Origin: a virus
DNA length: 39,325 bases
Virus record (IMG/VR): IMGVR_UViG_3300033148_004627
Location: 1 to 39,325 of that record
Direction: 5' to 3' (one strand)
This document shows positions 1-39,325 of the stretch, one piece after another. The translations under genes and the position numbers were made by a program. Under the pieces are notes generated by a model that worked only from the letters and a program-made list of their open reading frames with translations, was not told the origin of the DNA and did no database searches. Positions within the stretch are counted from its first letter, which is position 1, and every line of letters begins with the position of its first letter.

Positions 1-7
1 TGGACAT
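1..7 (-). CDS. start of a gene running off the left edge
   Basis: An ATG reads leftwards from position 7, preceded by the C/T-rich leader CCATCACTCTT that is typical of starts in this window, and it lies 12 bases after the stop of the gene at 19-387. Only two codons (Met-Ser) are visible, so nothing can be said about the product and the start itself is an inference. Confidence 0.3.
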
Positions 8-18
8 AAGAGTGATGG

Positions 19-387
19 TTATTTCTCCTTAACATTTTCAGCTTCATCTACCATTTGTCGTGCTTGCTCAGTTGCAATGAAGTTCCATAGATTTATTTCC
101 TTATCTTGTATACTGACCTTCCCGTGATCACATAGTTTTTTAATAACATTGTATTGTGCAGGATCTAAGATCAGCTCTTTTGTCGCGGTGGCCAATGCGA
201 TACCAGCAGAATACAATGGTTCTCTATCACTATCTGTAATATTCATTGAATTAGCATTCACGATATACCTCATAAGAATGTCTTTCAGTGTGATAGCTTT
301 CGTGTCATTTGTACCATCAATTATCATATTCATTTGGACGCCTTCTAAGGTGTTCATTGGTTGAGAAATATCAATTTTCTTATTCAT
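19..387 (-). CDS. small phage protein of unknown function (122 aa)
   Basis: I do not recognise a named family. The protein is hydrophilic, without membrane segments or cysteine clusters. Its layout, a short N-terminal strand region followed by helices with a stretch about initiating or altering a fixed-length region (residues 30-95), resembles small phage orphans found beside tail genes, but that is only an impression. It is the last complete gene after the large tail fibre and seems to have its own promoter: TTGCAT and TATAAT with an 18-base spacer end 9 bases before the ATG. Its transcript would therefore begin almost at the start codon. There is no Shine-Dalgarno sequence. Confidence 0.7.
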   Translation of the reverse strand: MNKKIDISQPMNTLEGVQMNMIIDGTNDTKAITLKDILMRYIVNANSMNITDSDREPLYSAGIALATATKELILDPAQYNVIKKLCDHGKVSIQDKEINLWNFIATEQARQMVDEAENVKEK

Positions 388-396
388 AGTATTTAG

Positions 397-426
397 ATTA
401 TATAATTATTATTAAGAGTAATGCAA
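397..426 (-). promoter_or_regulatory. sigma70-like promoter for the gene at 19-387
   Basis: Reading the minus strand, TTGCAT (426-421) and TATAAT (402-397) are separated by 18 bases. The expected transcription start is near 390, only a few bases before the ATG at 387, so the mRNA would be almost leaderless. Confidence 0.5.
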
Positions 427-465
427 GTCTCTGGCGGGTATTATCTTCTATTGGCTGGAAAATGA

Positions 466-3400
466 TTAGAATAATGCCTGAACAGTTCTCCATGCACCAT
501 TACTATAGCAAACTAATGTTCCATTGGTTCCAGCATCTGTATCTAAGTAGAGTGCTCCTTCTACAGCAGGAGTAGGTGTTGTCCCACTCGGAATGATAAG
601 CCCTGTATTTATCCTAACAGCTGTATCCGCATGTAAATCCAAATACCCATCAGCATCAGAGTTCACATAGAGCAGTGCATCCCTGAATTGTACCGAGTAA
701 TTTTCTGATAAGAATAAATTGCCAGTGATGTTTGTATCTTGAAGCAGCCGTATGGCGGTGGTTGCTCCTATATCTATATAGCCGTCATTCAGGCTGGCTA
801 TGAACTCGTTCTTATCGGTCTGCGCCAGAACTATCTTTCCATCGAAATAGTGGTCTAATCCCTCTGCGTCATAGATCCCCCAGTTGATATCTGCACTGCG
901 GACTCTGTAAAAATAGATTCCATAATTAGTAGAATTCCCTGCACTATTACCTGCAATATCAATATTGAGACCTCTATTTTCAACAGTAAGAGAACCACTT
1001 GTTAATGTTGGAGTACTAAACAACTGTATCCAAGAGCCATAAGTAGTAAGTGTACTCGCAGGTGTGTTCCCTCCTGTATCTGTAAAAGTACAGTCTACAT
1101 CTACCTTACTCCTAGCTCCTGCAAGGGTAACCTGCGCGGCACCCGCCGCTGAGGAATCAAAAGTCGCGTCAACATCTAAAACAGTGTCGCTTGACATAAA
1201 ATAAAGATTTACAGGAGTTGCCTCCGTCCAAGTAATTGTTGGCGCGCCAGTTGCAAGTTTGAAAAATAATGCTCTGCAAGTTTTATAAACAGGTACTTCT
1301 ATTGAATCGTTTGTAAATGCAAGAGTTCCCTGAAAAGCTGTATGGTTTGCAATTATACCGCCAGCACCCAAATCTATTTTGCTCAATACATTCATGGTTT
1401 TGGTATCTGTGGCGGAGGTTGTAAAACCATTTGTATAACCATCAACATACAAGCCTGTTGTGTCTGTGCTTGCCATAACGATATGTGCTCGATAGTTAGC
1501 GGTGGGAGAAGCCCCTACTCCAAGTTGCCCTGTGGAAGTTACAACAAGCAACGGGTCGGAAGCACTATTCTCTACATATACCAGATCTGCTGTCTGTGAA
1601 GCGTTGCCTGTAACTGTTAGTTGAACAGCATTAGCTCCACCACCAAAAGTTCCTGCCCCTGTTGTAGATAAATTTTCATCTCCAAAACTTATAGCACCGC
1701 TCGTATCAGTTATCTCTCCACTTGTTAATTCTAATGTCCCTCTGATCAGCTTGTAATTATTGTTGTCCCATTTTAGAGCTTCATTATCTGCTTGAAGTTC
1801 TCCATTTGCAGAGCCGATAAAAACTATTCCCCCAATTTCACCAACTAATCCATTTATATTTACTTTGTCCCCTGTTATATCTCCAGCTGTTGTCAGATTA
1901 AAGTTCCCAACATTCCAATTAGCAGTCATTGGTCTTGATCCGTCTGCTAAAATATAATTTGCCTCTGTATAATTAGTTGCTGCTCCTGCTCCGTCAAACC
2001 CCGCTAGAGTTGAAACTGTCCCCGTGTGTCCGGCAGAAGTCCAAGCCAATGTCCCCAACTCATCATGTTGGGTAGGGGTAGATACCGCAAACAATTTATC
2101 AAAAGCAGTTGATAGTTCAATAATTTCAGCTTCGCCCTCTTGGACAATGACTCTTGCTATCAAAATAGCAAACTGGTCTAACAAAGGCGGGATAAAAGCA
2201 GGTGGTGTAGAGTTTTGTGCTTGTGTAAGCGTATAACTCCCTTGTCCGTAAATTACATTGCAATGGTTATCCACATCCATATATATCCAATGGACTCCAT
2301 ATCTGTTAGTGCCTAATGCTAATAAGGCATCACCTGCTCCTGTTTCAGGGTCATTGTAGTAAACATTATCCAGTTGGGTATTTGTAGTATCGGTAACCCA
2401 AGCAGCGGGTCCAGCATCAGCATCATAATACCAGGAAATATAATCAGTAGGCGTGGTGGTGTCTACTCCTGTGATACTTATTGAATTCAATCCAGCGTAT
2501 ATCACACCACTAGTTATTGCGAAATGTCTTGTTCCTTTGTCGCTGATTACTAAACCTGAAGCTCTCTCAAATCTTCTTAATTGTTTTGCCCTATGATGAA
2601 CACGTCTCGCAAGGTTATAAATTCGCATTCCTGCTTCATTCAAAATGTGCATTGTAGTCCCATCATAGAAGACAGAACCTATTGAGAACTTAGTCGTGTG
2701 ATCTATGTCAACAGAGGGGGTTGTAGTAACCGCAACTTGAGGAGAAGCATCATAATCAACATAAACCGTATGCTTTGTGCCAGAAGCTATCGCTATGCCG
2801 TTTCTTGCATCAAAATCTACAAATACAGCAGGGTCAATTTCGGCTGCTCCAGTTTTAGCTATTCCACAACCTGCAGTTACATTTATATTCCCACCAGTGG
2901 CATCAGATATCACTCCGCCTGAAATAAGTCCTGATGATTGCGTGATAGAAGCCCAGTCGTGCAGTGAAGTATATGTCGGAGTGCTATATTTCATATCTGT
3001 AAGATCGACATCAGCAAACGTCCCAAGCCCTGTAGTTGTAAGGTTGCCTCCTGTAAGCTCTACATCGCCACCAAGAGAATAGAAAGCATAATCAACGGCA
3101 ACAGAAGCGTTATAGAAGGTATAATTAGTATCAGCACCGGAAGCTTCAGCATACACACCATAAGTAGTACTTGTGCCAGCAGCAGATCCTTGTGCGCTTG
3201 TTCGTAGTCCAATCGTATCTGATATAACATCTCCAGATGCAAGGCCGACGGCCGTAAAAACACCACCTCTAGCCAATTGTTTTATCGTGCCTGCTCCACT
3301 TTGAGTCATAACCCCACCGACAGTAACTGCACCAGTAACACCATCATTCACAATTGTTCTATTCACAGCTCCAGTATTTTCATAAGCAACGGGGTTTGAA

Positions 3401-4179
3401 GTAACATTACCAATTACAGCTACCATTTTACCAATACCTGTAGTATTAGAATAAGAACCTGTAGCCTCTCTCGATACATCAGACCATATTCCATATCCGA
3501 TTGTCGAAGCACCAGCGGTAGTAAGTAGATCCAAACCTATTTTATGCCCAATATGAGTACCGCTAGCAGAACTATTCTCTAGTTCTGTATGAATTCCATA
3601 TGTAGTACCTGCTACGGTATTAGCATTAGTAACACCATCTATATAAATTGCATAAGTATCATCAGCAGCCATTGTGTTGATGATGTTTGGTACATATAAC
3701 GTATCTGTAGCAGATACAAAGTTAAAATCTGTATCTTCTGTAAAATAATCGGTAGCAGCCATGAAGGGAATAGAATTGGTGGTCCATCCACTAACTCCTA
3801 GCGCGGTTGTTTTGACAATCCAAACTTCTAATATATCTGTATCATCGTCATACGTCATTCTAGCTTCACCAGAAAGTACGCCACTCTTAGAAAAAACCAC
3901 ATGGTGATTTGTAATCGAGGTGTCTGTGATCCCACCAAATGATGATCCAGTACCAGTTGTGGAAATATCAGATGAAGTATTGGTCCAATCAATATGTTCA
4001 TTAGCAACGAAATTCATCAATTGATCATGATCAATCTCACCATCTTGTGTTACTGCCGATATGGTATTTCCTGCATCATCATAAGTGAAAACAATATTAC
4101 CAATAGTCCCATCATCAAGAATACCGCCAATCGAATCTTGGGCTTCTTCATCCGTATACTCTGGCGTAAAATGTCCCAT
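466..4179 (-). CDS. large tail fibre or tail spike protein (1237 aa)
   Basis: This is very probably a receptor-binding fibre. The sequence is rich in Thr, Ser, Gly, Ala and short beta-repeats, with many turn motifs of the type TTGxGTF and ITGDxVNINGL, as in trimeric phage fibres. Near the N-terminus it has HIDWTN, a motif common in phage fibre proteins that carry 'HIDWT' segments. A central region (about residues 430-680) is less repetitive, with an RRVHHRAKQL segment and a WIYMDVDNHCNVIYGQG segment. The C-terminus contains EGALYLDTDAGTNGTL followed by a GAWRTV ending, a common closing module in fibres. No intramolecular chaperone or peptidase was recognised. It follows a short beta-rich protein with a one-base gap, and is the longest fibre in the window, so it is the best candidate for host recognition. 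The assignment as fibre is firm; fibre versus enzymatic spike is not resolved. Confidence 0.85.
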   Translation of the reverse strand: MGHFTPEYTDEEAQDSIGGILDDGTIGNIVFTYDDAGNTISAVTQDGEIDHDQLMNFVANEHIDWTNTSSDISTTGTGSSFGGITDTSITNHHVVFSKSGVLSGEARMTYDDDTDILEVWIVKTTALGVSGWTTNSIPFMAATDYFTEDTDFNFVSATDTLYVPNIINTMAADDTYAIYIDGVTNANTVAGTTYGIHTELENSSASGTHIGHKIGLDLLTTAGASTIGYGIWSDVSREATGSYSNTTGIGKMVAVIGNVTSNPVAYENTGAVNRTIVNDGVTGAVTVGGVMTQSGAGTIKQLARGGVFTAVGLASGDVISDTIGLRTSAQGSAAGTSTTYGVYAEASGADTNYTFYNASVAVDYAFYSLGGDVELTGGNLTTTGLGTFADVDLTDMKYSTPTYTSLHDWASITQSSGLISGGVISDATGGNINVTAGCGIAKTGAAEIDPAVFVDFDARNGIAIASGTKHTVYVDYDASPQVAVTTTPSVDIDHTTKFSIGSVFYDGTTMHILNEAGMRIYNLARRVHHRAKQLRRFERASGLVISDKGTRHFAITSGVIYAGLNSISITGVDTTTPTDYISWYYDADAGPAAWVTDTTNTQLDNVYYNDPETGAGDALLALGTNRYGVHWIYMDVDNHCNVIYGQGSYTLTQAQNSTPPAFIPPLLDQFAILIARVIVQEGEAEIIELSTAFDKLFAVSTPTQHDELGTLAWTSAGHTGTVSTLAGFDGAGAATNYTEANYILADGSRPMTANWNVGNFNLTTAGDITGDKVNINGLVGEIGGIVFIGSANGELQADNEALKWDNNNYKLIRGTLELTSGEITDTSGAISFGDENLSTTGAGTFGGGANAVQLTVTGNASQTADLVYVENSASDPLLVVTSTGQLGVGASPTANYRAHIVMASTDTTGLYVDGYTNGFTTSATDTKTMNVLSKIDLGAGGIIANHTAFQGTLAFTNDSIEVPVYKTCRALFFKLATGAPTITWTEATPVNLYFMSSDTVLDVDATFDSSAAGAAQVTLAGARSKVDVDCTFTDTGGNTPASTLTTYGSWIQLFSTPTLTSGSLTVENRGLNIDIAGNSAGNSTNYGIYFYRVRSADINWGIYDAEGLDHYFDGKIVLAQTDKNEFIASLNDGYIDIGATTAIRLLQDTNITGNLFLSENYSVQFRDALLYVNSDADGYLDLHADTAVRINTGLIIPSGTTPTPAVEGALYLDTDAGTNGTLVCYSNGAWRTVQALF

Positions 4180-4180
4180 T

Positions 4181-4561
4181 TTATTTGAAGAGAATATTGA
4201 CTATAAGATTCGCTCCAAGTGGTGTAGATCCAGTAGCAGTAGTTGTAACAGCATATGTCATCGCTGTACTAAAATGTGTAGGGACGACAAGAATATTATC
4301 CATACCTCCTCCAGTAGAACTTCCACCTGCCGGTATAGGCAGACTTAAGGTCGGTGTTGTAGTCCCGAGCGTAATATCAGCAGCAATCGCATCGAATATC
4401 TGTAGAAACGCATCAACAGCATTGGAATTGTAAGATACAATTCCATAGAGATTAACCTCGTATGTTGTGACAGCAACTAAGCCAGCTGCCGCGCTTGCAT
4501 TGAAGTGGGTCTCGCATCCATCTGCGGCATTATGCGCTGCGATGTACGAATACTCGGGCAT
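4181..4561 (-). CDS. small beta-rich virion-associated protein, paralogue B (126 aa)
   Basis: The function is not known. This protein is clearly homologous to the one at 5067-5456. Shared elements in order are an ADAFxQ/VDAFLQ segment, GTTTP, an IPxG turn, a FxTAxTY segment, a TTTAxGST stretch and a LxVNxxF C-terminus. It has no membrane segment or cysteines typical of zinc binding, and the composition suggests an all-beta fold such as a decoration or fibre-associated domain. Its start lies 85 bases inside the end of the amidase-like gene, in another frame, and its stop is one base from the tail fibre start. The start is ATG after the leader CTTTTACCTCTCAATC. The pair probably arose by duplication around the amidase gene. 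Confidence 0.8.
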   Translation of the reverse strand: MPEYSYIAAHNAADGCETHFNASAAAGLVAVTTYEVNLYGIVSYNSNAVDAFLQIFDAIAADITLGTTTPTLSLPIPAGGSSTGGGMDNILVVPTHFSTAMTYAVTTTATGSTPLGANLIVNILFK

Positions 4562-5067
4562 GATTGAGAGGTAAAAGATTTAAGATTCGTATTTTTAAGA
4601 TTATCCCGGCAGATCGATAGCAGATCGCTCCGATGAGAGCTCTTACTTTTTGACAACTCAAGTATCCACCGACGACTAATCTGCTCATCGTTGAAATATG
4701 TAATTAGCGCTCTCAGAATATCTGCATTCTTCGTATTGTCATATACACGCGAGAGTTTAATACGGTAGCGTCTCTTAGCCATGTCCAGTAGACGCAGGAG
4801 AGATACTAACTGGTGTTGGGAAGTCTGAGATCCAGCAAGCCAGATACTCAATACTGTGTATCGATCAATGCGCTTATCAGGATACTTCACTGGATACCAT
4901 TCATTTTTCGATTGTACGACAGTACCGTCTTGTTCAATGAAATAATGACATTGTACTTCACCACCCTGACTATCTTTGACCTCATTGAATACTTTACGAG
5001 TTTCGTCCAGCTTGATTTCCAAGCGGTGTAGAAACACCTTAGTCTTCGGCGGATAAATGAGAGGCAT
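4477..5067 (-). CDS. N-acetylmuramoyl-L-alanine amidase-like endolysin, T7-lysozyme/PGRP type (196 aa)
   Basis: This enzyme would cut the amide bond between muramic acid and the peptide stem of peptidoglycan at lysis or entry. The call rests on a CHYFIEQDGTV segment (residues 40-50), the signature strand-turn of type 2 amidases. A histidine at 14 (VFLHRLE) sits where the first zinc ligand normally lies. A His at 145 is followed eight residues later by Cys 153, the same spacing as the second and third ligands in T7 lysozyme. The usual 'HHT' motif is replaced by 'LHR', so the match is divergent and activity is not certain. The ATG overlaps the stop of the upstream gene as TGATG. The last 85 bases overlap the next gene. 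There is no signal peptide, so a holin would be needed for release; a holin-like gene is at 27528-27803. Confidence 0.6.
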   Translation of the reverse strand: MPLIYPPKTKVFLHRLEIKLDETRKVFNEVKDSQGGEVQCHYFIEQDGTVVQSKNEWYPVKYPDKRIDRYTVLSIWLAGSQTSQHQLVSLLRLLDMAKRRYRIKLSRVYDNTKNADILRALITYFNDEQISRRWILELSKSKSSHRSDLLSICRDNLKNTNLKSFTSQSCPSIRTSQRIMPQMDARPTSMQARQLA

Positions 5068-5456
5068 CAGTTTGCATAGAACAGATTCACTACTAGCCCA
5101 GCTGCTGGGTCAGTACTGCCTGCAGCAGTTGTAGTACAGACGTACGTGATTGCTGTACCGAAATCAATAGGTATCGGGAATACTATTGTTGTATTCGCAG
5201 CATCTGTGGCATCCCCCTTTGGGATGTGTATTGAACACAACGGTGTCGTAGTACCAACTACAACACTACCGGCAACTACATCGTGTAGCTGAATAAATGC
5301 GTCTGCTGCGTTGATATTTGACACACTGAGTGCATACAACTTACCTGCAGTCGTAGAACACACTTGGGCAGTATTGTCTCCATCAGCATCGAATAATGTG
5401 CTGAGGCCCGGTATTGATTCTGGCTTGGGGACTGGATATCCTCTTGTAGAAGACAT
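5067..5456 (-). CDS. small beta-rich virion-associated protein, paralogue A (129 aa)
   Basis: The function is unknown; it is homologous to the protein at 4181-4561 over almost its whole length (see the shared ADAFxQ, GTTTP, IPxG, FGTAITY, TTTAAGST and LVVNLFY segments). It is predicted all-beta, and is likely a virion or fibre accessory protein given its place between the internal virion protein and the amidase. The start is ATG after CTTTACCCCCATTCTC, one of the clearest examples of the C/T-rich leader used in this window. Its stop codon overlaps the start of the amidase gene (TGATG), so the two are probably translationally coupled. Confidence 0.8.
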   Translation of the reverse strand: MSSTRGYPVPKPESIPGLSTLFDADGDNTAQVCSTTAGKLYALSVSNINAADAFIQLHDVVAGSVVVGTTTPLCSIHIPKGDATDAANTTIVFPIPIDFGTAITYVCTTTAAGSTDPAAGLVVNLFYAN

Positions 5457-5492
5457 GAGAATGGGGGTAAAGATAACAAATATAGTATAGCA

Positions 5493-8400
5493 TTACTGCC
5501 GTATTCCGAATTCAAATAGATCTATCATCTGCGCACCACCTGGCACACCGAACAGTGCGGCTCCACCCTTTGCCGCTCGAATTCCTTGTCGAGCACCTGG
5601 GCCAGCTTCAAAGCTTGTAAGTAGGTTCCCGAATGATCGTCCAATTGGTGATCCCTCTGCTGTTGCACTCAGACCAGGTACGAAGTCTGTTGCGAGTGTA
5701 GAGAAGTATTTGTAGCTAAACATATTCCCAGAGAAACGTGGTGCCATTCCTGTCTTAAGCTTGTAGTACTCGTCAGAGATAGCCTTCTCCATCATCACTC
5801 CTACCATCACCGTTGAGAATGCCGAGGCTACCGCTGAAGGTGGTGCACCTTTCTCTATCAAACCAGCCCTTAGCAAATCCTGCTTGACAAAGTTAAAGTT
5901 AGCATTTACAAACGTATTAAATTGCAAGAATACAAGACCCATGTCATTTTTGAACGCCTTTGGCAGGTTCTCAAGCTCTGTAGATCCTTGAGTCGTGCGC
6001 ACGGTCGAGTCTGCGAATCTCATAGCATCATCGAAGCTCATGCCAAGTTCCCGCACCGCAAATTCTTTTGCTGCAATATGCCCCAACATTGCTGCCTCAA
6101 AGTCAATTACCTTCAGTGGCTTAAGACCAATCTCAGAAATCTCTTCAGCTCTACCTGCAAGAGAGCCGGCCTTTGGCTTCTCGATCCTCTCAAATGCGAT
6201 ATCTGGTAGCCTTCTCATAAGATGCTGTGAGTTGTCCAGATGGAGTTTCCGGACATTCGGGTCCCTAAGTTTACCTATGTTTGACTGCAGATAACTAAGA
6301 CCTGTTCCGGGCTTCCCAGAAACCAAATCGATCTTCGCAGACGTATTAAGCGCAGCAATCGCCTGCTTTGCAATAGACGTACCACGGAATGAGAGAGCGA
6401 ACCTACTTAGGTTCGTACGGAGCATCGCTACAGCCTTCCACGCTGGGGAGGACACAGTTTTATTACCGCGCAACACATCTTGAATCCAGTCATCTCGGAA
6501 ATACTTTTGGGCTCCCGCACCATAGATATCCCCAAATTCAGGCTGCTCTACAAAATGCTTTATGCGTGCACAAAGCGGTCCCATCTCTATGAAGTAGTGA
6601 GCCTTCTCCATATACCTTTCCATCAACTCATAGGCATCCATCTTAATCAAAATGTCAGAAAGTCTCCTCTCCTTTAGATTCGACATATCTGGCGTGCGCC
6701 TGCGTATGAAATGGCTAATCTGATTATTCTTGTCGATGATCCCAGCATTGATAAGCTCATCACGATCAAGTTGGATTGGGAGATATCTCTCAATGAATCC
6801 AATGTCCTCACCAGTTGAATCCAGAGCGGCCTGCTTAAGTTCCGGATGGATATCATCCATAGAATTCCTCCAGTAATCATATATCTTCTGCTGCGCCGGT
6901 GAGGGCTTTTCTGGAATAACAATATCAACATGTTCTGGATTAGCCTTGCGCATCTCCGCGTTAGCCTTAGCAAGCTGAACTTGTACATACTCCCGCATAC
7001 TACGAAACGCACTCTCCGCCGGTGGGTCCATCTGAGTAAGACCCCATAGATCTGTATCACGGATCTGATCAGGTGTCAGGTCACCACGCATCTTACTATG
7101 TTCGAGACTCCATGCGTGCGTCCTTCGAGCGGCTTTTGTCGCAGCATCCTGGACAGGCCATATCATCATCCTCATAAACGGCCCATCATACGTTAATTTC
7201 CCCTTATCAACCATATTGGCATAAACCTCTGTTGGCATAAGCGACTGCATCACGCTAGTAAACCCACCACGCATCTTTCCCCAGAAGTCATCTGGTAACT
7301 CTCTCGGATCTGGCGGTTCTACGATTCCTCCATTATCTTTCAAGGTTCTTAGTTGCGTCCATACCTCTTCATCTACCTTCATGCGTCCACTCTCATCCAT
7401 CCTTATATTGTCACGCAGTGAGTAACCATCCATCATTAATTGATCAATAGCTTCATCTGAGATACCTTTCTTCTTAAGGTCTCCTCTGACCTGTTCTATA
7501 GAGCCTTTAAAGTCCGCAGGGAGAGCACGGCGTGCCTCGCTGGTCATTAACAGTAATTCTCTCTCCGGACGCATCTCAACGCCATGCTTGCGCTCCAGCT
7601 CTCGCTTAATTTTACGTATGTCACCGTTATGCTTCTTTGACAATCTTTCGATATCTGATTCTGGTGATTCATCGACTTTCTTTACGGTATCCGGCAGATT
7701 CTTACCCTCATCTCCACCAACAGGACGATAAGCAAGGTCATCTCCTGTCATCTCCAAAGAATGTTGCACAGCATCAGCATCACGGATGCTTGGTTTCTCA
7801 GGATATTTAGTAACAGGAATCCTTTGTCGAATATCGTCAAGAAAGTCATTAAATTGTTTTGGTGTCTCAGGATCTCCTTTTGGAAGAGTCTTGTCTATCC
7901 TTTTGAATGCAGGAGTAGTACCATGCGCATCAATCTTCTTTTGGATAGAAGATCTAACATCACCACCTTCTGCCTTGAGCCTTGCTATATTAGCCTGCGC
8001 ATCAACAATGGCTGCACCTTTAGTATCAAATCCACCACGTGTCGTCAGTCCGACACCAGACCGCTCCTCTACTACATGCCATCTTCCGTCGTCTCCTTTA
8101 TATGAGAATGCATCTACGTCTGTAATAGCCTTCACACGTCTTGCCTGTGGGCGAGGTTCGAATCGTGAGAAGTTTCCATCACTGTCACCGATGGCACTCC
8201 AGAACCTAACTTCTGGGTCTTCCGGTAATTGAGCTTTCCTGCGGAGGTTAGGATCGTTGTAGTAGATTAGTCGGTGCTCTTGGAAGAGATCATTCCACGT
8301 CCTACCGGTCCGTCCAATCTCTGTATCCCCCATGAAGTGACTGAATTGTCTCACATTTCTAAACGATCCAGTGGCGTCATAGTAATCAGATACATGTTGC

Positions 8401-9836
8401 TCCAATTCCCTCATTGCGACATTCTTGACGTTAGGGCTATCGAAGTTCTTGAACTTTGGGCGACCGCGCATGGATGAGAAAACTACCTCGAATGCGCCGC
8501 CAAGCAGCATACCCATATAAAAGTCATCCTTTGTGTATTCATATCCAGACAACTTGCTTGTAGTGGCTTGAACAGTTTCCTCGGCGAGATTCACAAGAGA
8601 CATTCTGAAAGCTAGAGGGTTTTGCTTCGCCCATTTGTGTAGACCTGAAGCTGTGGTTGTATCAATGGCCTTTAGTACCCTCTGCTCAATCTTTGAGCCA
8701 CGGATTGCGGCAAGTTTAACGGGTGTGCGTAGGTATTTACCTATAAATGCACTACTTCTGAGTATTTGCGCCTCCAGAATAGGAGACAAGGCTGTATAAA
8801 GAGCAATGTTGCCGAGTAGACCACCAGTGACCTGTCCACCGCGCGTACCAATCCTTTCTCCTTCCGTCATATTCAGATTCCCAACGTAGAATCCGTCGTA
8901 GTATAGTGCGTCACCTCTCACCACCAGATCTCCCACTTTCTTCTGCGTAAGCTTATTAAGCAAAGGGATGGCATCGAATGCCCCCTGCACCGTGCTCTTT
9001 GTGAAGGCAGGAACGACTCCTGCCCTGTCTTCCGGAGAAAGCCTCTTTAGTTCTGCTGCTCCTCTACCAGCCCTCTGTGCGATGCCCATCAAAGTATTTG
9101 AAATCTTGGCAGAGATATCAATAGCAGGGAGATGAGAATCTGCAAGTCTCTCGAAGAAGTCTCCTGTCTGAGGATCTACCCCTTTAGCAATACGATTCAT
9201 ATATTTAGTTGCCAAAGCATTGCGCTCACTACGCTTAAGTGGTCTGTTGATATTCAACCTTTGCTTCTCCCGATTGAAGAACGCCTCCATATCCCCGCTG
9301 ACATTCCGGAAGTCAGGCGTGAGGGTTTTATCAAATGCACTCTCCATGTCCCTTGAGTAATCAAGGATATTCAGTTGCCCTTGGAGTTCTTCTGCCCACG
9401 TATCAAGGTTGTCATACACACTCTTGAGATCAGACATGATCCCAGTTGCTCTATTGAGATACTGCAGTCTACCTCTCTCATCGAGTAAGGTATCAACTTC
9501 AAGTTCCCTGCCGCGCCCAGTCCATCTTTTGACCCAATTGTTGTACGTATCATTAAGCTTCTTCTGTTGGAAGTTGCGTAGATTTTCACGATCTGAGACC
9601 TCCAATGCGTTCTTCACAGGATTGCCCCACGGGAGATTTCTACGGAATGCCGAGCTAATTGTCGGTGATGGTATGCGAGCATCCACAGAAGACATATTCT
9701 GCACTCCAACGCTCTCAACTGCTCTGATCGCCTCAGCAAACTGTGGATTGATAGTCGTACTTGGGATACGTGGTGCAGGAGTCATCCCGCCTACCGGAGT
9801 CATGTTCTGAGCCGGTGTCATAAGCTGGTTAGCCAT
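5493..9836 (-). CDS. giant internal virion / DNA-ejection protein (1447 aa)
   Basis: This is probably an internal core protein ejected with the DNA, equivalent in position and size to the largest ejection proteins of podoviruses. The C-terminal third (from about residue 880) has the look of the large polyvalent-protein-associated domains found at the C-terminus of such phage proteins. It is mostly helical, with an 'RMMIWPVQDAATK' start, FIERYLPI, an MLRTNLSRFALSFRGTSIAK segment and an LVFLQFNTFVNANFNFVKQD segment. The centre (about residues 560-850) is charged and helical. A Pro/Thr-rich N-terminus repeats MTPxxxMTP. I see no catalytic motif for lysozyme, protease or transglycosylase. It starts two bases after the stop of the M23 protein gene, which indicates a shared transcript. 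Without long-tail genes (tape measure, tube, sheath) in the window, a podovirus core is the best reading. Confidence 0.7.
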   Translation of the reverse strand: MANQLMTPAQNMTPVGGMTPAPRIPSTTINPQFAEAIRAVESVGVQNMSSVDARIPSPTISSAFRRNLPWGNPVKNALEVSDRENLRNFQQKKLNDTYNNWVKRWTGRGRELEVDTLLDERGRLQYLNRATGIMSDLKSVYDNLDTWAEELQGQLNILDYSRDMESAFDKTLTPDFRNVSGDMEAFFNREKQRLNINRPLKRSERNALATKYMNRIAKGVDPQTGDFFERLADSHLPAIDISAKISNTLMGIAQRAGRGAAELKRLSPEDRAGVVPAFTKSTVQGAFDAIPLLNKLTQKKVGDLVVRGDALYYDGFYVGNLNMTEGERIGTRGGQVTGGLLGNIALYTALSPILEAQILRSSAFIGKYLRTPVKLAAIRGSKIEQRVLKAIDTTTASGLHKWAKQNPLAFRMSLVNLAEETVQATTSKLSGYEYTKDDFYMGMLLGGAFEVVFSSMRGRPKFKNFDSPNVKNVAMRELEQHVSDYYDATGSFRNVRQFSHFMGDTEIGRTGRTWNDLFQEHRLIYYNDPNLRRKAQLPEDPEVRFWSAIGDSDGNFSRFEPRPQARRVKAITDVDAFSYKGDDGRWHVVEERSGVGLTTRGGFDTKGAAIVDAQANIARLKAEGGDVRSSIQKKIDAHGTTPAFKRIDKTLPKGDPETPKQFNDFLDDIRQRIPVTKYPEKPSIRDADAVQHSLEMTGDDLAYRPVGGDEGKNLPDTVKKVDESPESDIERLSKKHNGDIRKIKRELERKHGVEMRPERELLLMTSEARRALPADFKGSIEQVRGDLKKKGISDEAIDQLMMDGYSLRDNIRMDESGRMKVDEEVWTQLRTLKDNGGIVEPPDPRELPDDFWGKMRGGFTSVMQSLMPTEVYANMVDKGKLTYDGPFMRMMIWPVQDAATKAARRTHAWSLEHSKMRGDLTPDQIRDTDLWGLTQMDPPAESAFRSMREYVQVQLAKANAEMRKANPEHVDIVIPEKPSPAQQKIYDYWRNSMDDIHPELKQAALDSTGEDIGFIERYLPIQLDRDELINAGIIDKNNQISHFIRRRTPDMSNLKERRLSDILIKMDAYELMERYMEKAHYFIEMGPLCARIKHFVEQPEFGDIYGAGAQKYFRDDWIQDVLRGNKTVSSPAWKAVAMLRTNLSRFALSFRGTSIAKQAIAALNTSAKIDLVSGKPGTGLSYLQSNIGKLRDPNVRKLHLDNSQHLMRRLPDIAFERIEKPKAGSLAGRAEEISEIGLKPLKVIDFEAAMLGHIAAKEFAVRELGMSFDDAMRFADSTVRTTQGSTELENLPKAFKNDMGLVFLQFNTFVNANFNFVKQDLLRAGLIEKGAPPSAVASAFSTVMVGVMMEKAISDEYYKLKTGMAPRFSGNMFSYKYFSTLATDFVPGLSATAEGSPIGRSFGNLLTSFEAGPGARQGIRAAKGGAALFGVPGGAQMIDLFEFGIRQ

Positions 9837-9838
9837 AG

Positions 9839-12811
9839 CTATCTAAAGTTAGGCGGAAGAGAGGTCAGCCCTGACTGGGCTCCCAATGTGATTGTTGGAT
9901 CAAATCGCGGTACACGTAGGTTGCGGATTATATCTGTGCTAGCCTGTTGCCCCTTGCCGAGCAAAGGAGCCAGGAATGGTGACTGTATCAAGTTGAGAAG
10001 CATTGGCATACCAGTTTTATTAGAGAAGAAGTACCCCTGAGTTTCATAGAGAGCATAGATTTGATCGACAGGAATATCTCGATTCTCTTTCATAATTTCC
10101 TTTCCGATAGAGACAGCTTCTTTACTCGTCCTTGCCATCCTAAGACGCTCTTCGAAGTCAATCAGACTCCTAGCCACTTCGTCTTGCCTCTTCTGCGTTA
10201 GGCCCGCAACACGGCTCTCTGATGACGGCTCTAAGATTGAGAGATCCCCCTGCCCATACTCGTAAACCAACTGCTGTTTGACAGCATTCACAAATTTCTG
10301 ATTGCCACCACTTTCAAGGTTGGCGCGAGAGATAATCTCCTCAGCTTTGCGCTGGGCTGATAAGCCCGGATTCTGCGCTGTGATCTGATTCCACAAGTTG
10401 TCCACATACGGACTCTTCCCAGAGAGAGGAATGGCTGTATCTGAGCTAGCAGGAATGAACTTATCTAGCTGGACAGGATTGCCATCGATATCTGTCACCC
10501 TATAGTGCAAATGCGAACCGCCACCACCAAGGTCAATAACATTGCCAGTTGCTCCCATGGTAGCAAACGGGACGCCACGCTTTAATTCATCACCTTCATT
10601 ACAATTAACCCTATCTAAGTGTGCGTATAGATGGACATTCCGATTATTGTCAACGGCAGTAACAAAGTTCCCGTATGGGCTGTTTGGGTCATAGTTAGCA
10701 AAGCCCGGAGCATTAATCTCCTGCACATATCCATTGACGAATGGAGTAATCTTATCATTAACCATTCCATCGATATCAATCGCATATTTATCCACACCAG
10801 TATGATTTGGCGATCCGCTTATTATATCCCCCGTACCTATGGTGCCAGACCACTTGCCGAATGTCACAGCCGTACGTGAGTACAAATCTTCCGGAGAGAA
10901 GAACAAGCTATCCAGCCTCGGGTCATCAAAGTAGCTGCCACCAGCCCCCGGCATATACCCCGGATAACCATCAATAAGGACAGTCTCTCCATACTCATTG
11001 ACCATGAGCCCACCCATCGCCTCAGACAATTTCAGGTCGACTTTATCAAACGTCTTATTCCACTTCGCTACATCAAGCGAGTACCTACTCTGAGCGACCT
11101 GCAGATTCCCCTGACTAATATCAAGGCGTTCAAGGTCAATTACTTGGTTAAACTTATCATTATCCTTCTTGTGCTCGAACTTAGCAATCTCAAGCATCTG
11201 TGTCTGCACGAACTTATTGTTCTCCACAGCGGCATCCGCACGCTTGCCAGCTATCTCACTGAATGCTTTCAAGTAATCGTTCTCCATCTTCGTGATCGCA
11301 TCATTCCTGTCCTTTGTGTAATTAAACACAGTCTTATCGATCTCTAACGCACGGTCGAACATCTTATCCTCCAACTGCATAGCAGATGCTCTGTAGTTAT
11401 CATAAGCATTACTCTCATTAGTCAAGAAGTTCCTTTCAACCTCCTGAGACTTCTCTGAGGCTTCACGGCTCAAGAACGCCCTATCAGATACAAGATCAGA
11501 GAGTATACGGTCTCCGGCTTTTAGAGCTTCATATACACGCCCTACATGCGCAGAGGATTCCGCACTGCTACTACCAATAGCCAGATCAAGCATGAGATCT
11601 TTACGGTCACGCTCATTCTTAACCTGCTGATCCCTAATCTGTCTCTCAAGCAGACTATCTGCTCTATCGTAGTTGCGGTTTACTATTGCATTCTCGTTAT
11701 CACGTAGTCTCTCAGACGCATCAAGTTGATTCTGCAGAATAGTCTGATTAAACACATCATGGCGTGCAGCAAAAGTAGCAAGCCTGTCACTTGTCTCATT
11801 GATATACTTTTCAAGCATCGCATCTCCTACTTCTATAGCCCTCGCGGAGTTTCCATACTGCTGAAATGCAGATGCTTCTGCTTGATCCAGATAATCAAAG
11901 ATTGGCTGATAAAGAGATGAGGCCTGTCCTTGTTGATCCTCTGGCAGACCACTAATCATAGTCTCAATAGAAGGAGTTGGTGGATTATCACGCATCGATT
12001 CTCTCTTTGCTTCCCCACGTGCGATGTCCTCCTGGCTATGTTGAATCCTAAGAGCATTCCTTTGCTTTTCAGTCTCACCAGGATCATCGACGTTTCTCCA
12101 TACCGTAACACCTTCCTTATTAGTGAATGGTACCAATTTCCTAATATTAATGGCATTGATATCCTGCTGACGCTGCTGCTGCAGATCTGCATAATCTTGC
12201 TCTGTGAATCGCCCTTGGGTAAAGCTGAATCCTGGTGCACCACCAGCCCTTGCAATAGGACTCTGTAATGGTGCCCCTGCCGGTTGCTGCGTCTCAGCGG
12301 TTCGCTGTCCTGGTGAGAACACTGGACCTGCATCTCTCAATATGTTCCCTTCTGCATCTTCCACATATGCTCTTGTCCCTGCGGCCGGATTTTTAGGATC
12401 AACAACTTTAAACACAACACGCTCTCCCGCTGCTTCATCGATCTCTCCGAATTGCCCGGGCCGTATTCCCACATCTGGCCGCTGCTGTCGTTGTCTTGTG
12501 ACATCTTCCTGTGCAGCCCTACGACCACTCCTACCACCACTCAGTAGATTACTTGGATCGATACTTGGTGGTACACCAGCCGCAACCAAATCAGCTTTCT
12601 GCTGTGGAGTCAGAGTCGGATCTGGGGTTCGTATAGGGCCAATCGATTGTTGAATCGGCACAGTTGGAGTTCTACTAGGCAAGCTTTGCTGTGCCAAAGC
12701 ATCCGCACGAGCCACTAGATCTCTGGCCGCCTGGTTTGCTGTACCGGACGCTATATTCCTACGAGCTCTATCCAGACCTCTTCGTTCAGCCGGTGTAAGT
12801 CCAGTAGCCAT
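9839..12811 (-). CDS. internal virion protein with embedded M23 (LytM) peptidase (990 aa)
   Basis: A zinc endopeptidase domain that would cut peptide cross-links of peptidoglycan is embedded in a long structural protein. Visible metal site residues are HTGVD (His 670, Asp 674) and HLH (His 767, His 769), with YAHLD (His 731) between them, which is the M23/LytM arrangement. The N-terminal 260 residues are Gln/Arg/Pro-rich and low in complexity. Residues about 290-600 are strongly helical and charged, probably coiled coil. After the peptidase come helical segments ending in a short Pro-rich tail. Catalytic domains of this kind inside a virion protein usually open the cell wall during DNA entry, and the neighbouring 1447-residue protein fits the same role. 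No signal peptide is visible. Confidence 0.82.
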   Translation of the reverse strand: MATGLTPAERRGLDRARRNIASGTANQAARDLVARADALAQQSLPSRTPTVPIQQSIGPIRTPDPTLTPQQKADLVAAGVPPSIDPSNLLSGGRSGRRAAQEDVTRQRQQRPDVGIRPGQFGEIDEAAGERVVFKVVDPKNPAAGTRAYVEDAEGNILRDAGPVFSPGQRTAETQQPAGAPLQSPIARAGGAPGFSFTQGRFTEQDYADLQQQRQQDINAINIRKLVPFTNKEGVTVWRNVDDPGETEKQRNALRIQHSQEDIARGEAKRESMRDNPPTPSIETMISGLPEDQQGQASSLYQPIFDYLDQAEASAFQQYGNSARAIEVGDAMLEKYINETSDRLATFAARHDVFNQTILQNQLDASERLRDNENAIVNRNYDRADSLLERQIRDQQVKNERDRKDLMLDLAIGSSSAESSAHVGRVYEALKAGDRILSDLVSDRAFLSREASEKSQEVERNFLTNESNAYDNYRASAMQLEDKMFDRALEIDKTVFNYTKDRNDAITKMENDYLKAFSEIAGKRADAAVENNKFVQTQMLEIAKFEHKKDNDKFNQVIDLERLDISQGNLQVAQSRYSLDVAKWNKTFDKVDLKLSEAMGGLMVNEYGETVLIDGYPGYMPGAGGSYFDDPRLDSLFFSPEDLYSRTAVTFGKWSGTIGTGDIISGSPNHTGVDKYAIDIDGMVNDKITPFVNGYVQEINAPGFANYDPNSPYGNFVTAVDNNRNVHLYAHLDRVNCNEGDELKRGVPFATMGATGNVIDLGGGGSHLHYRVTDIDGNPVQLDKFIPASSDTAIPLSGKSPYVDNLWNQITAQNPGLSAQRKAEEIISRANLESGGNQKFVNAVKQQLVYEYGQGDLSILEPSSESRVAGLTQKRQDEVARSLIDFEERLRMARTSKEAVSIGKEIMKENRDIPVDQIYALYETQGYFFSNKTGMPMLLNLIQSPFLAPLLGKGQQASTDIIRNLRVPRFDPTITLGAQSGLTSLPPNFR

Positions 12812-12813
12812 AA

Positions 12814-14136
12814 CTAATTAGGGTTAATAACCTTTTCAATAATAATGTTCCGCAAAATCGCAGAATCGTTTACACTGTTGTTTTCAGGTTGAGCAGTGAG
12901 TTTGAATGCTGCATTCGCTGTAGTATCTACAGTGACAGGTGTCGGAGAAGAGAAGAAAGTATTTCCAAGCTGCCAGTTCACAGAACCCTCCAAAATCATT
13001 TTCATGACAGGGCTTATCGTTCCTGTCCCACCTATTGTCCTGCAAATGAAGCACGCTTCAATTTCAAGAACATCATCTCCCGGGGTACTTGTATCCTGAT
13101 AATCTACCCATGTGGCGAGTGTTGTGCTTCCGAATTTCAAACGTAGTGTCATGTGACCAGAACCGCCGCTTGCTGTGCTGATTATTAGACTGGCTTTCAT
13201 TCTATACACATCACCAATGGCAAGATCATTCGCTGGAATTGTGTAATACTTATCCAAATCCGTCTCCGATGTAGTGCTGACAACGGTTGTTGAATCGGCA
13301 GTATTTGAATACTTCGGAATGACAAGAACTTCATTACTGAGATCAACAGATAATCCATCACTGTCTCTCGTAACTCCACCATTAGTTTTCACTTTTGCCC
13401 TCAACTTGTTGCTGGAAAATTCCAGCCCAGAGTCCGTAGCAAGTTCCACATCAATATCCAAATCTTCATCCCCTGCATCATTGATCTCCGTCACAGTAAT
13501 ACCATCCCCACCAGTAATCTTCTCAGAAAGATATCCTGTATTGGTATCATTAGATGATACCTTACTTTTCTCATCTGTTCCTGCGGCAGCGGCAAGATCT
13601 TCCAGCGATGTTGCTGCTGTGGTCCTAGAAGCAAGTATAAGATCAACTCCATCAGAGTAGATTTTCTCCTGAGTATCAAATCGCAACTCCTTGTTGGCTG
13701 CCATGTCAATATCCTCTGTGAATGTCTGATCCTTAGAGAAAGTATTTGCCCGATCCACATCTGCTTTCTGGTTCAATGAGTGATGATAGACAACAAGCCT
13801 CACCTCAGCATTCTTGGAGAATGCCTGACCAGTACCAGACGCGGTAAGGTTGTCTGCCGTAGGATCAAGCCCACGACCAACGCCAGCAGCGGTTAGCGTA
13901 ATAGAACTATCTGAATTGACTGTCAATCCGTTAAAGCTCATCCACTCAACTTTCTCATCACCACCAACAACCTCTCTAATCTCGGCAATACCAGATTCCG
14001 TTTGCCAGTTCGTTGTTGTTCCATTGCGTGTAATAGCAGAAAATTTAATCCCTGACGTTTGAGTAGCAGTAATATTCACGGCCAACGTTGTCTTGTCGCC
14101 AGATTTAACATCCTGTGGTGTAGTAATATTAGCCAT
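12814..14136 (-). CDS. tail fibre-like protein (440 aa)
   Basis: This is likely a second fibre or tail appendage protein. The start is the ATG at 14136 (MANITTP), not the longer frame, because the upstream part would run into the plus-strand HNH gene region. The N-terminal part (about 1-140) is beta-rich with VEWMSFNGLTV. A middle region carries KELRFDTQEKIYSDGVDLIL, a motif type common in fibre proteins with repeated 'ELRF..' segments, followed by GGDGITVTE and SDGLSVDLS, which are typical phage fibre beta-repeats. The C-terminal 150 residues form a jelly-roll-like beta domain. The next gene (M23 protein) starts two bases after its stop. Receptor recognition is inferred from family resemblance only. 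Confidence 0.75.
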   Translation of the reverse strand: MANITTPQDVKSGDKTTLAVNITATQTSGIKFSAITRNGTTTNWQTESGIAEIREVVGGDEKVEWMSFNGLTVNSDSSITLTAAGVGRGLDPTADNLTASGTGQAFSKNAEVRLVVYHHSLNQKADVDRANTFSKDQTFTEDIDMAANKELRFDTQEKIYSDGVDLILASRTTAATSLEDLAAAAGTDEKSKVSSNDTNTGYLSEKITGGDGITVTEINDAGDEDLDIDVELATDSGLEFSSNKLRAKVKTNGGVTRDSDGLSVDLSNEVLVIPKYSNTADSTTVVSTTSETDLDKYYTIPANDLAIGDVYRMKASLIISTASGGSGHMTLRLKFGSTTLATWVDYQDTSTPGDDVLEIEACFICRTIGGTGTISPVMKMILEGSVNWQLGNTFFSSPTPVTVDTTANAAFKLTAQPENNSVNDSAILRNIIIEKVINPN

Positions 14137-14174
14137 AATTGACTTTAGTAATGAATAGAAGGTAACATCACCGT

Positions 14175-14666
14175 ATGAATACGTGTTCTGTTGATAACTG
14201 CCCCAAAGAGGTCTTGGCAAAAGGATATTGCAGCATTCATTATGACAGAAAACGTCTCTACGGCAGATTGGACAGAATAAATCGTATGCCAGGCGAAGGA
14301 TGGCCTAATGAGCAAGGATATCTTTGTATTAAAGTAGGCAAGAAGAGAAAACTTCTTCACAGGAAGATCATGGAAGATCACCTTGGGAGAAAGTTGACGC
14401 GGAAGGAATACGTTCATCATATTGATGGCAATATTCTTAATAACAATATTGAGAACCTTGAGGTAACTAATCATACCAAACATCAACGTGCGCACGCGAG
14501 ATACTACTATGGAAGCACTGACAAACAATGCCATCATTGTAAAAATACCCTCCCAAGAAGCAATTTTTATTGGAGGAAACGTGATCATTCCGTATATAGA
14601 GGAGATACCCACCAAGATTGGTGTCATGATTGTTGCCAGATATATAGAGATAAGATTAAGCATTAA
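14175..14666 (+). CDS. HNH homing endonuclease with N- and C-terminal zinc fingers (163 aa)
   Basis: This is a free-standing HNH nuclease, probably a selfish homing gene. At the N-terminus is a zinc knuckle with Cys 4, Cys 9, Cys 19 and His 22 (pattern C-x4-C-x9-C-x2-HY). In the middle is the HNH core KEYVHHIDGNILNNNIENL, with His 81-His 82, Asp 84 and Asn 91. A second pair of cysteine pairs, CHHC and CHDC, closes the protein. It is the only plus-strand gene inside the virion module, filling the space between the nozzle gene (convergent, 4 bases shared) and the tail fibre gene (divergent, 38 bases apart). A weak purine-rich AGAAGG lies 12 bases before the ATG. Orientation against the operon suggests insertion after the operon was formed. 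Confidence 0.9.
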   Translation: MNTCSVDNCPKEVLAKGYCSIHYDRKRLYGRLDRINRMPGEGWPNEQGYLCIKVGKKRKLLHRKIMEDHLGRKLTRKEYVHHIDGNILNNNIENLEVTNHTKHQRAHARYYYGSTDKQCHHCKNTLPRSNFYWRKRDHSVYRGDTHQDWCHDCCQIYRDKIKH

Positions 14667-16402
14667 TATGCGGTGTCTGGTACATCATCGAAGAGAACAA
14701 CACTGACTTGCCACTTATCGATGGCCCATGTTGAACCTTCTGTAAAAGAAGAGAAACGTAACTTGATATCTTCGCCTCGTCCGGCAATAACGAACGGATA
14801 TCTGAAAGGATACAAAGCTGTTGTATCACCACCACCACCAACCTCCGTACCAGATCCAACAAGAAGATCTCCTATCGCTTTAGCATTAGAAGCTAAGTCT
14901 CCATGAGTCTGACCGGTAATCGTTCGTATCCCACCGACTACCACATCATTTATAAGCACTTCAAAATTGATTGTAGTGTTCGCGCCAATAAATCCCTCAA
15001 TCACTCCATCTCTAAAAAACTTCGAATTACGATCTCCAAGATCATATCGGCCTGTAGTATAAGAATGAGGAACTGCAAGACCGTCCGCTTCATAGTCACC
15101 TCCAACCCTATATACCTTGTCATCATCTGGATTTCCAAAGTACGTGAAACCATCGAACGCGACATAAAATGCCACATCTTGTTCATCTGGATAGCTATAC
15201 TCATCAAGCCTATTATCATAGGTGATAGTTTTTAGTTTGCCATCAATATTCAGAGTAAGCCTATTTTTCTTTTCGTGAGGAATATATTTAAGACGTGCTG
15301 CAGTTTGCGGGTATCGACGTGATATATCAAGGATAGGATAAACCTCTTCATCAAATTTTTCATCAGGAAGGAGTTGATCAATATCTGGATCATATCCAAT
15401 ACGAATGAAGCGATCTCCAGTATAAAACGTCACGACATCCTCCATCTCCTCCACTGTAAATGCATTAGGGGTTCCATAATTCGGTGTGAAGAGACGAATC
15501 TCAGAGAAAACACGCAAACCATTGGAGGTAATCTCAATCGTAATATAATACACCTCCTTTTCAGAGAAGACGTAGAGACGATCACGCGTAGGAAGCAATG
15601 CTGTTACCGCACCCTTGCGTAGCAGATAGTTATTGTCATCCGTAAAATCCTTCACATTGTCTACATTCCCAATATTTGTAGTGCTTTTACTATATGGAAT
15701 AGCACCCGGAAAATCAGAAAGGCCACCAAGCCAAAGAGTGCTCTGCCACATCGCCATAGTCTTGCATTTTAATGAGGTACTCGCTGGAGCAGTGATAGTC
15801 CGCGCCTGTGTGACATATGTATCCGCATCGTGAGAGGCAGTGATATTCGTTACAGTCGTAAGATCATCAGTCGATACAGCAGTATAATCAATCTCGTCTC
15901 CTTCAATATAAACCTTATCTACACCATTGTTAAATCTGAATCCATTATCATCTGCAAGTTCAATCGTAGTAGAAGCAACTGTTATAGCAGTGTCCAGTCT
16001 TCCTACAGCAATCACACCTGCATCTTCCACACCATTGCAGTAGTAGATATTCCCACGGAACTCGGTGAAGAACACAGGGTTATCCTTCGTCAAGGATATT
16101 CCTGTATCCGCCTCCATCCAATCCACTGTCGTCGCATTCGTATAGAGAATCTTGCCGTTTACAGCTTTGAACACAAGCGGGTATTCTCCCATCTCATAGA
16201 GACCATCAATCCCCTCCCCAGTCTCCGCTACTGTCCAAGCAGACGGCATTGAATACCCAAGACTCGCAACTACAGCTCCATCAGGAGAATACGACATATG
16301 ACGAGACTCAATATTCTGTTCTTCTCCCACATTCTTCTCTCCCGCGGCTAGGTTCAGACCACCCGCCATATGTTCGCCGACGAGTAACTTCTCTCTAGGC
16401 AT
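14663..16402 (-). CDS. beta-propeller tail nozzle / tail stem protein (579 aa)
   Basis: This is probably the nozzle that closes the short tail below the adaptor ring. The protein is nearly all beta, with repeated blades of the type 'xPVFFTEFRGNIYYCNG', 'WQSTLWLGGLSDFPGAI', 'TRDRLYVFSEKEVYYI' and 'FTYFGNPDDDKVYRVGGDY', which fits the propeller of podovirus nozzle proteins. A 'TTIELADDNGF..IEGDEIDYTAV' insertion resembles a small beta domain seen in phage connector and tail proteins. The start at 16402 is chosen because its ATG overlaps the stop of the adaptor gene as TAATG; a TTG two codons earlier is less likely. The gene order adaptor then nozzle matches podovirus maps. Confidence 0.75.
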   Translation of the reverse strand: MPREKLLVGEHMAGGLNLAAGEKNVGEEQNIESRHMSYSPDGAVVASLGYSMPSAWTVAETGEGIDGLYEMGEYPLVFKAVNGKILYTNATTVDWMEADTGISLTKDNPVFFTEFRGNIYYCNGVEDAGVIAVGRLDTAITVASTTIELADDNGFRFNNGVDKVYIEGDEIDYTAVSTDDLTTVTNITASHDADTYVTQARTITAPASTSLKCKTMAMWQSTLWLGGLSDFPGAIPYSKSTTNIGNVDNVKDFTDDNNYLLRKGAVTALLPTRDRLYVFSEKEVYYITIEITSNGLRVFSEIRLFTPNYGTPNAFTVEEMEDVVTFYTGDRFIRIGYDPDIDQLLPDEKFDEEVYPILDISRRYPQTAARLKYIPHEKKNRLTLNIDGKLKTITYDNRLDEYSYPDEQDVAFYVAFDGFTYFGNPDDDKVYRVGGDYEADGLAVPHSYTTGRYDLGDRNSKFFRDGVIEGFIGANTTINFEVLINDVVVGGIRTITGQTHGDLASNAKAIGDLLVGSGTEVGGGGDTTALYPFRYPFVIAGRGEDIKLRFSSFTEGSTWAIDKWQVSVVLFDDVPDTAY

Positions 16403-17199
16403 TACCAACCTGGTGAAAAGGAACGATGTACAGAATCATCCTCAGTCGCAATCTGGGAGCGAGCTGCATTAAGCATCTCTCTAGCAAGAGCTTCATATTC
16501 GGAAGCCTTACCTGAATCATAGAGTTTGCGATACCCCCGCGCGGCCAAACGATAAATCACATAAGCATCCCACATTTGATAGATTTCCATCGTGCTAGTA
16601 CTCGTAAGAGTATTCGTTGCCTTCTTGTAATAACTCACAGTCACATCACTACCCGCACCCATCGAAGGCGGCAATACTATATATGTCGAGAAGATAGAGA
16701 AGAACCTTGCTTCTACATTCTCTTCCACACCCCATTTCGCATACCTATAAAGAGCACCATCAACGAAGAATGATCGAGGTTTCCCAAAGTTAGTTGGTAG
16801 CGCATACCCAAGTTGCATACTATCTCCAGCATCAAATCCTCTAGCAATGGCCGAGACCGTCATTGTAGTACCAACAATAGCAGTATACACATAAGGGATA
16901 TTGTCAAGCAACACAAGCCCACCAGTAGTTGGAAAACCAGTCGCCGATGTCATTGAAAGTGATGTAGCACCAGAAGCCGCGTCGGACGCCAGAGTAGTAT
17001 CCGCAACCGTGCGGAAAGTCCACGTGGCGTCCTGCGTCTTCAGTCGAGTCTTCTCGATAAATATTTTACTAAATCTGTTAGCCCACTTTTCCATGTCTGA
17101 TTGCCCAAGACCGGCGACTGGATTCGAGCTATTAAGAGACATCTCATTATATGCTTCTGTTACTACATCGCCGAATGTATTGAAGTTATAATCAGTCAT
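16402..17199 (-). CDS. head-to-tail adaptor protein (265 aa)
   Basis: This protein probably forms the ring that docks to the portal. Its N-terminal helices (about 1-60) and C-terminal helices (about 195-260, with a MWDAYVIYRLAARGYRKLYDS helix) enclose a beta domain. Parts of that domain (TTLASDAASGATSLSMTSATG, residues about 67-87, then VLLDNIPYVYTAI) resemble the small inserted domain of phage connectors. This helical-beta-helical pattern and its position immediately before the nozzle match adaptor proteins of podoviruses such as the SU10 type (family knowledge, not tested). The start ATG follows TTTGTTTCTCCT. Its stop overlaps the nozzle start. Confidence 0.7.
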   Translation of the reverse strand: MTDYNFNTFGDVVTEAYNEMSLNSSNPVAGLGQSDMEKWANRFSKIFIEKTRLKTQDATWTFRTVADTTLASDAASGATSLSMTSATGFPTTGGLVLLDNIPYVYTAIVGTTMTVSAIARGFDAGDSMQLGYALPTNFGKPRSFFVDGALYRYAKWGVEENVEARFFSIFSTYIVLPPSMGAGSDVTVSYYKKATNTLTSTSTMEIYQMWDAYVIYRLAARGYRKLYDSGKASEYEALAREMLNAARSQIATEDDSVHRSFSPGW

Positions 17200-17213
17200 A
17201 GGAGAAACAAAGA

Positions 17214-17984
17214 TTATTCATCATCAGAAGATAGATCCTCTCTCGGAGTAGAAGTTGCTGCAGCAGCAGCTTTTGCGACATCATCAGGTTCGTTCGGATT
17301 TACAGGCTCAGCACCTAACAGTTTTTCACGGATGGCTTCCAAACGCTTGTCTCTTCCTGTGGCGTGATGAACATCAAGGTCTATAGCTCTACAAAACTCT
17401 CGCATATCTCTATCACTCATCGCCTGAACCTCCTCCCAAGATGCATTTGGATTCACCGGAGAATCTGTCACATCGATAACAGTACGCTCCTCTACTGTCT
17501 CATCAACAATCTCGGGCTTCTGTATCGTTACCTGAACATCGTGATCCTCTGCTTCTGCCTCTTCAAAGTCTTCAAGGATAGATACGTAGTCCATACCAAC
17601 AATACGGTATGGGTAATCACGCTCTTCTGAGCGTAGGATTTTTCCAATCGGTGTCTTACCATTAATAGTTTCACGTAGATTCTTCTGCTCAGTTCTCACG
17701 TTATCTTCTAAAATTGTACGGTTTGATGAATACTTCTTCATCTCTGTATCTGTAGCGATCATTGCATCGAATCTCTTGATTCTATCCTTAGCGACGCGCA
17801 AGCGATACGCAATTAGATTTGGGTGTAGATATGTACCACACTCTCTAAATTCTGGCCTATGATGTCTGCCAGGAGTCTTTTGTAATGATAGGTTATCAGC
17901 GAAATTAATATCACTCGGACGCGGTATTGGTTCTGCGCCTAGAGATTGCAGCTTACGATACTGCTTCATTTTTAGCTCTGCCAT
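17214..17984 (-). CDS. unknown head-tail region protein with SAP/Rho-N-like C-terminus (256 aa)
   Basis: The function is not recognised. The start is taken at the internal ATG 17984 (MAELKMKQYRK), which follows the leader CTTACCCCCTTTACTCTC; the longer frame would read through a hairpin region. Residues about 10-110 are basic and helical with GTYLHPNLIAYRLRVAKDRI. Residues 140-180 are acidic. Around residues 185-230 there is a helical segment, WEEVQAMSDRDMREFCRAI followed by GRDKRLEAIREKLLG, resembling the small helix-extended-loop-helix domains (SAP, HeH, Rho-N) often seen at the ends of phage head proteins. The tail is acidic. The position between the beta-helix head protein and the adaptor suggests a structural or assembly role. 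Confidence 0.75.
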   Translation of the reverse strand: MAELKMKQYRKLQSLGAEPIPRPSDINFADNLSLQKTPGRHHRPEFRECGTYLHPNLIAYRLRVAKDRIKRFDAMIATDTEMKKYSSNRTILEDNVRTEQKNLRETINGKTPIGKILRSEERDYPYRIVGMDYVSILEDFEEAEAEDHDVQVTIQKPEIVDETVEERTVIDVTDSPVNPNASWEEVQAMSDRDMREFCRAIDLDVHHATGRDKRLEAIREKLLGAEPVNPNEPDDVAKAAAAATSTPREDLSSDDE

Positions 17985-18014
17985 GAGAGTAAAGGGGGTA
18001 AGTGATAGGAGATT

Positions 18015-18050
18015 GGGGTGAGACCCCATCTCAATCCCGCAGAAGCGGGA
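18015..18050 (-). other. two adjacent hairpins between head genes
   Basis: A 6-bp stem TCCCGC/GCGGGA with loop AGAA (18035-18050) and a 4-bp GGGG/CCCC hairpin (18015-18027) lie between the stop at 18068 and the start at 17984. Neither has a run of T after it on the minus strand, so they may stabilise the 3' end of the upstream mRNA or attenuate rather than terminate. Confidence 0.45.
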
Positions 18051-18067
18051 CTGAGTGGAGCCTCAAA

Positions 18068-19606
18068 CTAGGCGGCTGCAGCTACGGAAGCACCAGATTC
18101 AAGTGGGAGATACCACAGTTCCCAAAGAATTGCATCAGAGCCAGTTGGGGTACCTGTAATAGCGCTCTCAATGGTGTTAGTTCCGTTGATAATAATCGGA
18201 GAGTTTGCCCCGGTGGCACTCCAAGCAACATCTGTTGTAGGAGCATCTCCAGCATTCAGGGTCGAACCCACATCACCATCAACAAGGTAGTGAGTTCCGA
18301 CACCATCATTATCAATGACCGTCTGAGCAACAAGTGGCTCATTTGATGTCTTGACACGAAGGTCAAGATCAATTGAATCATTAGTAATTGCCGCGATCAC
18401 TTCGCCGATCCAGAGTGTAATAGCTACCTTTCCAGTGACATCAAAGAGGTCATCGGTTGCCGCTGTGGCATCCTGAGTCTTAGTTACTTTGAAACCAAGA
18501 CCGGGTACAAAGTAGCCGTCTGCGCCAGTTGTAAGATCATATAGGGAGTGGTCAGCCATTTCAGTATCGGTTCCAACCTTCCCATGAAGGGTATCCGTTG
18601 TGGCTCCGTCTACTGATGAGCCAATCGCTGCCGATAGGTCGAGAGTCTTCGATCCAGAGCCAAGCAGATCATAGAGCGAATTGTCAGCCATTTCGGTGTC
18701 AGTACCGATCTTACCATTAAGACTGTCAGTCGTTGTAGCGTCGTCTCCTCCAATTTCAGTGAGGATGGTCGCTACGTCATCAGACGCAACGGCCGCCGCA
18801 TCACCTCCAGAGAATTCAACATCCGCAGTTGCATCAAAGGCATCGACAGACCATGTTGAACCGGTAACAGTGTCAACAACATTCAACGAGAGGTCAGTTG
18901 TACCGTGAACATAGAACCGTCCGGTAACATGCACGTTGGTACATGGGGTTGTGTGGAATTCAACTACACCGGTAGTTACCACTCCGTAGTAGTCCACATT
19001 AATGTTCGCGTTGTCGCAACCGACAAGTCGGATTGCATTCACGCCAGCATCTCCTCCTGTGTAGCCTTTATAAATGATGTTTGCATTAAAGTTGTCTGCT
19101 GCAGCGGTTGTAAGGATGCCTCGTACCATTTCCACGGTTGAAGAAGCATCGCGGAATTGAACGGGACGTTCCTTAGTCCCAATAGTCACATCTGCCGCCG
19201 AAACGACAAATGGACTCACAACCGAGTCGATACTCGGTATAATAATGAAGTTCTCGAACGTAATACTCGCAGCAGTGGCAGTGATTGTGGATGCTGTCGC
19301 TGAGAAAGTAATCGTTGGAGTTGCTGCCCCCTCTCCAATACCAATAACGCGAACACCGGCGACGTCGGCGACAATTCCGGCGGCACCAGAGACAGTTTCC
19401 GCATGTCCCTCTGTACAGATGATTGCATCACCTGACGAAAGACCGGCGACATTGAACGCGTTCTCGATCGAAGAGAAAGGATTATGAAGACTACCATCAG
19501 CATTAGAGTTGCCATTCGTGTTATTCACGAAGTAGACCTCTCCAGTGACTTCTGGGATTTGTCCCTTAAGGTTTGAGGATTTCAGGTTATATGCATTGGG
19601 TGGCAT
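18068..19606 (-). CDS. beta-helix capsid-associated protein (512 aa)
   Basis: This is probably a head decoration or fibre protein made in large amounts with the capsid. Residues about 25-270 have the pattern of a parallel beta-helix, with an opening strand GEVYFVNNTNGNSNADG, then a start like 'NPFSSIENAFNVA' that is typical of right-handed beta-helix proteins. Around residues 285-370 there are two near-copies of a module ending in GTDTEMADxSLYDL, the second preceded by TTDTLHGKV instead of TTDSLNGKI. The C-terminal 150 residues are beta-rich. It directly follows the major capsid gene with a hairpin between. No signal sequence or catalytic residues are visible. Confidence 0.7.
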   Translation of the reverse strand: MPPNAYNLKSSNLKGQIPEVTGEVYFVNNTNGNSNADGSLHNPFSSIENAFNVAGLSSGDAIICTEGHAETVSGAAGIVADVAGVRVIGIGEGAATPTITFSATASTITATAASITFENFIIIPSIDSVVSPFVVSAADVTIGTKERPVQFRDASSTVEMVRGILTTAAADNFNANIIYKGYTGGDAGVNAIRLVGCDNANINVDYYGVVTTGVVEFHTTPCTNVHVTGRFYVHGTTDLSLNVVDTVTGSTWSVDAFDATADVEFSGGDAAAVASDDVATILTEIGGDDATTTDSLNGKIGTDTEMADNSLYDLLGSGSKTLDLSAAIGSSVDGATTDTLHGKVGTDTEMADHSLYDLTTGADGYFVPGLGFKVTKTQDATAATDDLFDVTGKVAITLWIGEVIAAITNDSIDLDLRVKTSNEPLVAQTVIDNDGVGTHYLVDGDVGSTLNAGDAPTTDVAWSATGANSPIIINGTNTIESAITGTPTGSDAILWELWYLPLESGASVAAAA

Positions 19607-19630
19607 AGGTCAGAAATGGAAAGAAATAGA

Positions 19631-19649
19631 GGGGGGCACTTCACCCCCC
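19631..19649 (-). terminator. GGGGGG/CCCCCC hairpin after the major capsid gene
   Basis: A 6-bp all-GC stem with a 7-base loop follows the capsid gene stop. On the minus strand it is followed only by TCTATTTCTTTCC, so termination is probably partial, which would lower expression of the next gene relative to the capsid protein. Confidence 0.5.
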
Positions 19650-19654
19650 GAGTT

Positions 19655-20638
19655 TTAAGTAGCATTTGAACCGACAATAAACGTCGCGTCCAAATGACCA
19701 ATGTCGTACCACATCTTCGCCTTGAACTGTACCGAGTTGTTATCAGGGTCAACAGTTGGGCGTTCCGGGTTGGGGAACCTGCGGACAACAGACATAAGAT
19801 TGTCCTTGAGTGAAGAATCAATCAAGAACCAAAAACGGCTCTTGGCTGTGTTCTTCGCACCATCTGCTGTCGTGGCCAGATACGGAACAACGACATGGCG
19901 CAATTCGCCAGCATAGACACTGATGTTATTAAAATCAGTATCCAACTGCATTGGTTGCTTGGTGAGCCTCATTGCAACGTGACGCGTCGCCGCGTGCGTA
20001 CCAGTGACAAGAGTGTCAGCGGATGGATGAACGAGATCACCATTATGATTTATAACTGCGTCGAATAGATCTTCGGCAGACTCAGAAGCACCCTCTGAAA
20101 GGCGTGCAGTGATTTTGTTGTCGAAGCTATCTCCAGAGTTAAGGGTGTGCGTGTCTGCACAGAGTGCAGCAGCATCACCACCGGTTGTTGCGACGGCTTC
20201 TCCATCGCGGTCATCGTAAGTCGTGTCAAAAGCAAAAGTAAAACGATGTGCTAAATCGAGAGCGTAACCTCTCCACAGTTTTCCACCCACCGCGCGTAGT
20301 TTTCGATCAACCTCTGGATATTTGGAAAATTCCAAAAGATCCTCAGTGATCTTCTTTCGCGCCGTGCGCTTCTGCTGTGTGAAGTTCTGCGTATCTCCCT
20401 GGGTATCTTGAGTCAACTTATAATCTTCACCGTCTCCGGTCTTTGAACCGAAGCCAGACTCATCGAATGAGCTGTGCTCCTCAGTATATTCAGCCGCTCC
20501 TTTCTCCCAGAAAAGACTACGAATACCCTGAATCTTAGCCATATTCACTTGTGCTCCTTTATGCCACGACACAAGGCCATTCTTTCGAATGTCATTGATT
20601 TGACCACCGGTAAACGGATTGGATAACGGTGCAGGCAT
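19655..20638 (-). CDS. major capsid protein, HK97-type fold (327 aa)
   Basis: This is the shell protein. The inference rests on size, on the place after scaffold and decoration genes, and on sequence features. These are a long acidic N-arm and E-loop-like region (about 40-85, with EHSSFDESGFGSKTGDGE), a basic helix KRTARKKITEDLLEFSKYPEV, a long 'LARLSEGASESAEDLFDAV'-type spine helix, and a C-terminal beta strand region ending in WYDIGHLDATFIVGSN. No protease gene is seen nearby. The start is ATG after CTTTTCTCTTTTTTAACTC. That leader shares CGCTTTTCTCTTT with the leader of the upstream decoration gene, so the two may share an initiation signal. Confidence 0.85.
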   Translation of the reverse strand: MPAPLSNPFTGGQINDIRKNGLVSWHKGAQVNMAKIQGIRSLFWEKGAAEYTEEHSSFDESGFGSKTGDGEDYKLTQDTQGDTQNFTQQKRTARKKITEDLLEFSKYPEVDRKLRAVGGKLWRGYALDLAHRFTFAFDTTYDDRDGEAVATTGGDAAALCADTHTLNSGDSFDNKITARLSEGASESAEDLFDAVINHNGDLVHPSADTLVTGTHAATRHVAMRLTKQPMQLDTDFNNISVYAGELRHVVVPYLATTADGAKNTAKSRFWFLIDSSLKDNLMSVVRRFPNPERPTVDPDNNSVQFKAKMWYDIGHLDATFIVGSNAT

Positions 20639-20666
20639 GAGTTAAAAAAGAGAAAAGCGAATAAAA

Positions 20667-21098
20667 CTATGCTCCAGGCAGCGTAGCTGTCGTGGAGTTG
20701 AATCTGCCAACACAAAGTGTTGTAGAGATGTGCTTCGTGATTATGAAGTCATCTTTGGTGGAAGTACCAACGTCAAGTCCATCTGCTGAATTAAGATCAA
20801 CATATGTACCAACGAGCGTAGTTGCACCAGTGCCAGATTCGATAGGCGCGTACCACTCCATGTCTGGAGTGATAGGGATAATGGTCTTGTATGGAGTGTC
20901 CGTCAGAGCCGCAGAGCGATCTGCATCATGATAGACAGCGGCGAATACTCCGTCTGTTGCGCCGAGTTCAAAGGTGTTCGCACCAGAAGTGTGAACTAGC
21001 ACATCACCAATACTCTTAGCCTCTGATGCGACCATCTTTCCACGTGTCGTCCTGAGACGAGCGCCTCCGTAAGGCTGAAAGCCAGGTCGTGTAGGCAT
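20667..21098 (-). CDS. head decoration-like protein (143 aa)
   Basis: This is a small beta-rich protein directly upstream of the major capsid gene and downstream of the scaffold gene, the usual place of capsid-stabilising decoration proteins. The sequence has a 'VASEAKSIGDVLVHTSGANTFELGATDGVFA' type start, common in decoration and head-stabilising proteins, and no helices or cysteine motifs. The start is ATG following CGCTTTTCTCTTTAATTATT. A terminator-like hairpin separates it from the scaffold gene, so it and the capsid gene could be a separate unit. Confidence 0.65.
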   Translation of the reverse strand: MPTRPGFQPYGGARLRTTRGKMVASEAKSIGDVLVHTSGANTFELGATDGVFAAVYHDADRSAALTDTPYKTIIPITPDMEWYAPIESGTGATTLVGTYVDLNSADGLDVGTSTKDDFIITKHISTTLCVGRFNSTTATLPGA

Positions 21099-21122
21099 AA
21101 TAATTAAAGAGAAAAGCGATAT

Positions 21123-21150
21123 AAAAAAGGGTGAGCCTTTCGACTCGCCC
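21123..21150 (-). terminator. rho-independent terminator between scaffold and decoration genes
   Basis: On the minus strand a GGGCGAGTC/GGCTCACCC stem with one mismatch and a GAAA loop is followed by TTTTTT. It lies after the scaffold stop (21174) and before the decoration start (21098). Confidence 0.75.
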
Positions 21151-21173
21151 TCTTGCAGGAAACAAATGTCGTA

Positions 21174-22049
21174 CTATTCGTTCAGTATCTCGTCAATATT
21201 CTCTGGCAGGAACGTTTCAAGGTCTTTCTCAGAATGATCGAATCCTTCCATCACTTTACGCTGATCAGGCGTTAGCTTGCTCTTCTTCTGAGGCTCTTCC
21301 CCACCACGGATATGAACGGTAGCACCCTCTTGCTGCTTGAGGATGTCTAGGCCCACGTCGTTAGCCATAGACGGCTGTTGCTCTTTCCCGTGTAGAGCCT
21401 TGACGACCTTATAGAGTTTGTCAGGACCGTAATCCTTAAACCTCGGATCGTTGTACATCTCACGGAATTTCTGCTCCAGCTCACCCTTGAGGTCAGGGTG
21501 TTTAGTTCTCATCTCGCTGATGCGCGACTCCATCAGCTCATTACGAAGTTCTTTAACCTCTTTGGATGTTGCTTGTACTTTTCCAGCGACTCCTTCGAGA
21601 TCTACTGTTCCAGCCTCCTTGCGAGCAAGGAGATCTTCAACATTGTTAGTCTCATATTCAGAATGTCGCTTTAGCAATGATACTGCAAGATCCGGATCGC
21701 TTTCTGCTATCTCATAGATAGCATCTGCATCCTTCTCTATTAACTTCTCTGCTACTGCAATCTTCTGATCAACAAGATCGTTGATCTTCGTTTGAGCGTG
21801 TCGCTCATCTTTAGGCGATGGCGGCGGTGTTGAGACCGGAGCTGGCGGTGGTACCGCCGATTGAGGTGCTGGTTCCTTCTTATCGGGTGGTGGGGTGGTG
21901 TAGTCAACTCTTGGAGCGATTTCACCAAACACACCTGGATCATTAGGAGTACCTGCTTCCGGTTCATCAAGAACTGCGTGACCTGTTCCGGCTGGGTCTG
22001 CCGTCTGGGGCTGTCCTTGCGAATCCCCAGAACCTTGCGCATTGGGCAT
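21174..22049 (-). CDS. capsid scaffolding protein (291 aa)
   Basis: This protein would guide procapsid assembly and then leave the head. The first 85 residues are Pro/Gln/Gly/Asp-rich and disordered. Residues about 85-200 are acidic and helical, with probable coiled coil around EVKELRNELMESRISEMRTK. The C-terminal 60 residues are basic then acidic (KKSKLTPDQRKVMEGF ... ENIDEILNE), which is typical of scaffolds that bind the coat protein through a charged C-terminus. Its place between portal and capsid genes supports the call. A promoter-like TTGACT-17-TATGTA lies at 22190-22162, about 115 bases upstream. The start is ATG after TTCTCATCTCACCA. Confidence 0.75.
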   Translation of the reverse strand: MPNAQGSGDSQGQPQTADPAGTGHAVLDEPEAGTPNDPGVFGEIAPRVDYTTPPPDKKEPAPQSAVPPPAPVSTPPPSPKDERHAQTKINDLVDQKIAVAEKLIEKDADAIYEIAESDPDLAVSLLKRHSEYETNNVEDLLARKEAGTVDLEGVAGKVQATSKEVKELRNELMESRISEMRTKHPDLKGELEQKFREMYNDPRFKDYGPDKLYKVVKALHGKEQQPSMANDVGLDILKQQEGATVHIRGGEEPQKKSKLTPDQRKVMEGFDHSEKDLETFLPENIDEILNE

Positions 22050-22161
22050 TGGTGAGATGAGAAAAAAATAGTAGAAGCCAATGGCTCCGGCATAGGGTGG
22101 TAGGGTCCCATAACGCAGCCATCGACATGACGTGCAATGATTAGAAAGAACGTTCCCCTAA

Positions 22162-22190
22162 TACATACACTAACTCTATCAGATAGTCAA
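22162..22190 (-). promoter_or_regulatory. promoter-like site before the scaffold-capsid genes
   Basis: On the minus strand TTGACT (22190-22185) and TATGTA (22167-22162) are 17 bases apart. The site overlaps the end of the zinc-ribbon gene and would drive scaffold expression with a leader of about 105 bases. Confidence 0.4.
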
Positions 22191-22574
22191 GATTAGACCA
22201 CTACCTGGCACTTTTGGATTATTACCCAAATCTTGTCGCTGTTGTTCCCGCGCCCAATCCTCCCATACTTCTTCTGATGCATCATAATCAGGTAGATCAT
22301 CTCCTACTTCATACTTTCCAAGATTCTTCTCAAAATCCACCGGCTTTGTATACCCGACAAAATTTATGTTCTTACATCTCTCACATACAAAGTACACACG
22401 ATACGCCTTTTCCCCATCTATGGACATTACAGAATTAACGTTCTGCACAAAGACATCACCAGGCATTCGGAACCCAGTTACCTTGCTGCACTTTTGACAA
22501 GGGTGCGTGGAACGTTCTATATGATCAAAGAACTTATACAACTCTGGCCGAAAGCGACTATTCTTCTTTGACAT
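22179..22574 (-). CDS. zinc-ribbon protein of unknown function (131 aa)
   Basis: The role is unknown. The start at 22574 (MSKKNSRFRPELYKFF) is preferred because the longer frame upstream overlaps the preceding gene fully and has no coding character. Two CxxC pairs (CQKC at about residue 27 and CERC at about residue 65) flank a beta hairpin, which suggests a zinc ribbon. The C-terminal half is acidic and ends in a low-complexity region. The gene overlaps the end of the upstream gene by 17 bases and lies between portal and scaffold genes, where phages often keep small assembly factors. Confidence 0.7.
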   Translation of the reverse strand: MSKKNSRFRPELYKFFDHIERSTHPCQKCSKVTGFRMPGDVFVQNVNSVMSIDGEKAYRVYFVCERCKNINFVGYTKPVDFEKNLGKYEVGDDLPDYDASEEVWEDWAREQQRQDLGNNPKVPGSGLILTI

Positions 22575-22950
22575 TAATTCCCTCTGGCAATTCAAACAAA
22601 CGCTTACGCTTCTTCTTCTCTGGCACAGAAATCCCCGCAGGTCGCTCCGACTGTGCAATATCACGTTTGTAGTTCTCATTGTCGAGGATAATCTTCCCCA
22701 TCGCACGACACCGCGTTTTCCAGTCGTGTGTCTCACTATCATCCTCACACTGCATTGCCTCACGTGTGAAGAAATCAATCTTATAGGCAATGTATTCCCA
22801 GAAGATCTGGAACTGCTTTGATTTGGTAAGATTCACGAACTGCTTCTTCTTCTCCACTGTGAAGCCGGGCTTCCGTTCTATCTCCACGGTCTCTGATACG
22901 TAGATAGTCTTGGTCGGTAGTAATCGCTTTATGAAGTCGATCAATATCAT
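22558..22950 (-). CDS. small basic protein after the portal gene (130 aa)
   Basis: The function is not recognised. The N-terminal part has a hydrophobic start (MILIDFIKRLLP) but no clear membrane segment. The middle contains aromatic-rich helices (FQIFWEYIAYKIDFF), and the end is strongly basic (EKKKRKRLF). The ATG overlaps the portal stop as ATGA, so it is translationally coupled to the portal. A role in packaging or head assembly is inferred only from position. Confidence 0.7.
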   Translation of the reverse strand: MILIDFIKRLLPTKTIYVSETVEIERKPGFTVEKKKQFVNLTKSKQFQIFWEYIAYKIDFFTREAMQCEDDSETHDWKTRCRAMGKIILDNENYKRDIAQSERPAGISVPEKKKRKRLFELPEGINVKEE

Positions 22951-25043
22951 CCGGTAGATTGGGCAGTAAGATCTTGAGCTTGATCAGGAGATATAGTACC
23001 CGCCCCCAGCTCTGCTGCAAATGGATTCTGTTGACTTGCAAAATTCATGATTTCCATTTGTTTTGCACTTTGATCCCTGAATGGCTGGATCACAGACTGC
23101 GAGATCCTGCGAGCAGCGTCCTGCGCGGCTGTACGTTTATCATCCTGCTCAGCGACAATAACTTTCTTGACAGAAAGCTCATTGATTTCAGCGTACATCT
23201 TAGAAAGTTGTTGTATATCCCAGATGGCCCCTCCCGGAGTTACGACTCCTGTATTTGGATCGGTCTGTGCATTCATTTCTCGCGCCGCTCCATTCACATC
23301 AAGTGCTACATTCAGTACCTCAGCAAACAACAATTTCTTCGCCTCCTTGCTTGCTCCCATTGCAGATGGTCTGACAGGACGGGCATTCAATCGTCCATGG
23401 GTACGAATGTATTCAGGACGCGCAAGGAGGTAGCTCTTCTCATCAGATATCTTCGGTTCAAGAGTGAAGATGCCAGTGTCATTATTGAATTGTTCTTCAA
23501 ATTTCATACCGGCATCAACGGGGATCTTCCTATATTCGAAGAATCCTACAGGCTCTCCATCATCATTAATAATCAGGTCATTCTTAGAGATGCTCTTAAT
23601 ATCAAGATCGTCAGTGATCGCACGAACAAACGGTGTGGAATAATACTGTTGGCCATCCTGAATAAGCAATTGCCCGGTGCGCACGATGAAATCAGATTCA
23701 TTCTCCCGCAGGTTAAAGTTCACCCTGCCCAGCATAGATTCCTTCTTAAGTGCCTCAATACCCACACGATCAGATTCTCCTTCTGGAGAGAATATTTGCT
23801 GGTAGTTCACTCCGGTTAGCCAGATGAGCATAGTCTCAAGCTCCTGCTTGAGCTGCCATACCTCCTGTGGTACCTGAGTAAGCTGCCCCAGTTCCGCCTT
23901 CCCCATCGCATTCTCAAGAACAACACCGGGATATGGGGCCAGAGCATACGGGTCAATACCGGAATCCTCTGCGGTAAAGAGCATCGGGAATGCCAGACCA
24001 GTTGCTTGCACAGCTGAGTTAAGCAGTTTGTCATACGCCGCCTCAACAGACTCAATCAGCTTCGGTACACCCTTCGAATAGAAGGAGTGTGGCCTGCGGT
24101 ACATGTGCAAGGCTGCAAATGGCAGCTCCTTGTGGTCATCTACCAGAGGAACATCTCTAATGATGACACCATTAACAATCATCACGTACTCATCTGTGAA
24201 CTTATTCCAGTACTCGACCATCTCTACCTTCTGAGTCTCATCTGCTTCAATGTCCTGTGAAGGAGGAACAACCTCGCCCTTTGTATAATCCACACTATAG
24301 GTTACACCGGGCTTCACATACTTCAGATTCTTGTATCGCTTATCGTTCTGCACCTTCTGCTTGAACTTATTCCACCTGATCTTCGTGATAAGAGCACAAT
24401 CCTCAGTATCCTCATCCAGTTCGGTTGCCGTATCATCGATCATAAATCGGTGCGGATCATCAATAACTTCTATCATCACATCATCCTTTGGGTGATCCAG
24501 CTTCTTTTTAAGACCAATCTGGATTCCTTCATCTCCTTTCATCGGAACACGCTCACTAATCCACCGTGTTTCCTTTGAGTAATGAATCCTGATGACACAC
24601 CATCCATAGATCCGACACAACCTTCGAGCTTTCATCTTGATTTTTTCCCAATTTGTTCTGTCGAGCATATGCTTCTTAAGTGCATTTATAATAGGCATTT
24701 TCGCTTTGTCATCCTCCTCAACGGGCTCGAACTCAATGTCCGGGAAGGCATCGACCTCCTCGGCCATCGCTGCATCAATCACCATATATGACAGTGGGAA
24801 TCGTAGGTTCGGTCGGTTTTGTACCGGGGCGATGTATGCCTCATACGTCTGTCTGGCATCATCCCATTCATCCTCAAAGTCAGAGCGGGCTGGTATCATT
24901 TCCTGTTCGATTCTGTTGACTATTCGGATAACCTTTTTTTTCTCTTCTTCGGTGGCTGGCCATACTCCCACATTCTTATTAAGCTGATCTTCTGCATCAG
25001 GAAGTGGGGAACCAGCCTTGAATGTGATATCTTGTTCAGCCAT
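22947..25043 (-). CDS. portal protein (698 aa)
   Basis: This is the dodecameric ring at the packaging vertex through which DNA enters and leaves. Features consistent with podovirus portals are an N-terminal helical region with RIEQEMIPARSDFEDEWDDA, a long alternating helix and strand core with 'RRLCRIYGWCVIRIHYSKE' and an IDDPHRFMIDDTATELDEDT segment. A clip/stem-like stretch LPFAALHMYRRPHSFYSKG leads to the portal-typical PKLIESVEAAYDKLLNSAVQ helix, and a Gln/Ala-rich C-terminal helical end (about 620-698) could form a barrel. Length is in the podovirus range. It follows the terminase with a 37-base gap and overlaps the next gene as ATGA. Confidence 0.9.
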   Translation of the reverse strand: MAEQDITFKAGSPLPDAEDQLNKNVGVWPATEEEKKKVIRIVNRIEQEMIPARSDFEDEWDDARQTYEAYIAPVQNRPNLRFPLSYMVIDAAMAEEVDAFPDIEFEPVEEDDKAKMPIINALKKHMLDRTNWEKIKMKARRLCRIYGWCVIRIHYSKETRWISERVPMKGDEGIQIGLKKKLDHPKDDVMIEVIDDPHRFMIDDTATELDEDTEDCALITKIRWNKFKQKVQNDKRYKNLKYVKPGVTYSVDYTKGEVVPPSQDIEADETQKVEMVEYWNKFTDEYVMIVNGVIIRDVPLVDDHKELPFAALHMYRRPHSFYSKGVPKLIESVEAAYDKLLNSAVQATGLAFPMLFTAEDSGIDPYALAPYPGVVLENAMGKAELGQLTQVPQEVWQLKQELETMLIWLTGVNYQQIFSPEGESDRVGIEALKKESMLGRVNFNLRENESDFIVRTGQLLIQDGQQYYSTPFVRAITDDLDIKSISKNDLIINDDGEPVGFFEYRKIPVDAGMKFEEQFNNDTGIFTLEPKISDEKSYLLARPEYIRTHGRLNARPVRPSAMGASKEAKKLLFAEVLNVALDVNGAAREMNAQTDPNTGVVTPGGAIWDIQQLSKMYAEINELSVKKVIVAEQDDKRTAAQDAARRISQSVIQPFRDQSAKQMEIMNFASQQNPFAAELGAGTISPDQAQDLTAQSTG

Positions 25044-25080
25044 TACTTTACTCTATAGCATATCCTGTCCAATCTTACAA

Positions 25081-27453
25081 TCAAAGTCCTCCAACTAACA
25101 ACGAGAGTCGATCCCTTCTACCACCCATATTCATCATACGGTTCTTGTGTTTTTGAACAACACTACGTGTCGCTCTTCCGCCACCCTGAACTTGTATTAA
25201 ACCATAAACAAATGCATCCACCATATCGTCGTGTTTTCCATGGGGAAAGCTCAGAAGTTCATGTTCGAAGTCATGCAGGAACGGAGCGTTCTTTCGAAAG
25301 ATCACACGTCCAGACTGTACATAACCTGCTACCGCTTCAGCTCGTAGACGTTTGGATCTTCCCAGCCGAGATTCAGGTTCCATTGGGATAATAGGAAGAC
25401 TTGACTCTTTCTTCAATGATTGGATCATAGACTGTCCTGCTACCCTATTCTCAATACACACTCTGGAGACACGGTGATGTCTTGACCAATATTCATATTG
25501 TTCGAACATTTTCTGTTTCAAAGTTGGGAAGTTCCAGTGTCCACGGACTACATCTGCTACAAACACTCCGCTCTTCGTAACGAACATAGTTACTCCAGCA
25601 CTATAATCTCCCTCATCCTTCTCTGTAAGAGCACAATCCCAGACCTGCAGGGCGTAGCTGATTTCATCCTTTTCAGGAAGGTTGCCGTACACGAACCAAT
25701 CTCTAATAAACACTTCTCCTTCATCACTGGTAGGACGTTGTTGGTACATCGCATTCCAGTCCCGCGGCGGGAGAAGCGTCTTGTAGTTCTGTTCCAGATA
25801 TTCAAGTGAAAACCACTCAGGCCACAAAGCCTCCCCAGGCGCCCTAAAGGCATCATTATCCTCAGCAATTGCGGGGAAATTTAACAACTTCCACGTATTG
25901 TTCTCATTTTTCTCAGAAAGAAGCCATCCAATGAGATCATCTTCGTGCCATCGAGTATTGTGGCTAATCAATCCGTTAGCAATAAAGTTTTCTGTTCTAT
26001 CTACCTGAATATCAAATACATCCTCTCTACCAACAGGTTTTATTGATGCAATAGTATCAGGAACGATCTCGTAAGTATCGAGCGGCTGCAAGCAGATTAG
26101 CTTCTGTTTTACCATATCCAATGACGAGGTTGCAATTGTTGCAGAGCAACCCTCTAACCTGTTTTGTGTTATGACAGTGGTCAACAAAGAGTCGTCGATT
26201 CCTGTACACTTTGGCCTGGGTATCGGGAAGCTTGTTGCAAATTGCGCAACGCCCCCCCTGAACCTCGACCATTGCTTCGTACTCGTCGACGCCAATACCA
26301 TAACGGTATCGCAAACGTGCCTCGCGATTCGAACGGGGATTGTTCGAAGGTGGACGAACACCATCTTTCCACCGCTGCTTGTTATAGTGTGAATCGCAGT
26401 ATCCCTTACATTTTGCTGGCTTATCACAGCCTTCTGCTGAGCATAATTTACCTTTCCACTTGCCCCAATAGCCCGCAGGATGTTGTCGCCTATCTTGAGA
26501 TTCTTTAGTCGTACCCATTCTTGTTTACCGTTACGCCGAACGAGAAACGGATGTCTCTTGTTTGCTTTAACAGTTATACCAGAACTCATCTTGATTTCAT
26601 AGCATAAATCAAGACCTTGATTCTTCCAATTCATAATCCGAGCTGTTGTGATGCGCCCGTTGTCGTGAGTCGCAACATAGTCCCCAACCTTGATATTCTT
26701 CAATGGCTTCTCTGTTCCGTCCCACATCAAAACAGGCGTATCCCCCGTCATACACATCATAATAATTACTGCTGCTCCCGGTTGGAGTCTTGTGAATGCT
26801 GTTGACGTAAACCAATCCTTAATATTTGATCTAACAGTCTCAGAATCTGCCTCCTCTCTGTTCTTGATCGGGTCGTCAATGATAAGGATGTCTGCACCGC
26901 GTCCTGTAATAGGGCCTCCAACTCCAGCAGCAAACACTCCTCCATATCTTCCAGCGATATCCCATGCTTGTTTGCTGCGTGTGTCAGGATCGAGGGTGAT
27001 GGGGTGCGGGATGTTATTCTTCGTCGCCATCTTACCGAAGAGCTTTTGATATTCGGTGGTCTCAACGAGACTACGCACTTTCCCAGAAAAACCTTCGGCA
27101 AGTTCTGCTCCATGGCTACAGATCATAACACGTTTATCTGGATTACGCCCTAAAAACCAAGCTGGAAAGAACCAAGACACGTGCAAACTCTTCCCGTGCC
27201 GGGGCGGCAACGTGACAATAAGTCTACCGATACCCTCCTTCCCATCACTCGCTACATACCTTTCGAGTCCTTCAAGATGCTCACAGAGGATAGAGTGATG
27301 CTTTGCGTGCTGATATTGAGAGAAACAGTACTCGATAAAGTACCGAAGTTTAAGCCTTCCAAGCTTGATGCGGGTAAGTTCTTCTTCAATTTCAAGGATT
27401 TTATGCTCCGCAGTCTGTGCATTAAGGTTCTTAGCGACGTGTTGAATTGACAT
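25081..27453 (-). CDS. terL: terminase large subunit interrupted by an intein (790 aa precursor; 524 aa after splicing)
   Basis: This is the DNA-packaging motor with ATPase and nuclease domains. The ATPase has a Walker A-like PPRHGKS (residues about 83-89) and a Walker B ILIIDDP (189-195). The coupling motif TRWHEDDL begins at residue 500. The nuclease domain has an acidic VWDCALTE (604-611), CIENR (666-670) and KHDDMVDAF (740-748), the usual three acidic clusters. The intein occupies residues 234-499 (IIMM|C ... HN|TRWHEDDL), so splicing joins the Walker B region directly to TRW. Without splicing the ATPase centre would be split, so splicing should be needed for packaging. A complete HNH gene is nested in another frame within the intein. 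The ATG at 27453 is followed by a normal N-terminal helical region. Confidence 0.93.
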   Translation of the reverse strand: MSIQHVAKNLNAQTAEHKILEIEEELTRIKLGRLKLRYFIEYCFSQYQHAKHHSILCEHLEGLERYVASDGKEGIGRLIVTLPPRHGKSLHVSWFFPAWFLGRNPDKRVMICSHGAELAEGFSGKVRSLVETTEYQKLFGKMATKNNIPHPITLDPDTRSKQAWDIAGRYGGVFAAGVGGPITGRGADILIIDDPIKNREEADSETVRSNIKDWFTSTAFTRLQPGAAVIIMMCMTGDTPVLMWDGTEKPLKNIKVGDYVATHDNGRITTARIMNWKNQGLDLCYEIKMSSGITVKANKRHPFLVRRNGKQEWVRLKNLKIGDNILRAIGASGKVNYAQQKAVISQQNVRDTAIHTITSSGGKMVFVHLRTIPVRIARHVCDTVMVLASTSTKQWSRFRGGVAQFATSFPIPRPKCTGIDDSLLTTVITQNRLEGCSATIATSSLDMVKQKLICLQPLDTYEIVPDTIASIKPVGREDVFDIQVDRTENFIANGLISHNTRWHEDDLIGWLLSEKNENNTWKLLNFPAIAEDNDAFRAPGEALWPEWFSLEYLEQNYKTLLPPRDWNAMYQQRPTSDEGEVFIRDWFVYGNLPEKDEISYALQVWDCALTEKDEGDYSAGVTMFVTKSGVFVADVVRGHWNFPTLKQKMFEQYEYWSRHHRVSRVCIENRVAGQSMIQSLKKESSLPIIPMEPESRLGRSKRLRAEAVAGYVQSGRVIFRKNAPFLHDFEHELLSFPHGKHDDMVDAFVYGLIQVQGGGRATRSVVQKHKNRMMNMGGRRDRLSLLVGGL
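25957..26754 (-). other. intein in the terminase (266 aa)
   Basis: Protein-splicing element inside the large terminase. The first residue is Cys 234, followed by MTGDTPVL (block A/N1). A GITVKANKRHPFLV segment supplies the conserved HPF of block B/N3, and WVRLKNLKIGDNIL supplies N4. The C-terminal part has REDVFDIQVDRTENFIANG (block F/C2) and GLISHN|T (block G/C1), with His-Asn at the end and Thr at +1. N domain is about residues 234-330 and C domain about 460-499. The 130 residues between have no recognisable domain in this frame, because the DNA there encodes the HNH protein in another frame. All splicing residues seem present, so splicing is expected to work. Confidence 0.93.
26057..26518 (-). 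CDS. HNH endonuclease VII-type gene nested out of frame inside the intein (153 aa)
   Basis: A complete gene with ATG and stop lies within the intein DNA, shifted by two bases relative to the terminase frame. It has a zinc knuckle Cys 26, Cys 31, Cys 37-Cys 41 and His 44 (CSAEGCDKPAKCKGYCDSHY). An endonuclease VII-like HNH core follows: CAIC (91-94), FVDHCHNT (Asp 113, His 114, His 116), RGLLCNNCN (Cys 126, Cys 129, Asn 130) and a C-terminal helix NLLAAARYLRD. All core metal and catalytic residues look intact. It would act as the homing enzyme that spreads the intein, but independently translated rather than fused to it. No clear ribosome site precedes the ATG (AAACAAG only). Confidence 0.88.
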   Translation of the reverse strand: MGTTKESQDRRQHPAGYWGKWKGKLCSAEGCDKPAKCKGYCDSHYNKQRWKDGVRPPSNNPRSNREARLRYRYGIGVDEYEAMVEVQGGRCAICNKLPDTQAKVYRNRRLFVDHCHNTKQVRGLLCNNCNLVIGYGKTEANLLAAARYLRDRS

Positions 27454-27527
27454 AAGTTCATGGTAGGCTGATTACGAGTGTAACACACAATATCCCTATT
27501 AACACTAGGTGTACGAGGATAAGGACT

Positions 27528-27803
27528 TTAATTCCTGGAGAAGTAGGCTTTGACACCTGAGTAGAGAAAATCCATAGCCTCCGCTCCTATATACCCGCCA
27601 ACACCAGCCGCAACCATTGCATATTCAGGCCGCACGATGCTCATAGCAGAAGCCACCATGTATCCTGAGAACCCTGAGCTGACTGCCCTGGCAATCAAAA
27701 GAGGCCAGCTGAATTCTCCAGTCCGCACATAGATATGCAATTGCTTCGCAATTCCACCAGCAGCGGCTAAAGCGGTCCAAATGACATCAGTTGGGAACCT
27801 CAT
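27528..27803 (-). CDS. holin, LydA/phage_holin_3_3-like (91 aa)
   Basis: This would form membrane holes that release the endolysin. Residues about 4-20 (VIWTALAAAGGIAKQL), 30-50 (FSWPLLIARAVSSGFSGYMV) and 60-80 (AMVAAGVGGYIGAEAMDFL) are hydrophobic with Gly/Ala-rich segments. The sequence GFSGYM and the VGGYIGAEA motif match the LydA-type holin family pattern (family knowledge, not searched). The start is put at 27803 (MRFPTD), because TACAAT is 8 bases upstream, so the mRNA may be almost leaderless; an ATG six codons upstream is possible. It sits directly upstream of the terminase gene, away from the amidase-like gene at 4477-5067. Confidence 0.72.
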   Translation of the reverse strand: MRFPTDVIWTALAAAGGIAKQLHIYVRTGEFSWPLLIARAVSSGFSGYMVASAMSIVRPEYAMVAAGVGGYIGAEAMDFLYSGVKAYFSRN

Positions 27804-27841
27804 TGCCGGGCATTGTATCATTTATCCACTTTTTATGCTAC

Positions 27842-27985
27842 TTAACAATTCGCGGTCGAGCCAAGGACTATAACGATTGGAGAGGTAAGTTCGACATATC
27901 TGTACAGGGATTGGTGGAGGAGCTGATCTATTGGTAAGATCATCCGTCTTTAAAACGGTTATACTGTCAAAGGTACATTCACATT
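27842..27985. other. intergenic stretch with tRNA-like hairpins
   Basis: On the plus strand a GATC/GATC stem with loop TATTGGTAA resembles a tRNA D-arm, and CCGT/ACGG with loop CTTTAAA resembles an anticodon arm. TGTAC and GTACA at the two ends (27901 and 27972) could close a structure of about 77 bases. A standard T-arm is missing, so I do not call a tRNA. On the minus strand the same DNA also holds an ORF of 33 codons (27943-27842), and hairpins with the stems GATCT/AGATC. It overlaps the last codons of the gene at 27959-28210. Confidence 0.3.
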
Positions 27986-28210
27986 AAACACCTTCACCCC
28001 TTGCCTTGCAAGCCTCTCCAGCCTATTTCTCTCATCTTGCTCGGTGTACTCACGATACGGCGCCACCCCTACTCCACTGTAATGCTTCCGGCAGTAATGT
28101 TTCGTTCTTGGGCTTGTAGGACGACTCCAAAACTTCCTGCCGCATGTCTCACATGAGTACACCCGAAATGCCCCACTCAGTGTTTTGATGCCTTTACACC
28201 ATTTTCTCAT
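27959..28210 (-). CDS. small zinc-finger-like protein (83 aa)
   Basis: The function is unknown. A CETC pair near residue 20 and CRKHY near residue 40 give a C-x2-C ... C-x2-H arrangement. The linker between is basic and aromatic. This could bind DNA or RNA. The start overlaps the stop of the upstream small gene by four bases. The CRKHY end recalls the CxxHY of the zinc knuckles in the HNH proteins of this window, but the first half differs. Confidence 0.65.
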   Translation of the reverse strand: MRKWCKGIKTLSGAFRVYSCETCGRKFWSRPTSPRTKHYCRKHYSGVGVAPYREYTEQDERNRLERLARQGVKVFNVNVPLTV

Positions 28211-28461
28211 AATAGCGAATGTAATAACTTAATAGACACACGATCCTCTTTATTCTTCTCAGCCCCTTCTACAAAGCTTCGTAGGCTCTCTCTCCATTCA
28301 TAGGCCGCACGGAGCTTTTTCTCATGTTCCAAGAGCGGGAGAGTCCTGATAACAACTCTCGCAACACCATCCTTATCTATCTCAGCCTTACCTACAACTT
28401 CGAAGCTGCATTCATCGTCATATTCTTCGTTAGGATTCAGGACGACATTCTTCAATTTCAT
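28207..28461 (-). CDS. small acidic phage protein (84 aa)
   Basis: I do not recognise this protein. The first half is beta-like (MKLKNVVLNPNEEYDDECSFEVVGKAEI) and the second half helical and charged (HEKKLRAAYEWRESLRSFVEG). The ATG at 28461 is preferred to one 24 bases upstream, because the leader TTTCCTACCAACACTCATT precedes it. An AT-rich promoter-like stretch containing TTGACA lies 90 bases upstream. It is probably co-transcribed with the next gene, which overlaps it by four bases. Confidence 0.65.
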   Translation of the reverse strand: MKLKNVVLNPNEEYDDECSFEVVGKAEIDKDGVARVVIRTLPLLEHEKKLRAAYEWRESLRSFVEGAEKNKEDRVSIKLLHSLL

Positions 28462-28527
28462 AATGAGTGTTGGTAGGAAATACACACCATACAGAGTACG
28501 AGCGTACTGCTTTTCTTACAATCTCTT

Positions 28528-28553
28528 CTTATAATATTTTCTTTTTTTGTCAA
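28528..28553 (-). promoter_or_regulatory. promoter-like AT-rich region with TTGACA
   Basis: On the minus strand TTGACA (28553-28548) and TATAAG (28533-28528) are present, but their spacing is 14 bases, which is short. The whole region 28520-28580 is very AT-rich. It could serve the genes at 28461 and 28210. Confidence 0.35.
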
Positions 28554-28580
28554 ACACTTTAAAATTTTAATATTATTATT

Positions 28581-28720
28581 CCAGCTCGCGCTTCGGTTTG
28601 CGCCGCTGTCAGCCTAGCGCCCCCCACTTCCGTGGGGGAGGCGTAGCGGAGCGAGGAACGAGGAGTGTAGGAGACTCCGGAGTGACGAGGACGAGCGACG
28701 CGTCGCCTCGCGCTCGCTGG
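28581..28720. ncRNA. GC-rich structured element, possible non-coding RNA or host-type repeat
   Basis: A 140-base block of very high GC sits in AT-rich flanks. Its ends pair as CCAGC...GCTGG, then GCGC/GCGC after a 2x2 mismatch. It contains a strong CCCCCAC/GTGGGGG hairpin (TTCC loop), a perfect 12-base palindrome GCGACGCGTCGC, and purine-rich GAGCGA/ACGAGGA repetitions. A short ORF across it has no coding character. It is not coding as far as I can tell. The sharp composition change suggests a mobile or host-derived repeat; I cannot name a family. Confidence 0.4.
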
Positions 28721-28877
28721 AAAACTACACTAAATATAATAATAAATCAAGTTTACATTTTTAAAAAAATAAGCAGAACGATAAAAATTAATCAGAACGC
28801 TCCACCCCCCCATCTAGAGGGCCTTCCTTAAGCGTCAGTTGCTCCTTCCCTCCGCCGTCCCTCATTCCACCATACAG
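28721..28877. other. non-coding AT-rich spacer
   Basis: AT-rich DNA downstream of the GC-rich block, with one short ORF of 27 codons on the minus strand (ATGGGGGGGTGG start) that shows no coding character. Nothing else is recognised. With the neighbouring elements it forms a 530-base stretch without a convincing gene. Confidence 0.4.
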
Positions 28878-28902
28878 AAAAAGCCCGGAGGAAAATCCGG
28901 GC
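28878..28902 (-). terminator. rho-independent terminator
   Basis: On the minus strand GCCCGGA/TCCGGGC (7 bp, loop TTTTCC) is followed by TTTTT. It closes the transcript that carries the small genes at 28991-29293 and separates them from the downstream small genes. Confidence 0.8.
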
Positions 28903-28912
28903 CTCTCTGGGG

Positions 28913-28979
28913 TTGCAGACCCCGTGCTCCACCAAGCTGAATCACCAAGCTACACCAAGACTGTTACCTACCAGTCAGG
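28913..28979 (-). other. hairpins upstream of the terminator
   Basis: Two further stems, GGGGT/ACCCC with loop CTGCA and GACTG/CAGTC with loop GTAGGTAA, precede the terminator, with AGCTTGGTG twice between them. The order of stems recalls a tRNA but the loops are wrong for one. Together with the terminator this may be a structured 3' region or a small RNA. Confidence 0.35.
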
Positions 28980-28990
28980 GCTCTTAGACT

Positions 28991-29089
28991 TTATTCCTTA
29001 CTGGGCTCTTTGGCAACCGCATCCCCCGGAGCTCTCTCCGGAGTGTCCTGCGCAGGTGCCTCCACCGGGGTTTCTTCATCAGCAAACAT
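28991..29089 (-). CDS. very small acidic protein (32 aa)
   Basis: Short ORF MFADEETPVEAPAQDTPERA and on, ending in KEPSKE. It is rich in Pro, Glu and Ala, so the chain is probably disordered. The ATG follows TTCCCCATTTTTCTT, the same type of leader used by the larger genes, which is the main reason to call it. The function is unknown, and it may not be translated. Confidence 0.4.
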   Translation of the reverse strand: MFADEETPVEAPAQDTPERAPGDAVAKEPSKE

Positions 29090-29134
29090 AAGAAAAATGG
29101 GGAAAAATATAACATAACCATTATAAGGCTCTCA

Positions 29135-29293
29135 TCAGATTATGCCAGCAGGTTCAACATTAAAGTATTCTTTTATTTCATCAGCAGTACGCTCCTCTTC
29201 AGTGTCCAGCTTGCCAGACCAGCTATCAATACGGTTCCACTTTCCTCGGTGGACCTTTTTACCCGGCCATTTCTTAAGACGTCTGCTGCTCAT
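29135..29293 (-). CDS. small basic-then-acidic protein (52 aa)
   Basis: The ORF starts MSSRRLKKWPGKKVHRGKWN and continues with an acidic helix (KLDTEEERTADEIKEYF). The charge pattern and lack of repeats look like a real protein, perhaps DNA- or protein-binding. TATACT lies about 35 bases before the ATG, followed by TACCCCCCTCTCC, so a promoter and the usual C-rich leader precede it. It is too short for a family assignment. Confidence 0.55.
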   Translation of the reverse strand: MSSRRLKKWPGKKVHRGKWNRIDSWSGKLDTEEERTADEIKEYFNVEPAGII

Positions 29294-29404
29294 CACTTAG
29301 CTGGAGAGGGGGGTAAGTATAAATCGTACTCATGCATCAGGGCTAGCTATGCCTCCGAAGCACGTATGAAGTATATATGATAATTTGCGGGGGGCCCACC
29401 CTTG

Positions 29405-29647
29405 TTAGATAGCGTAAATGGTCATAGCGCTGCCACCACAAACGGGTGCCGAGCGCACGGTATATTGATATGAAGTGAGCACATGATCCCCTTCAATATA
29501 TTCCTGTATTGTCTGAAGAGCGTCCGCTTTGCTGTTAGCGAACAGGAAGTAGTGAGAAGGTGGAGGATTTTTTTCTGCAGACGATATAGTTATGTCCTTG
29601 ACAATTACGATAAATGCTGTCTCTGGTAGATTAGGCTGTAAAGGCAT
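29405..29647 (-). CDS. small phage protein, related to the one at 30484 (80 aa)
   Basis: The function is unknown. A central pattern, FLFANSKADALQTI with a following YxYTV and a Gly-rich end, can be laid over CVLATSLEQALKLI and FTVHTTP in the plus-strand protein at 30484-30717, so both may belong to one phage family of about 80 residues. The start is ATG after CACTTTACCCACCTACTATC, the C-rich leader. TTGCGC-17-TATAGT lies about 70 bases upstream, with a TAGTGGCGC motif over the -35 site. Confidence 0.65.
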   Translation of the reverse strand: MPLQPNLPETAFIVIVKDITISSAEKNPPPSHYFLFANSKADALQTIQEYIEGDHVLTSYQYTVRSAPVCGGSAMTIYAI

Positions 29648-29713
29648 GATAGTAGGTGGGTAAAGTGGGTAAGTAGATGGGTGGGTGGTAATATCCTATA
29701 ACCATGCAATAAT

Positions 29714-29742
29714 ACTATAAAACATTATCGATAGTGGCGCAA
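29714..29742 (-). promoter_or_regulatory. promoter overlapped by the GCGCCACTA motif
   Basis: On the minus strand TTGCGC (29742-29737) and TATAGT (29719-29714) are 17 bases apart. The motif TAGTGGCGC (plus strand, 29732-29740) covers the end of the -35 box, where a repressor could block the polymerase. Confidence 0.45.
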
Positions 29743-29855
29743 GGGAAAGTATTTTAGGGGTATGTAGGAGAGGATGGAGCTACTTCCTTGAGTCCCTTGT
29801 TCTCTCCCCAGAGCATAACAGACAACAATAGAATAATAAGGAGGACTCTTATATA

Positions 29856-29886
29856 CCGTCCGCTACGGACGGGTGCAGATCGTTCC
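29856..29886. other. hairpin element, copy 1
   Basis: Plus strand: CCGTCCG-CTA-CGGACGG followed by GT and GCAGATCGTTCC. Copy 2 at 31332 has the same design with a different inner stem. A second hairpin (CTACTGC/GCGGTAG) follows immediately in this copy only. It lies about 40 bases after the stop of the minus-strand gene at 29928. Confidence 0.6.
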
Positions 29887-29927
29887 TACTGCTCCTGTGC
29901 GGTAGTCTCACTCTCCCACCCTCCTGC

Positions 29928-30380
29928 CTACGATGCGCTTGACTTAACATCATCATTGTGTTCTATTGCCTTACGCTTAGTCCGCAAGGCTTCTAGTGCT
30001 TGGACTAGTTCATCCTCACCTTGTTCCTTGGTATTCACGTTTAAAATGTTCTGTGTGATGTTTGCTACTGCATCGCCTCCCAACACTCCATGATACTTCA
30101 TCAACAACTCAATGACCTTGATCTTGTCACTGTTCCGCATCTTCTCTCCTAGATTCCACGGCTCCTTAGCTAAAGCCTCAAGCTCCTCCAATATCAAATC
30201 CAATTGCCTTATCTTTGCCCTCATAGCCTGATTCACCGGCAACATGACTTTCATGTCTCTACTTGACCTATGCTCAAATCCACTCCCTTTAGTCTTTGCT
30301 ATCACCCCAGCATTGCTACCTTTCAAACTTTCCATTGCAAAAATCCTTTGTTTCTTGCCTAATGCGTTCTTTCTTGGCAT
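29928..30380 (-). CDS. possible terminase small subunit (150 aa)
   Basis: The N-terminus is basic (PRKNALGKKQRIF). Residues about 40-105 are helical with an IRQLDLILEELEALAK segment, then NSDKIKVIELLMKYHGVLGGD, which resembles the 'K..AlelLgkhlgl' helix seen in several small terminase families. The C-terminus is acidic and helical. If correct it would recognise the packaging start and recruit the large subunit. It is separated from the large terminase by about 2.5 kb of small genes and structured DNA, which is unusual but known in phages. The assignment is an inference from a short pattern and could be wrong. Confidence 0.4.
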   Translation of the reverse strand: MPRKNALGKKQRIFAMESLKGSNAGVIAKTKGSGFEHRSSRDMKVMLPVNQAMRAKIRQLDLILEELEALAKEPWNLGEKMRNSDKIKVIELLMKYHGVLGGDAVANITQNILNVNTKEQGEDELVQALEALRTKRKAIEHNDDVKSSAS

Positions 30381-30428
30381 GTTCCTAAAGCTACACCACT
30401 CTCATACTCAAACGCAAGTGTATTCCAT

Positions 30429-30466
30429 TATTAACAGCAGTAAAATATCTTTATACTCTCTTTACT
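30429..30466 (+). repeat. repeat R1, copy 1, with promoter-like boxes
   Basis: A 38-base sequence repeated exactly at 30765-30802. It contains TTAACA (30431-30436) and TATACT (30452-30457), 15 bases apart, and ends CTCTTTACT. A transcript would start near 30464 and carry a C-rich leader of about 20 bases before the ATG at 30484. Confidence 0.85.
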
Positions 30467-30483
30467 CATACCCCACACACTCT

Positions 30484-30717
30484 ATGATAAAGAACGCCAT
30501 AGCTAAACTATCGCCTCCCAAACTAAAGCTCTACGTCTGGGAAGGCGAGGGTGTGCTACCAGATTGTTCTTCTACTGGGATGATCTGTGTCCTTGCCACC
30601 AGCTTAGAACAAGCGCTCAAGCTCATCAGAGCTGAGGCTAATCACTCAATGAACTCCTTTCCACCTGACCAATTCACCGTCCACACTACACCGTCCGCAT
30701 TTATATGTCCTGGTTAA
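30484..30717 (+). CDS. cassette gene A, small protein (77 aa)
   Basis: A plus-strand gene in an otherwise minus-strand region. The ATG lies 17 bases after R1 and the leader is CATACCCCACACACTCT. The protein has an alternating pattern around VWEGEGVLPDCSSTGMICVLATS and a helical LEQALKLIRAEANHSM segment. It can be laid alongside the minus-strand protein at 29405-29647, so the two may be one family. The function is unknown. It forms a unit with R1 in front and R2 thirteen bases behind. Confidence 0.65.
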   Translation: MIKNAIAKLSPPKLKLYVWEGEGVLPDCSSTGMICVLATSLEQALKLIRAEANHSMNSFPPDQFTVHTTPSAFICPG

Positions 30718-30729
30718 GTGACCGTACGT

Positions 30730-30766
30730 ATAGCTCCCTATGTCTCTTGCAGCACCACAACCACTA
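30730..30766 (+). repeat. repeat R2, copy 1
   Basis: A 37-base sequence (ATAGCTCCCTATGTCTCTTG and on) repeated exactly at 31086-31122. It contains an ATG with the codons MSLAAPQPL. Its last two bases overlap the second R1, so the units abut. Confidence 0.85.
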
Positions 30767-30802
30767 TTAACAGCAGTAAAATATCTTTATACTCTCTTTA
30801 CT
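30765..30802 (+). repeat. repeat R1, copy 2, with promoter-like boxes
   Basis: An exact copy of the 38 bases at 30429-30466. TTAACA is at 30767-30772 and TATACT at 30788-30793. It precedes the ATG of gene B (30822) by 19 bases. Confidence 0.85.
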
Positions 30803-30821
30803 TCCTACTACATCTACTCTT

Positions 30822-31070
30822 ATGTCCCCATTGCTAGTTAAAGAGCTTATTAAGAAGCTTACAAAAGAAAGCCCTGATGCTGTAGTAATCGTACGAGCCT
30901 ATGAAGATGGCTCATGTGTCGAAGATGTATCCAATAAAAACCCTCACACAGAAATGTACTGGAAAGGAAATCCCCCTACTGAGAAAGGTATACCCACTGT
31001 CACAATAGGTGTACTAGAAGATCATGGCGCCTCCTGTTCTCTTGCCACTTACAAGAAGTTCACCACGTGA
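30822..31070 (+). CDS. cassette gene B, small protein (82 aa)
   Basis: Plus-strand gene driven by the second R1; leader CTTCCTACTACATCTACTCTT. The start MSPLLVKELIKKLTKESPDAVV with a following acidic YEDGS, and a late GIPTVTIGVL strand, resemble a common family of small phage orphans that begin with a helix and 'P-D-A-x-V' then a beta sheet. It is not related to gene A. The function is unknown. R2 follows 15 bases after the stop. Confidence 0.65.
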   Translation: MSPLLVKELIKKLTKESPDAVVIVRAYEDGSCVEDVSNKNPHTEMYWKGNPPTEKGIPTVTIGVLEDHGASCSLATYKKFTT

Positions 31071-31085
31071 GGAGTCTATTCACAC

Positions 31086-31122
31086 ATAGCTCCCTATGTC
31101 TCTTGCAGCACCACAACCACTA
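31086..31122 (+). repeat. repeat R2, copy 2
   Basis: An exact copy of the 37 bases at 30730-30766. Here the ATG at 31096 opens gene C instead of leading into an R1 copy. Confidence 0.85.
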
Positions 31123-31260
31123 CAACGCACCCTCAAGCTCCCCCTAAGTGTAAGTGAAGTCATGGAGCGTACTGCCGGGAAACGTGTACGCAAGATCAAA
31201 GAAATTAAATGCACTTGTGCCCTTTACTCCCCTGACTCATGCAAACGTTGCAACATATGA
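31096..31260 (+). CDS. cassette gene C, small cysteine-rich protein (54 aa)
   Basis: ORF starting inside R2 (MSLAAPQPLQRTLKLPLSV). It is basic in the middle (RTAGKRVRKIKEIK) and ends in CTCALYSPDSCKRCNI, a cluster of four cysteines that may bind zinc. The function is unknown. The same first nine codons occur in R2 copy 1, but there the frame continues for only another 24 codons through R1. It may be a gene whose start was duplicated when the unit R1-geneB-R2 was inserted. Confidence 0.55.
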   Translation: MSLAAPQPLQRTLKLPLSVSEVMERTAGKRVRKIKEIKCTCALYSPDSCKRCNI

Positions 31261-31273
31261 TCGTATGGGGAGG

Positions 31274-31294
31274 AGCACTTGTGCTTTTCTTTTC
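31274..31294 (+). terminator. short terminator after the plus-strand cassette genes
   Basis: AGCA/TGCT stem with loop CTTG followed by TTTTCTTTT, fourteen bases after the stop of gene C. The stem is short, so strength is uncertain. Confidence 0.4.
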
Positions 31295-31331
31295 CGTACT
31301 CTTTGAGCTATAAACACTGGGCAGTACGATA

Positions 31332-31362
31332 CCGTGCTCTAAGCACGGAAGCAGATCGCTCC
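31332..31362. other. hairpin element, copy 2
   Basis: Plus strand: CCGTGCT-CTA-AGCACGG, then AA and GCAGATCGCTCC. Compared with copy 1 the outer stem (CCGT/ACGG), the CTA loop and the GCAGATCGyTCC tail are kept, while the inner three base pairs change on both sides. GCAGTACGATA precedes it. Confidence 0.6.
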
Positions 31363-31462
31363 AGCCTCCCCGGCACATTGCTACGCTGAGGGGTAAAGTG
31401 GCAAATTCGGCTTCTCTCAATGCGTTCTAAGCTCGTAAAAAGTTTTCTAGGTAGTTTAGTAC

Positions 31463-31720
31463 CTAATTGGCCTTCAACAAATTATCTACTGCAATTTCAC
31501 ATGCGGTATTCATTACTTCATCCCAACACTCTAACCCACTCTCTACGCCCTTGCGGATGCTGCTCTCCATTTCGTCTAGCTCCTTGCGTGTAGGTTCTCG
31601 CCCTAGATGTCTTTCAATGTAATATTGAGCATCCTCCATTGTAAGAATGTATAGAACGGCGTGGGTAGCTTCTGGCTTGTCTCGTAGGTCATCCATTATA
31701 TAGGGGTTGCGCGTACTCAT
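31463..31720 (-). CDS. small acidic helical protein (85 aa)
   Basis: The function is not recognised. The start is the ATG at 31720 (MSTRNPYIM) after TTTTTCCCCTCCACAAT; an ATG nine codons upstream lies before that leader. The sequence is helical and acidic with a pattern TMEDAQYYIERHLGREPTRKEL, which recalls small helix-turn-helix-like elements but without a clear recognition helix. An inverted repeat TAGGTA/TACCTA just after the stop could help end transcription. It may be the last gene after the amidotransferase unit. Confidence 0.65.
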   Translation of the reverse strand: MSTRNPYIMDDLRDKPEATHAVLYILTMEDAQYYIERHLGREPTRKELDEMESSIRKGVESGLECWDEVMNTACEIAVDNLLKAN

Positions 31721-31763
31721 ATTGTGGAGGGGAAAAAATGTACACAATGCTACTCTCTTGTTG

Positions 31764-31777
31764 ATCCTGCGCAGGAT
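31764..31777. promoter_or_regulatory. perfect 14-base palindrome ATCCTGCGCAGGAT
   Basis: Lies between the genes at 31798 and 31720. It could be an operator for a dimeric protein or a weak hairpin; a neighbouring TAGCAGGAGA repeats half of it. There is no T run, so it is not a normal terminator. Confidence 0.35.
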
Positions 31778-31797
31778 AGCTAGCAGGAGAGGGTCTA

Positions 31798-32031
31798 CTA
31801 GCTTCCTACTTCTCTATTTTTCTTTTCCTCCTTCTCATCATATCGCTCATGGAGCTTCTTAACGAGAAGGTTACGGAAGTCGTCACACTCTAAGAGTGCT
31901 GCTTGGACTTCGGGGTTGTACATTCTAAGTCTGCCTTCACTGTCAATGCAGTGTTCGACGATAAGTTTTGTATCTTCATCAGCCCCGAAAAGATGATGAA
32001 CAAAACGTGAAAGTGGGGATGAACCAGACAT
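31798..32031 (-). CDS. small helical protein (77 aa)
   Basis: I do not recognise it. The ATG at 32031 (MSGSSPLSRFV) follows the leader CATTCCCCCTTTAGCC. The protein is helical with an acidic-basic C-terminus (KLHERYDEKEEKKNRE) and no cysteines. It lies 115 bases after the amidotransferase stop on the same strand. It could be a small regulator or partner of the upstream enzymes, but this is only from position. Confidence 0.6.
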   Translation of the reverse strand: MSGSSPLSRFVHHLFGADEDTKLIVEHCIDSEGRLRMYNPEVQAALLECDDFRNLLVKKLHERYDEKEEKKNREVGS

Positions 32032-32145
32032 GGCTAAAGGGGGAATGTGTTGAAACATAGTTCTAAAGGGGAACTTATCTTACGGAGAGAGTAGCATCGT
32101 ATACACGTTGACTTCCTGTGTTGTGAAAGATCGAAAGGGGAGTTC

Positions 32146-33420
32146 TTACCTCCCTAAACCTAAAACTTCACCCTCTACCTCTTCGAGCGGCAATATAGCC
32201 CTGCTTCCCTCCCCCAACTTAGGTACTTCATCAGCCCAGTTCAACAATGTAACCCTTAACCGGTACATTCCCTTTCTCATTCTTCTCGCTCTCCTCGTAT
32301 TGAGTTTTACTAAAAGACTTATTTGTAAATCAATATCAGATAACAACCTGTGTACCTCCACATCATTACAAACTTCTTGCCTCAGCATATCCTCCACTAA
32401 TTCTGTAAGCCCTTTATTATCAGCATATAAGTTTTTCGCCGTGTTCTGAACGTCTATTGCAGCTTTTCCCTTTACTATTGGATCATTACTTTCTCCTTCC
32501 TCGAATATCCTTAATACTTCCTCTGCGTTTTTATTCTTACTTATGATAGAACTCTTTTTTGTACTTGGTGTCAAAAATCCGCTACCGTCATCCTCCCATT
32601 CATCCCATCCCTTTTCACCGTACCCACCGTACCTGTCATACCCATATCCACTATATCCATAATTTCCATTGTTCACAGAAGAGGAATAGCTACTTGGGAA
32701 TGCTCGAAACTTAATATCATCAGTATCCACCTTCCCATTCTTCCAATGTAGCGTATGTAGCGTTAGTGCTGGTAACTCAGTATCTATCTCTTTACCTTTC
32801 TTGTCCTCGATCTTGTACCCACACTCACTACTTATTACAACATCATCCCCGTATGTCCAGCTATGCAAAGGGTTCTGATTGTTCCTTCCGTAATGTACAT
32901 TTATGAGTTTATGTGTTTCAGTATCAATCTCTAGGAGCACAAAGGCAATACTACCGTTACAGTTTACAGTTTTTCCATCCTCAATATACCGTGCGAGTTC
33001 ATGCAATAGCGTCTCACTATCGTTGTACTTACCTTTCCCGTCCTTGGTGGTGTACTTGATACCGTCCTTATAATGCTCCTTCTTGAGTATATCATTATTC
33101 CATATAATACCGTTATGCGTTAGTGCATACGTCCTCTGATGGTATTTACTATCGCAAATCGGGTGATTCTGAAATTCCACGTTTTCTGTGCTTGTGGGTG
33201 TCCGGTGATGGAATTGTATCAACTGAGTACGAAGCCGTGATACTGCATAAAAACACTCCGCTTCTGTTTTAAATCTGCGTGTCTTCACTAGCCCTCCTCT
33301 CGTTAGATAGGAAAATCCAAAACCCTCAACCCCACGTAACCGTTGGTTATTATATAGCTGAACCAATGAACTGGGGTCAACGTTCTGCTTCCGATTGTAT
33401 AAAGTGACTAAACCACACAT
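32146..33420 (-). CDS. class II glutamine amidotransferase domain protein (424 aa)
   Basis: An Ntn-hydrolase that releases ammonia from glutamine. Cys 2 right after the initiator Met (MCGLVTLYN) is the expected nucleophile after Met removal. FHHRTPT (Arg 73) and a QNHP segment (Asn 85-His 86) fit the glutamine-binding loop, and THNGI (His 102, Asn 103, Gly 104) fits the oxyanion motif. No synthase domain follows: the rest has a Tyr/Gly-rich linker (NYGYSGYGYDRYGGYG) and a helical C-terminus. The ammonia must be used by another protein, and the amidoligase gene starts the same transcript 21 bases upstream. Peptide or protein amidation is the most likely use; asparagine or glucosamine synthesis would need a second domain that is absent. 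Confidence 0.85.
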   Translation of the reverse strand: MCGLVTLYNRKQNVDPSSLVQLYNNQRLRGVEGFGFSYLTRGGLVKTRRFKTEAECFYAVSRLRTQLIQFHHRTPTSTENVEFQNHPICDSKYHQRTYALTHNGIIWNNDILKKEHYKDGIKYTTKDGKGKYNDSETLLHELARYIEDGKTVNCNGSIAFVLLEIDTETHKLINVHYGRNNQNPLHSWTYGDDVVISSECGYKIEDKKGKEIDTELPALTLHTLHWKNGKVDTDDIKFRAFPSSYSSSVNNGNYGYSGYGYDRYGGYGEKGWDEWEDDGSGFLTPSTKKSSIISKNKNAEEVLRIFEEGESNDPIVKGKAAIDVQNTAKNLYADNKGLTELVEDMLRQEVCNDVEVHRLLSDIDLQISLLVKLNTRRARRMRKGMYRLRVTLLNWADEVPKLGEGSRAILPLEEVEGEVLGLGR

Positions 33421-33441
33421 ATTGTAAAATGGAGAAAAGGA

Positions 33442-35487
33442 TTAGAAGATTTCTGGTATAGGGTTTTCAGCTGTAAAATCCGCCACGGGGTTGTTCCATT
33501 CTCTAGTTTCTTCCACCGTCAAGATATACCCATTAGCTTCCGTAAACCTGAATGCAGACTCCTGGTTTCCAACTCTGAGTCTACTTGGAGTAGGGTCTTC
33601 ATCATCAATCTCCATAGAAGATTCTTCGTTTATTGCAGCCGCCTCATCATGTGCTTGTTGGATGCTTAGCTCCCGCGCTTGCGCGTCCTCATTCGTAATA
33701 TGGTAGTAAATACGCTCCCACTTATTCAATAAGGGTATACGCTCCTCATATGGCATGGAGTACAATCTTTGCTTTTCCTGAATAAATTTTACAGTCCCTT
33801 TGTTAAGTTTCAGCATCTTACATATCTTGTCAGAATGTCCAATGGGCTTTTTACAAAACGTGTACAACTTCTTGCAGTCCCTGTCTGTAGCGGTCTTTGC
33901 AAGATCCCAGATAGCATCAATGAACTTGAGCCAGTGTACTATCGCTCTCGCGTCTGCAGTCGCATGGTGCGCTCTTACTTCTACTGTTCCACCTGTATTC
34001 GGACGGGTGTTTTCCTCCTCATATTCTGCAACGTACCCACACTGGCACTCTTCGGGCTCACCTGTTCCACACCTATTGCACCAGAAACTATCCCAGTTAA
34101 TCCTCGCTTCCCCTTGCATCATAGGGGTTAGGTTCATGGAAGTGTACTTATCGTCTATGTGTCTCTGATACTTCAATGCTTCGGTTAGGTTTTTCGTCAC
34201 GTCTAGTATTTTCCTAAAACTCTCTTCACAGAATAAACGAACATGAGTTTCGTCTCTCCTCTCCCTTGGTAGCATGGAGTAAGCAAATTTCTCCAATATA
34301 AGCCACACCTTAAACACTTGTTCTGCTGCTATATTCTTATCCTGTACGTGTACGTGAATCCCACTGGCGTTGTAGGTATGGGGGTATCCGTTCACTACAG
34401 CACAAAGGGCACGCGTTGCCTTTGTAATCGTTCTCCTATCACTAGGCTGTGATACAACCTCGTACCCATTGTGTACGCTGCCATCCCCCCAAACCCCAAA
34501 CTTCACACCATCAATGTTCAATGCGACTATATCTTTCTTCATTTCTCCACGCGCAACAATGTCATTGAACTCAAATTCTATACCATACGTCCGCACACCA
34601 TTCTTTTTAACAATAGGTGTATAACTAATGCCCCGACTATCCCACATACTCATCTTTCTTCTGCAATCGTCACACAGATATTGTTTTTTCACCTTATGCT
34701 TCCTTTCCTTTGTAATTGCGTTTTTTCCGCAACGTCCACATATCGCAATCCCCAGTTTAGCTACAGCTCTCTTTGAGAGACAATAGCCTAAACACTTCGG
34801 ATGCTTCTTCCCCTGTTTGTGCGCTACGCACTCCTTATCTACATACACACCTAGCGACTCGCAAAAATAACAATTCTTCCGTATTTCTCTCTCCCATATT
34901 GCATATTGCTTTCCTTTCGGCGTAAGTATCTGCTGCATTCTATAAGGTGCGCAACGTCTAGGTGCTCCCATCTTAGTGGCAAGAGAGTGCGGAGCACTCA
35001 TCTCCTCTCCCGAGTAGTAACACTTGAGCTTGGTATCTGTAGGAATGTGCAGATACGGGCACAAATCTTGACTCAATATTGGACGCTTTTGACCATATCT
35101 TACCTTCTCACCATACCTAATATCAGCCTCACGCCATCGGTACGATCGAAAAATTGCATTAAATATATAATTGACTCCATCCGGGCTTGACGGGATCACG
35201 TAAACATCTCGCTCAATCACCCCGCGTGTTTTTACATCAGAACATACCCCTACTTGATACCTTTGCGTCTCACCCCAGTATATATTTTCTGCATAGAAAG
35301 AAGGCAGTTTAACCGGTTCAATCTGCACCCCATCAATCACAGGAAAATGTATATACACATTATCAATTCTGTACGTCTTCCCCTCCTCTCTTATACCACT
35401 AATATGATATTTTATATAGACACATTTACGCTTTGCATCCTCAATGGTTCCACTGTCTATATGGTAGTTATAGTAACAATTAGACAT
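33442..35487 (-). CDS. amidoligase (GCS-like COOH-NH2 ligase) with zinc-binding N-terminus (681 aa)
   Basis: This would form an amide or peptide bond using ATP. The C-terminal domain (from about residue 300) has the Amidoligase_2 signature: YGIEFEF (Glu 304, Glu 306), DGSV with Glu 343 (GYEVVSQP), GIHVHV (His 378, His 380), and TVEVRAHH (Glu 503, Arg 505) followed by the WLKFIDAIW helix. Before it are cysteine pairs that look like treble-clef or ribbon zinc sites (CYFC 206-209, CGRC 250-253, CDDC 272-275). A further zinc-like insertion CNRC...CQC is at 470-483. The N-terminal 200 residues are unique to me. The ATG overlaps the preceding 56-residue gene by eight bases. The substrate is unknown. 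Confidence 0.85.
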   Translation of the reverse strand: MSNCYYNYHIDSGTIEDAKRKCVYIKYHISGIREEGKTYRIDNVYIHFPVIDGVQIEPVKLPSFYAENIYWGETQRYQVGVCSDVKTRGVIERDVYVIPSSPDGVNYIFNAIFRSYRWREADIRYGEKVRYGQKRPILSQDLCPYLHIPTDTKLKCYYSGEEMSAPHSLATKMGAPRRCAPYRMQQILTPKGKQYAIWEREIRKNCYFCESLGVYVDKECVAHKQGKKHPKCLGYCLSKRAVAKLGIAICGRCGKNAITKERKHKVKKQYLCDDCRRKMSMWDSRGISYTPIVKKNGVRTYGIEFEFNDIVARGEMKKDIVALNIDGVKFGVWGDGSVHNGYEVVSQPSDRRTITKATRALCAVVNGYPHTYNASGIHVHVQDKNIAAEQVFKVWLILEKFAYSMLPRERRDETHVRLFCEESFRKILDVTKNLTEALKYQRHIDDKYTSMNLTPMMQGEARINWDSFWCNRCGTGEPEECQCGYVAEYEEENTRPNTGGTVEVRAHHATADARAIVHWLKFIDAIWDLAKTATDRDCKKLYTFCKKPIGHSDKICKMLKLNKGTVKFIQEKQRLYSMPYEERIPLLNKWERIYYHITNEDAQARELSIQQAHDEAAAINEESSMEIDDEDPTPSRLRVGNQESAFRFTEANGYILTVEETREWNNPVADFTAENPIPEIF

Positions 35488-35650
35488 GAGAGAAGTAAGA
35501 GGGAAGGGTAAAATCTTGATTCTTGTATCTAATTCCTGTATAATAGGAAGATTCTAGCATTTCTTCTAGTGCGTCCTCTGCCGGATGATCACCAAATAAC
35601 ACACCATACCTCCTCCTCACATTGAATAGTGGTTCAGATACACGGATCAT
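35480..35650 (-). CDS. small gene coupled to the amidoligase (56 aa)
   Basis: A 57-codon ORF (MIRVSEPLFNVRRRYGVLFG and on) that ends eight bases inside the amidoligase start, in another frame. It begins about 30 bases after a TATAAA box. The sequence is well mixed, with an acidic helix EDALEEMLESS and a C-terminus rich in aromatic and polar residues. Tight overlap with the next gene suggests translational coupling and a related role, possibly a peptide substrate or regulator, but no motif supports a particular function. Confidence 0.6.
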   Translation of the reverse strand: MIRVSEPLFNVRRRYGVLFGDHPAEDALEEMLESSYYTGIRYKNQDFTLPSYFSHV

Positions 35651-35686
35651 ATATAATGGTAGAAGTGGAAATAAAAGTTCACCCCC

Positions 35687-35715
35687 TTTATACTCTTGAT
35701 TAAGGAAAATTACAA
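35687..35715 (-). promoter_or_regulatory. sigma70-like promoter for the amidoligase unit
   Basis: On the minus strand TTGTAA (35715-35710) and TATAAA (35692-35687) with a 17-base spacer. The transcription start near 35680 gives a leader of about 30 bases to the 56-residue gene. Confidence 0.5.
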
Positions 35716-35753
35716 ATCATTAAGGAAGCGAAGAAAGAGAATCATGTCATAAT

Positions 35754-35779
35754 AAAAAAACCTATTCTCAGGTTTTTTT
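35754..35779. terminator. bidirectional rho-independent terminator
   Basis: AAAAAAACCT-ATTCTC-AGGTTTTTTT, able to act on both strands. On the minus strand it ends the cyclotransferase transcript and shields the amidoligase promoter. Confidence 0.8.
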
Positions 35780-35786
35780 GCATCGG

Positions 35787-35835
35787 TAGTGGCGCATCAC
35801 TAATTCATAGTGGCACTGTTCTTAGATAGTGGCGC
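35787..35835 (+). repeat. three TAGTGGCRC motifs at 20-base spacing
   Basis: TAGTGGCGC at 35787-35795, TAGTGGCAC at 35808-35816 and TAGTGGCGC at 35827-35835, all on the plus strand and about two helical turns apart. Further copies: TAGTGGTTC 35627, TAGTGGCGA 36010, TAGTGGTGT 36167, TAGTGATAC 36220 and TAGTGGCGC 29732. They could be binding sites for one protein. Confidence 0.55.
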
Positions 35836-35836
35836 G

Positions 35837-36163
35837 TCAAAAATCATTGCGTACATAGACGTACACCGTGTCCATAGGAGTCCCATCCACATAACTAGCT
35901 GCCATGCTCACACGCCGATACCCGTTACCTTCATACGAGTCTAAACGCGGTACTACGTCCTTCGGAACCTCATACACCTTACCGTCCACATAACTGCCTT
36001 TGACTGAGGTAGTGGCGATCATAGGAATCTCTCCCTTGTCATAGTCCCCACCTACATGTTTCACACCGTGCAAGCGAGCGGACTGCCCTTTGATTGTCTT
36101 TCCAAAGAATATTTTTTGTAGTCGTGGACTTTGTAACGTTCCGTAGGCAAATAATTTAGGCAT
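35837..36163 (-). CDS. gamma-glutamylcyclotransferase (GGCT/AIG2-like) (108 aa)
   Basis: This enzyme family releases 5-oxoproline from gamma-glutamyl amines or peptides. The FAYGTL substrate loop is at residues 5-10, the typical catalytic Glu is at 78 (DSYEGNGYRR), and the length is normal for the family. A DGKVYEVP strand and a final DTVYVYV strand complete the fold. In the window it lies just before the amidoligase/amidotransferase unit on the same strand, but is separated from it by a strong terminator. If the three act together, it would cut gamma-glutamyl products or proofread the ligase. The ATG is close to a TAGTGGTGT motif. Confidence 0.87.
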   Translation of the reverse strand: MPKLFAYGTLQSPRLQKIFFGKTIKGQSARLHGVKHVGGDYDKGEIPMIATTSVKGSYVDGKVYEVPKDVVPRLDSYEGNGYRRVSMAASYVDGTPMDTVYVYVRNDF

Positions 36164-36230
36164 AGGTAGTGGTGTTAAATACTGAGCAGTTCGATATCAG
36201 TCCGCTCCATGCTTATCGGTAGTGATACTG

Positions 36231-36236
36231 TATAAT
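36231..36236 (+). promoter_or_regulatory. -10 box TATAAT for the plus-strand gene
   Basis: TATAAT ten bases before the ATG at 36247 with a weak -35 region (ATGCTT). A transcript would start about four bases before the ATG, so it would be nearly leaderless. A TAGTGATAC motif lies just upstream. Confidence 0.4.
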
Positions 36237-36246
36237 AAGCAGCCAT

Positions 36247-36426
36247 ATGGATACCAGCGAGGAAGATATCAGTAATATGATATTGCATTATGCTCCGGTA
36301 GAGGCTGGATGGTGGATAGATCAAGTAATTCATGATGAGATCCGTAATGTTGTAGATGCGCAAGCGCGGGAACGTTTGTATAAACTTCTCATTGAGCACA
36401 GTCGCATTGAATACTGTGTGGGTTAG
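36247..36426 (+). CDS. small plus-strand protein (59 aa)
   Basis: ORF MDTSEEDISNMILHYAPVEA and on, acidic and helical, ending IEHSRIEYCVG. It is preferred to a minus-strand ORF over the same bases because that product is hydrophobic and of odd composition, while this one looks like a soluble helical protein. It is divergent from the cyclotransferase gene and convergent with the 61-residue gene, sharing four bases at the ends. The function is unknown; one of few plus-strand genes here. Confidence 0.5.
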   Translation: MDTSEEDISNMILHYAPVEAGWWIDQVIHDEIRNVVDAQARERLYKLLIEHSRIEYCVG

Positions 36427-36608
36427 GACGGATTAGAATCTAAAGCTCTCTCCGCTTCCTCGGCCTCTTCCTGGGTGAGTGAATCGTCTTGAAGGCAACA
36501 AGCAATGTCGTACCGCCATCGTTCTGCCAGTGAAGGCCAGCAGTGCTCGGGAGCACCCTCGCGCTCTATTGCTATGCCGTCAAGGATGGTGGAGAGGAGT
36601 TCTTTCAT
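36423..36608 (-). CDS. small acidic protein (61 aa)
   Basis: The function is unknown. Helical, with a CWPSLAERWRYDIACCL core and an acidic end (TQEEAEEAERALD). Its ATG overlaps the STAS gene stop as ATGA, after the leader CCTTTACCCCA. It may be the partner of the STAS protein, since such proteins often act with a small binding partner, but nothing in the sequence shows this. Confidence 0.6.
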   Translation of the reverse strand: MKELLSTILDGIAIEREGAPEHCWPSLAERWRYDIACCLQDDSLTQEEAEEAERALDSNPS

Positions 36609-36859
36609 TGGGGTAAAGGAACAGTATGCTTATAAACTTCAATTATCCCCAGTTGCGTAAAGAGCGCACGGACTTCTTCGCTCATATTTTCAATGCGGAT
36701 CACCTTATCTTTCGCTCGATTGAAGAGAGCGATAAATTCTCCCATCCTAACGGAAGTAATCCATCTGACTTCTGAGAAGTCGAGAACGGTTACGTCAGCA
36801 AGGGGGATCTGCGAGAGGTCTTGCTCTTCTGTAATAGTGATGGAGTTGGGAATATTCAT
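36605..36859 (-). CDS. STAS-domain protein, anti-anti-sigma-like (84 aa)
   Basis: The fold is a STAS domain: VTVLDFSEVRWITSVRMGEF is the strand-helix region that carries the phosphorylated serine in SpoIIAA-type regulators (here Ser 36 region, ITSVR), followed by FNRAKDKVIRIENMSEEVRALF and a last LGIIEVY. Most STAS proteins bind partner switching kinases, so it could alter host sigma-factor control or act as a regulator within the phage. The first residues (PNSITITEE) almost match those of the upstream methyltransferase (PNSITITED). It overlaps the next gene as ATGA. Confidence 0.7.
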   Translation of the reverse strand: MNIPNSITITEEQDLSQIPLADVTVLDFSEVRWITSVRMGEFIALFNRAKDKVIRIENMSEEVRALFTQLGIIEVYKHTVPLPQ

Positions 36860-36862
36860 AAA

Positions 36863-37489
36863 TTAGGGGTTAGCTTTAAAAAAGGCTTTGGCAAATCCTT
36901 GTGGGGTCATTGCCCTTCTGGCTGCTTGCAACTTCTCGGGACAAATTTCTTTGTACCATTCGGGGAGCTTAGGTAGCTCTCTGTTATTGATCGAACAAGC
37001 GGCGATTTGCTCTTGTGTCATGGTAACTGGGGTTTTCCTCGGCTCTTTGTAATATCCCCACAAATCGGTTTTTTTTGTGTATGGGTCGCCATAATCACAC
37101 GGCTGCCATGTGAGAGGTGGTTTTCCAAGAAATTGTCGTAAATATCCAACAGGATTTTCAAGCGCCCAAAATTTTAACGATTCTCCCAACCTGCACTGGC
37201 GGATGATATGAAGACACGCATCAACAAGCACAAGTCCCTCCTTAAAATTCCTCGGTATTTTTGCAGTTGTTCTGGCCAGAGAGAAATGTGTACAAGGAGG
37301 AGCGGCGAGAATCCCATAAACCCCGTCTGGTGGCACATAAGTGGTAACATCATACATTGGTAACGTGATGAGTCGCACATCATATCCGGCATTTTTGTAT
37401 GGTTCGCTCCATGACCCTGTACCGCCGCACAAGTCCAAAACTATCTTTTCTTTGTCTTCTGTAATGGTGATGGAGTTAGGAGTTGTCAT
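36863..37489 (-). CDS. C5-cytosine DNA methyltransferase-like protein (208 aa)
   Basis: It would transfer a methyl group to cytosine in DNA. Motif I is LDLCGGTGSWSEP (residues 18-30), motif IV is APPCTHFS with Cys 66 as the expected nucleophile, and ALENPVGYL (109-117) corresponds to the ENV motif. The protein is shorter than usual C5 enzymes and has no clear target-recognition domain, so the target may be unusual or the enzyme may be partial. The start is the ATG at 37489, after CTTCATCCCCATCTC; a longer frame would overlap the upstream gene by much more. No restriction enzyme gene is next to it, so protection of phage DNA or regulation are both possible. Confidence 0.75.
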   Translation of the reverse strand: MTTPNSITITEDKEKIVLDLCGGTGSWSEPYKNAGYDVRLITLPMYDVTTYVPPDGVYGILAAPPCTHFSLARTTAKIPRNFKEGLVLVDACLHIIRQCRLGESLKFWALENPVGYLRQFLGKPPLTWQPCDYGDPYTKKTDLWGYYKEPRKTPVTMTQEQIAACSINNRELPKLPEWYKEICPEKLQAARRAMTPQGFAKAFFKANP

Positions 37490-37739
37490 GAGATGGGGAT
37501 GAAGGGAATACCATTCTAGTCTTCCCATTGTGTCCATGTATAAGTTCGACATGCTCTACCGATTCATATACACCAGTAGACTGCGCTTTTACGTTAGTGT
37601 CCTGCCTCCATCGAAGTACGCATGTACCACATGGAAAAACACACCCATCAGCCACGATTCCAGTCCCACTAATACCAGTTTCATCTTCATCCCTTATAAG
37701 ATGAAACACCTTTGCCTGTGCTGTTTTCTTAGTTGTCAT
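37476..37739 (-). CDS. small conserved-looking phage protein (87 aa)
   Basis: The function is unknown. A beta-rich protein with FHLIRDEDETGISGTGIVADG, FPCGTCVLRW, and VEHVELIHGH, a pattern that recalls a widespread family of small phage orphans that end with 'VEH...iHGH.g'. The ATG overlaps the preceding stop as ATGA, and the end overlaps the methyltransferase start by 14 bases. Confidence 0.65.
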   Translation of the reverse strand: MTTKKTAQAKVFHLIRDEDETGISGTGIVADGCVFPCGTCVLRWRQDTNVKAQSTGVYESVEHVELIHGHNGKTRMVFPSSPSHDNS

Positions 37740-38008
37740 GGGGTTGATTGGGAATCGAGAATCGAAACAAGAGCTTTGCAGCGCGTGGGAAGGTCAGCTT
37801 TAGCACCATAACCATTGGTAAGATCACTAATATCTTCATGGTTTAGTATTCTCCAATACTCCTCCCACAATTCCTCATCTTCCATCATCCTCTCCTCCAC
37901 CATGCGAAAATCATTCCAATCTTCCATAGGATTCCAGTATGCCCCCTGTGTACCATCTTCCCACCCTATGAATTCCGCTAATTTCTCAATTATTTCAGTA
38001 TCAGACAT
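37736..38008 (-). CDS. small acidic phage protein, ABA-sandwich-like (90 aa)
   Basis: The layout EKLAEFIGWEDGTQGAYWNP, MEDWNDFRMVEERMMEDEEL and a late CKALVSIL helix resembles the small phage proteins with an alpha-beta-alpha sandwich domain, whose function is not known to me. The start lies eight bases before the stop of the zinc-finger gene, and its stop overlaps the next start as ATGA. Confidence 0.65.
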   Translation of the reverse strand: MSDTEIIEKLAEFIGWEDGTQGAYWNPMEDWNDFRMVEERMMEDEELWEEYWRILNHEDISDLTNGYGAKADLPTRCKALVSILDSQSTP

Positions 38009-38429
38009 CTGTGTGGTGAGTATGATGTAGAACAGTTATTTTGCGTTTCCTTTCCGCTCGTTTTGCATGTTTGTTATAGCATCGAAGACAACATTTGCTA
38101 TTGTAGGCTTTGGGTAAATGTTCGCACTTTGGGAATGCTCTTTTATTGTGATGCACCCTCTCTTGTGGCTCTCCAACACTCCCACCTCTTCTTAATCTTG
38201 TGTAGTGCATACAGCACATTCCTTTTACGATTGATGGCTTCCTACATCCTTTAACAGCACAGAATTTTTCTATCTCTTCTGCCGATGGTGTAGGAGGGGA
38301 AAGAGGGGAATATTTGGGCTTCCAAAACTGCCACCATAGACGCTTCCTGCAATAGTATTGCATAACAAGGTCTAGTTGCAGTTTGCCAACACGCTCCCAG
38401 TAGGTTTTTTCTATAGAGTCTTTAATCAC
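38001..38429 (-). CDS. zinc-finger protein with HNH-type knuckle, no nuclease core (142 aa)
   Basis: Starts with GTG overlapping the previous stop (GTGA), which fixes the start. Residues about 57-87 hold CAVKGCRKPSIVKGMCCMHY, the same C-x4-C...G-x-C-x2-HY knuckle as in the HNH genes at 14175 and 26057, followed by a CEHL/CCLRC segment that may form a second site, and a very basic tail with histidines. The HNH catalytic core is absent. It may be a DNA-binding remnant of a homing endonuclease or a domesticated regulator. Confidence 0.6.
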   Translation of the reverse strand: MIKDSIEKTYWERVGKLQLDLVMQYYCRKRLWWQFWKPKYSPLSPPTPSAEEIEKFCAVKGCRKPSIVKGMCCMHYTRLRRGGSVGEPQERVHHNKRAFPKCEHLPKAYNSKCCLRCYNKHAKRAERKRKITVLHHTHHTDV

Positions 38430-38908
38430 GGGCTTGGGGGGAAAATAAGAGTTTTACCGTCCCACTGGTAGGGGGTGTGTTCTTTGAGGTATTTGATGAT
38501 ACGGGGGTTGCGGGAGGCTTTCTTTCTCACCTTCTCCCATTCCTCCCGCGCCTCCTTCTGTGCCTTCCGTGTCTTCTCCCATTCCTCCCGCGCCTTCTCC
38601 CGCGCCTTCTCCCATATCTCCCGTGCCTTCCGTGTCTTCTCCCGTGCCTTCTCCCGTGCCTTCCATGCCCTCTTTTCTACCTCCTCCGCCTTCTTCAAAT
38701 ATTTTGGTACAAGTTCATCGGGGATTACCACGAAATGCTCGGCTCTTACGGGAAGTTCAGACTCAGGCTTCTCCCGCACTATCTCCTCTGCCCTATAGGG
38801 AATATCCTCCACATACGCAATGGGTTCTTGATGCCAGGGAAAGCCGCTCCAGCTTGACTTCTTGCCTGTGTAGTTTGGCTTGAGGGGGTAGAGGGTGTTC
38901 TTAGTCAT
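38426..38908 (-). CDS. highly charged helical protein with ER/K-type repeats (160 aa)
   Basis: The middle (about residues 70-130) is almost only Lys, Arg, Glu, Ala and Trp, in units such as KAREKAREK and EEWEKTRKA, which would form a long single helix or coiled coil. The DNA there is a chain of GCCTTCTCCCGT-like units. The first 65 residues are a separate beta-like part (SGFPWHQEPIAYVEDIPYR). The ATG is preceded by ATTAATCTCCTCCCCC. The function is unknown; such helices act as spacers or nucleic-acid binders. Confidence 0.65.
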   Translation of the reverse strand: MTKNTLYPLKPNYTGKKSSWSGFPWHQEPIAYVEDIPYRAEEIVREKPESELPVRAEHFVVIPDELVPKYLKKAEEVEKRAWKAREKAREKTRKAREIWEKAREKAREEWEKTRKAQKEAREEWEKVRKKASRNPRIIKYLKEHTPYQWDGKTLIFPPSP

Positions 38909-38923
38909 GGGGGAGGAGATTAA

Positions 38924-39325
38924 TCACATATGGGTAAGGGTCTGATAATAATACCTATGGAGAAATGGTAATTGGAATGCAGTACTCTCACCGTATTCTC
39001 TGATCATCTTCCAAAGCCACAGTAACCGCCCCACACGGCCGTTTAAGTCTTCGAAGGGGTGGATCTTCTCAAAATCATTGTGAGCCTTCCACGCGCCATA
39101 AGAATGCCAAAATTCAAAGTATTTATCCATAAGTGCCGGTACTTCCCTCCACGGCGGGCATATTTGATTCCCTACGGTTACATTGCACTTCCTCCATTCA
39201 CCCTTGTATATAAGCGTACGATCTTTACTCAACATAGCATGTAGTATCAACAAGTCCTCTTGTGTAGGGTCACGCGCATCATTACAGCCATCAACAACAT
39301 GTTCAACGGCAGGAACATCTGCAGG
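38924..39325 (-). CDS. Fic/DOC-family protein, 5' end outside the window
   Basis: The frame is open to the window edge, so the N-terminus is missing. The Fic loop is visible as IHPFEDLNGRVGR, with the catalytic His, Asp and Arg in place but a Leu where most members have the first Gly (HPFxDGNGR). Upstream the visible part includes CNDARDPTQEDLLILHAML and a conserved KGEWRKCNVTVG region, found in other Fic proteins before the catalytic loop. Most Fic proteins add AMP from ATP to a Ser, Thr or Tyr of another protein; Doc-type proteins phosphorylate a target. No antitoxin-like helix is seen in the visible part. It is the first gene of the small-gene operon. Confidence 0.85.
   Translation of the reverse strand, partial: PADVPAVEHVVDGCNDARDPTQEDLLILHAMLSKDRTLIYKGEWRKCNVTVGNQICPPWREVPALMDKYFEFWHSYGAWKAHNDFEKIHPFEDLNGRVGRLLWLWKMIREYGESTAFQLPFLHRYYYQTLTHM

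Follow-up and report, generated by a model that had tools for sequence, protein, structure and literature searches.

The terminase intein and its nested reading frame

In-frame endonuclease domains are the normal arrangement in inteins, and intein endonucleases are taught as such; we questioned how one stretch of viral DNA could instead encode part of a terminase intein and, in a second frame, a complete HNH gene. The window analysed here covers positions 1 to 39,325 of IMG/VR virus record IMGVR_UViG_3300033148_004627, and all features described lie on its minus strand. Its terL open reading frame (25081..27453, 790 aa) matches the terminase large subunit family PHROG 38 (9e-110), Pfam Terminase_6N/6C and Pfam Intein_splicing (4.6e-18), and runs uninterrupted through an N-extein ending in AVIIMM (26755..27453), a 266-aa class-1-type intein at the TerL C-motif (25957..26754) and a C-extein beginning TRWHEDD (25081..25956). 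The intein bounds agree with those given in an initial annotation of this DNA, and are supported by splicing blocks, AlphaFold and Foldseek. ORF analysis and Pfam also bore out the nested gene reported there: a complete 153-aa frame with its own ATG and TGA (26057..26518), offset from terL by two bases and entirely within the intein. Our preferred reading, to which we assign a probability of roughly 0.88 from sequence comparisons, is that of a mobile intein inserted at the C-motif, whose predicted homing endonuclease is a separately translated gene overprinted on the intein.

The predicted structure of the intein is a Hint fold in two parts, namely residues 1–98 (26461..26754, blocks 1–9, pLDDT about 91–97) and residues 222–266 (25957..26091, blocks VFDIQVDRTENFIANGLISHN, confident strands from residue 228), with Foldseek matches to the Ssp and Npu DnaB mini-inteins (best E 3.6e-9, Ssp DnaB mini-intein). 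The features of class-1 inteins are present, with Cys1, the block B Asn and His, and a C-terminal Ser-His-Asn followed by Thr; in an alignment of 27 inteins (A3), C1, N65, H68 and N266 followed by T were invariant and H265 was conserved in at least 90%. Between the confident Hint halves, residues 99–221 fall below a pLDDT of 50, and a Pfam search of this in-frame linker matched no family, in keeping with its earlier description as a linker of no known family. Read in the TerL frame, the overprinted stretch is predicted to be disordered and is simply kept free of stops, with the Hint fold around it intact. As only a disordered linker would be affected, the intein is predicted to remain able to splice out.

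Translated in the other frame, the same DNA is predicted to fold (mean pLDDT 82) and matches Pfam Endonuclease_7 (PF02945, E 4.5e-20). The nested protein bears the EndoVII-type signature CxxC...DHxH...CxxCN and aligns to T4 endonuclease VII (1e7d, 3.5e-7) and Hpy99I (7.9e-6); the structural match of its model to T4 EndoVII was weaker than the sequence match (best Foldseek E 5.1e-3). Eight residues (C91, C94, D113, H114, H116, C126, C129 and N130) were invariant among 25 HNH sequences, and we take the role of each to be that of its T4 EndoVII counterpart, aided by the titles of the N62D and H43N mutants.

Phase of the HNH gene among relatives

Relatives were collected from IMG/VR in two ways, retaining the best 80 of 543 HNH matches and, independently, searching with an intein pattern that ignored the HNH (at least 120 stretches, of which 119 were classified and 110 remained after nine cut by contig ends were dropped). 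The sets of 80 and 119 share members and include repeats, and together hold at least 142 distinct inteins in 180 loci. The two-base nesting was found in 79 of the best 80 HNH relatives, in 108 of the 110 uncut inteins among the matches listed, in all six actinophage records aligned (sequenced isolates among them) and, of 31 relatives from bacterial genomes, in the closest 10. An HNH in phase with the intein, the comparison proposed in the initial annotation, occurred in 0/80 of these closest HNH relatives (best 80 of 543) and 0/110 of the inteins listed, and the third frame was likewise used in none of either set. A separate search for the HNH core motif, aimed at nesting in other host genes, listed at least 120 stretches, of which 92 were new loci and were classified (the other 28 yielded no new locus): 85 were free-standing genes and seven had the +2 arrangement, five of these being clear TerL inteins, one cut by a contig end (L269) and one in a 260-aa ORF (L251). 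Neither a third-frame HNH nor a long in-frame fusion occurred among these 92.

These counts bear on two further readings offered at the outset, in which an ordinary in-frame endonuclease was displaced by two indels or only appears displaced through two assembly errors. Either would restore the usual intein arrangement. However, the same phase recurs in isolate genomes, other phages and independent metagenomes, and both edges of the overlap lie within splicing sequence that is conserved in the TerL frame on either side. Frameshift and assembly artefact are thus excluded for practical purposes, their joint probability being negligible, and the recurrence of this double use of DNA in many unrelated phages makes it look like a real mobile element rather than a sequencing error. 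The initial annotation called the arrangement unusual beside in-frame endonucleases as the normal form; it is not peculiar to this genome, and was the usual state in each of the sets examined. Of the three readings first proposed, the comparisons favour a freely translated enzyme overprinting the intein.

Selection on the two frames

The intact-member set of 136 comprises inteins exceeding 255 aa in which the HNH segment is open over at least 130 aa; the five decayed copies and a single shorter intein fall outside it. The frame, purine-use, Shine-Dalgarno and slippery-heptamer statistics are based on 122 non-redundant representatives or 33 independent pairs drawn from this set. The codon-position comparison suggested earlier showed an excess of differences at third positions of the HNH core (738, 486 and 1,811 at positions 1, 2 and 3 in the 33 pairs among the matches listed), so that substitutions concentrate at the sites that are second positions of TerL codons. 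Mean amino acid identity was 0.80 in the HNH frame versus 0.54 in the TerL frame, and higher for the HNH in all 33 pairs listed. The TerL frame was nevertheless open across the HNH core in 122 of 122 relatives listed, versus about 10.3 expected under random synonymous HNH recoding, which excludes chance; the initial annotation had read the openness over about 460 bases as arguing for selection or recent change. By these sequence measures, the HNH frame is demonstrably under selection and the TerL frame across the overlap is merely kept open.

Such a pattern is difficult to reconcile with an accidental ORF or a relic that is no longer expressed. The six phage records opened contain no annotation of the nested HNH, and among the matches listed 5 of 142 distinct copies have a lost or broken HNH within an intact intein, both of which would suit a relic. 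Against this stand the third-position excess, the higher HNH-frame identity in every pair, the invariant catalytic and zinc residues, and the conserved start described below, and we regard a relic as extremely improbable. Under the preferred reading of an expressed overprinted gene, the locus is a clean, natural example of overprinting, with selection evident on one frame while the other simply stays open. Given that the nested gene is unannotated in all six records, intein surveys restricted to the host frame would score such inteins as endonuclease-free.

A predicted start codon at an invariant tryptophan

The HNH ATG (26518–26516, within 26515..26518) takes its A from the end of a Glu codon and its TG from an intein Trp codon (TGG, 26517–26515). 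This Trp was invariant in all 136 intact inteins among the matches listed, and the base before it was A in 113, G in 23 and never C or T, yielding ATG or GTG throughout. The Trp-site start was the only candidate HNH start in 89 of the 136 listed; other candidates existed in 46 of the 135 with a usable Trp-site start, and in one of the 136 a stop separated it from the HNH. Where the codon before Trp was free to vary, it ended in a purine in 27/27 relatives listed versus 12.7 expected, but several control codons nearby also deviated in their purine use (W-9, z -11.4; W-4, z 10.7; W+1 to W+3, z 6–7), which weakens purine ending as sole proof of a start.

Just upstream, the predicted duplex with the anti-Shine-Dalgarno sequence reaches its minimum (-6.75 kcal/mol over the 122 representatives among the matches listed), and a Shine-Dalgarno-like 4-mer lies at -11 in 86 of these 122. 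The window's own copy, GGTAA at -11 to -7 (26525..26529), is a weak match (-3.1 kcal/mol) and includes an in-frame upstream stop, TAA (26527–26525). Much of this signal is set by the amino acids of the intein, since synonymous recodings were nearly as strong (mean -6.23; best of 100 set means -6.72 versus -6.75 observed). Together, an HNH start and SD-like site are conserved across relatives at the level of sequence.

The HNH could conceivably be reached without internal initiation, through programmed -1 frameshifting that fuses it to the N-extein and N-terminal intein. Relative to terL the HNH lies in the -1 frame, within reach of a -1 slip, and 16 of 122 relatives listed have slippery heptamers after the upstream stop and before the HNH domain. 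Synonymous recoding alone predicts 11.8 of 122, however, and a frameshift has no need of a conserved start codon preceded at constant distance by an SD-like site; lacking support in the heptamer counts, this route appears very unlikely.

Empty alleles and predicted homing

The nested-HNH intein is patchily distributed. The window's nearest TerL (L242, 82% identity) is without it and reads AVIIMM directly followed by TRWHEDDL, and presence/absence polymorphism extends to near-identical host genes in the pairs Vivi2/Brandonk123 (99.9% identical over the C-extein query, Brandonk123 being empty) and Phlyer/RagingRooster. Near-identical exteins may also contain different intein alleles (L005 and L007; extein 0.98, HNH 0.50). 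Compared with the window, intein and HNH were more alike than the exteins in 95 of 96 relatives, and the nested state is kept in phages whose terminases share about 30–45% identity with that of the window. Co-conversion tracts gave no clean signal: mismatches between intein-plus and empty alleles were raised within 100 nt 5' of the site, but the two empty alleles Brandonk123 and Jabberwocky differ there as much (10).

We infer the following route for the overprinted gene. A single mRNA would give rise to two products: a TerL precursor, its overprinted stretch forming a disordered linker between the Hint halves, and a free EndoVII-type HNH enzyme, initiated internally at the ATG or GTG overlapping the invariant Trp codon. 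The free enzyme would then cut intein-free terL alleles of co-infecting phages, and repair from the intein-bearing copy would bring intein and nested gene jointly into the empty site. The HNH might alternatively be expressed and retained for a service to the phage, such as terminase-coupled cleavage or recombination, rather than for homing. T4 EndoVII is a resolvase, which would fit such a role. HNH proteins can also assist terminases, according to PMC11855218. Set against a phage function are the absence of the whole element from near-identical relatives, the greater similarity of intein and HNH than of exteins, and the loss of the HNH from otherwise intact inteins in the five decayed copies, and we consider it unlikely, if the least so of the alternatives.

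More broadly, the locus probably belongs, although we hold this less firmly than the reading of the locus itself, to a widespread type of mobile intein that encodes its splicing domain and its homing endonuclease in two overlapping genes. The endonuclease would start at an invariant Trp codon of the splicing domain, have its own ribosome-binding site and travel along with the intein between terminases, in phages from several bacterial phyla. Of the possible phases, that of the HNH is the most compatible with a host frame that stays open. On this reading, free-standing HNH genes could be recruited as intein endonucleases with no fusion at any stage, and the amount of enzyme would be governed by the internal start rather than by TerL synthesis. 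The arrangement yields testable predictions on internal translation, homing and terminase splicing in the laboratory phages Vivi2/Brandonk123 and Phlyer/RagingRooster.

Comparison with known systems

Bifunctional inteins, whose in-frame endonuclease domain is of the LAGLIDADG or HNH type, likewise hold the endonuclease between N- and C-terminal splicing blocks; in the window it is instead a gene of its own, offset by two bases, so that enzyme and splicing domain would be separate polypeptides. Free-standing phage EndoVII-type HNH genes, T4 endonuclease VII and Hpy99I share the nuclease fold by sequence, but are ordinary genes that overlap no host frame. A literature search, with bioRxiv and most subscription journals outside its scope, found no description of an intein that contains an endonuclease in a different frame; a preprint of 2025 on inteins of actinophages may describe this or a similar architecture. 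Multiple inteins in one terminase have been reported for cyanophage Mic1, whose TerL has two (PMC7156551). The report on the ShiLan domain (Arsenault, Gosselin and Gogarten 2025, PMC11855218) describes an out-of-frame HNH in a phage DNA methylase insertion that is similarly open in the host frame and patchily distributed. That HNH occupies the third frame with a GTG start, and its authors found no splicing domain and expected the insertion to remain in the protein, whereas the overprinted DNA of the window lies inside a bona fide intein with a complete Hint domain, in a terminase. Also close is the TerL6-f intein of mycobacteriophage Chandler gp6, which is of the same TerL6 family and C-motif site and spliced efficiently in E. 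coli in an MBP-intein-GFP assay (available part of Kelley et al. 2016, PMC5050341). Endonuclease domains were named and cleavage tested there for TerL1-b and TerL1-c only, and the available description of TerL6-f does not include a nested HNH; the Chandler record itself carries one, in the same phase as in the window.

Nested HNH gene in the terminase intein

The large terminase subunit (TerL) ORF of the window (25081-27453, minus strand) carries an in-frame intein of 266 aa (25957-26754, minus), which begins with CMTGDTPV, ends in ...TENFIANGLISHN ahead of TRWHEDD, and is inserted at the TerL C-motif site. Entirely inside this intein, and shifted two bases in phase from TerL, lies an EndoVII-type HNH ORF of 153 aa running from ATG to TGA (26057-26518, minus; PF02945, E = 4.5e-20), confirming the intact, out-of-frame gene with its own start and stop that the initial annotation had claimed. 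A TAA six bases 5' of the ATG closes the HNH frame.

The AlphaFold model of the TerL-frame intein (27 sequences) showed a Hint domain with high confidence (pLDDT of at least 90 for 121 residues), and its best PDB matches were DnaB mini-inteins (E = 3.6e-9); residues 99-221, the overprinted part, were predicted to be disordered. The HNH-frame product was modelled by AlphaFold at a mean pLDDT of 82.4. Its best Foldseek matches, T4 EndoVII (E = 5e-3) and Hpy99I (E = 0.03), were both weak, and sequence profiles gave 3.5e-7 and 7.9e-6 for the same two proteins.

Elsewhere in the window, an ORF at 38001-38429 (minus) showed weak similarity (E = 1.3e-4) to residues 24-67 of the nested HNH, which form its zinc-finger part, and a Pfam search assigned the ORF to no family. 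An HNH_3 domain (PF13392, E = 2.1e-9) occurs in a 163-aa ORF (14175-14666, plus), possibly another, free-standing homing endonuclease, which lies on the strand opposite the main genes and antisense to a 172-aa ORF (14145-14663, minus) that had no Pfam match. Adjoining genes at 32146-33420 and 33442-35487 (both minus) matched glutamine amidotransferase (GATase_6/7) and Amidoligase_2, a pair uncommon in a phage.

Conservation of the nesting phase

In tblastn searches of phage records with TerL and with HNH, Gordonia and Mycobacterium phages showed the HNH at a two-base offset from the TerL frame. Both frames were open and the HNH intact in all six records translated (Affeca, Angelicage, Vivi2, Phlyer, phi1_186018 and AlanGrant); their HNH proteins aligned to that of the window at 44-53% identity, and none of the six records annotates the HNH. 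An HNH-profile scan of IMG/VR returned 543 relatives. Among the best 80 of these, a long ORF covered the HNH in the same +2 arrangement in 79, the third frame spanned it in none, and the HNH's own frame was at most 250 aa throughout; the sole exception (L072) had a terL frame broken upstream.

Because selection by the HNH itself was to be avoided, inteins were also sampled with a pattern comprising the intein C-terminus and first extein residues, which gave 119 classified loci among the matches listed, of which nine were cut by contig ends. The 110 uncut inteins, again among the matches listed, had an HNH match at offset 2 in 108 cases and in frame or at offset 1 in none, with no match above threshold in the other two; this answers the question, posed in the initial annotation, of whether the endonuclease is in phase in other intein-containing terminases. 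Of 31 relatives on contigs from bacterial genomes, the closest 10 had the nesting seen in the window (Bradyrhizobium, Nonomuraea, Mycolicibacterium, and MAGs, named as binned, of Anaerolineae, Eremiobacterota, Sulfuritalea, Endozoicomonas, Geobacteraceae, Chloroflexi and one uncultured bacterium). The remaining 21 were free-standing genes, the match being spanned by the +2 frame in one and the +1 frame in three. Scanning with the HNH core motif only added, among the matches listed, 92 new loci, 85 free-standing and seven in the +2 arrangement (five clear TerL inteins), with the third-frame arrangement in none.

One of the seven +2 loci from the core-motif scan (L251) has its 111-aa HNH within a 260-aa ORF in which the searched intein motifs were not found. 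AlanGrant (L010) and a class of ~300-aa inteins had an additional zinc-finger-like CxxxxC...CxxxH segment in the HNH, ahead of the usual one.

Selection on the two frames

The HNH frame is under selection. Substitutions were compared by codon position in both frames, as the initial annotation had also proposed: over the HNH core of 33 independent pairs, differences at HNH positions 1/2/3 numbered 738/486/1811, HNH position 3 being TerL position 2. Mean amino-acid identity was 0.80 in the HNH frame vs 0.54 in the TerL frame, and higher in the former in 33/33 pairs. The TerL frame is itself constrained in the N-terminal splicing region, since differences there fell at TerL positions 1/2/3 as 2059/1641/4774 (155 pairs used).

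Over the HNH core, the TerL frame was stop-free in all 122 representatives, where synonymous recoding predicts 10.3 (mean 2.6 stops), and the third frame was open in none (0.7 expected; mean 9.0 stops); on these expectations, the phase in use is the permissive one. The linker is rich in Thr (12.5%), Ala (11.4%) and Ser (10.4%), from wobble-derived second positions.

Start context and proposed translation of the HNH

The start context is conserved. Trp followed block B in all 136 intact members (inteins longer than 255 aa with an HNH open segment of at least 130 aa), and its TGG was always preceded by a purine (A in 113, G in 23), so that the HNH frame reads ATG or GTG there, the only candidate start in 89/136. 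Residues encoded solely by C- or T-ending codons never stood ahead of Trp. Where such an ending was possible, the preceding codon ended in a purine in 27/27 cases (12.7 expected), and some control codons near the Trp deviated equally, which cautions against over-reading the start signal.

Mean anti-SD duplex energy dropped to -6.75 kcal/mol 5' of this start, compared with about -0.5 to -3.7 over the preceding 60 nt. Most of this signal is carried by the intein amino acids, because synonymous recodings averaged -6.23 (lowest of 100 set means, -6.72). An SD-like 4-mer began at -11 in 86/122; in the window this position has GGTAA, a weak site (-3.1 kcal/mol). We infer from this context that the HNH would be translated from the nested start by internal initiation. 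As for a frameshift route, slippery heptamers were not enriched (16/122 vs 11.8 expected).

Probable mobility of the intein and decay of the HNH

The intein is polymorphic for presence and absence. The TerL nearest to that of the window in IMG/VR (L242, 82% over the C-extein) has the site without an intein, as does Brandonk123, to which the C-extein query from Vivi2 was 99.9% identical (both Gordonia phages); the intein is likewise present in Phlyer and absent in RagingRooster. Among 60 listed rows of 86 matching Gordonia phage records, 18 had the coordinate of the intein-plus allele and 42 that of the empty allele, RefSeq and GenBank copies being counted apart. Inteins also diverged at a shared site: Vivi2 and Angelicage have near-identical terminases and inteins merely 68% identical in nucleotides, and exteins vs HNHs were 0.98 vs 0.50 identical for L005/L007 and 0.91 vs 0.52 for AlanGrant and phi1_186018.

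For the window, HNH similarity exceeded extein similarity in 95/96 comparisons (means 0.49 vs 0.38). Across 97 representatives, HNH similarity tracked the splicing domain (Spearman 0.50) above the exteins (0.33), as expected if HNH and splicing domain travel together. Among 142 distinct inteins, five (L130, L155, L197, L100 and L217) had a shortened or broken HNH, with the TerL frame intact and HNH-frame remnants kept, a decay stage expected of the homing cycle, for which they form a ready-made series. These sequence patterns suggest that the HNH would cut the empty terL site and that the intein would home into it.

Relation to known systems

According to the available text of Kelley et al. 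2016 (PMC5050341), the entire TerL6-f intein of Chandler gp6 was cloned and spliced efficiently. Because the Chandler record also has the nested HNH, an intein of this architecture splices, at least in E. coli; splicing is thus reported for a homologue. Out-of-frame HNHs were described in a phage methylase by Arsenault et al. 2025 (PMC11855218), and a further methylase case in a later announcement (PMC12613952); as far as the accessible text of the former goes, splicing domains are absent there, whereas the window HNH lies within an intein. A preprint from the Arsenault group on actinophage inteins of 'non-canonical architecture', cited in this literature, may describe the nested arrangement. 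The window element appears to behave as mobile inteins with homing endonucleases do, but it is not a bifunctional intein, since in those the endonuclease is in frame and here it is out of frame.
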